Shown here: positions 1 through 42,132 of the stretch, piece by piece
Position numbering within the stretch: position 1 is the stretch's first letter
How the letters are laid out: each line of letters begins with the position of its first letter
Source: Candidatus Gastranaerophilales bacterium
GTDB taxonomy: Bacteria > Cyanobacteriota > Vampirovibrionia > Gastranaerophilales > Gastranaerophilaceae
NCBI GenBank assembly: GCA_947589255.1
Contig: CANQAL010000003.1
Span: forward strand, 1-42,132
Direction of reading: 5' to 3'
Length of the DNA: 42,132 nt
The notes under the pieces: model-generated
The model's input: the letters and a program-made list of their open reading frames with translations, nothing else
Database searches by the model: none
What the model was told of the DNA's origin: nothing
Translations under genes and position numbers: made by a program

Positions 1-1
1 A

Positions 2-1042
2 CTGGATAAGTTCTTGCAATATGCAATAGTAGCGGCAAGAGAAGCCGTAAAAGACTCCGGTATTAAAGAATCCGGAATAGATCCGTACAGGTTCGGATGT
101 ATAGTCGGTTCAGCGGCAGGCGGATTTCATACAATAGAAAAAAGCTACGCCGATATGCTGAATAAAGGGCCGACAAAATGTTCTCCGTTTACAATCCCAA
201 TGCTTATATGCGATATGGGCGCAGGAAAAATCTCAATAGAAATGGGTGCAAAAGGTGTAAATAAGGCAGTTGTATCTGCCTGTGCAACAGCTGCTCATTG
301 TATTGGCGACGCATTTAGGACTATCCAATACGGTGACGCTGACGCAATCATTGCAGGCGGAAGTGAAGCCGTTATTTGTACAATAGGATTGGGTTCTTTT
401 ACTGCGGCAAAAACATTATCAAAAAGAAATGACGAACCGACTAAAGCTTCAAGACCTTATGATAAAGACCGTGACGGTTTTGTAATGGCTGAAGGTGCAG
501 GGGTTCTTATTTTAGAAGAACTTGAACATGCTAAAAAGCGAGGTGCAAAAATATATGCAGAAGTTATCGGCTACGGGCAAACAGGTGACGCGTATGATGT
601 AGTTGCACCTTGTCCTGACGGTTCAAGTGCGGCTAAAGCAATGGAATTTGCATTAAGTGATGCAGGCATTAAACCTGCCGACGTTCAATATATTAATGCA
701 CACGGAACAAGCACACACTTAGGTGATATAGCAGAAACATTAGCTATATCAAAAATTTTCGGAGATAAAACCAAAAATCCTAATTTAAGAGTAAGTTCAA
801 CAAAATCAGAAACAGGACACATGCTTGGTGCTTCCGGCGCGGCTGAATCCGTTATCTGTATTCATGCTATTAACGATGGTATTGTTCCGCCTACAATAAA
901 TCTTGATAATATTGATGAAGAAGTTGCTAATTTAAATTACGTTCCGAACAAAGCGGAAAAAATGCCCGTCAATATAGCGTTAACGAATTCCTTCGGTTTT
1001 GGCGGACACAATGCTGTATTAATATATAAAAAATATTGTTAA
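2..1042 (+). CDS. fabF: 3-oxoacyl-[ACP] synthase II (FabF), 5'-truncated by the window edge
   Basis: Condenses malonyl-ACP with acyl-ACP in fatty-acid elongation in the cytoplasm. The reading frame is open from base 2, and its first residues (LDKFLQYAIVAAREAVKDSG) match the family's D-R/K-F-x-Q-Y-A-x-x-A segment, so the true start lies outside the window and an internal TTG at 14 is not a start. The thiolase-fold triad is visible: the nucleophile Cys in VSACATAAH, His in NAHGTST and His in KSETGHMLGASG. The C-terminus ends in the usual NSFGFGGHNA motif, so only about 70 N-terminal residues are missing. VSACATAAH differs slightly from the common VSACATGTH. Followed by a strong hairpin terminator. 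Very confident of the family. Confidence 0.96.
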   Translation: MDKFLQYAIVAAREAVKDSGIKESGIDPYRFGCIVGSAAGGFHTIEKSYADMLNKGPTKCSPFTIPMLICDMGAGKISIEMGAKGVNKAVVSACATAAHCIGDAFRTIQYGDADAIIAGGSEAVICTIGLGSFTAAKTLSKRNDEPTKASRPYDKDRDGFVMAEGAGVLILEELEHAKKRGAKIYAEVIGYGQTGDAYDVVAPCPDGSSAAKAMEFALSDAGIKPADVQYINAHGTSTHLGDIAETLAISKIFGDKTKNPNLRVSSTKSETGHMLGASGAAESVICIHAINDGIVPPTINLDNIDEEVANLNYVPNKAEKMPVNIALTNSFGFGGHNAVLIYKKYC

Positions 1043-1061
1043 AAATATATAAACTCATTTT

Positions 1062-1097
1062 AAAAAGAGCAGTAATTATTTTACTGTTCTTTTTTTG
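1062..1097 (+). terminator. Intrinsic terminator after fabF
   Basis: An 11-bp stem (AAGAGCAGTAA with TTACTGTTCTT, one G-U pair) and a 5-nt loop are followed by a run of T. It lies 20 bases after the fabF stop. Confidence 0.85.
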
Positions 1098-1206
1098 TAA
1101 TATTTTTTAACAAAACACAAAAAAGTATAAATTTTTTCTCTAAAAAAAACTTTATTAAAATATAAAGATTTTTATGGGGATACATTTATAACTAGGAGGA
1201 AATTTA

Positions 1207-2358
1207 ATGAGTGTTTCTTTTACGGGTGGAATTGATTACAGCAGATGGAAACCAATTAATAATGAAAGCTATGTAAGTAAAAATTCACCGCAATATGCTG
1301 CAAGTGAAGTTGAAAACGATCAATATATATCATCATCAAAATCAGCAGGATGTACAGACGGAAAAGACGATGGTAAAATCGGATTTTTCAGCGCAATAGG
1401 AAATGCAATCAAAGGGGTGGGAAAAACCATTGTAAATGGCGTAAAGGGAATGTTTACGAATAAAGAAGGTAAATTCTCACTTGGAAAGACCTTATTAAGT
1501 TTAGGTACTGCGGCATTATGTATTGCTGTTCCGGCGGTCGGGGTTGCAGCTTGTGTAATCGGCGGAACAATGGGCGCAGTCCAAGTCGGAAAAGGCATAT
1601 ATCATGCAGCGACCGCAGATACTGACGCAGAAGCAAAAGCGGCTTGGCAAGATATCGGAGGCGGCGCATTCACAGTCGGTATGTCCGTTGTCGGTGCTAA
1701 GGCCGGAGTTAAAGGAATGAAAACGGCCGCTGCTAATACATCTAAAGGTTCAGCACTTCAAAGTTTAGAAAGCGCAGGAACAAAATTGTCCGCTAAAACT
1801 ATTGGTCAATACGGTAAGGCATTTTTACAAGACGGATACCGATCAGGAAAATATAATTTAGGTCAAATAAAAACATCACTTTCTTCAGGAATAGCAACTG
1901 TAAAAGAATTGAAAGAACTTAACAGCATGCGCAGGGCAAATGCTAAGGCGCTGGCTAAACAAGCAAAAGGTGAAACATTAACGGACGCAGAATTAAAAGC
2001 CATAGCAGACTGGGAAAATCTTGCACCTGACCAATTCAGCCAAAGTGCATATAATATAGCCAATAAACAAAATACATTAGCTGCAAAAGCTGCAGAATTT
2101 AAAGAAGCACCAATTCAATCATTGAAAAACGCAATTAATCCGGATAGAGCAGCTGCTATTCTTAAAGAAATCAGACATCCGATTAACGCAGCTAAAAAAC
2201 TTCCGGGAAATATATCAGCAGGAGCTAAAGCAGTACTTGAAGCTATAAAAAGTACAGATTCAACTTATGCACAATTAGTTCAAAAATACGGGTTTGAAAA
2301 TGTAGCTGAAGTCCTTGAATTATACGGCGGATTCACTATCGCAAACGAAGCTGTATAA
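1207..2358 (+). CDS. Hypothetical protein with N-terminal VSFTGG tag and Gly/Ala-rich hydrophobic core
   Basis: I do not recognise a named family. The 383-residue protein opens with MSVSFTGGIDY, one of the clearest examples of the N-terminal [ILV]-S-F motif seen in several unrelated proteins here. There is no Sec signal peptide. Residues about 94-127 form a long Gly/Ala/Val-rich hydrophobic stretch (contains LCIAVPAVGVAACVIGG), and 150-167 form a second, so membrane insertion or a glycine-zipper hairpin is possible. The C-terminal half is basic and helical, rich in Ala and Lys. The start is fixed by AGGAGG seven bases upstream. It is flanked by terminators on both sides, so it is monocistronic. 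Function unknown. Confidence 0.85.
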   Translation: MSVSFTGGIDYSRWKPINNESYVSKNSPQYAASEVENDQYISSSKSAGCTDGKDDGKIGFFSAIGNAIKGVGKTIVNGVKGMFTNKEGKFSLGKTLLSLGTAALCIAVPAVGVAACVIGGTMGAVQVGKGIYHAATADTDAEAKAAWQDIGGGAFTVGMSVVGAKAGVKGMKTAAANTSKGSALQSLESAGTKLSAKTIGQYGKAFLQDGYRSGKYNLGQIKTSLSSGIATVKELKELNSMRRANAKALAKQAKGETLTDAELKAIADWENLAPDQFSQSAYNIANKQNTLAAKAAEFKEAPIQSLKNAINPDRAAAILKEIRHPINAAKKLPGNISAGAKAVLEAIKSTDSTYAQLVQKYGFENVAEVLELYGGFTIANEAV

Positions 2359-2372
2359 GAATAATAAATAAT

Positions 2373-2407
2373 AAAAGAGGAAGATTTGATTCTTCCTCTT
2401 TTTTTAA
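2373..2407. terminator. Bidirectional terminator between convergent genes
   Basis: A perfect 11-bp inverted repeat (AAAGAGGAAGA / TCTTCCTCTTT) with a 6-nt loop has A-rich and T-rich flanks. It serves the plus-strand gene ending at 2358 and overlaps the last codon of the minus-strand gene ending at 2404. Confidence 0.85.
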
Positions 2408-4002
2408 TTTAAAATCAGCTTTATATCTTCCTTTGGCGAAGATATTTCTTTTATATCAAATAATTTTTTTAAGCCTTCCAATAAAACCGGACTGATAACA
2501 TTAGGGCAGCAGTTTCCTAAAAATAAATTTTTTATTCCCAAATACTGTAAATTAAACAGATGAGAAATCGTATTAATTGCGCAATCCGTAAAGAAAATAC
2601 TTACATCCTTATTAATATTTTCAGCAAGATTGTTCATAACATTCAATATTTTATATAAAATCAAAAAATCATAATAAGGATTAACAAATAAAATATTATC
2701 TTTTGAATTATCATAAGCGAATGAAATTACAAACAAATCATCAGGTGCTTCCGATAAGAATTTTTCAATATAATCACCGGTTTTAGTGAATTTATCGATT
2801 AATCCGACAAAAGCAATATGTTTAATTTCACCCGTTTTATACATATTTACCATTTCCGTAATTTTACAAAGAAGCTCATTTTCATCATATCCTATGGAGA
2901 TATCATCTATAATTGTATTTTCGGTAAAACCTTTTGAATTAAGGGCATACTTGATAATCGGAGAAAAATCATCATTATCAATCTTCGCAATACCGAACGG
3001 AGGATATTTTGATTGTGTATATATTTGACCTCTGATAACATCAATTTTTGGAGCTGAATTTCTTGTTATAAAAATAGGTCCCGGGAAAGAAGCAAAATCA
3101 AGAGGAAAATTATTATTTAATCTTTGATAATGCCCGATAAGATTAGGATTTTCTTTAAATTTTTTATATTGAAATGCTGAGATTAGATTATTATGAGTAT
3201 ATACATTTATTTTTTTACCTCTTACAGACTCTAAAACTTTTTCCAAATCTAAAAAACTTGAACCTGATACAAGTATTGCTTTTCCTTCTTTTACGATAAA
3301 CGGAGCTTGTGATTTTTCTACAGGGCCGAATCGTTCACTTATTTTATTATACAATTTTTTTGTTATTTTATAGTTCCAAGCCGAAAACTCTTTAATCTTT
3401 ATTATCCATTCATTTTCATCCTCGGAAGTAAAATTAGCGCTATTAAATAATTTTAAGACTTCTTCTTTAGCTTCCGTAAAATCTATACCGTAATTTTTTA
3501 ATTCAATTAAACAGTTACAAGCATTAAGAACAAGATTAATCATAATCTCATACAAATTTTTTTTATTTGTATTAGTCAATAAGTCTTTCTCGCTAAGATT
3601 TTTTTCATGTTCATTTAAAGCTTTAATAATAGACTCTTTACCCGTAAGCACAGCCATTTTACGTTCGGTATTATCAGGTGTTATACCCTTTTGCGAACAA
3701 AGATTTATATACATATCCTGAAGTTTGGTTTTATTATCATACAAGTCCTCAACTATAACAAAAAAACTTTCTTTTTTAAAATCCAAATTAACTATTAATA
3801 CTGAAACAAATTCAATAACTTTATCCGTATATGAACTCATATCAACATCTAAATCTTTTAGTTTTTCAATATAAAAGACAACATCTCTCAATTCGGAAAC
3901 AAGCAGTTCTTTAATAGCATAAAAATAAGGGTCAAAAGAAAAAATTCCGGATGAATTAGCCCCCGTACAAAGCGAATTATAAAGATTAAAAAATTTATTC
4001 AT
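2404..4002 (-). CDS. Hybrid cluster protein (Hcp/hydroxylamine reductase) homologue lacking the metal ligands
   Basis: The 532-residue protein aligns end to end, from memory, with Hcp (E. coli about 550 aa). Matching segments are INVYTHNNLI (family VNVYTHGEML), FASFPGPIFITRNS (FxxFPGPIxMTxNC), DNDDFSPIIKYAL, GEIKHIAFVG and LGIKNLFLG, ending in SSPKEDIKLILN. The true enzyme has an N-terminal four-Cys cluster and a hybrid Fe-S-O cluster. Here the N-terminal Cys set is absent. Of the hybrid-cluster ligands only His270 remains; the expected Glu is Asn272, the Cys positions are Ser316, Ile402, Tyr430 and Tyr443, and the Glu/Lys pair is Ala475/Asn477. It should not bind the cluster. The frame is intact, so this is not an obvious pseudogene. 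It lies 14 bases after glutaredoxin in the same transcript, with SD AAGGAAT. A scaffold, regulatory or binding role is inference. Confidence 0.8.
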   Translation of the reverse strand: MNKFFNLYNSLCTGANSSGIFSFDPYFYAIKELLVSELRDVVFYIEKLKDLDVDMSSYTDKVIEFVSVLIVNLDFKKESFFVIVEDLYDNKTKLQDMYINLCSQKGITPDNTERKMAVLTGKESIIKALNEHEKNLSEKDLLTNTNKKNLYEIMINLVLNACNCLIELKNYGIDFTEAKEEVLKLFNSANFTSEDENEWIIKIKEFSAWNYKITKKLYNKISERFGPVEKSQAPFIVKEGKAILVSGSSFLDLEKVLESVRGKKINVYTHNNLISAFQYKKFKENPNLIGHYQRLNNNFPLDFASFPGPIFITRNSAPKIDVIRGQIYTQSKYPPFGIAKIDNDDFSPIIKYALNSKGFTENTIIDDISIGYDENELLCKITEMVNMYKTGEIKHIAFVGLIDKFTKTGDYIEKFLSEAPDDLFVISFAYDNSKDNILFVNPYYDFLILYKILNVMNNLAENINKDVSIFFTDCAINTISHLFNLQYLGIKNLFLGNCCPNVISPVLLEGLKKLFDIKEISSPKEDIKLILN

Positions 4003-4016
4003 AACACGGTATTCCT

Positions 4017-4283
4017 TTAATCTTCAAGCATTTCATCAAGTTCGCCGGCAGTATTTAATTTGTTTAAAACATCAAAACCGCCTATTCTCTTTCCGCCTAT
4101 AATAATTTGAGGCACGGTAACTCTGCCTTCTATACCGTAATATTCACCCAGTTTATTTCGATATTCATCTTCATTTTGAGTAATATCTATTTTTTTATAA
4201 TCAATACCTTTTTCTTTTAATAACATTTCAGCTTTTTTACAGTAAGGACAATAATCTACCGTATAAATAACAACTTCTTTCAT
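4017..4283 (-). CDS. Glutaredoxin (dithiol, CPYC)
   Basis: An 88-residue single-domain glutaredoxin for GSH-type or thioredoxin-dependent disulfide reduction in the cytoplasm. It shows the redox site YTVDYCPYCKKA, the cis-proline motif TVPQIII and the GG(F)D motif IGGKRIGGFD. I chose the ATG at 4283 because AGGTG sits six bases before it; a GTG three codons upstream is part of that Shine-Dalgarno sequence. It is upstream of, and probably co-transcribed with, the degenerate Hcp homologue. A perfect 21-nt palindrome lies in its leader. Confidence 0.93.
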   Translation of the reverse strand: MKEVVIYTVDYCPYCKKAEMLLKEKGIDYKKIDITQNEDEYRNKLGEYYGIEGRVTVPQIIIGGKRIGGFDVLNKLNTAGELDEMLED

Positions 4284-4307
4284 AAAAAACACCTATATAA
4301 CATAATA

Positions 4308-4328
4308 CTTTTTCAATTATTGAAAAAG
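4308..4328. repeat. Perfect 10-1-10 palindrome upstream of glutaredoxin
   Basis: CTTTTTCAAT, one T, then ATTGAAAAAG, 24 bases before the glutaredoxin ATG. There is no T-run after the stem on the minus strand, so it is not a standard terminator. It shares its outer arms CTTTTTC...GAAAAAG with the palindrome at 15208-15234. An operator or leader hairpin is possible. Confidence 0.5.
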
Positions 4329-4361
4329 CAGGCAATTTAATTAAGGCACAACAGATTAAAA

Positions 4362-5135
4362 CTATTTACTTATTCTTGAAATTAAATCTTGTATATTTTT
4401 CTTTTCTTCATCGGGTAAATCAAAATTGAGATAATCCTGAAAATATTCAACGGCGCTTTCATAGTCATTACGCGCCATAAAAAGCACACCCAATTTTTTG
4501 TATGAGGGATGAAAATTTTCATTAACTGAAATTGCTTTTAAATGATTTGAAATAGCTTTATCAACATTATCATTTGCCTCATACGCCAAAGCTGTTTGAT
4601 AATATAGCACGGCATTATCGGTAATTTTTTCAAGAACATTTTCATAATTATCAACCGCGCTGTCATAATCACCAAGTTCATATTGAATATTACCCAAATC
4701 CCAATAAGCGTCAATATTATCAGAATCTATATCCAAAATTTCAAATAATTGATCCATCGCCAAATCATATCTGCAATCTTCAACGTAAAATCTTGACAGA
4801 TAATGTTTCAGGGCAATTTCTTTTGGCATAAGCGTAACGGCATTTTCCAAAAGATTTATAGCGTCAATAATATTTTTATTCCTGAAATAGACATCGGAAA
4901 GATTTATATATGTTTGAACAGATTTAGGATTAACGGAAAGAGTTTTAATAAAATATTCAACAGCCAAATCATCCTTAGCCAGTTTTGAATAACAAAGCCC
5001 GATATTATTCATAATATTGGGATTATTCTTATCTTCCTCAAGCTCTTTAATAAACAAATCCGCAGATTTATCATACTGCCCGGATTTAAATAAATTAAGC
5101 GCCTCTTTTAAATTTGTATTTATTTCATTTTCCAT
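4362..5135 (-). CDS. Tetratricopeptide-repeat protein
   Basis: A 257-residue all-helical protein made of about six to seven 34-residue TPR units. Several carry the canonical G/A-Y/L-A-x-x-x-Y pattern, for example SGQYDKSADLFIKEL, LGDYDSAVDNYENVL and RNDYESAVEYFQDYL. No signal peptide or membrane segment, so it should be a cytoplasmic protein-protein scaffold. It is first in a minus-strand run with glutaredoxin and the Hcp homologue, separated from glutaredoxin by 78 bases, and divergent from yebC with 56 bases between them. Partner unknown. Confidence 0.85.
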   Translation of the reverse strand: MENEINTNLKEALNLFKSGQYDKSADLFIKELEEDKNNPNIMNNIGLCYSKLAKDDLAVEYFIKTLSVNPKSVQTYINLSDVYFRNKNIIDAINLLENAVTLMPKEIALKHYLSRFYVEDCRYDLAMDQLFEILDIDSDNIDAYWDLGNIQYELGDYDSAVDNYENVLEKITDNAVLYYQTALAYEANDNVDKAISNHLKAISVNENFHPSYKKLGVLFMARNDYESAVEYFQDYLNFDLPDEEKKNIQDLISRISK

Positions 5136-5191
5136 ACTTTTATATTACAATAAAATAAAAATCAATCAATATACATAAGAAAGGAAAACCT

Positions 5192-5944
5192 ATGTCCGGA
5201 CACTCAAAGTGGTCAACAATAAAACACAAAAAAGCAGCAGTTGATGCGGCAAGAGGAGTTACATTTCAAAAATTTTCACGAGAATTAATAGTTGCAGCTA
5301 AACTTGGCGGAGCAGACCCTGCCGGTAATTTCAGATTAAGAACCGCTATAGACAGAGCAAAAGCTGCAGGGCTTCCGAACGATAATATAAAAAGAGCAAT
5401 TGAAAAAGGTGCAGGTTCAAGCGGCGCTGACAGTATGGAAGAATTAACCTATGAAGGCTACGGCGCAGGCGGTACAGCTATCTTTATAGAAGCGATGACG
5501 GATAACCGCAACCGTACCGCAGGCGATATAAGAAGTTATTTTTCAAAATTCGGCGGTAATCTCGGTGAAACAGGCTGCGTCGGCTGGATGTTCAAACAAG
5601 TCGGAGTTATTGAATTCCCAAAAGAAAATACGGATTTTGACAAACTCTTTGAAGCAGCTATTGACGCAAATGCTCAAGATGTTCTTGAAGAGGATGAAAC
5701 ATATAAAGTAATTACAACTCCGGAAGATTTCCAATTCTGCGTTGAAACTTTAGAAAAAAACGGATTTAAAGGTACATCAGCTGAACTCTCAAGAATTGCT
5801 GAAAACTCCGTTGAAGTTACTGACGAAAAAATTGCAACAAATATATTAAGGTTAATGGAAAAACTTGAAGAACACGATGATATTCAAAATGTTTATTCAA
5901 ACTTTGATATTTCAGACGAATTAATGGAAAAAATCGATTTATAA
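5192..5944 (+). CDS. yebC: YebC/PmpR (TACO1) family protein
   Basis: A cytoplasmic protein of the YebC/TACO1 family. Members are described as transcriptional regulators, and some act on ribosomes to help translation of difficult stretches such as polyproline. At 250 residues it has the usual length, starting with MSGHSKWSTIKHKKAAVDAARG-type sequence; the central segment (TYEGYGAGGTAIFIEAMTDN) and the GGNLGETGCVGWMF motif are diagnostic. The start is supported by GAAAGGAAAA upstream. It ends at a strong bidirectional terminator and appears monocistronic. Confidence 0.96.
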   Translation: MSGHSKWSTIKHKKAAVDAARGVTFQKFSRELIVAAKLGGADPAGNFRLRTAIDRAKAAGLPNDNIKRAIEKGAGSSGADSMEELTYEGYGAGGTAIFIEAMTDNRNRTAGDIRSYFSKFGGNLGETGCVGWMFKQVGVIEFPKENTDFDKLFEAAIDANAQDVLEEDETYKVITTPEDFQFCVETLEKNGFKGTSAELSRIAENSVEVTDEKIATNILRLMEKLEEHDDIQNVYSNFDISDELMEKIDL

Positions 5945-5974
5945 AAAAAGCCCTTCGTTATGAAGGGCTTTTTA
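5944..5974. terminator. Bidirectional terminator after yebC
   Basis: The stem AAAAAGCCCTTC / GAAGGGCTTTTT with 5-nt loop GTTAT is perfect and flanked by A and T runs, suited to both yebC and the convergent zinc-ribbon gene. Confidence 0.92.
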
Positions 5975-6517
5975 TTAATGTTTTAATCGAATTAATTTTG
6001 TAAGCATACTTGGAGATTTTGATGAGAATATACCAAGCAGCGAAAACTTATTATTTAAATTTTTATGTTTATTTTGCATTAATTCTAATTCCATACCTAC
6101 ATTGGAATATAATTCTTTAATAACATCCTTAGCGCGTTCTTGTTCATTTTTATATTGCGAACGTATTTTTTCAAGTTCATTATGGTCAAGGAACTTACCT
6201 CCGCAGCTGTAACATTCATCAACTTGAACATCATGTTTTGCACTCGCATAATTTTTCATCATTGCACTGCCGCATACGGGACAATATCTCGTTTCCGTTT
6301 CATCTACTTCTTTAAATGTTTTATTTTCAAAAATTTTTTCTAACGGTTCAATATCTTCATGAGCTTCATCAAATTTATTAAATTCTCTGTTATCAAAATA
6401 AATACCGCCGCAGCCATCAACGCAAACATCTAAATTTACACCTGCTGTCGGCATAAAAATTTTTTTCATTTTACAACCGCACGCAGGGCAAGTAATTTCT
6501 TCCAAATTATCAGCCAT
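5975..6517 (-). CDS. Double zinc-ribbon protein (TFIIB-type), copy 1
   Basis: A 180-residue protein with two zinc ribbons of the kind annotated as transcription-factor zinc-finger (zf-TFIIB). The first uses C10/C13 and C32/C36, the second C79/C82 and C102/C105. Each ribbon is followed by GG-[IK]-[YF]-[FL]-D-[NH]-x-E. The first knuckle is CxxxC (CVDGC) rather than the CxxC of its neighbour. The C-terminal tail is helical and charged. The start has AGAGGT upstream. It is a tandem paralogue of the next gene, 66 bases away on the same strand. Cytoplasmic. Role unknown; the family name does not prove a transcription role. Confidence 0.85.
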   Translation of the reverse strand: MADNLEEITCPACGCKMKKIFMPTAGVNLDVCVDGCGGIYFDNREFNKFDEAHEDIEPLEKIFENKTFKEVDETETRYCPVCGSAMMKNYASAKHDVQVDECYSCGGKFLDHNELEKIRSQYKNEQERAKDVIKELYSNVGMELELMQNKHKNLNNKFSLLGIFSSKSPSMLTKLIRLKH

Positions 6518-6583
6518 ACTATTAACCTCTTTATTATACTTTCATTATTTCAATATTATATCAAATTTTATAATCTTGTAAAT

Positions 6584-7252
6584 TTATTCATTATCCGGAA
6601 AATTATTTTTTATATTATTCAAATAATATTTTGTATAAGCATCAGCCAATGGTTTTTGAAATGCTTTAAATCCCATAAAGCGTAAGACAGGAAACATTTC
6701 GCCAAAAAACGCAGTTCCGCAGTATCTTCTATAAGCGCCTCCGGCTTTTTTTAGGTCGTTTAAATTTTGTAAAGCATACTTTGCACGCTCATAATATTCA
6801 TTTTGTTGAGCTTTAAACACTTGACCGTATTCACTGTTATAGAATTCTTTTAAAACTTCCATATCACGCTCTTGAACGGTATTTGCTTCGGCGCGGATTT
6901 TAACTAATTCGTCATAATTAAGAAACTTTCCGCCGCAATGGTAGCATTCATCTATTTGAACTTCATGTTTAGCACTTGTATAATGTTTCACCATTGTATT
7001 GCCGCATGCCGGACATATTATAGTTGAATTATAATCGTGCTTTTTAAAATTTTGTCCTTCAAAAAGTTTAACAAGCGGAGTAATATCTTCGTGCGGTTCA
7101 TCCACCTTTTCATATTCGCGGTTATCAAAGAACAAACCTCCGCATTCCATACAAACATCAATATTGATGTTTGAATTTGTAAGATAAACTTTTTTCATTG
7201 TCTTATCACAGACAGGGCAGTTTATATCCAATGAATCATTATCAGATAACAT
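6584..7252 (-). CDS. Double zinc-ribbon protein (TFIIB-type), copy 2
   Basis: Paralogue of the downstream gene, 222 residues from the chosen start. Ribbons: CPVC...CMECGG near residues 12-38 and CPAC...CYHCGG about 45 residues later, each followed by F-[FL]-[DN]-x-x-E. I chose the ATG at 7252 because GAGGTG lies seven bases before it; an in-frame TTG 21 bases upstream precedes that SD and would include it as codons. The C-terminal 90 residues are longer than in copy 1 and contain an aromatic, basic stretch. No signal or membrane segment. Confidence 0.82.
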   Translation of the reverse strand: MLSDNDSLDINCPVCDKTMKKVYLTNSNINIDVCMECGGLFFDNREYEKVDEPHEDITPLVKLFEGQNFKKHDYNSTIICPACGNTMVKHYTSAKHEVQIDECYHCGGKFLNYDELVKIRAEANTVQERDMEVLKEFYNSEYGQVFKAQQNEYYERAKYALQNLNDLKKAGGAYRRYCGTAFFGEMFPVLRFMGFKAFQKPLADAYTKYYLNNIKNNFPDNE

Positions 7253-7323
7253 ATTTTTGCACCTCACATACAATTACAAAAATATTTTACAAAATTGAGG
7301 AAAATTTGTAAAATTTTAAACAC

Positions 7324-7355
7324 AAAAAGTCCCCGAGTATATGCGGGGACTTTTG
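7324..7355 (-). terminator. Intrinsic terminator after the SLH gene
   Basis: The stem AAAAGTCCCCG / CGGGGACTTTT has an 8-nt loop and lies 30-60 bases downstream of the SLH stop on the minus strand, with a T-run on that strand. Confidence 0.88.
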
Positions 7356-7382
7356 CACCTCTATAGAGATAGGAAACAAAAA

Positions 7383-9410
7383 TTATTGTTCGTGGCAACC
7401 GAAAGCAATAGTAACTTTTTCTCTCGGATTAACAGATGAAACCTTCATACCTTTAGGATCAACAAGGTAGCTTATTTCATCACCGGTATATTGGAATAAT
7501 CCCATAGTACCTGATAAAGCGGTTCTTGTTAAATCAACAGGAGCTGTAACAATAGCTTTACCAACATCTACATAGCTTCTGCCGGCAGCTTTAAATTGAC
7601 CTTGGAATACTTCACCAGTACCTACGCCGACACCTGAAACAACTTGTTCAACTGCATTTGAAGCACTAACGATAGCACCGCCGACGGTTCTGCCTACATC
7701 ACCTAACAAACCGCCTACCCAAGTGAATGGGAATTCGACTATACGAGCAACGGCATTAGGATTTTTAACTCTGTTTACTTGAGCGGTTAAAATTTGGTTA
7801 GGCAATTGAGCCTTACATTTACCGTTTTTAATAGTATTAAATGATAGTTTTAAAGCACCTTGGCAATGTTTAGTCGGTCTGACAACTTCAAGAACTTTAC
7901 CGTCTACTCTTGAACCTGCAGGGAATTCAACACCGTCAATAGTTACAGAGTCAATAGTTGTTGCAGCAAATCTGTCGCCGATATTAGCTGATTTTGCACT
8001 TATTTCATCACTGAATGTAAGTTGAAGTGTAGGTATTGTAACTGTTTCTTCTTTTTCGTAGAATGCTTGTTTCGGTTGACATCCGCAATCAGAAGATGAA
8101 ATTTTATCACCCTTGCTGTAGCCTAATGCAACTCTGACATTTTCTAACATTGAAGCGATTTCGGCACGGCTTGCATCTTTATTAGGCGAAATTTCATTAG
8201 GATTTGGGAATTCAGTTATACCGCCATTTTGCAATACCTTAGCGGTGGAAACTTTAGCCCAAGACGGCACCGTATTTCCGTCACAGTATTTATTTAAGAC
8301 TTCTTCAGCTTTACATTCATCCATAGGGCAGTTTATACCTTTTGCCATAATAGCGAAAGCTTCAGCTCTTGAAATAGGTTGATTTGGCTTAAATGTATCA
8401 TTTGGATATCCTGCCATTAAACCGTTAGCTACCGCCTTGGCAATTGTTTTATTTGCCCAGTGAGATTCCGGTACATCAGAAAACATATTATTAGGGCAAG
8501 TAACATTATCGTTTAAATTAAAACCTTTTACAACCAAAGTTGCCATTTCTGCTCTTGAAACCGGAAGATTTGGTTTAAAAGTTCTGTCGGGATATCCTGC
8601 AATGACATTATTATCAGTTAATGTATTAATGTCACAGCTTGCCCAATATCCGTCCGGAACGTCTTCAAAAGCGCTGACAATCGGAGCAGCTCCGCCTGTT
8701 GCAGAAGAATATTCAAAAGGTTCCATAGATTTTTGCAGAACATCCATACTTGTATTTGTGTGAATTTGAACAGGACAACCTGCTCCGTCAATATTCATAG
8801 GATTTCTGTCTACGGGAATACCGTGGAAATACGGAGTATTATCCAAACAAGGTATAGGCGCAGCAGCACCCGTCATTGAACCGTCATCACAGCCACAGCC
8901 GTTCATAGCCATTGAAGGTGTTTCAGATACAGGTATTCCGCTAAATCCTGCTCTTGAATCATCTCCTAAATATATACCGTTGTTTCTTTCGCCAACAACT
9001 TGGTTATGTCCGTAAATTGCATTAGGATATGCATAAACCTGCTGTTCAAATTTTTTACCGTCAACTGTATTAGGACATACGGCACATGTAGGATTAGACG
9101 GAACAGGACAAGCTGCTATCGGCGGACATACGTTACAATCATCGGATATCTTTTTACAAGAATCGCAGTCTTTTTTTTCACACGGATTGCTTGTTGTTCT
9201 GTCTTGACAAGCACAACTATCTATATCATTATGACATTTCGGACATTTTGCTGTTTGCGGTGTCACAGGAGAAGAACATCCAGACAAAGGGCAAGCCGCC
9301 AAAAGCTCATTTGATGTTTCAGTTGCTGTTTCTTGTGTAAAACCTGCATTTGTACCTGCCATTACTCCGAGTGTTAATACGGCGGCAAGTGTCATTTTGT
9401 TTATTTTCAT
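7383..9410 (-). CDS. Secreted SLH-domain envelope protein with Cys-rich N-terminal region
   Basis: A 675-residue protein with a clear Sec signal peptide (MKINKMTLAAVLTLGVMAGTNA, cleaved near residue 22). Residues 40-112 hold 14 cysteines, often as CPxC or CxC. Three SLH repeats follow, at about 246-297 (FEDVPDGYWA...GYPDRTFKPNLPVSRAE), 309-360 (FSDVPESHWA...GYPNDTFKPNQPISRAE) and 370-425 (degenerate, ending SPNKDASRAE). SLH domains bind pyruvylated or peptidoglycan-linked polymers, so the protein probably tethers the outer membrane or surface to the cell wall. After them come a small beta-rich domain (about 455-550) and a Gly/Val-rich amphipathic C-terminal region. The SD AAGGAGGA is ideal, suggesting high expression; a hairpin lies in the leader. 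Confidence 0.9.
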   Translation of the reverse strand: MKINKMTLAAVLTLGVMAGTNAGFTQETATETSNELLAACPLSGCSSPVTPQTAKCPKCHNDIDSCACQDRTTSNPCEKKDCDSCKKISDDCNVCPPIAACPVPSNPTCAVCPNTVDGKKFEQQVYAYPNAIYGHNQVVGERNNGIYLGDDSRAGFSGIPVSETPSMAMNGCGCDDGSMTGAAAPIPCLDNTPYFHGIPVDRNPMNIDGAGCPVQIHTNTSMDVLQKSMEPFEYSSATGGAAPIVSAFEDVPDGYWASCDINTLTDNNVIAGYPDRTFKPNLPVSRAEMATLVVKGFNLNDNVTCPNNMFSDVPESHWANKTIAKAVANGLMAGYPNDTFKPNQPISRAEAFAIMAKGINCPMDECKAEEVLNKYCDGNTVPSWAKVSTAKVLQNGGITEFPNPNEISPNKDASRAEIASMLENVRVALGYSKGDKISSSDCGCQPKQAFYEKEETVTIPTLQLTFSDEISAKSANIGDRFAATTIDSVTIDGVEFPAGSRVDGKVLEVVRPTKHCQGALKLSFNTIKNGKCKAQLPNQILTAQVNRVKNPNAVARIVEFPFTWVGGLLGDVGRTVGGAIVSASNAVEQVVSGVGVGTGEVFQGQFKAAGRSYVDVGKAIVTAPVDLTRTALSGTMGLFQYTGDEISYLVDPKGMKVSSVNPREKVTIAFGCHEQ

Positions 9411-9431
9411 TTTTCCTCCTTGTTCATAAAA

Positions 9432-9454
9432 GAAATGTTACAGGCAAACATTTC
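9432..9454 (-). promoter_or_regulatory. Leader hairpin of the SLH gene
   Basis: A perfect 8-bp inverted repeat (GAAATGTT / AACATTTC, 7-nt loop) lies 22-44 bases upstream of the SLH start codon. It could stabilise the mRNA. No function can be shown from sequence. Confidence 0.4.
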
Positions 9455-9643
9455 CTTTTATCTCTCTATTTTTTATTATTTTTTATTTTCTATCTTTTGA
9501 ATTATGATATGTATTGCCCCCTCTATTCATTGCCTTATTTTAGTATTTATTAGGCTATTTATCGGATACAGCAAAATTTGAATTCATACTTGAAGTGGAT
9601 TTTTATTTTGTTAAAACTGCTAGAATAAACTTTGGGAGTGATT

Positions 9644-9769
9644 ATGAACTTAAACGAATGCTGTCTTTTAAACTTTTTAATAAATCCTGATGAAATAAAT
9701 GAATTATCCGAAATTTTCATGAAGAATATTGAAGAAATTGATAAAAACTCATATTTAAATAATAATTAA
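9644..9769 (+). CDS. Short ORF (41 aa) upstream of the diguanylate cyclase
   Basis: ATG with GGGAGTG four bases upstream encodes a 41-residue acidic peptide (starts MNLNECCLLNFLINPDEIN) and stops 15 bases before the CHASE2-GGDEF start. A TAGAAT box at 9621-9626 could be its -10. The tight spacing and good SD argue that it is translated with the downstream gene. It has adjacent cysteines (CC) and a helical C-terminal half. No family recognised. It could be a leader peptide for translational coupling or a small partner protein. Confidence 0.55.
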   Translation: MNLNECCLLNFLINPDEINELSEIFMKNIEEIDKNSYLNNN

Positions 9770-9784
9770 ATATCGGAGTTTTTC

Positions 9785-11656
9785 ATGAAAGATTTATTAA
9801 ATTTAATATACCGACACAGATACGATATTTTTTTATCACTTGTTCTTATTTCAACAGTGATATTTATGTGCTTTGTTTTTCCTTTAAACGAAACTAAAAA
9901 TATAATAACTTCCATAGAAAACAGCAGTTTTGATTTAAGACAAAAAATAATTTCAAAACATAAAACAGTCAATAAGGATATTGTATTAGTTTCAATTGAC
10001 GACCCTTCTTATGAATACCTTGTTGAAACGTACGGGGAATGGCCTATTCCCAGAAAAGTCCATGCTGAAATTATTGACTATATAGAATCCCAAAATCCTA
10101 AATACATCATTATGGAATTCCAATATATAAAATCACTATGGAGCAACAAAGGAAGCGATGAAAAGCTAATTAATGCTTTTAAAAAATATCCCAATGTATA
10201 TACTGTTTTTGTTTTTGACAATTACAGTTACGAACTGAGACAACCTCCTGTTATTGATAAAAAGCTGACTACTGAATTAAAAATTGATTCTGACACACTT
10301 AAAATTCCAAAATATAAGAATTGCAGAATTATTATGGAGGAAATAATAAAAGCAACCGATAAAATAGGACATACAAATGAAGCCGATAAAGATAGCGGCA
10401 TAATCAGAACTATTCCTTTAATCGCAAATTATCCTTTATATAATGACAAAAATTATGAAGAAATAAAAGACCAATATTTTTTATATAATACTTTAAAACT
10501 CAGCATTGACTATTTTAATAAATATGAAAATGCAAATATTTCAGAAATCAAAATAGATAAAAATAATAATTTAATTTTAGGAAAAAGAAAAATTAAACTT
10601 AACGAAAAAGGTGAAGTAATTCTCAATTGGTACGGAGAAAGCGGGTTAAAAGATGAAAATAAATTTAAATATGTATCTTTCTGGAAAATATTAAAATCCT
10701 CAAAAGCTAAACGAGAAAAAGAAAAAGAACTTATTCCGAAAGACTTTTTTAAAGATAAAATTGTATATGTCGGAGGAAGTGTTTTTCAATTATCTGATGT
10801 AAGAGTTTCTCCTACCAGCATGACAATGCCTATGCCTGAGGTAAATGCTACATTATTAAACAATATATTGGATAACAGCCTGATTAAAAAAGCGGATTTA
10901 AGTTATAATCTGCTTATCTGTCTTATTTTAGGACTTAGCGCAATATATACGGTAATAAAAATTCGTTCAATATATTCATCAGTTACTATGTTTTTAATAT
11001 TTCTTGGGTTTTACCTCTATTTTGCCACATATATTATGGAAAAATATAATATATGGGTATGGATTGCAATACCTGTAGTCAGTTCATTTATAGCATTTAT
11101 TTTTGCATTTATAATTAAATACCTTATTAAATCCCGAGATTTTGAATACACATATAAACTTGCAACAACAGACGGATTAACCAATTTATACAACCACAGG
11201 TATTTTCAGGAACAAATGAAACTCAATACGGATAAATCAAAAAAATTAAATAAAACTTTTTCGTTAATAATGATTGATATTGATTTCTTTAAAAAATTCA
11301 ATGATAAATACGGACACCAGGCAGGTGATGCAGTACTTAAACATGTTGCATCAACAATAAAAAGCTGTGTACGGGTAAATGATATTGTTTGCAGATACGG
11401 CGGAGAAGAAATGGCTGTTATACTTGAAAATACCGATAAAAAAAGTGCACTTATTACCGCTCAAAAAATTTGTGAAACAATAGCTTCAAAAAAATATAAT
11501 CTTTCTCCTGATGTACAGGTAAATATAACAATAAGTTTAGGGGTATCCACATACCCTGAGAACGGAAATACTCCGTCAGAACTTATTGAATACGCAGATA
11601 AATGCCTATATTGCGCAAAAGAAAACGGAAGAAATCAGGTCGGATTTTTTAATTAA
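9785..11656 (+). CDS. CHASE2-domain diguanylate cyclase (GGDEF)
   Basis: A 623-residue membrane sensor that should make cyclic di-GMP from two GTP. Layout: one N-terminal membrane helix (about 14-35), an extracytoplasmic CHASE2 domain (about 40-350; DIVLVSIDDPSYEYL, EWPIPRKVHAEII and FKDKIVYVGGS are typical), two or three membrane helices (about 370-455), then a GGDEF domain from about 465. The active-site loop is RYGGEEMA (539-543, GGEEM for GGDEF, a common active variant), the metal site is MIDIDFFKKFND, and RVND (530-533) is a product-inhibition I-site. Downstream of and probably coupled to the 41-residue ORF. No EAL domain. Confidence 0.93.
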   Translation: MKDLLNLIYRHRYDIFLSLVLISTVIFMCFVFPLNETKNIITSIENSSFDLRQKIISKHKTVNKDIVLVSIDDPSYEYLVETYGEWPIPRKVHAEIIDYIESQNPKYIIMEFQYIKSLWSNKGSDEKLINAFKKYPNVYTVFVFDNYSYELRQPPVIDKKLTTELKIDSDTLKIPKYKNCRIIMEEIIKATDKIGHTNEADKDSGIIRTIPLIANYPLYNDKNYEEIKDQYFLYNTLKLSIDYFNKYENANISEIKIDKNNNLILGKRKIKLNEKGEVILNWYGESGLKDENKFKYVSFWKILKSSKAKREKEKELIPKDFFKDKIVYVGGSVFQLSDVRVSPTSMTMPMPEVNATLLNNILDNSLIKKADLSYNLLICLILGLSAIYTVIKIRSIYSSVTMFLIFLGFYLYFATYIMEKYNIWVWIAIPVVSSFIAFIFAFIIKYLIKSRDFEYTYKLATTDGLTNLYNHRYFQEQMKLNTDKSKKLNKTFSLIMIDIDFFKKFNDKYGHQAGDAVLKHVASTIKSCVRVNDIVCRYGGEEMAVILENTDKKSALITAQKICETIASKKYNLSPDVQVNITISLGVSTYPENGNTPSELIEYADKCLYCAKENGRNQVGFFN

Positions 11657-11719
11657 GTAAATATTTCTTAACATATTCCGAAAAAAAGTAAATTTCCTTC
11701 TTTGAAATTACTTATATAA

Positions 11720-11737
11720 AAATACATAAATGTATTT
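11720..11737. repeat. Perfect 8-2-8 palindrome in the leader of the 88-aa gene
   Basis: AAATACAT, AA, ATGTATTT. It lies 33 bases before the start codon at 11770 and just after a TATAAA box. Possible operator or mRNA hairpin. Confidence 0.35.
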
Positions 11738-11769
11738 CAGGTAGTAACAAATTAAGGAGGTAAAGGAAT

Positions 11770-12036
11770 ATGGCACCGGTAGCATTCAAACCAGAAGGAG
11801 GATTAGTTGGAGCAAATAATTTTGCACCTCAACCTCAAAGTAAAGACAATACAAAACTAATTGTTAAAACAGAATTAAAAAGAGCGAAAGAACTGGAAAA
11901 ATTAGAAGCAAAACATGAAAGAGGCGAAATTTCCGATTTCGACTATCGTATTAATAAGGCTGCAATTAATCTTATGTACGATTTAATGGAAGAAACCCAA
12001 ACGGGTAAACCTCCGGTAATGAATTGTGTAGCATAA
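11770..12036 (+). CDS. Small hypothetical protein (88 aa)
   Basis: No family recognised. It begins MAPVAFKPEGGL, a loose variant of the N-terminal hydrophobic-x-F motif. A disordered Gln/Asn/Pro stretch (to about residue 30) leads into a highly charged helix (KTELKRAKELEKLEAKHERG) and then a helix ending LMYDLMEETQTG. The charged helix could form a short coiled coil. No signal peptide. The SD AAGGAGG is ideal and a strong terminator follows, so it is probably a well-expressed single gene. Confidence 0.8.
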   Translation: MAPVAFKPEGGLVGANNFAPQPQSKDNTKLIVKTELKRAKELEKLEAKHERGEISDFDYRINKAAINLMYDLMEETQTGKPPVMNCVA

Positions 12037-12053
12037 AATACAACAAAATAAAA

Positions 12054-12086
12054 GAAGGACTAATCTTAAATTAGTCCTTTTTTTTG
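12054..12086 (+). terminator. Intrinsic terminator after the 88-aa gene
   Basis: A perfect 10-bp stem (AAGGACTAAT / ATTAGTCCTT, 5-nt loop) is followed by eight T. Confidence 0.93.
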
Positions 12087-12160
12087 AATATATAAAAAAT
12101 TTGTAAATTTATGTTAAATAATGTCTTAAAATACTCAATTTTTAAGATTTTCAGGCTTTA

Positions 12161-12166
12161 TATAAT
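12161..12166 (+). promoter_or_regulatory. Promoter -10 box for the GH13 gene
   Basis: An exact TATAAT lies 26 bases upstream of the GTG at 12192; the -35 region is only T-rich. It falls inside the longer ORF that begins at 12111, which argues that translation begins at 12192. Confidence 0.45.
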
Positions 12167-12191
12167 TTGGCTAAGTATTGGAGAAATTATT

Positions 12192-14549
12192 GTGATAGTA
12201 AATTCAGTTAACAAAATCGGACAAATACAACCCTCAGCAAATGAAAAGGTAAAAGAAAATAACCAAAATAAAACAACTGAAAAGCAAATAAATGAAATAT
12301 CAAATATTTGCTATAAGCCGATTTCATTCGGAAGGACACTTGCTGAACACAAAAGCTGGGGAGCTGTTATAGACCCTAAAACAAAAGAAGCATCATTTAA
12401 AATTTTTACATACCCCGATACAAAAAAAGTAACAGTCACAGTAAAAAAAAGAAACAAAAAACAAGAAAAAACATATGAATTAATAAATAAAGGAAACGGG
12501 ATTTTTGAAACAGCAAAAAAGATTCCATCAGATGAAGTTCAAAACGGCGACAAATATTTTTATACAATATACAAAGGAAACGGTGATACAGACAAAGTTA
12601 AAGACCCGTATTCATTCAGACAGGAACAGCTGTTAGGTGAATCTGTTATATATGACCATTCTTTATTTAACTGGACTGATGATAAATGGTTTAAAAATAA
12701 TAAAAACAGAATTTCCCGTAAAGCAAATTATGAAAACGGATTAAAGCCTGTAAGCAGTGCAAGAATATATGAATTTAACCCTGCAACATTTACACAAAAA
12801 GGAACATTTAAAAGCGCAAAATCTATGCTTAATTCTGTAAAAGACATGGGATTTAATGCAATAGAAATCATGCCCGTTGAAAATACATTTTCATTCAACT
12901 GGGGTTATGACGGAGTAGATAAATTTGCGCCATCTGAGCATTTAGGCGGGCCGGATGAATTAAAATCATTAATAGATTATGCACATAATATCGGTTTAAA
13001 TGTAATAATGGATATGGTTCCAAATCATTTAGGACCTGATGGAGCTTCTTTATTGAAAACAGGACCATATATAAAGGGAAGTAATGACTTTGGCGAGGCT
13101 TTTAATTTTGAAGGGCAGAATTCAAAGTATGTTCGTGATTATATGGTTAATGCTGCGCTTAACTGGATTGATAATTATCATTGTGACGGGTTAAGACTTG
13201 ATATGACAAAATATATGGAATCTGATTACACGATGAAACAGATTGCGGCAGAAATTAATTATCATAAGCCCGATGCCTTTTTAATAGCGGAAGATGGCAG
13301 AGGTAATGATTACAGAGTCACCGCTCCGCTTGAAAAATTTGAATCCGAAGAAGGCAATAACGAACAAAATCATTGCAGAGCAATAGAAAATATTGAAAAT
13401 AATAATACACCGCTTGACAAATTAGGATTTAACAGTGAATGGGATTTTTATTTCTACCACACTTTAAATGAATGCCTGTATGGAAATGTAGATTTAGACA
13501 ACCTTGAGAATGCACTCTATAGCGGAAGTTCAAGAGTAAAATATGTTATGAGCCACGATGAAATAGGCAATTTTGAAGGTTCAAGGCTCATATCAAAATT
13601 ACTTGTTCCAATGTTAAACTTAAATGAAAATATTCAGCTTAACTATAGGGATATCCAAAGAGCTAAAGATTTAAGCAAGGCAAAACAAATATCTGAAGAA
13701 GAAGCAACACATATTGTTAAATCACAAAAAGCACAGCTGGCTTCAGAGCAGCTTGCAATTTTCCTTCAAACCGGATATCTTGATGATTACAAAACTAATA
13801 TACAGGGCATTTCTTCGCAGAAAAAAAGAGCAATTCAAAAAGCATTTGAAAGTGATGTTTTAACCCCTTTAGGAATCAGAAAAGATTCAGGGATTACTGT
13901 TGAAGCCTTAAATCAAATTTATAAAAAGGCATATGATAAATATAAAATGGTACTTGCAAGAACATATGCAACCCCCGGTCAAAAAATGGTATTTCAAGGG
14001 GATGAAAAGGCAGATTTAACCCCGTTTAGATTTTTTAGAGAATTTCAATCCGTACCGGATGAACACTATCTGTATGTTGAAAAAGGATACGATACGGGGC
14101 TTAAAGGATTTATTGAATCTAAACTCGGCACATTAAAATATTCTTCCGAAGGAAAAGATAACATAAGCAAATTTAAAAATTTAACCAGAGATTTAAACAG
14201 AATAAACGAAGAAAATCCTGCGCTTTCCGATGGTTACATTGTTAGAGAAAACACAGTAAAACACCCCGTTTCAAAAGTTCTGGGAACTCATATGAAAGCT
14301 AAAAATGCGGATAATGAAATATTTGCAATAACAAACTTTATGGATGCCGAATACCCAAGGCTTGATGCTTCAAGTTATTTCATTAATTTCCCGAAAGGAA
14401 AATGGAAAGAAATATTAAACACCGACAGCACTCACTATGACGGCTCAGGCGCATTTAAAAATAATCAAGTTATCATAAGTGACGGACAAAATAAAAATCC
14501 GATTAAAATGGCAGCTTATTCAACATTAATATTTAAAAAGGTAGGTTAA
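12192..14549 (+). CDS. GH13 (alpha-amylase superfamily) glucan-active enzyme, branching-enzyme/TreZ-like
   Basis: A cytoplasmic GH13 enzyme, 786 residues from the GTG start (SD TTGGAGAA). An earlier in-frame ATG at 12111 would add a 27-residue hydrophobic stretch but lies before the promoter-like box. An ISFG tag sits at residues 44-47, then a beta-sandwich (CBM48/E-set-like, about 55-150) and a TIM barrel with DMVPNH (region I), DGLRLDM (nucleophile Asp337), IAEDGR (acid/base Glu367) and MSHDE (Asp456). All three catalytic acids are present. Between MSHDE and the next barrel strand (TYATPGQKMVFQGDE) there is an insertion of roughly 100 residues, helical and charged, not usual for branching enzymes. 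The product cannot be read from sequence; alpha-1,6 branching or maltooligosyltrehalose hydrolysis are the nearest options. Its 3' end overlaps the convergent gene by 4 bases. Confidence 0.85.
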   Translation: MIVNSVNKIGQIQPSANEKVKENNQNKTTEKQINEISNICYKPISFGRTLAEHKSWGAVIDPKTKEASFKIFTYPDTKKVTVTVKKRNKKQEKTYELINKGNGIFETAKKIPSDEVQNGDKYFYTIYKGNGDTDKVKDPYSFRQEQLLGESVIYDHSLFNWTDDKWFKNNKNRISRKANYENGLKPVSSARIYEFNPATFTQKGTFKSAKSMLNSVKDMGFNAIEIMPVENTFSFNWGYDGVDKFAPSEHLGGPDELKSLIDYAHNIGLNVIMDMVPNHLGPDGASLLKTGPYIKGSNDFGEAFNFEGQNSKYVRDYMVNAALNWIDNYHCDGLRLDMTKYMESDYTMKQIAAEINYHKPDAFLIAEDGRGNDYRVTAPLEKFESEEGNNEQNHCRAIENIENNNTPLDKLGFNSEWDFYFYHTLNECLYGNVDLDNLENALYSGSSRVKYVMSHDEIGNFEGSRLISKLLVPMLNLNENIQLNYRDIQRAKDLSKAKQISEEEATHIVKSQKAQLASEQLAIFLQTGYLDDYKTNIQGISSQKKRAIQKAFESDVLTPLGIRKDSGITVEALNQIYKKAYDKYKMVLARTYATPGQKMVFQGDEKADLTPFRFFREFQSVPDEHYLYVEKGYDTGLKGFIESKLGTLKYSSEGKDNISKFKNLTRDLNRINEENPALSDGYIVRENTVKHPVSKVLGTHMKAKNADNEIFAITNFMDAEYPRLDASSYFINFPKGKWKEILNTDSTHYDGSGAFKNNQVIISDGQNKNPIKMAAYSTLIFKKVG

Positions 14550-15196
14550 TATTTTTCTGCAAGCCAGCGGGAATTAACATATTCCACACTTTTTAATTCG
14601 CCTTTTTTAGCGCCTTTTGTATAATAAATCGGATTAAAATAAACTCTTAAAAACATATTTCTGCCATCCTCTGTCTGTATCCTTTTTTCGGGACGGAGTA
14701 TGTAGTTTCTTTGTTTATCAAAGAAAGTTCTGTTTTCAAGTCTTACTTTATATGTATCTGTCCTGCCGTACCTGTCTAATGCTTCAGCTTTAGCCATTCC
14801 GATAGGTTTTGCCATGATATCAATTTCATTAGCATCTTCTCCCGTAACAAGTGCAGGACGGACTATTGAGTTTTTTTCGGTTATATTTTTAGCCAAGTCA
14901 GGCTTTATAAGTTTTTTTGTCTTTGGGCTGTAATAGTCATAATATGACCTTACAAGAGGCATTTTTCTGTAATCGTTATCAACACTTTTATATTTATCTA
15001 TAAATGATGGATTTGAATTTTTACTCTCGGGAGCATTTAAACTTGAAACAAGCATTCTTTGACATTTTTTAACGGTTGCTTCATCCTCTGCTTTTAAATA
15101 TCTGTATTGATTTTCACCAATTTTTTCGTCCTTTAAAAAATATTGAACAGGGACATATGCCTTAAATGATAATCCGCTTATATTATTTATTCTCAT
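14546..15196 (-). CDS. Hypothetical protein with N-terminal LSFKA tag
   Basis: 216 residues, no recognised family. It starts MRINNISGLSFKAYVPVQYF, with the [ILV]-S-F motif at residues 9-11 and no Sec signal. The rest is basic, rich in Tyr, Lys and Arg, mixed alpha/beta, with no cysteine pairs or membrane helix. The start has AGAGGT upstream, and that SD abuts a perfect 27-nt palindrome. Its last bases overlap the convergent GH13 gene by 4. Confidence 0.8.
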   Translation of the reverse strand: MRINNISGLSFKAYVPVQYFLKDEKIGENQYRYLKAEDEATVKKCQRMLVSSLNAPESKNSNPSFIDKYKSVDNDYRKMPLVRSYYDYYSPKTKKLIKPDLAKNITEKNSIVRPALVTGEDANEIDIMAKPIGMAKAEALDRYGRTDTYKVRLENRTFFDKQRNYILRPEKRIQTEDGRNMFLRVYFNPIYYTKGAKKGELKSVEYVNSRWLAEKY

Positions 15197-15207
15197 ATAA
15201 AATACCT

Positions 15208-15234
15208 CTTTTTCGTGATTAAATCACGAAAAAG
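15208..15234. repeat. Perfect 13-1-13 palindrome abutting a ribosome binding site
   Basis: CTTTTTCGTGATT, A, AATCACGAAAAAG. On the minus strand the AGAGGT of the 216-aa gene overlaps its end. There is no T-run after the stem on that strand, so it is not a normal terminator. Outer arms are shared with 4308-4328. Confidence 0.55.
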
Positions 15235-15269
15235 AAATATTTTGTTATTTTATGAAAATATATTTACAA

Positions 15270-15572
15270 TTAGTCTTTAAGCCCCATTACTTCAGAAGCT
15301 TCTTCCCAGCCTTCTTTATATAAATCTTTTTCCTCGGGGCTGAGTTCTTTTAGTAATCTTAAAAAATTACCGACATGTTCTTTTTCGTCGTCTGCAACTT
15401 CCGATAAAAGTTTTTTTGCATGCTCTTCTTCTATGGAATCCCTTAATTGTTCATAAAGCTGAATAGCCTCAAACTCTGAAGCAATACTAAATCTTATTGC
15501 TCTTATGAGTTCATTTTTATCTAATTTCCTTTCGCATTTATTTCCGCTGAACGGTTGTGAAAATTCAGGCAT
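15270..15572 (-). CDS. Half-size ferritin-like (rubrerythrin/encapsulated-ferritin-related) protein
   Basis: A 100-residue two-helix ferritin-like protein of the kind that dimerises to form a diiron four-helix site; relatives occur fused to, or beside, encapsulin shells. Likely iron ligands are Glu33 (IASEFEAIQLYEQL), Glu63 and His66 (DDEKEHVGNFL). The C-terminal LSPEEKDLYKEGWEEASEVM resembles the ferritin-like segment of the Pyrococcus encapsulin fusion. The N-terminus MPEFSQPFSGNKC carries a Cys at 13. The ATG at 15572 is chosen because AAGGAGG lies eight bases upstream; an in-frame GTG at 15605 lies inside the leader hairpin. No encapsulin gene is in the window. Oxidative stress or iron handling is likely. 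Confidence 0.85.
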   Translation of the reverse strand: MPEFSQPFSGNKCERKLDKNELIRAIRFSIASEFEAIQLYEQLRDSIEEEHAKKLLSEVADDEKEHVGNFLRLLKELSPEEKDLYKEGWEEASEVMGLKD

Positions 15573-15625
15573 AATAATTTCCTCCTTCTTCTGTGATAAT
15601 TTCACAAAATCTAAAGGAGGAAATC
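15573..15625 (-). promoter_or_regulatory. Self-sequestering leader of the ferritin-like gene (anti-Shine-Dalgarno hairpin)
   Basis: On the minus strand ATTTCCTCCTT (15577-15624 arms) pairs perfectly over 11 bases with AAGGAGGAAAT, which contains the SD of the ferritin-like gene; G-U pairs can extend it at both ends. A second stem (TGTGA / TCACA, 15592-15606) nests inside. The upstream arm contains CCTCCTTT, the same as the 3' end of 16S rRNA. Folding would hide the SD, so translation could be switched by a metabolite, temperature, a protein or a small RNA. Confidence 0.6.
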
Positions 15626-15651
15626 ACTCTGTTGTTTATCTTATCAGTTAA

Positions 15652-16011
15652 TTATTTTTCAATAATGAAATCTGTTCCTGATTTATTTATATAGAAAGTT
15701 AACGGCACTTGAAATTTTTGTTCGCAGGCATCAAACGTCCATATCTCTTTCCAATAGCCTTTTATATATTTATCATTTTTCTTTACAACATCATAAGGTT
15801 CTTGTATTAATTGAGTATCAGTTACCTTAAAATCACTGCACAGGGGATATTCCTTTGTTGAATTAAAATAAACCTTCTTTAATACATTATATTGAAGTGC
15901 ATTATTGGCAATAGAGTTACCGGGCAAGGGGAAATTAAAATCAAATCCTCTTGCTTGTACACTCATACCTGTTAAAACCACGAAAAAAGCAATAAGTACT
16001 TTTTTAGCCAA
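15652..16011 (-). CDS. Small exported protein with two cysteines
   Basis: 119 residues with a Sec signal (MAKKVLIAFFVVLTGMSVQA, cleaved after residue 20). The mature part holds two cysteines (YPLCSDF and FDACEQK) that could form a disulfide, and is beta-rich, ending FYINKSGTDFIIEK. The start is TTG with GGAG seven bases upstream, one base after the stop of the preceding gene, so the two are co-translated. No named family recognised. Periplasmic; likely works with the serpin-like protein before it. Confidence 0.8.
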   Translation of the reverse strand: MAKKVLIAFFVVLTGMSVQARGFDFNFPLPGNSIANNALQYNVLKKVYFNSTKEYPLCSDFKVTDTQLIQEPYDVVKKNDKYIKGYWKEIWTFDACEQKFQVPLTFYINKSGTDFIIEK

Positions 16012-16012
16012 A

Positions 16013-17083
16013 TTAATTCTCCGATTTTACAAGATACTCAGTATCTTTAACGGTCATTGCATAATATGGAACTTCTTTACCCTTTTCCAATAAGAATAAG
16101 ACAAACGGTTTATCGAAATAGTAATATTTCGGTTTATCAGGGGCAGGGTTAAGTGCGGTTTTCATAACAGCTATAGCAGCTTCGCTCTTTAAGCTTCCGC
16201 CTTTATTATCCATTTTAAATTTAATTGTTTGTAATGCCTGTGTAATTACTATATTTGTACCTTTAATTTTCTTATTGCAAAGTTCATTATAAGAAATTAA
16301 TTTATCAACAATTAAATCAGGAACTTTTAATTCGTCCTTATGTCCCATTTTATCTTCATCTGCTTTATTTAAAACATAGGCATAATGATTTTCCAAAGTA
16401 TCATCTTTATCGGTTCTATACAGTATTACTTCTTCATTTTCATTTGTTAAAAGTTTAACGGCATATTCATTTTCATCCGTATAGAAAAGTACTTTTACAT
16501 TCTCTTTTAGTTTCTTTTTTGAATGTTTTGTAATGCCGAAGAATTTATATGCGTCATCCGAGTTATTAAATTTATCGGCATCAAGCCTGTCAAAAGGTGT
16601 AAGGAATGTAAAATCCTTCTTTAACATTGCATAAAATAAGTATGTTTTATTATTCCAAACAATATTGCCGAGAATATCGCTTTTTTCGTTAAATTTATTC
16701 TTTATGGATTTTTCAATATGTTTCTTTAAAGATTTTGTTGCTTTACCTTGAGCTATAAAATATGATTTCTCTGAAAGGATATCTTTTGTATAAAGTCTTT
16801 TATTAAGTTCATCAGCAATAGGAGGGTTCCCGCCTTCAAATTCAACTCTTTTTCCGCCCGTAACTTTATCCATAAACTCGTTCCAAACAAGCTGAAATGT
16901 TACACACCAAATATCCTGATAGGGTTTATTAACTTCTTTATCAGCTTCAACTTGAACTGCAGGAGTTTCTGCGGGAGGCACGACTTGAGGGGTTTCATCA
17001 ACTGATTTTGCTCCGCAAAGCATAATAGAGAACAGTGAAAATGCCATTACACTAAGAATTGAAAACAATTTTTTAATTTTCAT
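16013..17083 (-). CDS. Exported serpin-like protein
   Basis: 356 residues from the ATG at 17083 (AGGAG upstream; an ATG 11 codons earlier has no SD). A Sec signal covers about residues 1-24; the Cys in IMLCGA does not fit a standard lipobox. The C-terminal third follows the serpin pattern: ITQALQTIKFKMDNKGGS (family: alpha-beta element, then E/N-x-G before the hinge), an Ala-rich stretch (SEAAIAVM), a loop, then YYFDKPFVLFLLE (family: F-x-A-D-x-P-F-x-F-x-I) and a closing strand. The middle (NVKVLFYTDENEYAVKLL) also suits a serpin sheet. The hinge is not a perfect E-E-G-T-x-A-A-A, so inhibitor activity is uncertain. Serpins trap serine or cysteine proteases; here it would act in the periplasm. 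Fold call from pattern only. Confidence 0.5.
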   Translation of the reverse strand: MKIKKLFSILSVMAFSLFSIMLCGAKSVDETPQVVPPAETPAVQVEADKEVNKPYQDIWCVTFQLVWNEFMDKVTGGKRVEFEGGNPPIADELNKRLYTKDILSEKSYFIAQGKATKSLKKHIEKSIKNKFNEKSDILGNIVWNNKTYLFYAMLKKDFTFLTPFDRLDADKFNNSDDAYKFFGITKHSKKKLKENVKVLFYTDENEYAVKLLTNENEEVILYRTDKDDTLENHYAYVLNKADEDKMGHKDELKVPDLIVDKLISYNELCNKKIKGTNIVITQALQTIKFKMDNKGGSLKSEAAIAVMKTALNPAPDKPKYYYFDKPFVLFLLEKGKEVPYYAMTVKDTEYLVKSEN

Positions 17084-17165
17084 ATAAATCTCCTTTTTTA
17101 TAATATTATAATACAAATAGCAAAATTTATTTTCAGAATTTTTTTAATAATCGAAGGAAAAAACA

Positions 17166-17747
17166 ATGAGTGTTCAAAGTATAAGTTTCGGAAAAAAATT
17201 AATCGGACATTGTAAGGTAGTATATGCGGAAGATAAAAATAAAATCAATGCCGATATATGGGAATTAGATTCTAAAAATCCGAAGGATTTAAAAGATGTA
17301 GAATACAGCAAGACCGCAGGAAAATCAATATACTATGATATGTACCGGGAATTTATTAAAGGGGCTGATATTCCAAGTTATAAATTTTATATGGTAACAA
17401 ACGGCTCAACAGGTGAAGTAATATCCTGCGCTCAAACCTCCGTACATTTAAGCAGAGAAAATAAAAATGCTTTTAAATATCTGTTGATTGATGAACTTGA
17501 AGAAAATAAAAAATATATAAACGGAGCTGATGTAATTCTTGCTTATTTAGCAAATGATGCACAAAACGATAACAGCTCTAACTGTTCAGATAAAATAAGA
17601 ACTGCTTTTACAGACAGATTGCAAGGCTCTTTAACAAGAATGAAATTTATAAAAAGAAAATCAGGTATATGGGAGCTCCCTAAAAAAACAATGAAAAGCA
17701 CCGTAGATTCGGCTAAAGAAAAGCATCAACTTGAAATCAATTATTGA
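17166..17747 (+). CDS. Hypothetical protein with N-terminal ISFG tag
   Basis: 193 residues beginning [15 protein letters not shown], the sharpest example of the tag (residues 6-9). No signal peptide. The middle ([15 protein letters not shown], then [19 protein letters not shown] and [10 protein letters not shown]) resembles the strand-turn-helix order of GNAT acetyltransferases, but the acetyl-CoA P-loop (R/Q-x-x-G-x-G/A) is not evident, so I do not assign it. The tail is basic. The SD is GAAGGAA. It overlaps the convergent rnhA by 11 bases at the 3' end. Confidence 0.78.
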
Positions 17748-18222
17748 TATCTTTTATTAAATTATCTGATTTTGAAGAATTAACAGCCAAGCGGTCGCAC
17801 CTTTCATTAAATTCATGCCCGTTATGCCCCTTTACCCAGATTAATTTAATATCATGAGGCTTCATTGCACTTAAAAGCCTCCGCCATAAATCCACATTTT
17901 TTACGGGTTTTTTACCTGCGGTTTTCCAATTATTTTTCTGCCAGTTATCAATCCATTTTTGTTCAAATGCATCGATAAAATACTTGCTGTCGGAGTAAAT
18001 ATCAACTCTGCAAGGCTTTTTCAAAGCTTCAAGCCCTTTAATAACAGCCATTAATTCCATTCTGTTGTTTGTTGTACAATCATACCCTTGAGTTAATTCT
18101 TTTTCATGGTAATTACCGTTTATATCTTTATATCTTAAGATACAACCGTACCCGCCCCTGCCGGGGTTTCCGCCGCAAGCACCGTCTGTATACATTTCTA
18201 CCGCTAATTTTTCATCCGTCAT
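17737..18222 (-). CDS. rnhA: Ribonuclease HI
   Basis: Cleaves the RNA strand of RNA-DNA hybrids (R-loops, primer removal) in the cytoplasm. 161 residues, close to the E. coli length of 155. The four catalytic acids are present: Asp13 ([11 protein letters not shown]), Glu56 (NNRMELMAV), Asp78 ([12 protein letters not shown]) and Asp143 ([12 protein letters not shown]). The basic handle region ([19 protein letters not shown]) is also present. No clear SD precedes the ATG. The 3' end overlaps the convergent tagged gene by 11 bases. Confidence 0.97.
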
Positions 18223-18354
18223 ATAAAAATACTAAAGCTTATTTAATTTTCGGTCAAGAAGGTTTTTATTAATCAAATTTAATATTTTTTTACAAAAAAC
18301 TAAAGATATTTTTTATTTTGCCGATAAATAGAAAAGTAAAGTGCAGGAATTAAT

Positions 18355-19536
18355 ATGTCTTCAATTAATTTTTCAGGAATAAATAATAATCAAAATCCGC
18401 AATATCAAAATAAAGTGATTAACAATAATTTTGATATTGAAGACGTTAGTATTTTATATACAACCGAAAAAGATGAACATGAAAGAAGCACCTTTGAGGA
18501 AACATTCAATGAAACTTCTGTTTCATCTGATAAAGACGGCGAAGAATTTTTAAAAGGCTTAAGCGAAAACAAAGAAAGTCTTTCAAAAGATTTAGGCTTG
18601 AGTGATGATGAATATGATGCATTTTCATTTATTTCATTGGCTTTAGCAAGCCAAGAAACAGGAATGGGCAATGAAAACGGATACGAAGAAGAAAATAGGG
18701 GTCTTGGCAAATTAGCAAGAGATTTCGGCAAATTTATAGATGTTTTGACAGGCGGGAAATCAGCCTCATCAGGACTTACCCAGATGAAAATATATGATTT
18801 TCTTAAAGGAAATCAAATCTCTGATGAAAAAAAAGCATTACTGGAAAAATACGGTATAAAAGCTAATTCCATTGTAAGTGATAATTTATTTGATAACCCC
18901 GATAAAGCAGCTGTCGCAACAATGGTAGTATTGACTTCTTTAGCTGAAAACTACGGGAATTACAAAAATACTCTTGATTCAAACAACAAGGAAATTTTTC
19001 AAAAATATTCTTCTGTTTTCTCTGAAAATGAATTATTTGAAAAAGGTCAAAATGTAATAAATGATATTTCAGAGGCATATAAAAAAGCACCCGATGAAGA
19101 AAAAGTTAAAATAAGAGAAACCTTAAAACAAGTTATGCTCTCTCAAAACGGAAGCACTATCGGTCAAAAAGGTGTTGAAAACGACTTTAATGAAGAATTA
19201 CAAATACAAGAATTAAATAAGCTTCTTGCTCAATATAATGTTGAATTTCCCGCTCAGAATTTGGATTATATAAGATTTTATCTTTCCTCTGAGGGTAATG
19301 AAATGAATATTACGGAATACTGCGCATATGCTTGGAATAAAGGTACAGGAGAAACCGGCATGCAGTTTGACAGAATGTTAACTGATAAGATAGGAACAAT
19401 TTTATCTAACCCCGAAGATTTTGATTATGATCAATTTACGGTAAACGTTGCAACACTTGCGGATAAATATGCTCAGCAATCAACAAACGAAAATGGTATT
19501 GATAAAATAAATTCGGCACTGGAAAGGTTTAAATAA
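18355..19536 (+). CDS. Tagged hypothetical protein with a lytic-transglycosylase-like core
   Basis: 393 residues starting MSSINFSGINNNQN (I-N-F-S-G variant of the tag), no Sec signal, acidic and Asn/Ser-rich to about residue 80. Residues about 90-155 read ISLALASQETGMG ... SSGLTQMKIYDF, resembling the two signatures of the lysozyme-like SLT fold (catalytic E-[ST]-G and G-[LI]-x-Q-[IML]). If correct, Glu in SQETG would be catalytic for peptidoglycan cleavage. The C-terminal 230 residues are helical and unrecognised. A muramidase without a normal export signal is odd and would fit the tag marking another export route. Family call tentative. Confidence 0.55.
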   Translation: MSSINFSGINNNQNPQYQNKVINNNFDIEDVSILYTTEKDEHERSTFEETFNETSVSSDKDGEEFLKGLSENKESLSKDLGLSDDEYDAFSFISLALASQETGMGNENGYEEENRGLGKLARDFGKFIDVLTGGKSASSGLTQMKIYDFLKGNQISDEKKALLEKYGIKANSIVSDNLFDNPDKAAVATMVVLTSLAENYGNYKNTLDSNNKEIFQKYSSVFSENELFEKGQNVINDISEAYKKAPDEEKVKIRETLKQVMLSQNGSTIGQKGVENDFNEELQIQELNKLLAQYNVEFPAQNLDYIRFYLSSEGNEMNITEYCAYAWNKGTGETGMQFDRMLTDKIGTILSNPEDFDYDQFTVNVATLADKYAQQSTNENGIDKINSALERFK

Positions 19537-19557
19537 TTTATTATCAAATGCCGCAAT

Positions 19558-20550
19558 TTATACTTTTTTATTAATTATTTGTTGTGTTTGATTACTTATT
19601 TCAAATCTAATATTATTTTCTTCAGATAACTGTTTAAAATAATCAAATAATTCAAAATAGTATTTGGGCACAATCTTGTTATTTGTTACACTATAGTCTT
19701 CAAAATTTACATCTGCTATTATATTTTTTACTTTCAAATCGTTAACGACATCAAAAAACTTTTTAATCTCTTCCTTATTATCATTAATTCCGTCAACAAT
19801 AATGTATTTTAAAATAATTGATAATGGCGCCGTCGGAACTTTATTTGTATACTCTTTGATATTATTAACAATTTGATTAAAACAATCAACTCGTTTTAAT
19901 TTCATATATGTATCACTACACCCGCAATCAAGTGAAATAGTTTCCCAGCATTTATTTCGCGAAAACATGTTTTCCAAGGCTTTGGAATATTTAATACCTG
20001 AAGTTGCAAGATATATCTGTGAGTCAAGGTTTTGATCCAATAATGTAATTAATTCTTCAAACTTAGGAGAGATTGTAATTTCTCCGCCGCTAAGCATTAA
20101 TTTTGACTTTTTATCAAGTAAATTTCGGTCTATAAGGGATTTTATAATTGAAACAACATCATATTTCTGTCCCTTATCAACATATGCAAATACACAATAA
20201 ATACATTTTGCATTACAAGACATATTATTTTGAATAAACAAACAATTAACGGAATTATCCGGCTGTTTAATTTTTTTATCCGTAAGAAAATCCTTTACCA
20301 TATAACAATTTTTACATTCATCGGGAATTGCCTCATTTGATTTGGAGGAATTAATTCCAGCTATGATTTCTTTTCTTTTGTTATATATATAGTCTAAATT
20401 TATCTGTGTATCATTGTTTACATTAGAATAAAATATCGGGCCTTTAACATTTGAACAGCATGCTCTTATTTCATCATAAAAAAAATGCAAGGAATGTTTT
20501 AAATAAGGACAGTCCAAATATTTTCTTTTTTTAAACAAAAAATTAAACAT
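19558..20550 (-). CDS. Radical SAM protein with extra N-terminal cysteines
   Basis: 330 residues. The 4Fe-4S/SAM site is CNAKCIYC (Cys112, 116, 119), followed by the SAM-contacting LSGGE about 38 residues later and a partial TIM-barrel pattern. Before it lie Cys14, Cys31, Cys32, Cys79 and Cys82 (CPYL, ACC, CKNC), which could bind an auxiliary Fe-S cluster at the N-terminal side, in place of the usual C-terminal SPASM set. Start with TTGGAG upstream. It stands alone: neighbours are a convergent tagged protein and a tRNA gene. No short precursor peptide is seen next to it. Substrate unknown. Confidence 0.85.
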   Translation of the reverse strand: MFNFLFKKRKYLDCPYLKHSLHFFYDEIRACCSNVKGPIFYSNVNNDTQINLDYIYNKRKEIIAGINSSKSNEAIPDECKNCYMVKDFLTDKKIKQPDNSVNCLFIQNNMSCNAKCIYCVFAYVDKGQKYDVVSIIKSLIDRNLLDKKSKLMLSGGEITISPKFEELITLLDQNLDSQIYLATSGIKYSKALENMFSRNKCWETISLDCGCSDTYMKLKRVDCFNQIVNNIKEYTNKVPTAPLSIILKYIIVDGINDNKEEIKKFFDVVNDLKVKNIIADVNFEDYSVTNNKIVPKYYFELFDYFKQLSEENNIRFEISNQTQQIINKKV

Positions 20551-20616
20551 AAATAAACTCCAATTAATTCTATCCTAAAATTTAAACTTAACCCCTGAAC
20601 TTGTAATTTTATAAAC

Positions 20617-20640
20617 TAAAAGAGCCTAAAGGCTCTTTTA
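20617..20640 (-). terminator. Intrinsic terminator of tRNA-Ser
   Basis: A perfect 10-bp inverted repeat (TAAAAGAGCC / GGCTCTTTTA, 4-nt loop) begins three bases after the tRNA CCA end on the minus strand, with T at the end of the stem. Confidence 0.85.
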
Positions 20641-20642
20641 AA

Positions 20643-20732
20643 TGGAGGAAGAAGTGGGATTCGAACCCACGGTACGCTCGCACGTACGACGGTTTTCAAG
20701 ACCGCTCCATTCAACCGCTCTGGCACTCTTCC
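20643..20732 (-). tRNA. tRNA-Ser (anticodon UGA)
   Basis: 90 nt including an encoded CCA. Acceptor stem GGAAGAG pairs with TTCTTCC (last pair G-U); anticodon loop CTTGAAA reads UGA between GCGGT and ACCGT; a long variable arm (class II, as serine tRNAs need) is built on CGTACG...CGTACC; the T-arm is GTGGG TTCGAAT CCCAC. The base before CCA is U, where bacterial serine tRNAs usually have G. A TATAAT box lies nine bases upstream. Confidence 0.97.
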
Positions 20733-20740
20733 GTACCTTA

Positions 20741-20746
20741 ATTATA
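20741..20746 (-). promoter_or_regulatory. tRNA-Ser promoter -10 box
   Basis: An exact TATAAT on the minus strand, eight bases before the mature 5' end. No convincing -35 is seen. Confidence 0.45.
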
Positions 20747-20859
20747 TACTAATAAAAAATAGATTAATTGTAAAGTCATATATATGAAAAGATTTATACT
20801 CAATACTAAAATATTAAATATAAATCCTTTCCCTATTATTAACTGCAAATTATAATCAA

Positions 20860-21543
20860 TCAGATAATATTTTCTTTTATGGCTTTAACTGCAGCCTGAA
20901 CTCTGTCATCAACACAAAGCTTTTGTAATATACTGCATACATGCGCTTTTGCCGTATGAACACTTACAATTAATTCTTTTGCTATTTCAGTATTACTCTT
21001 ACCTTTTACAAGATGTTTTAAAACTTCAAGTTCACGTTCCGTTAATTGTGCTCTTGCATCTTGAACTTCCGTAGAATGAATAAGTGTAACGTTTTCAGGC
21101 TTTGGGAAAAAATTTAAAGCAGCGGAAGAAACTCCCGCATCGACCCAGCAAGCACCCTCAGATACATTTCGTATAACTTCTGAAAGTGTTTCGGGTGTTA
21201 TATCTTTTAAACAATAAGCATTAGCTCCTGCACCTAAAGCGGCAATTACTTCCTCACTTCTCTCATGAGAAGTTAAAACAATTATTTTCGATGAAGCGGA
21301 TTTCTCTTTTAATTTAATAGTTGCTTCAAGTCCATTCATTCCGGGAAGCCCTAAATCCATAAGTACAACATCAGGTTTTAGCTCCTCAATAAGCTTAATA
21401 CCTTCTGCAGCATCTTCAGCTTCACCAATAACATTAATATGTTTATATTCATTAAGTGTTGACTTTAAACCAACTCTGGTTAATTTATAGTCTTCTATAA
21501 TAACAACACTTACCACATCTTTTTTCTGCATTAATTCGGTCAC
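20860..21543 (-). CDS. NarL/LuxR-type response regulator
   Basis: 227 residues. Receiver domain (about 10-128) with Glu17/Asp18, phosphoacceptor Asp63 (VVLMDLGLPGMNG), Thr91 (IVLTSHE) and Lys113 (YCLKD). A LuxR-type helix-turn-helix covers about 165-227 (LTERELEVLKHLVKGKSNTEIAKEL is split here; key feature: T-E-R-E-x-E-V-L and N-x-E-I-A). It should bind DNA as a dimer after phosphorylation. The start is GTG with GAAGG seven bases upstream; an ATG four codons on is the alternative. No histidine kinase is adjacent, so the partner is elsewhere. Confidence 0.95.
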   Translation of the reverse strand: MTELMQKKDVVSVVIIEDYKLTRVGLKSTLNEYKHINVIGEAEDAAEGIKLIEELKPDVVLMDLGLPGMNGLEATIKLKEKSASSKIIVLTSHERSEEVIAALGAGANAYCLKDITPETLSEVIRNVSEGACWVDAGVSSAALNFFPKPENVTLIHSTEVQDARAQLTERELEVLKHLVKGKSNTEIAKELIVSVHTAKAHVCSILQKLCVDDRVQAAVKAIKENII

Positions 21544-21686
21544 GGCTAAACCTTCCTCTCTGATTACCGATTGTATCGTTCAACTAACTAAATAACATTA
21601 GAACAAATAACATATTTACGAAATTAACCGCCTGTCTAATTTATTATTAGCCTGATGGGTAAGAACTTAAATGGTTTAATGTCTGA

Positions 21687-22166
21687 TTATATTTTTTTCT
21701 TTTTCTCTCTGCCAAGCCCAAATACATCAAAAAATAATACTTTACCTGCATTAATTCCCAAAAGAATACCCGCAATCTTACCTACATTTTTAAATTTTAA
21801 AGCTATTGCAGATAACCCTATAATAGGCAATTCATTTAATAAAGTTTTACCAAAACCGGCCAAATAGCCTTTTGTTTTATTATATGGATGATAATATGAG
21901 AAATTTTGTTTAATATCAAACCAAACTCGTTTTAACTTATTTATTGAGGCACTATTTTTATCTGAGGTCATAAACTGTTTATAATTTTTAAAATATCTGT
22001 CAGCCGTAGAATCAATATCTGTTGATTCTGCCTTAATTTTACCGTTTACATGAGCATCATAAATAACAGCGGCAACACTTGCCACCCCTAATGTTTTAGA
22101 AAGAACTCCTAAAGGTTTACCTGAAAAATTCTTCAAATTTGTTGTTATTGCTGTTATTTTTGACAT
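21687..22166 (-). CDS. Hypothetical protein with two hydrophobic segments
   Basis: 159 residues, family not recognised. It begins MSKITAITTNLKNFSGKPLG, with N-F-S-G at 13-16 as a loose form of the tag. A hydrophobic stretch at about 18-37 (LGVLSKTLGVASVAAVIYDA) and a second at 112-150 (LPIIGLSAIALKF and IAGILLGINAGKVLFF) could span or lie on a membrane, with a basic tail (REKKKKI). It lies 35 bases downstream of the HEAT-like gene on the same strand, so probably one transcript. Confidence 0.78.
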   Translation of the reverse strand: MSKITAITTNLKNFSGKPLGVLSKTLGVASVAAVIYDAHVNGKIKAESTDIDSTADRYFKNYKQFMTSDKNSASINKLKRVWFDIKQNFSYYHPYNKTKGYLAGFGKTLLNELPIIGLSAIALKFKNVGKIAGILLGINAGKVLFFDVFGLGREKKKKI

Positions 22167-22201
22167 TTTACTTACCTTTAACTTCTTTTACATTTTTTAT
22201 T

Positions 22202-23005
22202 TTAGCCTTTTTTCCTTGTTGCTTTTAATAAAGCATTCGAGGCTGTTTTTGCTTCCTGTCCGTATACTTTATCTGATTTTGTTAAATTTTCCAATAATTT
22301 TATTGTATTTTGATCGCCTGCAGCCACATCCGATGCTACGGGGGACATTGCAAGTAATCTGTTACTTGCATTCGGATCTTGCAGAGCAATATTTAATAAT
22401 GCCGTTAAGGCAGGGTCTTTTTCTCTTGATTTATCTTCTTCAAATCTTTTTATTAAATCTTCAATACCTTGTCGTCTTATTTCGGAATTTGAATTTGTCA
22501 AATAACTTTCAAGCATTTTTATATAATCATCTGATAATTCGGTGACTTGTTTTTTTTCGTCTGCTTTATTATCATTTGACGCAGTACCCGTAACAGGTGC
22601 TGCAGGCAACGGCTGATTATCACCTGATAACGGAGCTGATGCGGGAGCCTGACCGTTTGTATTATTTGTTCTTAAAGCATTTGATACATCTTCATAAGAT
22701 AGAGAGTTTGCAGCATTAACAGGTTGTTGAGCAGTTGTATAATTGTACGGTCCGTAACACGTATTTGTTGATGGTGCTCCATACCCTGAAGGATTATAAA
22801 TATATATATTTACACCGTTTGCTCCCTGTTTTTGATTTGTATCATATAAAGATGTTGTAGGATATTGATAAATTGATGATACGGGAGTACTAACAGTTAC
22901 AGTTTGTCCTCCCTGTTGTGTTACGGCAGGATTATATGACTGAATACCCGAAGTATTCATCAAATTAGGATTTTGAATTTGTCCTGTTTGAGGAATTTGA
23001 GTCAT
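22202..23005 (-). CDS. Low-complexity protein with C-terminal HEAT-like region
   Basis: 267 residues. The first 150 are Gln/Asn/Pro/Ser/Thr-rich and probably disordered (PQTGQIQNPN, GVNIYIYNPSGYG). Residues about 155-267 are helical with paired-helix spacing (SDDYIKMLESYLTNSN, EIRRQGIEDLIKRFEED, DPALTALLNIALQDPN, NTIKLLENLTKSD), like HEAT/armadillo units that mediate protein binding. No signal peptide. Upstream of the two-segment membrane-like gene. Function unknown. Confidence 0.75.
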   Translation of the reverse strand: MTQIPQTGQIQNPNLMNTSGIQSYNPAVTQQGGQTVTVSTPVSSIYQYPTTSLYDTNQKQGANGVNIYIYNPSGYGAPSTNTCYGPYNYTTAQQPVNAANSLSYEDVSNALRTNNTNGQAPASAPLSGDNQPLPAAPVTGTASNDNKADEKKQVTELSDDYIKMLESYLTNSNSEIRRQGIEDLIKRFEEDKSREKDPALTALLNIALQDPNASNRLLAMSPVASDVAAGDQNTIKLLENLTKSDKVYGQEAKTASNALLKATRKKG

Positions 23006-23082
23006 AATAATACCTATTCTTACATATTTATAAACAACTGGAAGTTAAAAAACATGCTAATTTCAATGAAAATTTTAATTTT

Positions 23083-23111
23083 TTGTAACATTTTTAAATC
23101 CATGTTAAAAT
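23083..23111 (+). promoter_or_regulatory. rpiB promoter
   Basis: TTGTAA, 17-base spacer, TAAAAT, ending 18 bases before the ATG with AGGAG between. Spacing is ideal for a sigma-70-type promoter. The same pattern (TTGTTA, 17, TAAAAT) occurs at 38638. Confidence 0.6.
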
Positions 23112-23129
23112 TTAATTCAGGAGTTTAAT

Positions 23130-23561
23130 ATGACAAAAATTATAATAGGCAGTGACCATGCCGGATTTGAATTAAAAAACAAGATTATTGAAAGACTTAA
23201 AAATAAAGGATATGAGATATTTGATAACGGATGTTATTCCGCAACTCCCGCAGATTATCCCGTAATTGCAAAACAAACAGCCGAAAAGGTAGCATCAAAA
23301 GAATATGACAAAGGGATTTTAATATGCGGAAGCGGAGTCGGAATGTGCATTTGTGCAAATAAAATAAAAGGTATAAGAGCAGTTGTTTGTTCCGATACAA
23401 CCACAGCAAGATTTTCAAGACTTCATAATGATTCTAATATTTTATGCTTAGGTCAAAGAATAATCGGCGAATATCTTGCACATGACATATGTGATATATG
23501 GCTAAATACAGACTTTGAAGCAGAAAGACATTTAAAAAGAATTAATCTTATTGATGCTTAG
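23130..23561 (+). CDS. rpiB: Ribose-5-phosphate isomerase B
   Basis: Interconverts ribose-5-phosphate and ribulose-5-phosphate in the pentose phosphate pathway. 143 residues, the usual RpiB/LacAB length. Seen: GSDHAGFELK at the N-terminus (Asp9, His10), catalytic Cys66 in ILICGSGVGM, the R-A-V-V-C segment, and the NILCLGQRIIG motif. The start has AGGAG upstream. The 3' end overlaps the convergent receiver-STAS gene by 14 bases. Confidence 0.97.
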   Translation: MTKIIIGSDHAGFELKNKIIERLKNKGYEIFDNGCYSATPADYPVIAKQTAEKVASKEYDKGILICGSGVGMCICANKIKGIRAVVCSDTTTARFSRLHNDSNILCLGQRIIGEYLAHDICDIWLNTDFEAERHLKRINLIDA

Positions 23562-24453
23562 AATTTTCCATAATTAATGAAACAGCATCTTCAACAGAAT
23601 TTTTATATGGAATAACATCCTCAAGATATGCAAAAGAAAGAGCTTCTCTTACTTTTAACGAAGGATTAACAAGTATAAACTTTCCTCCGTTTTCGGCACA
23701 AAGTTTGTAAATATCTGCAAATATATACACATTATCCGAATCAAAAGCCGTAATTTCTTTCAAATCAAACAATACATGTTTAACACCAGTATATATTGAT
23801 GTATTTATATTTTTTATTAATTCATCAAAAACTTTTGTTTCATTAAATCTTTTTATAATATAAGATGCAATGTCATTATTAATAGTATACCTTGTAAATG
23901 CAGTATTTTTATCGGTTTGAAAAGAAGCACTTAAAAATTTTAAAAGCTTTGAATGCCAATTACCATCTTTTTGAATATAAAAATCAGCACCTAATTCATA
24001 ACTGCGTTCAATTAATGCCTCATCATCAGTACCTGAAATTATTACAATTTTAAAATTAAGATTATCTCTGTTTCTTTTTTCGACAGCCGCCTTTATTAAA
24101 TCAAAACCGTCTGTGCTATCAGGCATGAATAAATCAAATATTACACAGTCAAAATGAGATTTCTGCATCTCTTTTAATGCTTCATCCTTATGTCTTGCAA
24201 CATTTGGAGTAATACCTATTCTCTTTAATACCGTACTTAATTGGTATATAGATAATTCTAAATCATCAGCAATAAGTATTCTTTTATTTTCAAACGAATC
24301 TACTTTTACACCTTTTGAGAAAGAATATAGTTTTCGTTCAATTTCAATTAATGCTTCAGATATATCCTTCTCTGATATATTATCAAGGGAAATTTTGTTT
24401 GACATTGAAGCTAATTCAAATATTTTATTTACTTGTTCATTTGATATATTCAT
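23548..24453 (-). CDS. Response-regulator receiver fused to a STAS domain
   Basis: 301 residues. Residues 1-52 are helical and unassigned. The receiver covers about 57-178: Asp63/Asp64 (ILIADD), phosphoacceptor Asp107 (VIFDLFMPD), Ser140 (IISGTD) and Lys162 (YIQKD). A STAS domain follows at about 185-298, with the core VLFDLKEITAFDSDNVY in which Ser239 occupies the position phosphorylated in anti-sigma antagonists (usual D-S-S-G is D-S-D-N here). This suggests partner switching controlled by phosphorelay. No anti-sigma kinase or phosphatase is adjacent. No DNA-binding domain, so output is by protein contact. Confidence 0.85.
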   Translation of the reverse strand: MNISNEQVNKIFELASMSNKISLDNISEKDISEALIEIERKLYSFSKGVKVDSFENKRILIADDLELSIYQLSTVLKRIGITPNVARHKDEALKEMQKSHFDCVIFDLFMPDSTDGFDLIKAAVEKRNRDNLNFKIVIISGTDDEALIERSYELGADFYIQKDGNWHSKLLKFLSASFQTDKNTAFTRYTINNDIASYIIKRFNETKVFDELIKNINTSIYTGVKHVLFDLKEITAFDSDNVYIFADIYKLCAENGGKFILVNPSLKVREALSFAYLEDVIPYKNSVEDAVSLIMENSKHQ

Positions 24454-24607
24454 TGTTTATAAACTCTATGTAGATAATAACAAATGTTATTTAATTTTTC
24501 AATATAAAAACTCTGTAACAACTGGCAAAAAATATTTTTTAGTGTTTTAATAATAATATAAATAACTTGTATTAACAATATATTACCCTGGGGAATTAAA
24601 TTTAAGC

Positions 24608-25786
24608 ATGAAAAAGAACATTTTAATTAAATTTTTTACATTTAGTTTTATATTTTTATTCTCTGCACTATCCGGATTTGCAGAAGAAATTAATTATTTA
24701 AAACGAATTGTCGTACAACCTTTAAATAATAAAGAATATACTTTAAACTTTTTATTTGATAACCAATACAAAGGGAAAGCTTTCCTTCAGAAAAACGGTC
24801 CAAACGGATATTATATTTATCTGCCGGATGCAGCTTCCGCTTCAAAAAGAATAAATATAAATTACATAAACTCATCCGATAAAAGAAAAATTAAATTTTA
24901 TACTGAAATAAAACCCCTGATTAAAAATAATGTTCAAACAAAATATATTAAAATTAATGTTTTTATGAACGGTTACTACAATCTTAAATTATTATCAGGC
25001 TTGAGTTCGGATTATCATCCGTTTTTGACGGAATTAAAAAAATCCTTAGTAAATTTTTCAATAATATTATTTATAGGCATAATCTTTTTATTTATTTTAA
25101 CAAAACACATAAAAAAGATGCTTAATACTCCTGACATTAACAGTTATACTTCCTTCCCCGTCAATTTGGATACTGAATATAAAAAGAATTCAGATACTCC
25201 GGTAAAACCAATTGAAAGTAAGATACAAAGGGTAATAATTCCACGGAAGGATATTAAAAAATCCTTTTCTTCCCCTAATGAAAAAAAGTTTGACTGTTTT
25301 AATATTGACACCTTTTCAAAACCAAAAAACAGTTCTTATGAAATTAAAAGCAGTTTAAATGAAACATCAAATTTATTAAACGATAAATCAAATACGGTAA
25401 AATTAAAACATACCAATCCCATTACAAAAAAGACAAAAACAGAAGAATCCGAATTATCAATACCTATGGTTGATGAGGTTCTTGCTTCCGATAAAAATGT
25501 AAATGTTAAAAATGTTCCTAATCAACCTGAAATACTATCTGTTCTAAATTTTGCACCAAATAAAGGCTTTTACTTAATGTCTGATGACAACACTTTTAAA
25601 TTATTCGGGTTTATTCATAAACAAATCTTTTTACTCGAAACTTTTAAAGATTTATCTCAAATTAATCTACAGGCAAGATATTATGATAAAAGCGGAAAAA
25701 ATGAAATTTACATTGTAAAACTTGACAGTTATAAAGCAATGATTGAAGTTTCCGATTCTTCTATGAAAGAATTAGCTAAAGTTTAA
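24608..25786 (+). CDS. Single-pass membrane protein with periplasmic beta domain (AMIN-like)
   Basis: 392 residues: signal peptide (to about 25, ending SGFA-EE), a periplasmic beta-rich domain (about 28-125, YLKRIVVQPLNNKEYTLNF, loosely like AMIN domains that bind peptidoglycan), one membrane helix (about 148-166, FSIILFIGIIFLFILT), a 140-residue Ser/Lys/Asn-rich linker, and a small beta domain (about 310-392) in the cytoplasm. First gene of a tight operon: the solute-binding protein starts two bases after its stop. The AMIN comparison is weak. Confidence 0.75.
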   Translation: MKKNILIKFFTFSFIFLFSALSGFAEEINYLKRIVVQPLNNKEYTLNFLFDNQYKGKAFLQKNGPNGYYIYLPDAASASKRININYINSSDKRKIKFYTEIKPLIKNNVQTKYIKINVFMNGYYNLKLLSGLSSDYHPFLTELKKSLVNFSIILFIGIIFLFILTKHIKKMLNTPDINSYTSFPVNLDTEYKKNSDTPVKPIESKIQRVIIPRKDIKKSFSSPNEKKFDCFNIDTFSKPKNSSYEIKSSLNETSNLLNDKSNTVKLKHTNPITKKTKTEESELSIPMVDEVLASDKNVNVKNVPNQPEILSVLNFAPNKGFYLMSDDNTFKLFGFIHKQIFLLETFKDLSQINLQARYYDKSGKNEIYIVKLDSYKAMIEVSDSSMKELAKV

Positions 25787-25788
25787 CA

Positions 25789-27006
25789 ATGAAAAAATTT
25801 CTTGTAATTATACTGATTTTTACAGCTTTTGTTTGTATTTTGAATATAAAAAAATATAATACAAAAGATGAAATTCATTTTGCCTCTTGGGGCTCACAAA
25901 GTGAAACCAAAATTTTAAAAGAAATAATAACTGATTTTGAACATGAAACAAATATAAAAGTAGATTTTATTCATATTCCCCAAAATTATTTTCAAAAAAT
26001 ACATTTATTATTTGCTTCTAATTTAGAACCCGACGTGATTTTTATGAATAATCACTTTATAAAAATGTATATAAAAGCTAATCTTCTCGAAGATTTAACA
26101 CCTTATTTTAAAAACGAAAAAAAATTATTTTATAATGAAGCCGTTAAATGTTTTGAACAGGACAATAAACTATATGCAATCCCGAGAGATATTTCAAATA
26201 TAGTAGTATATATAAATAAGGACATATTCAAAAGATACGGCATTAATCCAAAAACCGAAATAAAAAATATTTCCGAACTAAAACAACTTGCACAAAAGCT
26301 AACTACAAAAAACTTTTACGGAATTAATACTGAAGAAGATCCTTTATTTTGGCTTAATTTCTTAGCATCGAACGGCGGCGGAGCACTATCTGATGATGCA
26401 AAGAATGTAATAATAAATCAATCAAAAAGTATAGAAGCATTAAATCTATATGCTGATTTTTCAAATAAATATCATATATCCCCGACAAAAGCAGAAATAG
26501 GAAGCATGACTACCGCTCAAATGTTTATAAATAAAAAACTTGCAATGTATATGGGCGGAAGATGGATGGTTCCTAAATTTCGAGAACTTATTGACTTTGA
26601 CTGGGATATAATAGCATTCCCATCAAACGAATTAAATAAAACATATATAGATTCTTCAGGCTGGGCATTAGCCAAAAATTCAAAAAATAAAGAAAACGCA
26701 ATAAAATTTATACGGTATATATCATCTCAAAAATCAATAGAAAAGCTTGCTCAAAGCGGATTAATTATTCCCGCAAATAAATTAAGTGCCGAAAAATATA
26801 TTTCTAATGAGAAAAATCAAAAACCCTTCAACGGGAAAATATTTTTATCCTCCGTAAAAAACTCCAAACCGACACCTGTTAATGAAAATTATGAAGAAAT
26901 TAATGCTATACTAAAAGAAAAGTCACAAAGTATATTAAACGGATCAATGACTACGGAAACGGCTTTTGATGAAAAAACAATAAAAAAGATTAAGAGTTTA
27001 TTATAA
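25789..27006 (+). CDS. Extracellular solute-binding protein family 1 (sugar-type), membrane-anchored
   Basis: 405 residues with the fold and motifs of carbohydrate ABC-transporter binding proteins: IHFASWGSQSETKILKEI, PDVIFMNNHFIKMY, LYAIPRDISNIVVYINKDIF, MYMGGRWMVPKFRE, and DSSGWALAKNSKNKENAIKF. The N-terminal hydrophobic helix (about 3-19) has no lipobox and no obvious signal-peptidase site, so it may stay as a membrane anchor. No ABC permease or ATPase follows; the next gene is a purine-type permease that starts directly after the stop. Ligand unknown. Middle gene of a three-gene operon. Confidence 0.88.
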   Translation: MKKFLVIILIFTAFVCILNIKKYNTKDEIHFASWGSQSETKILKEIITDFEHETNIKVDFIHIPQNYFQKIHLLFASNLEPDVIFMNNHFIKMYIKANLLEDLTPYFKNEKKLFYNEAVKCFEQDNKLYAIPRDISNIVVYINKDIFKRYGINPKTEIKNISELKQLAQKLTTKNFYGINTEEDPLFWLNFLASNGGGALSDDAKNVIINQSKSIEALNLYADFSNKYHISPTKAEIGSMTTAQMFINKKLAMYMGGRWMVPKFRELIDFDWDIIAFPSNELNKTYIDSSGWALAKNSKNKENAIKFIRYISSQKSIEKLAQSGLIIPANKLSAEKYISNEKNQKPFNGKIFLSSVKNSKPTPVNENYEEINAILKEKSQSILNGSMTTETAFDEKTIKKIKSLL

Positions 27007-28293
27007 ATGGAATTTATAGAGAAAATTTTTAAATTAAAAGAGAATAACACTAATATAAAAACAGAATTAACTGCAGGACTTACAACATTTTTTACAATGT
27101 CATATTTATTTGTTTTAAGCCCTAAAATACTAGAAACAACAGGATTAAATTTTGAAACAACTTTAACGGTTACTGCTTTATTAGTTTTTATAGGAAGTTT
27201 ATTTATGGGGCTGTTTGCAAATAAACCTTATGCGGTTGCTCCATTTTTAGGCGAAACAGCTTTCCTTGCATATGTAATTGCACCTAAATACTCTATTAAT
27301 GTTTGTTTTACGGCAATTTTAATATGCGGTTTATTGCTCTTATTTATGACTTTTTTCAATATCAGAACATATATCATTAATCAAATTCCCGAAACAATTA
27401 AAATATCATTCTGTACAGGACTTGGATTATTCTTCATATTTATAGCACTTAAAGATATGGGAATAGTAAGATTTACGACAAATTCCACTCCGCTGGAAAT
27501 CGGAGATTTTACCTCTCTACCTGTAATACTCGGCATTTTAAGCTTTATGCTTCTGATAAAACTGGTAAACAAGGGTTTAAAATCCGCAATTTTAATAACC
27601 GTTGTTATAACAACAATATCTGCAATTTTAATAGGGGAAGCTAATTTACCTTTAAAAATATTTTCCCTGCCTTATGATATAACATCTTCTCTGTTTAAAT
27701 TAGATTTTTCAATGCTTTTGAATAAAAATTTTCTGCCGATATTATTTGTTATTTTCTTAATGGTTAATATAGATACCTCCGGAGCTTTAATTTCATTAAA
27801 CTATAAAAGTCAAAATCAAAATAACGATTTAAAAAAACCTATGATTGTTGATTCTTTAGCCGTAATTCTGGCGCCTCTTATGGGTACAACTACCCCGGGT
27901 GCTTATATTGATTCTATGACAGGAATAAGTGCAGGCGGCAGAACCGGTTTAACAGCAGTAACAGTAGGAATTTTATTTCTGTCGGGTATTTTCTTTGCTC
28001 CTTTAATATCTGTTATTCCGCCATGTGCGTATGCTCCTGCTCTGTTATATGTCGGAATTTTATTGACAACCGTTATAACAAAGCTGGATTTTAAAGATAT
28101 TACGGAATATGCTCCTGCTATTTTCATTATATGCACTATGATTTTTACCTATAACATAGGCTCAGGCATTATTATGGGATTTGCAATTTATCCGTTTATT
28201 AAACTCGTTTGTAAACAAAAAAATAAGACAAACCTAACATTATGGATTTTGTCCGTCTTATCTATATTATATTTTATTATATTTTATAAGTGA
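27007..28293 (+). CDS. AzgA/PbuG-type purine permease (NCS2 relative)
   Basis: 428 residues, about 12-13 membrane helices. It matches the hypoxanthine/guanine/adenine permease family: TELTAGLTTFFTMSYLFVLSP at the start, NKPYAVAPFLGETAFLAY (family GMGxNAxFAY), VNIDTSGALISL, and ADALA-like VDSLAVILAPLMGTTTPGAYIDS followed by TGISAGGRTGLTA. The GET in place of the usual GxNA loop may alter specificity. The ATG follows the preceding stop with no gap (TAAATG), implying translational coupling. Inner membrane, proton symport by family analogy. Confidence 0.9.
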   Translation: MEFIEKIFKLKENNTNIKTELTAGLTTFFTMSYLFVLSPKILETTGLNFETTLTVTALLVFIGSLFMGLFANKPYAVAPFLGETAFLAYVIAPKYSINVCFTAILICGLLLLFMTFFNIRTYIINQIPETIKISFCTGLGLFFIFIALKDMGIVRFTTNSTPLEIGDFTSLPVILGILSFMLLIKLVNKGLKSAILITVVITTISAILIGEANLPLKIFSLPYDITSSLFKLDFSMLLNKNFLPILFVIFLMVNIDTSGALISLNYKSQNQNNDLKKPMIVDSLAVILAPLMGTTTPGAYIDSMTGISAGGRTGLTAVTVGILFLSGIFFAPLISVIPPCAYAPALLYVGILLTTVITKLDFKDITEYAPAIFIICTMIFTYNIGSGIIMGFAIYPFIKLVCKQKNKTNLTLWILSVLSILYFIIFYK

Positions 28294-28302
28294 TTAAATA
28301 TT

Positions 28303-28328
28303 TAATAATACAAATGTATTAAATTTTT
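28303..28328 (+). terminator. Weak terminator after the purine permease
   Basis: A 6-bp AT stem (AATAC-side with GTATT) plus flanking pairs is followed by TTTTTTC. It sits 10-35 bases after the stop. AT-rich, so tentative. Confidence 0.35.
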
Positions 28329-28405
28329 TCTTTCTTGTTATAAATTTAATTAATGATTTCATATTTATACCTCTTATATATATAAAGTATATACATATAA
28401 AATAA

Positions 28406-28451
28406 TTGACATTTATATTAAGAAATATTAATAAAAAATAAATGTTATAAT
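28406..28451 (+). promoter_or_regulatory. Promoter region of the secreted-protein/GT-C pair
   Basis: An exact TATAAT at 28446-28451 lies 28 bases before the ATG at 28480 with GAAGGAG between. An exact TTGACA at 28406 is too far (34 bases) to pair with it and has only TAATAA at the right distance. Two overlapping promoters are possible. The rest of the 186-base gap is AT-rich with nothing else seen. Confidence 0.4.
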
Positions 28452-28479
28452 AAAGTAAAAACATGAAGGAGAAATAAGT

Positions 28480-29094
28480 ATGAAAAAAATATTATTAACA
28501 ATAATGGCATTATTATTAATTATTCCTCAAGCAGTAATGGCTGAAGTAATTCCGCATAAGATTTATGCGGCAACGGAGAAGGCTATAGACGGAAGTAAAT
28601 TAACTAAGAATAGTGAATTAACATTTAAGGCAATAGATAATTATAAATTGTCAGATAAAATAATAATTGAAAAAAATTCCGATATAACAGTTAATGTAAC
28701 AGATTATATAGAGCCAAAAAGAGGGAAAAGAGACGGCTATCTTAAAATTAAACTTATTTCATACACTATACCTTCAATAAACAAAACTCAAGATGTTTTT
28801 AATAACTACGAAGGTCGTTTAAGAGTTTCAAATAAAAAAGATTTTAAAGAAATAGCAGAAAGTACAGGAGTATCAGTAGCCGGACATTTCTTAAAAATTC
28901 CGGGCTTTTCACAGGCCGTAGCAGTATCAAAAGGGTTAATTAAACCAAATACAGACCAAAACAGATTGCAGTCTGCAGGTAAAAATTTATATGAAAGCAC
29001 CCCTCTAACATACATAGAGAAAGGCAAAGATTTCAATATAGAAGCTGATACCATAGTTGTAATAAGCATAAAAGATTACAGCACAAATGAATAA
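28480..29094 (+). CDS. Exported hypothetical protein
   Basis: 204 residues with a Sec signal (MKKILLTIMALLLIIPQAVMA, cleaved after residue 21). The mature part is basic and beta-rich, with KLTKNSELTFKAIDNYKLSD and DGYLKIKLISYTIPS suggesting a small barrel or sandwich. A helical insert (about 122-165) follows, and it ends DTIVVISIKDYSTNE. No Cys in the mature part. Its last 8 bases overlap the next start, so the two proteins are coupled and may work together at the envelope. Family not recognised. Confidence 0.8.
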   Translation: MKKILLTIMALLLIIPQAVMAEVIPHKIYAATEKAIDGSKLTKNSELTFKAIDNYKLSDKIIIEKNSDITVNVTDYIEPKRGKRDGYLKIKLISYTIPSINKTQDVFNNYEGRLRVSNKKDFKEIAESTGVSVAGHFLKIPGFSQAVAVSKGLIKPNTDQNRLQSAGKNLYESTPLTYIEKGKDFNIEADTIVVISIKDYSTNE

Positions 29095-30577
29095 ATCTCT
29101 ATTTTTAATAACATTATTTATATTTTGTTTAGGATTATTTTGTATAAATTGTAGTCCCGACAATGACATATGGGCAAGACTCATTGCAGGCAGATACATT
29201 TTTGAAAACCATAGTGTTCCTTTAAATGATTTCTTATCTTACACTCCTACACATATTTGGTATGACCATGAATGGGGTGCCAGTTTAATATTTTATACAA
29301 TATATAAATATTTAGGAATATCGGGGCTTGTTTTAACAAAGGGTTTTTTAGTATTTATTACAATGTTTCTATGCTTTAAAACCATTGAATTAAGACAGCC
29401 TAAAACAACAGACGGCTATAATATTTTATATTATGTAATTATGATTATTGCAATGCTTACAAGCCTTGGTACTACTGTAAGATGTTTGTTATTTACCTGT
29501 ATATTTTTCTCACTGTTTTTATATATTCTGGAGCGGGCAAGACTTGATAAAAATAAAAGTTTATTTTTTCTGCCTGTTATTATGCTGTTCTGGTGTAATA
29601 TACACGGAGGTTGTATCAGCGGTTTGGGATTAATTATACTGTATTGCGCAGGAGAGTTATTAAATAAAAAAAGTATTAAGAAATATATTTATTCATTTAT
29701 AGGATGTCTACCTGTATTATTTATTAACCCTTACGGCCCGGAATACGTAAAATTTATATTTAATGCGGCATTAATGAAGCGGTCATATATAGCTGAATGG
29801 CAAAGTCCTTTTATATTATATTATAAGAACTCATATATATTTTATAAATTGTATCTGGTTATAATGCCAATAATAGGTATTATTAATATTTTAAAAAATA
29901 AGATGTCCTATAAAGATCTGGATAAAACTAAAATTATAGTTATAATGGCAACAATATATTTATCTGTTTCAAGTATAAGAAATATCCCGTTTTTTATAAT
30001 AAGTGCAGGAGTATTTCTATATAATGATTTTTACTCGTTATGCAGCATTATAAAAAACAAGACTTTTAATTTATTTAAAAATACAGTCATATATTTTTTA
30101 CTTTTAATAATAACTCTTCCTCCTTTAATCGCCAAAAAGGAGATAAGAATAACCGAAACAAAATACCCACGATATGCGGTTGAATTTATAAAAATTAATA
30201 ATCTAAACGGGAACTTGTTTATAAATTTTGATTGGGGCAGTTATGCGGCATATAAATTATATCCGAATAATAAAATTGTTATGGACGGAAGATATGAAGA
30301 AGTATATTATCCCGAATTATTAAACGATTTAAAGAACTTTCATCTTGTAAAAAAAGACTGGTATAAGATTATAAGAGAATATCCCACAGATGTAATGATT
30401 TTGGAAAAAATTTATCCTGTTTTTGAAAAAATTAAAAATCACCCCGATTGGGAATTAGTATTTGAAAATAACTTATCGGGAGTATTCGTTCCGAAAAGCA
30501 AACTGAAAGATAAATATATTTATCCTTCAGCTTTAGATAAGTACTATAATGATAATTTATTTAAAACTAACTTTTAA
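29087..30577 (+). CDS. Polytopic membrane protein, GT-C-like glycosyltransferase fold
   Basis: 496 residues with roughly 9-10 membrane helices and a soluble C-terminal domain of about 115 residues. After the first helix, SPDNDIWARLIAGRYI, VPLNDFLSYTP and WYDHEWGASLIFYTIY follow a pattern I know from membrane proteins with D-x-D-x-W near the first loop (PMT/GT-C-like). The C-terminal segment (NLFINFDWGSYAAYKLYPNN, KIVMDGRYEEVYY) is also typical. GT-C enzymes use lipid-linked sugars at the membrane; donor and acceptor cannot be read here. Coupled to the exported protein upstream by an 8-base overlap. Its 3' end meets the convergent gene with two bases between. Confidence 0.75.
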   Translation: MNKSLFLITLFIFCLGLFCINCSPDNDIWARLIAGRYIFENHSVPLNDFLSYTPTHIWYDHEWGASLIFYTIYKYLGISGLVLTKGFLVFITMFLCFKTIELRQPKTTDGYNILYYVIMIIAMLTSLGTTVRCLLFTCIFFSLFLYILERARLDKNKSLFFLPVIMLFWCNIHGGCISGLGLIILYCAGELLNKKSIKKYIYSFIGCLPVLFINPYGPEYVKFIFNAALMKRSYIAEWQSPFILYYKNSYIFYKLYLVIMPIIGIINILKNKMSYKDLDKTKIIVIMATIYLSVSSIRNIPFFIISAGVFLYNDFYSLCSIIKNKTFNLFKNTVIYFLLLIITLPPLIAKKEIRITETKYPRYAVEFIKINNLNGNLFINFDWGSYAAYKLYPNNKIVMDGRYEEVYYPELLNDLKNFHLVKKDWYKIIREYPTDVMILEKIYPVFEKIKNHPDWELVFENNLSGVFVPKSKLKDKYIYPSALDKYYNDNLFKTNF

Positions 30578-30579
30578 AG

Positions 30580-32706
30580 TTATACTTTCTGTGAAAATAT
30601 TTTAAATAAAGTACCTAAATATTTTTCTTGATCACTTTTTGATAAATCCCTAAATTCATCCATTATAGAAGAAGTATCAGAACTTGATAACAAGTAAGCA
30701 GCTTCATTATATGGCAGACGATTACTATTTACTTCATTCAAGATACCACATAAATCTGAATTGCTATAATAACTTGTTAATTCTTTAGCTCGGTCATCCG
30801 AAATATTATATTCAGGTGATTCAGAGTAGATATTAACCGAATCTAATAAATTTTTAAGCAATTTTGTTTCATTTGAATATGAATAATGCTGTTGAATAAA
30901 TTCTGCAAGATTTTTAATATCAAATGCAGGTAAAGAAGCAAGTTTACTAATATCTTCTGCATTCCCTTTTAAACAAGCAAACAGTTCGGTAATATTTTCT
31001 ATTACATCTTGACAGTTATTTCTATAATTTATATCTTTATTGGGCCATTCTTCAAGAACTCCTGTTGTATTAATACCTAATTCATCCAATCTGTTTGTAA
31101 AATTAACTATATCATCCACTGTATACTCACCTGTATTACATATAATGGCATCTGTCATTTCTTTTACGGAATTATAAAAGAAATTACCATCAGGATTATT
31201 TCTTATAATAGTGGATAATGAATTAGAAGTTTTAACACCCTCAGAGTCATCTTTCATTACAATAGCTAATAATTTAGTTTTCTCTTCTATAGATAAATCC
31301 TTGGATTTTAACACCGGTTCAATAAATAAATTAATATTTAAATCACTGTTTTTATATTTTTCATTATATTCCTCCAAAAATTTATTTGCGAGATATGTAT
31401 CAAGTTCTTCACCAATAAATTTATTTTTTGCAGGTTCTGTATCCTTTTCTTCTTCAGCCTCTTCAGCTTCTTGAGTATCTCCAACTTCATTTTCATTTTC
31501 GGTTTCGCTTACATTAGCCGGTTCATCCGCAACAGCTTGCGGAGAAACAGGTGCATCCTGAGAATATGATCTTGTTGTTTTTTTAAACCAAGAAGGTTCT
31601 TTTGAATAATCTGCATCTATATCTTTACTCATAGTACCTTTGGTGTTTTCAAACAAATTATTATCAGCCATATCATCATAATACTTATTCATGTCTTTTA
31701 TTACAGAGGCATTTACATTGTTAAATACCGCATCCAGGAACGTTTCTTCGGTACCTAATTGACCTCTTGTAGCTCCGTATACTTCAATGCTTAATAAGAA
31801 GGCTGCATCTTGATCTCCCGCATTAGCAGCACTAACTAACCGTTTCGCAAATTTTTCTTCGGCATTTTTTTCATCATCACCCGAAAGTTCTTTTGCAAGT
31901 AAAGTTATCAATGATTTTTTACCGCTCATTGTATTTTCTTTTTCCGCAAATAATCCGTAAGTATGTTCAAAATATAGAGCCATGTCTACAAATTCTTCAT
32001 CAGTTAAATCAGAGGCATTTAAAATATCATCAATCTTTTTTTCATCAGTTCCGTCATTATCAATTTTATCGTTATTATTATTATCCATTGCAAGCCATAA
32101 GTCACGAGCAGTAGTTTTAAGTTCTTCAGAAACTCCTTCAGGATTATTTGCAGCGGAAAAAGAATTTACAGGAATATCAATTTCTTTCTCACCTTCGTTT
32201 CCGCCGGCACCTTCTGGCTCGTTTTTAGCTCCTTCAGTTTCGTTATTTTCGGTTGTACCTGAAGCGGCATCATTAGCACCTGCCGTGTCATTATTCTCAT
32301 TTGCGGCGGAAGTTCCAGCATTTGCATTTGTTTCAGAAGAAGAATAATCTTTTACGACCTGCCACATTTTAAAATCAGTTATTTCTCCGTCTGTATCAGC
32401 AAAAACTGCTAATTCATCACGAGATAAATAATTGTCACCATCCGTATCTAATATTTTATATAAAAGGTCAACTTGATTTGACTTAACATCATCCAATGAA
32501 TTATCACAAGCGGACGCGAACAAAGACGTAAAGCCATCTTTATCCATATTAGTATTTTCATCTACCATAAATATAGATGTTATTGCTTTTCCTCTATTAT
32601 ATAATTCACCGGCAATATCACTCAATTCATTTTTTACGGTTTCTGCCGTATAGTTAGAATTATTACTGAGAAAATTATTCACCGAATTTGAAAAATTTGA
32701 ACTCAT
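30580..32706 (-). CDS. Large acidic protein with EF-hand, annexin-like segment and a C-terminal half shared with its neighbour
   Basis: 708 residues, no Sec signal, starts MSSNFSNSVNNF. A canonical EF-hand loop lies at 87-98 (DTDGDNYLSRDE), with looser Asp/Asn loops near 49 and 208. Residues 125-180 are Asn/Ala/Glu low complexity. About 296-352 (GATRGQLGTEETFLDAVF and IKDMNKYYDDM) resemble an annexin repeat (G-L-G-T-D-E followed by Y-x-x-x-Y). Residues about 430-708 are helical and align with the C-terminal part of the next gene (both have IS/D-x-R-x-x-E-L-T then a Y/N rich turn, and a final Q-x-x-x-x helix). Calcium binding is likely for the EF-hand; cellular place unknown. The SD is AAGGAGT. 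Confidence 0.7.
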   Translation of the reverse strand: MSSNFSNSVNNFLSNNSNYTAETVKNELSDIAGELYNRGKAITSIFMVDENTNMDKDGFTSLFASACDNSLDDVKSNQVDLLYKILDTDGDNYLSRDELAVFADTDGEITDFKMWQVVKDYSSSETNANAGTSAANENNDTAGANDAASGTTENNETEGAKNEPEGAGGNEGEKEIDIPVNSFSAANNPEGVSEELKTTARDLWLAMDNNNNDKIDNDGTDEKKIDDILNASDLTDEEFVDMALYFEHTYGLFAEKENTMSGKKSLITLLAKELSGDDEKNAEEKFAKRLVSAANAGDQDAAFLLSIEVYGATRGQLGTEETFLDAVFNNVNASVIKDMNKYYDDMADNNLFENTKGTMSKDIDADYSKEPSWFKKTTRSYSQDAPVSPQAVADEPANVSETENENEVGDTQEAEEAEEEKDTEPAKNKFIGEELDTYLANKFLEEYNEKYKNSDLNINLFIEPVLKSKDLSIEEKTKLLAIVMKDDSEGVKTSNSLSTIIRNNPDGNFFYNSVKEMTDAIICNTGEYTVDDIVNFTNRLDELGINTTGVLEEWPNKDINYRNNCQDVIENITELFACLKGNAEDISKLASLPAFDIKNLAEFIQQHYSYSNETKLLKNLLDSVNIYSESPEYNISDDRAKELTSYYSNSDLCGILNEVNSNRLPYNEAAYLLSSSDTSSIMDEFRDLSKSDQEKYLGTLFKIFSQKV

Positions 32707-32794
32707 AAGACACTCCTTTATTATATTTTTTACTATATTTGTAATATCGGCATTTATTGATTATAACTTTAATTTTTAACCTCATTTTTTTGTT

Positions 32795-34681
32795 TTACAA
32801 ATTATTATAATTCTGCAAATAATCCCTAATTGTATTTGCATAACCGTAAGATATATCACTTGCGGTATTATTATTTCTATCGCTTGATCTTGAAACATTA
32901 TCTAAAAGTTCATAGGCATTTCCTTCATTCTTATATGCTTCTTGCAATACAACAAAAACAGCCTTTTGTACATTTTCAGGAAGAAGTTTAATCTCATCAA
33001 TAAATGAAGATATATCACCATAGTTCTGAATTAAATATAATAATTCAGTATTTGATAATTTTTTTCCATTTCGCAAATCAGAAATAGCTTGAAGTAACCC
33101 ATTAAAATCATTTCCGTAATTATTAGTTAATTCTGATATTCTATTTTCATCAATTCCATAATCTGAGGGACTATTTTTATCAGCAAATTGTTCAGATGAT
33201 TTAACTAAAACCTTTTCAGCCAATTCCGACGGATTATCTGTATATTCATATATAGCTTCCGTCAATGTAAGCATACCGTTTTCTTCGGGATTACGAAATC
33301 TTCTGTTTGTAATACTATTAATTTCATCTTGATTTTGTGCAGTATTAAGAACATTCACCCAAGCATTTATAATATTCGGAGTATCTTCCAACGTAAAACT
33401 ACCTCCGGGATTATAAACTGAATATCTTGAAACAAATGCATTCATATCACCATAAGTATATTTATCACGATTATTTGCAATTTCATTTAGTGTATCCGCA
33501 AAAAATTTATCCGACTTTTCAAAATAACTTTTTATAACCGATTTATTATCAATTTCTTTGTCATTATATATTATATTTAAAATTTTCATTTTATCCGAAA
33601 TTGAAACTTCTTCATCCGGTATAAGTTCTTCAATAATATGTTCAACATTATCAGGCTTTGTTGTATCAAAAACATATAAATAATCATTAAGATATGCTTG
33701 AGCAGATTTATTATCTGATACATCTCCTGTCAATTCTAAATTACCTGAAGGTTCCATTGTATTAACTTCTGACGGATTAGAATTGTTTGCAGGGTCATCT
33801 GTCTTTGCTTCTTGAGGTGATTTTACAGTACCGTTAATTATATCTTCCAAAGGAGGCAAAATAATTTTATCTCCGGGGTGAAGTGTTTTTTCTCCGCCGT
33901 TGGCCTCATAGATTGCATTTTTTAATGTATCCCAGCTAACATGTTTATCTGTTAAATCATATGAATTATATACAATATCCCATACACAGCCGTTTCTTGA
34001 ATGATCGCCCGTATATTTTTCAACATCCACATAATAATTACCATCATCGTCTTGTTTAACTTTACTCTCTTTTAAAAATGATGCTTTTATTTTATCTTCA
34101 TCACTTAAAGCGCCATTTTCAGGAGTTGTATTAGTGCTTGGAGTTGTACTTTCTTCTGCATCTACAGGATTAGCCGTATTATTTTCAGGTTCTTCCGTAT
34201 CATGTGCATCAAAAACATCAGGTGTTTCATCTAATGTTTCAGGCGCACCATCATCTACAACTTCAGTTTCATCATCTAATGTTTCGGGCTGATATACTTC
34301 ATCTGTATAACCTTGTGTTATACCTTCATTGGGGGTTTGTATAAACACGTCATCTATTGTAATATCAAATGCTTGTTCCAAATCTGTTTTGGATATGGAG
34401 CTCTGATTTCCATCAGGAGAATTAAAACTTAATAACATAAAATAATTATAAAAATCATCATAATTTTCCGGTTTTATATCTTCATGTGACTTACCATATT
34501 CAGCCAACAATTTATCCATAAACACATCATTTAAAACATTGCCGTATTCATCTTTTTCAGAATTGGAAAATATAGATGTAATTTCTTCTTTTGTATAATC
34601 TCTATCAATACCAAATTTCTTAACATATTCATTGAATGTATTAAGATAATAGTTATTATCTCCGGGAATTTGACTTGACAT
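32795..34681 (-). CDS. Large acidic protein with LysM-like domain, paralogue of the downstream gene
   Basis: 628 residues starting MSSQIPGDNNYY, no Sec signal. The N-terminal 110 residues are helical with a degenerate EF-hand-like loop near 87-100. Residues 115-195 are Asp/Glu/Thr/Pro low complexity. About 228-276 (GCVWDIVYNSYDLTD, WDTLKNAIYEANGG, LHPGDKIILP) fit a LysM domain, which binds peptidoglycan or chitin-type sugars. The C-terminal 300 residues (from about 328) align with the C-terminal half of the neighbouring 708-aa protein. A LysM without an export signal implies another export route or an intracellular use. The two genes are 88 bases apart on the same strand. The SD is AAGGAGT. 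Confidence 0.7.
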   Translation of the reverse strand: MSSQIPGDNNYYLNTFNEYVKKFGIDRDYTKEEITSIFSNSEKDEYGNVLNDVFMDKLLAEYGKSHEDIKPENYDDFYNYFMLLSFNSPDGNQSSISKTDLEQAFDITIDDVFIQTPNEGITQGYTDEVYQPETLDDETEVVDDGAPETLDETPDVFDAHDTEEPENNTANPVDAEESTTPSTNTTPENGALSDEDKIKASFLKESKVKQDDDGNYYVDVEKYTGDHSRNGCVWDIVYNSYDLTDKHVSWDTLKNAIYEANGGEKTLHPGDKIILPPLEDIINGTVKSPQEAKTDDPANNSNPSEVNTMEPSGNLELTGDVSDNKSAQAYLNDYLYVFDTTKPDNVEHIIEELIPDEEVSISDKMKILNIIYNDKEIDNKSVIKSYFEKSDKFFADTLNEIANNRDKYTYGDMNAFVSRYSVYNPGGSFTLEDTPNIINAWVNVLNTAQNQDEINSITNRRFRNPEENGMLTLTEAIYEYTDNPSELAEKVLVKSSEQFADKNSPSDYGIDENRISELTNNYGNDFNGLLQAISDLRNGKKLSNTELLYLIQNYGDISSFIDEIKLLPENVQKAVFVVLQEAYKNEGNAYELLDNVSRSSDRNNNTASDISYGYANTIRDYLQNYNNL

Positions 34682-34702
34682 TAAATTACTCCTTTTTACC
34701 TA

Positions 34703-34732
34703 TTTATAGAAAATATCGGTAAATTAGAGCAA
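34703..34732 (-). promoter_or_regulatory. Possible promoter of the LysM-like gene
   Basis: On the minus strand TTGCTC, 18 bases, TATAAA, ending 22 bases before the start codon. This would make the two paralogues a unit separate from glutamate synthase. Confidence 0.35.
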
Positions 34733-34767
34733 AAACTTTAATAAAAAAGTATTTTTGTAAATTTTTA

Positions 34768-35844
34768 TTAAGAAATTTCATTTCTGTTGGAAATTAATTC
34801 CCAAGCCTGTTTAGGGCAAACAGCCTCACAAATACCGCAACCGATACATGAGTTTTCATCTGATAAATATTGTTTATTATCTTCTTTTATAGCGGAATTA
34901 GGGCAGTTATTTAAACACATTTTACAGTCAACACATTTTTCGCTGTTCCAAACAGGTATATGAACTCTGCCGTCACCTGTAGCGGGAAGCGGATTAACTT
35001 TAAAATCGTCATGAATAAAATCGCCGAATATACCGCCATCAACCCACGATGTTTTTCTAAACTCAGCAACAGAAATTTTCTTTTTCTTTAACTCAGGCGG
35101 CATTGGCTCAATTTTGTGCCAAATTGAAAAATCCGTAAGTTCTGAATATAAATTACTTTTGTTAATTTTAGCGAGAAATTCAGAAAGTCCGTTTTTTAAA
35201 AATTCAATATCTTTATCATTTAATTCATTAATAACAACGCAATCGGCAATACCTGAGATTTTGCCACGTACATAAATTGTTCCGCCTACCATCCCAACAC
35301 ATGAGCGATTACCTAAAACCGAGTCAATTTCGTCACAATCCCAACCGCAAATAACAGCGATACCTCCGCCCATAAATTCAAAACCGAATGAGCCTGTATT
35401 TTTTAATACCCAAAATTCAGGCGGTTCAAATTTAGGGTCATGCTTCATTAGTGCGCCTGACCTTGTACCTACTCTGCCCGAAACAAATATTTTTCCGCCT
35501 GCGGCACAGTGAGAAGCAGTATCCCCGCAATCACCGTCTACAATTATTTCAGCTCCCGAATTTAACCAGCCCACATCAGCGGGTGCACTGCCTTCAACAT
35601 AAATGTGAGTGCCCTTTAATGCCATTGCACCGACCCTTTGCCCCGGGTTTGTAATTTTAAATTTTAATTCATCTCCGTCGCATATTGCCCAGGATGAACC
35701 CCCGATATTGTGCTGTCCGCAACCTTCTATTTCAAAATCGGTATACCCTTCTGAAATTTTTAAAGTTATTAATTGAAGGAGTTCTTGTGTAGACATCCTT
35801 TTATTTTCGTTTAACGTTTGTATTTTAATAACTTCTTTATTCAT
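34768..35844 (-). CDS. Glutamate synthase, GXGXG subunit with ferredoxin domain (archaeal-type split enzyme)
   Basis: 358 residues. Residues about 30-230 form the right-handed beta-helix GXGXG domain of the glutamate synthase large subunit (GALKG-type repeats: VGAMALKGTHIYVEGSA, DCGDTASHCAAGGKIFVSG, GSFGFEFMGGGIAVICG, GGTIYVRGKI). The C-terminal 60 residues hold two 4Fe-4S motifs (CVDCKMCLNNCP and CIGCGICEAVCP). Last of three co-directional genes that together replace one large GltB; 15 bases separate it from the synthase gene. Cytoplasmic. The ferredoxin domain suggests electron input from ferredoxin rather than a GltD subunit, which is not in the window. Confidence 0.9.
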   Translation of the reverse strand: MNKEVIKIQTLNENKRMSTQELLQLITLKISEGYTDFEIEGCGQHNIGGSSWAICDGDELKFKITNPGQRVGAMALKGTHIYVEGSAPADVGWLNSGAEIIVDGDCGDTASHCAAGGKIFVSGRVGTRSGALMKHDPKFEPPEFWVLKNTGSFGFEFMGGGIAVICGWDCDEIDSVLGNRSCVGMVGGTIYVRGKISGIADCVVINELNDKDIEFLKNGLSEFLAKINKSNLYSELTDFSIWHKIEPMPPELKKKKISVAEFRKTSWVDGGIFGDFIHDDFKVNPLPATGDGRVHIPVWNSEKCVDCKMCLNNCPNSAIKEDNKQYLSDENSCIGCGICEAVCPKQAWELISNRNEIS

Positions 35845-35859
35845 ACTTCTCTTTCATTT

Positions 35860-37488
35860 CTAACAGATATATTGTATATCAAGCCTGTTTGCAACGTGCT
35901 TATCAACCGTAATCAGTGCATCAGACCTTCCTATTGGCAATGACGAGTTACCGACAGGTCCCATTAATTTTTTAAGTTCCAAATCTGTTGCAATAAAATA
36001 GTTAACAATATTTTGGGCTGTTTCATCAATATCAAGCCTTTTAGTAAGGCATAAATCCTGAGTTGCAATACCGGCCGGACAAAGCCCTGAGTTACAAGCA
36101 TTACATCTGCCCGTATCATTACCGACACACCCTGCAATTTCAAGAAGCATTCTTCCCGTAAATACACCGTTTGCGCCAAGACAAATTAATTTAAAAGCAT
36201 CAGCGGCAAAACTGCCTGTCTGCCCAAGTCCTCCGCCCGCAAAAAGCGGAATTTCGCCCTGTCTGCCCTGATGAACAGCCGCAAGATAACAATCTCTTAA
36301 TTTAGATGTAATAGGGTGCCCCGTATGGTTTAATGATATTTCATGAGCTGCGCCCGTGCCTGCAGCTAAGCCGTCTAAGAAAAATCCGCCGACGATATTA
36401 TAAGGGTCTCGAAGCAGGTTATTATATACGGATACACTGGTAACTGATGCCGCCACCTTAATAGCTACGGGGACTTTAAAGTTAAATGCCGCATTCATTG
36501 ATAAGAACATCTTTTGAACACTCTCTTCAATAGAATATAAACCCTGATGAGTAGGCGGGCTTAAGAGGTCTGCTCGAGGTACTCCTCTTATTTCCTGAAC
36601 GTAGCGGGCAACTTTGCTTGCCATTAATAATCCGCCGTCGCCGGGTTTCGCTCCTTGTCCGATTTTTATTAATACACCCGCAGGATCTTCTATCATCTCA
36701 GGCATTGCCTGAACAATTCTGTTCCAGCCGAAATGCCCTGAAGCAATTTGAAGAATCATATATTTTACGTATTTTGATTTTAAAAGTCTTACGGGGATTC
36801 CGCCTTCACCCGTACACATTCTGACGGGCAACCCCATAACTTCATTTAAATAAGCGCAAGCAATAGCCATTGCCTCCCACATTCTCCAAGACACCGCTCC
36901 TATTGACATATCGCCCATTATAACAGGATATATCCACCTGTTTGGAGGAAGTTGTTTGGATAATTCCATCTTACCGTTTTCAGCATGAAGATCAAGCTTA
37001 TCGGCAGAAAGTATTCGTCCGAAAGGTGTTCTTAATTCAAATTTATGCCTTGCTGCATCAAGTGACGGATCGGTCATTTGCGAAATTCTTCCGATTTTAA
37101 TTTTATCTAACGTTCTTCCTTCGGTATTTAAGTTAGACCTTCCGCCTTTTTTTAAGGAATCTGCTTTTGCTGCTCTATATCTTACGGCATACTTATCATT
37201 AAAATTTCTTACCGCTTTAATTGCGCCATTCGGGCAAACTCTTGTACACATCCCGCACCCTACGCAGTGATGTTCAAAGGATATCTGCTGTTTTATAACA
37301 AGGATTTTTTCAAAAGCAGGTTTACTCACTCCGTTTGAAGGTTTTCTTCTTTGTTCAACTTTTGGTTTTATAGCGCCAAAAGAACAAGCCGCAGTACATT
37401 TACCGCACTGAATACATTTATTTTCATCGTATTCTATAATCCATGGTAAATCGTCTAAATGTAATTCGTTTATTTTTACTGCTGCCAT
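35860..37488 (-). CDS. Glutamate synthase, FMN/synthase subunit with N-terminal ferredoxin domain
   Basis: 542 residues. N-terminal two 4Fe-4S motifs (CIQCGKCTAAC near 25-35; CVGCGMCTRVC near 76-86), then the FMN-binding TIM barrel (about 150-520) that combines 2-oxoglutarate with ammonia to form glutamate. Seen: PVIMGDMSIGAVSWRMWEA, IGQGAKPGDGGLLMASKV, VPRADLLSPPTHQGLYSIE, and the cluster motif CNACNSGLCPAGIATQD. The start overlaps the end of the amidotransferase gene by 13 bases, typical for translational coupling. Confidence 0.94.
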   Translation of the reverse strand: MAAVKINELHLDDLPWIIEYDENKCIQCGKCTAACSFGAIKPKVEQRRKPSNGVSKPAFEKILVIKQQISFEHHCVGCGMCTRVCPNGAIKAVRNFNDKYAVRYRAAKADSLKKGGRSNLNTEGRTLDKIKIGRISQMTDPSLDAARHKFELRTPFGRILSADKLDLHAENGKMELSKQLPPNRWIYPVIMGDMSIGAVSWRMWEAMAIACAYLNEVMGLPVRMCTGEGGIPVRLLKSKYVKYMILQIASGHFGWNRIVQAMPEMIEDPAGVLIKIGQGAKPGDGGLLMASKVARYVQEIRGVPRADLLSPPTHQGLYSIEESVQKMFLSMNAAFNFKVPVAIKVAASVTSVSVYNNLLRDPYNIVGGFFLDGLAAGTGAAHEISLNHTGHPITSKLRDCYLAAVHQGRQGEIPLFAGGGLGQTGSFAADAFKLICLGANGVFTGRMLLEIAGCVGNDTGRCNACNSGLCPAGIATQDLCLTKRLDIDETAQNIVNYFIATDLELKKLMGPVGNSSLPIGRSDALITVDKHVANRLDIQYIC

Positions 37489-38582
37489 CTTTCCACCGCT
37501 AAATCATTATTTACTATAATTGTTTCCTTTTCATTAGGATATATATCTTTTGAAGTATCTCTATCAGCTAATACATCATTTATTCCCGTAACTTCCGATG
37601 TCATTATAACCGTATCTTCGGTTTGACCTATTACAACAGGTCTAAGTTTTTTGGAATCGCAGACACAAAGAAGTTCTCCATTAGGAAGAACCCCTAAAAT
37701 TGTGTTAGGCCCGTTTATTTCAAGATGAGATAACGAAGCTTTTATTCTTAAAAGTACATCTCTATCTTCTCTTTTTTCAATTTCTTCATACGGAAGAGGT
37801 GTTATTGTATGTTTATAATACTGAATAGGCCAATTTAATATCTTATTTACATAATGAAGTGTATATAAAAAGCACTGAGAATCGGATTCAAAGCCGATAT
37901 AACCTTTATATAAAGACTGCTGATAATCTCTGTTTTTTTCAAAAAAAGTATTTTCTCCGTTAGCTAAAATAGTATAACCTTCAAGAAAAAACGGATGAGC
38001 TGCATACCTTACAATATCATAATTAGTATTCTGCCTGCACTGCGCCGTAATGATTTTTGCGCATAAATCTTCATTTTCATCCCAAAGCCCGAAATATGTT
38101 CCTATATCTTTAGGACTTCCGATTTCTTTTAAAGTTAAAACATCGGGCCAAAATGAGTATATATAGCCTAAATTATCCTTTTCAAGCTCCCTTCTTAAAA
38201 GAAGTGTAGTATCAATTAAAAGTTCTTCTTTTTCTTCTTTTGTCGCATATTTATGGCTTTTTGGGTATTGAAATGTTTCAAAAATATAGTTTGGCATAGG
38301 CTCAATTTTTAAGCCTTTTTGATGATTAACCTCGGGCGCCCACTGCAAAACTCTGGTAAACCCCAGTTCATGAAGAATGTCTTCTGCTCTTCTTGTTCCT
38401 TCTACGGTTGCTGCCATAGAGAGTGTCGGAAGCTCTTTATGCGCACTAAAAATTCCGCCCAAATCCTGCATTACAAATGCAAACCCTGAATTATCATGTC
38501 CCTTTTGCTGGGAACGCATTAATTTTAGGGCTATCGACGGGTGTAAATATTTCTTTGATTTTATTGCGCCTATTCTACACAT
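37476..38582 (-). CDS. Glutamate synthase, class II glutamine amidotransferase subunit
   Basis: 368 residues. It begins MCRIGAIKSKK: the nucleophile Cys2 becomes N-terminal after Met removal, and QQKGHDNSGFAFVM is the family's R/K-G-x-D-(N/S)-x-G region. It releases ammonia from glutamine for the synthase subunit. The start is fixed by the need for Cys at position 2, yet AAAGGAG lies 18 bases upstream, much farther than usual. An out-of-frame ATG four bases earlier opens a three-codon ORF that overlaps the start. First gene of the operon. The upstream gap contains an imperfect palindrome shared with a divergent promoter. Confidence 0.92.
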   Translation of the reverse strand: MCRIGAIKSKKYLHPSIALKLMRSQQKGHDNSGFAFVMQDLGGIFSAHKELPTLSMAATVEGTRRAEDILHELGFTRVLQWAPEVNHQKGLKIEPMPNYIFETFQYPKSHKYATKEEKEELLIDTTLLLRRELEKDNLGYIYSFWPDVLTLKEIGSPKDIGTYFGLWDENEDLCAKIITAQCRQNTNYDIVRYAAHPFFLEGYTILANGENTFFEKNRDYQQSLYKGYIGFESDSQCFLYTLHYVNKILNWPIQYYKHTITPLPYEEIEKREDRDVLLRIKASLSHLEINGPNTILGVLPNGELLCVCDSKKLRPVVIGQTEDTVIMTSEVTGINDVLADRDTSKDIYPNEKETIIVNNDLAVERWQQ

Positions 38583-38637
38583 ACATTTGATATTTTCGTA
38601 CTCCTTTAAATATATGTCAAGTAATATTTTTCAAGTT

Positions 38638-38666
38638 TTGTTAACTTATGTTAAGCAAATTAAAAT
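38638..38666 (+). promoter_or_regulatory. Divergent promoter of the candidate small RNA, overlapped by an operator-like near-palindrome
   Basis: TTGTTA, 17-base spacer, TAAAAT on the plus strand. Across the -35 and spacer lies TTG-TTAAC-TTAT-GTTAAG-CAA (38638-38658), an inverted repeat apart from one extra base. The same site is upstream of the glutamate synthase start on the other strand, so one regulator could act on both. Confidence 0.5.
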
Positions 38667-38672
38667 AAAAGC

Positions 38673-38870
38673 GCAATTCCGAAAAAAAAAAATACTTTAT
38701 ATAAGAGTAGACAATATGAAAGGAAAACAAAAACAAAAAAACTGAGGCAATGTTAAGAGCAAAAAAATCAGGAATTTAATCACAACTGATTTAGAAAAAA
38801 AATTTTTTACTCTCTCTCTTAATATCCTCGTGTTTATTTGATGTTTGCAATACTTGCAAACATTTTTTTT
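38673..38870 (+). ncRNA. Candidate small RNA in the 319-base gap upstream of glutamate synthase
   Basis: About 198 bases from the predicted start (seven bases after the -10) to an intrinsic terminator. No long ORF; only two 9-codon ORFs (from 38716 and 38751). Two nested inverted repeats can form: TTAAGAG (38753-38759) with CTCTTAA (38816-38822), and inside it AAATCAG (38765-38771) with CTGATTT (38786-38792). No plus-strand gene lies between this and 40221, so the terminator needs a local transcript. Rfam family not recognised; 6S RNA considered but the fold does not fit obviously. Existence of the transcript is inferred. Confidence 0.5.
38841..38870 (+). terminator. Intrinsic terminator of the candidate small RNA
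   Basis: Perfect 10-bp stem ATGTTTGCAA / TTGCAAACAT with loop TAC, followed by eight T. On the minus strand there is no T-run, so it does not serve the U32-like gene. Confidence 0.88.
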
Positions 38871-38901
38871 ACGTATTTATTGAGTTCCAGACAAATAGAT
38901 A

Positions 38902-39999
38902 CTATTTTTTAAATTCAATTTTCACATGTTTTTTCAGTTCATCGGCACATTTATCGCAATAATTACATTCAACCCCGCATATTGATGAGCATAAATGTCC
39001 GTTTTTTATAAAATAATTTATATCGGTCAAATATGGTCTTATATCTTTTATTTTTGTTGTTACCTTATTTTTATAATAATTTAAATTACCATATTCTTCA
39101 TTCTCTATTTGTTTATAATCATCCACACCTTTTAAATATATCTCATATGCCTTCTTATTTCCTGTTTTGGTAAAAATATCATTATTTCTGCCCACAAGTT
39201 TAAATTTATTGAAACCCAATTCAGAGTATTTTTCAATTTCCCAAGGATATATCAAATTTGGGTTACATATACTTCTGTAACAATCATTAGAATACTTATT
39301 ACATACAGATAGAAAGAAAGTAGGATTGCAAATTTCATCTCTGCAATAATAAGCTTGTGTAAAAATCATAGGAATAGAAAAATTATGATGCATTCTTAAA
39401 GGACAAGAACGTATACAACCTTCATTTACCATCAATTCGATCTCGAGGTTAGGATTGATTTTTTTTAAATTCTTTAATAATTCAAAATTTTTATTACAAT
39501 CAAATGCAGGAACTATTTCCACAACTTCAGGAAACATTTCAAGAAATATAATATATTGTTTTAGTTGACAATATTCAAATGAAGTTGAGGCATATAACTT
39601 AAATTCAGGATAATTTTTTATTAAATATCCCATTAATTGGGTATTTGATACTCTTAATTTGTTACATCCCGCATCCTTAAGATTCTTCAAAAGTTTATCT
39701 AATTTTTCTAATTGTACATCTAACAGTTTGCTCTCTGATAAAAACGATTTCGGTGAATTCAACAAATAAACAAAATTTAATCCCTTTTCAAAAGTATACT
39801 TTATTAAATCCATCCAATAACCGGTATCCGTAATCGGATGTGAAGTTCTTGATTGCCCAAACCCCGGATTATCGGGACTATTAGCATGGAGAGCAAAATA
39901 CATTGAAGTGATTTTACTTTTTTCTACAACATGATTTATTGTTTCAATTTCATCTATCAACTCTTTTGTATACGGCATCGGGACCGAAAATTCAAACAT
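38902..39999 (-). CDS. Peptidase U32-family-like protein with extra C-terminal cysteine cluster
   Basis: 365 residues. The TIM-barrel layout and the segment ELMVNEGCIRSCPLRMHH match the U32 family (UbiU/UbiV, TrhP, RlhA), where such Cys residues bind a 4Fe-4S cluster; further Cys pairs are CRDEIC and CNKYSNDCYRSIC. Known members hydroxylate RNA or quinones, rather than act as simple proteases. The tail holds CSSICGVECNYCDKC, five cysteines that may hold a second cluster and which I do not know from the family. The ATG at 39999 has AGGAG five bases upstream; a GTG two codons earlier lies in that SD. Substrate unknown. Neighbours give no link. Confidence 0.75.
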   Translation of the reverse strand: MFEFSVPMPYTKELIDEIETINHVVEKSKITSMYFALHANSPDNPGFGQSRTSHPITDTGYWMDLIKYTFEKGLNFVYLLNSPKSFLSESKLLDVQLEKLDKLLKNLKDAGCNKLRVSNTQLMGYLIKNYPEFKLYASTSFEYCQLKQYIIFLEMFPEVVEIVPAFDCNKNFELLKNLKKINPNLEIELMVNEGCIRSCPLRMHHNFSIPMIFTQAYYCRDEICNPTFFLSVCNKYSNDCYRSICNPNLIYPWEIEKYSELGFNKFKLVGRNNDIFTKTGNKKAYEIYLKGVDDYKQIENEEYGNLNYYKNKVTTKIKDIRPYLTDINYFIKNGHLCSSICGVECNYCDKCADELKKHVKIEFKK

Positions 40000-40220
40000 A
40001 AACACTCCTTTTATAAAACCTTAAAACAAAAATTGTTTTTGTCTTGGCGAATTATAAAATTGATAAAATATATTTATTAGTAGAATAATACACGAATTAG
40101 CCTGGTTAAATCAATATTCAAATGTATTTCTGTAATATAAAAAAGCAATATTTTAGATAATTAAAAATCCTTGTTTGCATTAAAATAGCAAATTTTTATA
40201 TATCAGGGTTTAAAAGAAAT

Positions 40221-42132
40221 ATGAGAGTACAATCAATTTCAATAAATCCTATAATTAACACTTATAAAAAAGCTGTGAAATCAGATTATAAGCAATTACA
40301 AAACGATTGCTTTATACCGAGTAATTCCGTATCTTTCGGAAGTAAAAAATATTATAAAAGACAAAATCAAATAAACTTATATAATGCAAAAGTTGAAGAG
40401 CTACAAGAACTCGGTGTCTGCGAAAAATCAGCCAAAAAATTTGCGCACTTAGGCATAAGCAAATATAACAGAGTTTGTGAACTGGCTAAAAAAGGAGTTT
40501 TTGATAATGTAATTTCGCAATTAATTCATTTAAAAACGGAACAATATCAGAAGGCATTAACCCTCGCTAAGATAGGTATAAATGATGACAAGCTGGTTCA
40601 TATTATAAACAGCAAAAAGAACTTATATGAAAAAGCTTTAAAACTCAATGAAGAAGGAATAGGGCAAGATTATATTTCAGATTATATAACACTGCGGAAC
40701 GGAAAAATAAAAAGAGCAAAGAAACTTATAGAAAAAGGGTATCCGCCTGATATTGCAATGGCTTTTGTTGAAATACCGTTTTCTAAAAGGAAAAATTTTG
40801 AACAATTAATGCAAAAACGTGATATTGATATAGAAACAGCTCTTACAATTACAGCACTAAATAAAAAAGAAAAATCAAACTTACAAAAGTTTATGAATAT
40901 GGGTTTATCCGTTTATACTGCTTCGGACTTGTGTCTTTTTGATGAAGAACAGCAAGAAAAAGCCGTTCAATTAATCAATATGGGATTATGCCACAATTCA
41001 ATTTTGGACTTTGTTTTATTAGATGATAAAGATTTTGAAAAAGCAATAAATATGTACAAAGAAGGGGTGAACGAAAGTTATATAACTCACATTATAGATG
41101 TTGATAATAATAAAAAAACAAATAATCAATATAAAAATTTTCTAAAACAAGGCTGCAGCAAGACTTCAGCATATGCCTTATCTCTATTGGATGATGATGA
41201 ACTTCAAGCTTTTTATGAAATATCTAAAGCTAATCCTAAAATAAATGAATTGTTAAAAGATGATTATGATATTCAAATAATACCGCTGCAAATTAAAGGA
41301 ACAACAGCTGCTGTACTCGAAAAGCAGTTTTACACGGAAAATAATAAGACCGTTAATATAGTTAAAGTATTTGATACTACAGGGCTCTTATCAAACAGCA
41401 GACTTCAGGATGAAATTAATAATATAAGCACTTCTTACCAAAAGAACGGTAATGACATATACCGCATTAAATACAATAATTTTGACGGAATTGAAGAGAT
41501 GACTCATCTTATTTTAGATGATAAAACAAAAGGAATAAAAGGAGTTATTCATACAACTTCTTCAAAAGTTTTTGAAGGTCTTTATGATTCAACATATTAC
41601 GACATTAGTGATTTTAAAGAAGATTTTAGCCCTGACGGCATAGATTGTGATTTTGAAAGCTCACTCAAACCTAATGCAAAAGGTACTGTAATTTCAAAAG
41701 CCGTAAAAAATCCGAATGGTTCAATTTCTTACAATGAAAGATTTTACAGATATAATAATTTAATTGTAAGACATTACAATGTTTTAAAGGATGAAAACTC
41801 TAATATAATAAAAAGCAATTACTCCTATGAAATAACAAACGAAAAAGGTGAAAAAATCCTTAATATAAAAAGAAGTTATGAAAAAACTTCTGACGGCAGT
41901 GTTAAAAACATTATTAACGGAACGGAATATACTATAAAATACGATGATATTAATTATAAAATAGCGATTTCTGACGGAAAAATAACAAAAGAATTCCCCG
42001 TCAGCAACATAATAAAAGGATATGCTCAAAAAATTTTATGGCAAACAATAAAGACACTTCAAGCTGATACTCTTATTAATTTATTAAATAATATTGAGAA
42101 ATGGCACTATTGCAGTAATACTGATTCAAGTG
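40221..42132 (+). CDS. Large tagged protein with 27-residue helical repeats, cut by the right edge
   Basis: The frame is open from ATG 40221 to the window end (637 codons, 3' end missing). It starts MRVQSISINPII, and VSFG at 37-40 is a further [ILV]SF tag. Residues about 57-330 consist of ten tandem units of about 27 residues, with a near-invariant Gly at 65, 92, 119, 146, 173, (Arg200), 228, 255, 282 and 311. The unit reads K-A-x-x-L-x-x-x-G-[IVYL], then a second helix. From about 345 the protein turns beta-rich (KGTVISKAVKNPNGSISYNE, KIAISDGKITKEF). No signal peptide and only a weak SD. The 215 bases before it hold nothing clear. A binding solenoid joined to a beta domain is the best description; an effector-like role is a guess. 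Confidence 0.8.
   Translation, partial: MRVQSISINPIINTYKKAVKSDYKQLQNDCFIPSNSVSFGSKKYYKRQNQINLYNAKVEELQELGVCEKSAKKFAHLGISKYNRVCELAKKGVFDNVISQLIHLKTEQYQKALTLAKIGINDDKLVHIINSKKNLYEKALKLNEEGIGQDYISDYITLRNGKIKRAKKLIEKGYPPDIAMAFVEIPFSKRKNFEQLMQKRDIDIETALTITALNKKEKSNLQKFMNMGLSVYTASDLCLFDEEQQEKAVQLINMGLCHNSILDFVLLDDKDFEKAINMYKEGVNESYITHIIDVDNNKKTNNQYKNFLKQGCSKTSAYALSLLDDDELQAFYEISKANPKINELLKDDYDIQIIPLQIKGTTAAVLEKQFYTENNKTVNIVKVFDTTGLLSNSRLQDEINNISTSYQKNGNDIYRIKYNNFDGIEEMTHLILDDKTKGIKGVIHTTSSKVFEGLYDSTYYDISDFKEDFSPDGIDCDFESSLKPNAKGTVISKAVKNPNGSISYNERFYRYNNLIVRHYNVLKDENSNIIKSNYSYEITNEKGEKILNIKRSYEKTSDGSVKNIINGTEYTIKYDDINYKIAISDGKITKEFPVSNIIKGYAQKILWQTIKTLQADTLINLLNNIEKWHYCSNTDSS
40389..41210 (+). repeat. 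Ten degenerate 27-codon tandem repeats
   Basis: 81-base periodicity at protein level, marked by the Gly spacing 27-27-27-27-27-28-27-27-29 (one Gly replaced by Arg). DNA identity between units is low, so the array is old. Confidence 0.75.

Follow-up and report, generated by a model that had tools for sequence, protein, structure and literature searches.

The Fe-S-O cluster of hybrid cluster proteins (Hcps) ranks among the most unusual, and the physiological role of these proteins has been debated for a long time. Roles as S-nitrosylase and as NO reductase are known (for review, see PMC10210160). The cluster ligands are kept in all Hcps of classes I to III (PMC10502027). Metal sites and extra cysteine motifs of Ni-CODHs are evolutionarily plastic, and Ni,Fe-CODH groups with altered C- or D-cluster motifs provide a precedent within the superfamily for loss or exchange of ligands and for new cysteine motifs (PMC6344411). 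The open-access papers searched, a set that excludes subscription journals, gave no account of cluster-less Hcps as a family or of Hcp in Gastranaerophilales.

The window analysed here, a stretch of 42,132 nucleotides, stems from a metagenome-assembled genome (MAG) of 1.83 Mb and 95% completeness; nearly all genomes used for comparison are MAGs as well. It encodes a 532-residue protein that is designated HcpL here, together with its family (Table 1). Descent and fold make HcpL an Hcp, yet it lacks the ligand set by which Hcps are defined, and should therefore not be named hydroxylamine reductase or functional Hcp. Class I Hcps (prismane; TIGR01703; PDB 1E1D/1E2U of D. vulgaris and 8CNR) resemble HcpL in fold over the whole length and in a layout with an extra helical region, and they are its phylogenetic sister group within the order. 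HcpL differs from them by the absence of the four cluster cysteines, the Glu and Lys ligands and the first two N-terminal cysteines, by new cysteines at positions 102, 474 and 498, by a score below the equivalog cut-off, and by its linkage to a glutaredoxin. The class III Hcps of the same genomes (approximately 514 aa) belong to the same superfamily and coexist with HcpL in many genomes, but their ligands are intact, they form a separate clade, and they are devoid of the extra helical region. The altered Ni,Fe-CODHs keep most of their catalytic cluster ligands, whereas HcpL is a class-I-type chain without any cluster cysteines in the window.

In sequence comparisons, HcpL passed the cut-off of the Pfam Prismane model PF03063 (E 3.5e-24), and matched the hydroxylamine reductase model TIGR01703 with 180 bits (E 6.6e-53), which is below the equivalog cut-off of 360.8 bits. 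Among solved structures, E. coli Hcp was matched with an E value of 5.5e-32 and D. vulgaris Hcp could be aligned across residues 27 to 529; all matches were Hcps, except for one that was insignificant. The AlphaFold2 (AF2) model of HcpL, built from five sequences, was of moderate quality (pLDDT 66, pTM 0.64). With this model, Foldseek retrieved D. vulgaris Hcp as the top match over the whole length (E 8e-18, TM 0.68), and VIA-align yielded a Z score of 21.3 on the DALI scale across 481 residues, the top rows being all Hcps and the next ones CODHs. The assignment to the Hcp/CODH three-domain fold is secure; the same does not hold for the model's local details. The earlier note had described the protein as a full-length Hcp homologue, and the Pfam, PDB-sequence, Foldseek and VIA-align matches agree with this description, no other fold being ranked ahead of D. 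vulgaris Hcp.

Intact Hcps of the same order show CCCC / H E C C C C E K in the ligand columns. Aligned with them, HcpL of the window has F-AF and HNSIYYAN in these columns, which confirms each of the ligand replacements read earlier from the sequence (Table 1), the retention of His270, and the loss of the N-terminal four-cysteine set. For the family, the collected loci supplied 156 unique sequences of HcpL, which represent 36 genera. None of the four hybrid-cluster cysteines is kept in 139 of them and one in the remaining 17, while among the eight canonical residues zero to four survive, usually zero to two. Ligand loss is common to the orthologues, and a window copy decaying alone next to orthologues with intact ligands is not what was found: in 0 of the 156 sequences does the number of retained cluster cysteines exceed one out of four. 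In the N-terminal [4Fe-4S] motif, the first two cysteines are missing throughout HcpL, and the third and fourth are kept in 117 of 121 sequences outside the g1-like genera (g1 is the genus of the window). In the window genus, the fourth is replaced by Phe, and Cys12 is, judging from the alignment, probably the third N-terminal cysteine, shifted by a three-residue insertion.

Table 1. Genes and codons of the hcpL locus (positions within the window)
Feature	Coordinates	Strand	Basis or remark
TPR protein, first gene in the conserved TPR-Grx-HcpL gene row of the window genus	4362..5135	-	
Glutaredoxin, Grx3-like, CPYC	4017..4292	-	14 bp upstream of HcpL start codon
HcpL (532 aa), homologue of class-I Hcp over the full length, lacking hybrid-cluster ligands	2404..4002	-	sequence and predicted fold
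Cys12 codon, invariant in window genus	3967..3969	-	alignment
Cys102 codon, new near-invariant Cys, helix of N-terminal helical region	3697..3699	-	alignment
His270 codon, sole hybrid-cluster ligand kept; kept in 115/156 HcpL	3193..3195	-	alignment
Asn272 codon, canonical Glu ligand	3187..3189	-	alignment
Ser316 codon, canonical Cys ligand	3055..3057	-	alignment
Ile402 codon, canonical persulfide-Cys ligand	2797..2799	-	alignment
Tyr430 codon, canonical Cys ligand	2713..2715	-	alignment
Tyr443 codon, canonical Cys ligand	2674..2676	-	alignment
Cys474 codon, Cys gained and near-invariant (Tyr in canonical Hcps), just past predicted strand 467-471	2581..2583	-	
Ala475 to Asn477 codons, canonical Glu-x-Lys	2572..2580	-	alignment
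Cys498 codon, Cys gained and near-invariant (Thr/Ser of the GPT loop in canonical Hcps), just past predicted strand 492-495	2509..2511	-	

A maximum-likelihood tree was calculated from 72 sequences, 46 of them HcpL. All HcpL sequences cluster together (support 100), and with partly stripped proteins from two other families of the order they form one clade (SH-aLRT 99). This degenerate clade is sister to the intact class-I-type Hcps of the order (90; joining branch 86), and intact class-III-like Hcps from some of the same genomes constitute a clade of their own (100). By its position in the tree, HcpL belongs by descent to the class I and not to the class III Hcps, the degenerate clade being nested among the long class-I-type chains of the order. 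Since HcpL and the partly stripped relatives share one clade beside intact class I Hcps, the ligands are likely to have been lost stepwise. The relatives show graded ligand strings, CCCC/HECCGYDT (G048), SDCC/HECSGYQN (G040 and G045), and [CS]-IA/Y[TA]NCC[FY][GD][DN] (G044 and G047; for example YTNCCFGD). From the f7 forms we infer an order of events in which the domain-3 ligands 430, 443, 475 and 477 disappeared early. The partly stripped f7 relatives (L136-L138) are located directly 3' of rpoC without a glutaredoxin, a setting that differs from that of HcpL in f1, the family of the window.

In a survey across the order Gastranaerophilales, Prismane matches were detected in 350 of 383 genomes. 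HcpL is present in nearly every genome of the same genus, and a family profile found it in 80 out of 80 further genomes of f1. When the phylum was surveyed, HcpL-type scores (>380 bits) were confined to f1; the maximum outside this family was about 280 bits, which is the range of intact Hcps and refers to sequences not aligned individually. HcpL is a core gene of one Gastranaerophilales family, and its restriction to the window genome or genus is ruled out by the order-wide and family surveys. Among HcpL pairs with unsaturated dS, dN/dS ranged from 0.03 to 0.42 with a median of 0.25 (NG86 counts, for which dS above about 1 is unreliable). Values were 0.03 to 0.13 for the closest pairs, and 0.20 for the window and its best orthologue, L033. 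All are below 1 and the frames are intact, in line with the proposal that the gene is kept under purifying selection.

Several genomes of the same genus additionally encode an intact Hcp (approximately 514 aa), apart from HcpL. None was found by the Prismane search in the window's own MAG, at its 95% completeness. The second Prismane match of this MAG, on contig C32 (L002), is another HcpL in a TPR-grx-hcpL locus. The C32 stretch is 91% identical to the locus of the orthologue in genome G034, compared to approximately 77% between the window and G034; C32 is therefore probably a contamination of the assembly by a contig from a sister species, and a paralogue of the own genome was rejected on the same grounds. 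Tandem paralogues were encountered elsewhere (L107, 417-3685, and L108, 3971-8842), two head-to-tail in G257 and three in G382. Their frames overlap or nearly do so, each copy differs in the residues at the old ligand positions, and possibly they form a multi-subunit complex.

Around 29 columns of the HcpL alignment show at least 90% identity, and Cys102, Cys474 and Cys498 are the only cysteines among them. In 154 HcpL sequences, they are conserved to about 92%, 96% and 96%, respectively, and none of them is present in the intact Hcps of the order, which have Tyr at 474 and Thr or Ser at 498. Together with the two N-terminal cysteines, a five-cysteine set results that is complete in 101 of the 121 sequences outside the g1-like genera; in the window genus, Cys12, 102, 474 and 498 remain. 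In 148 sequences, Cys474 is found together with Cys498, six have neither, and single losses occur only in two sequences cut by the end of the locus (Fisher p 1.5e-9, kinship ignored). On the tree, six losses were counted for each of the two, in the same lineages, and agreement was seen in five out of five supported pairs that are independent of each other (p 0.0625, which is as low as this test can go). The alignment of the six loss sequences was read by eye; one of them, L226, has a cysteine one or more residues off. Cys102 changed 12 times on the tree compared to six for the pair, with partial agreement only, and strict co-loss of all three residues was therefore dismissed. The two cysteines of the former cluster domain follow predicted strands (Table 1), and the lost ligands 402 and 430 likewise sit after strands 395-401 and 423-427 in the AF2 model. 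As these strand ends lie on one edge of a Rossmann-like sheet, Cys474 and Cys498 should, by topology, both line the emptied cluster pocket.

A glutaredoxin gene is the frame directly upstream of hcpL, with -63 to +49 bp between the open frames, in 91 of 153 f1 loci for which upstream sequence is available. This arrangement spans 16 of the 36 genera, and at loci of intact hcp genes a glutaredoxin was directly upstream in 0 of 19 cases, with the Hcp classes pooled. HcpL and glutaredoxin thus display conserved gene coupling. Two unrelated-looking glutaredoxin types are involved, a Grx3-like one, used in g1, g41, g42 and g51, and a small one of Grx2/GST_N_3-like type, used in 12 genera, and the respective loci fall in different parts of the HcpL tree. 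In two genomes of the window genus, the TPR and YebC neighbours are lost and glutaredoxin and HcpL are still joined. The motif of the linked glutaredoxins is mostly CPYC or CPFC, with about nine CPYS. In the own genome, only two strong glutaredoxin matches were detected, both linked to HcpL, as well as a strong match to glutathione synthetase (E 1.8e-47). At 62 of the 153 loci, from about 20 genera, there is no adjacent glutaredoxin and Cys474/498 are still kept; the glutaredoxin is therefore not an obligate neighbour. Conversely, in one g42 case an HcpL without all three cysteines is still linked to a CPYS glutaredoxin, and in L213 (g21) the three cysteines are missing beside a CPYC glutaredoxin. 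In G385 (g53), the gene 65 bp upstream of HcpL specifies TIGR03980 (DUF1858), a small CxxC-type redox-disulfide protein named for its association with Hcp, whose fold is unrelated to that of glutaredoxin, the partner commonly found with HcpL. In genus g44, hcpL is immediately preceded by a pyrophosphate-type phosphofructokinase-like gene, and the same gene type precedes an intact class-III-like hcp in the g1 genome G023 (loci L141 and L144).

A core gene with lost cluster cysteines, new conserved cysteines and a frequent glutaredoxin partner argues for a re-tooled thiol protein and against a dead copy. The reading preferred here, still a tentative one, is that the Hcp scaffold was turned into a glutaredoxin-coupled cysteine redox protein, whose chemistry and substrate we infer. 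A vertically inherited class I Hcp would have been neofunctionalised in the ancestors of family f1, its hybrid [Fe-S-O] cluster site being taken apart stepwise and the scaffold kept. Within the former cluster domain, Cys474 and Cys498, each at the C-terminal end of a strand, would function as a pair, in the simplest case as a redox-active disulfide/dithiol, and Cys102 with the two leftover N-terminal cysteines (outside the window genus) may serve as second thiol site or relay. A dithiol (CPYC) glutaredoxin from the same transcript would reduce or de-glutathionylate HcpL with glutathione. Proximity of Cys474 and Cys498, a disulfide between them and electron flow from the glutaredoxin would be expected, the distance being judged solely by the topology of the strands. 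A metal could just as well be bound by the conserved set of five cysteines. In this closest rival, which we regard as rather unlikely, two N-terminal cysteines and Cys102, 474 and 498, perhaps with Asn6, His291 or an Asp, would bind a [2Fe-2S] or [4Fe-4S] cluster, Zn or heme, and the glutaredoxin would supply a cluster or a glutathione ligand. Completeness of the five-cysteine set in most sequences outside the g1-like genera fits well, the paired conservation of 474 and 498 suits joint ligation of a metal no less than a disulfide, and some partner glutaredoxins are CPYS. Glutaredoxins can carry [2Fe-2S] clusters. Plastic metal sites and extra cysteine motifs in related Ni-CODHs (PMC6344411) also speak for such a swap. 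On the other hand, only Cys12, 102, 474 and 498 are left in the window genus because of the Phe at the fourth N-terminal position, Cys102 was lost independently of the pair in many lineages, and the predominant CPYC/CPFC motifs are commoner in redox than in cluster-transfer glutaredoxins.

The earlier note had favoured a pseudo-enzyme acting as binding or regulatory protein, which finds no support as stated; the near-invariant cysteines and the N-terminal pair of most genera had been overlooked. A chemically inert binding or scaffold protein, for instance for the glutaredoxin or another enzyme, with purely structural cysteines, is unlikely. It would agree with free drift at all hybrid-cluster ligand positions and with the tandem copies, as multi-subunit scaffolds may show, but a structural role alone, in a cytosolic protein, does not easily account for near-invariant new cysteines in a former active-site domain, their paired loss and the link with a redox enzyme. 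New cysteine chemistry is thus favoured over the less likely dead scaffold, since two of the new cysteines lie in the former cluster domain and are lost only as a pair. Very improbable is residual Hcp chemistry, in which HcpL would act in NO, hydroxylamine or S-nitrosothiol metabolism with cysteines in place of the cluster, for example as a denitrosylase with glutaredoxin. Descent from a protein with known S-nitrosylase and NO-reductase roles and the TIGR03980 gene in G385 could be taken in its favour, but no NO-related genes neighbour HcpL in the window or the inspected loci, and the intact class-III-like Hcp of many of the same genomes would cover NO chemistry. Consequently, of the suggested tie to thiol or NO stress through the glutaredoxin, the glutaredoxin link holds, whereas for NO there is no evidence. 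Finally, in the same-genus MAG G002 (1.5 Mb) HcpL is reduced to N- and C-terminal remnants, flanked by an intact glutaredoxin and the following gene, indicating that hcpL can be lost. A decaying relic or annotation artefact can nevertheless scarcely be considered in view of the family survey, the dN/dS values and the intact frames, and for the family a pseudogene is ruled out by its presence in all further genomes and by purifying selection.

If the cysteine redox reading is extended, HcpL may represent a new class of redox proteins, in which a conserved cysteine pair, served by a glutaredoxin of its own, took over in situ from the metal site of an Hcp/CODH fold, with a core function in the whole family and surviving intermediates recording the order of dismantling; this view is more speculative. 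With the scaffold kept, the cluster removed and intermediates such as HECCGYDT, HECSGYQN and YTNCCFGD in sister families, cofactor loss by a complex metalloenzyme becomes traceable, as does what the Hcp fold can do without its cluster. For this core protein of gut bacteria that are abundant yet hardly cultured, the glutaredoxin is a concrete candidate partner. For annotation, it has to be considered that hundreds of Prismane-matching Gastranaerophilales genes cannot be hydroxylamine or NO reductases.

In the window, the minus-strand genes for the TPR protein, glutaredoxin and HcpL follow each other in this order, divergent from yebC. The ATG start of HcpL is indicated by the N-terminal MNKFFN, which is kept across the same-genus orthologues, and the true start of the glutaredoxin is likely Met4 (4283). 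Adjoining yebC, a tandem paralogue pair with CxxC-type zinc-ribbon-like motifs is found on the minus strand (5975-6517 and 6584-7273). Between fabF and hcpL, a 383-residue protein without Pfam match is encoded on the plus strand (1207-2358). It diverges far faster, with 40-62% identity compared to about 90% for fabF and about 80-90% for the TPR protein, and is absent or unrecognisable at several orthologous loci.
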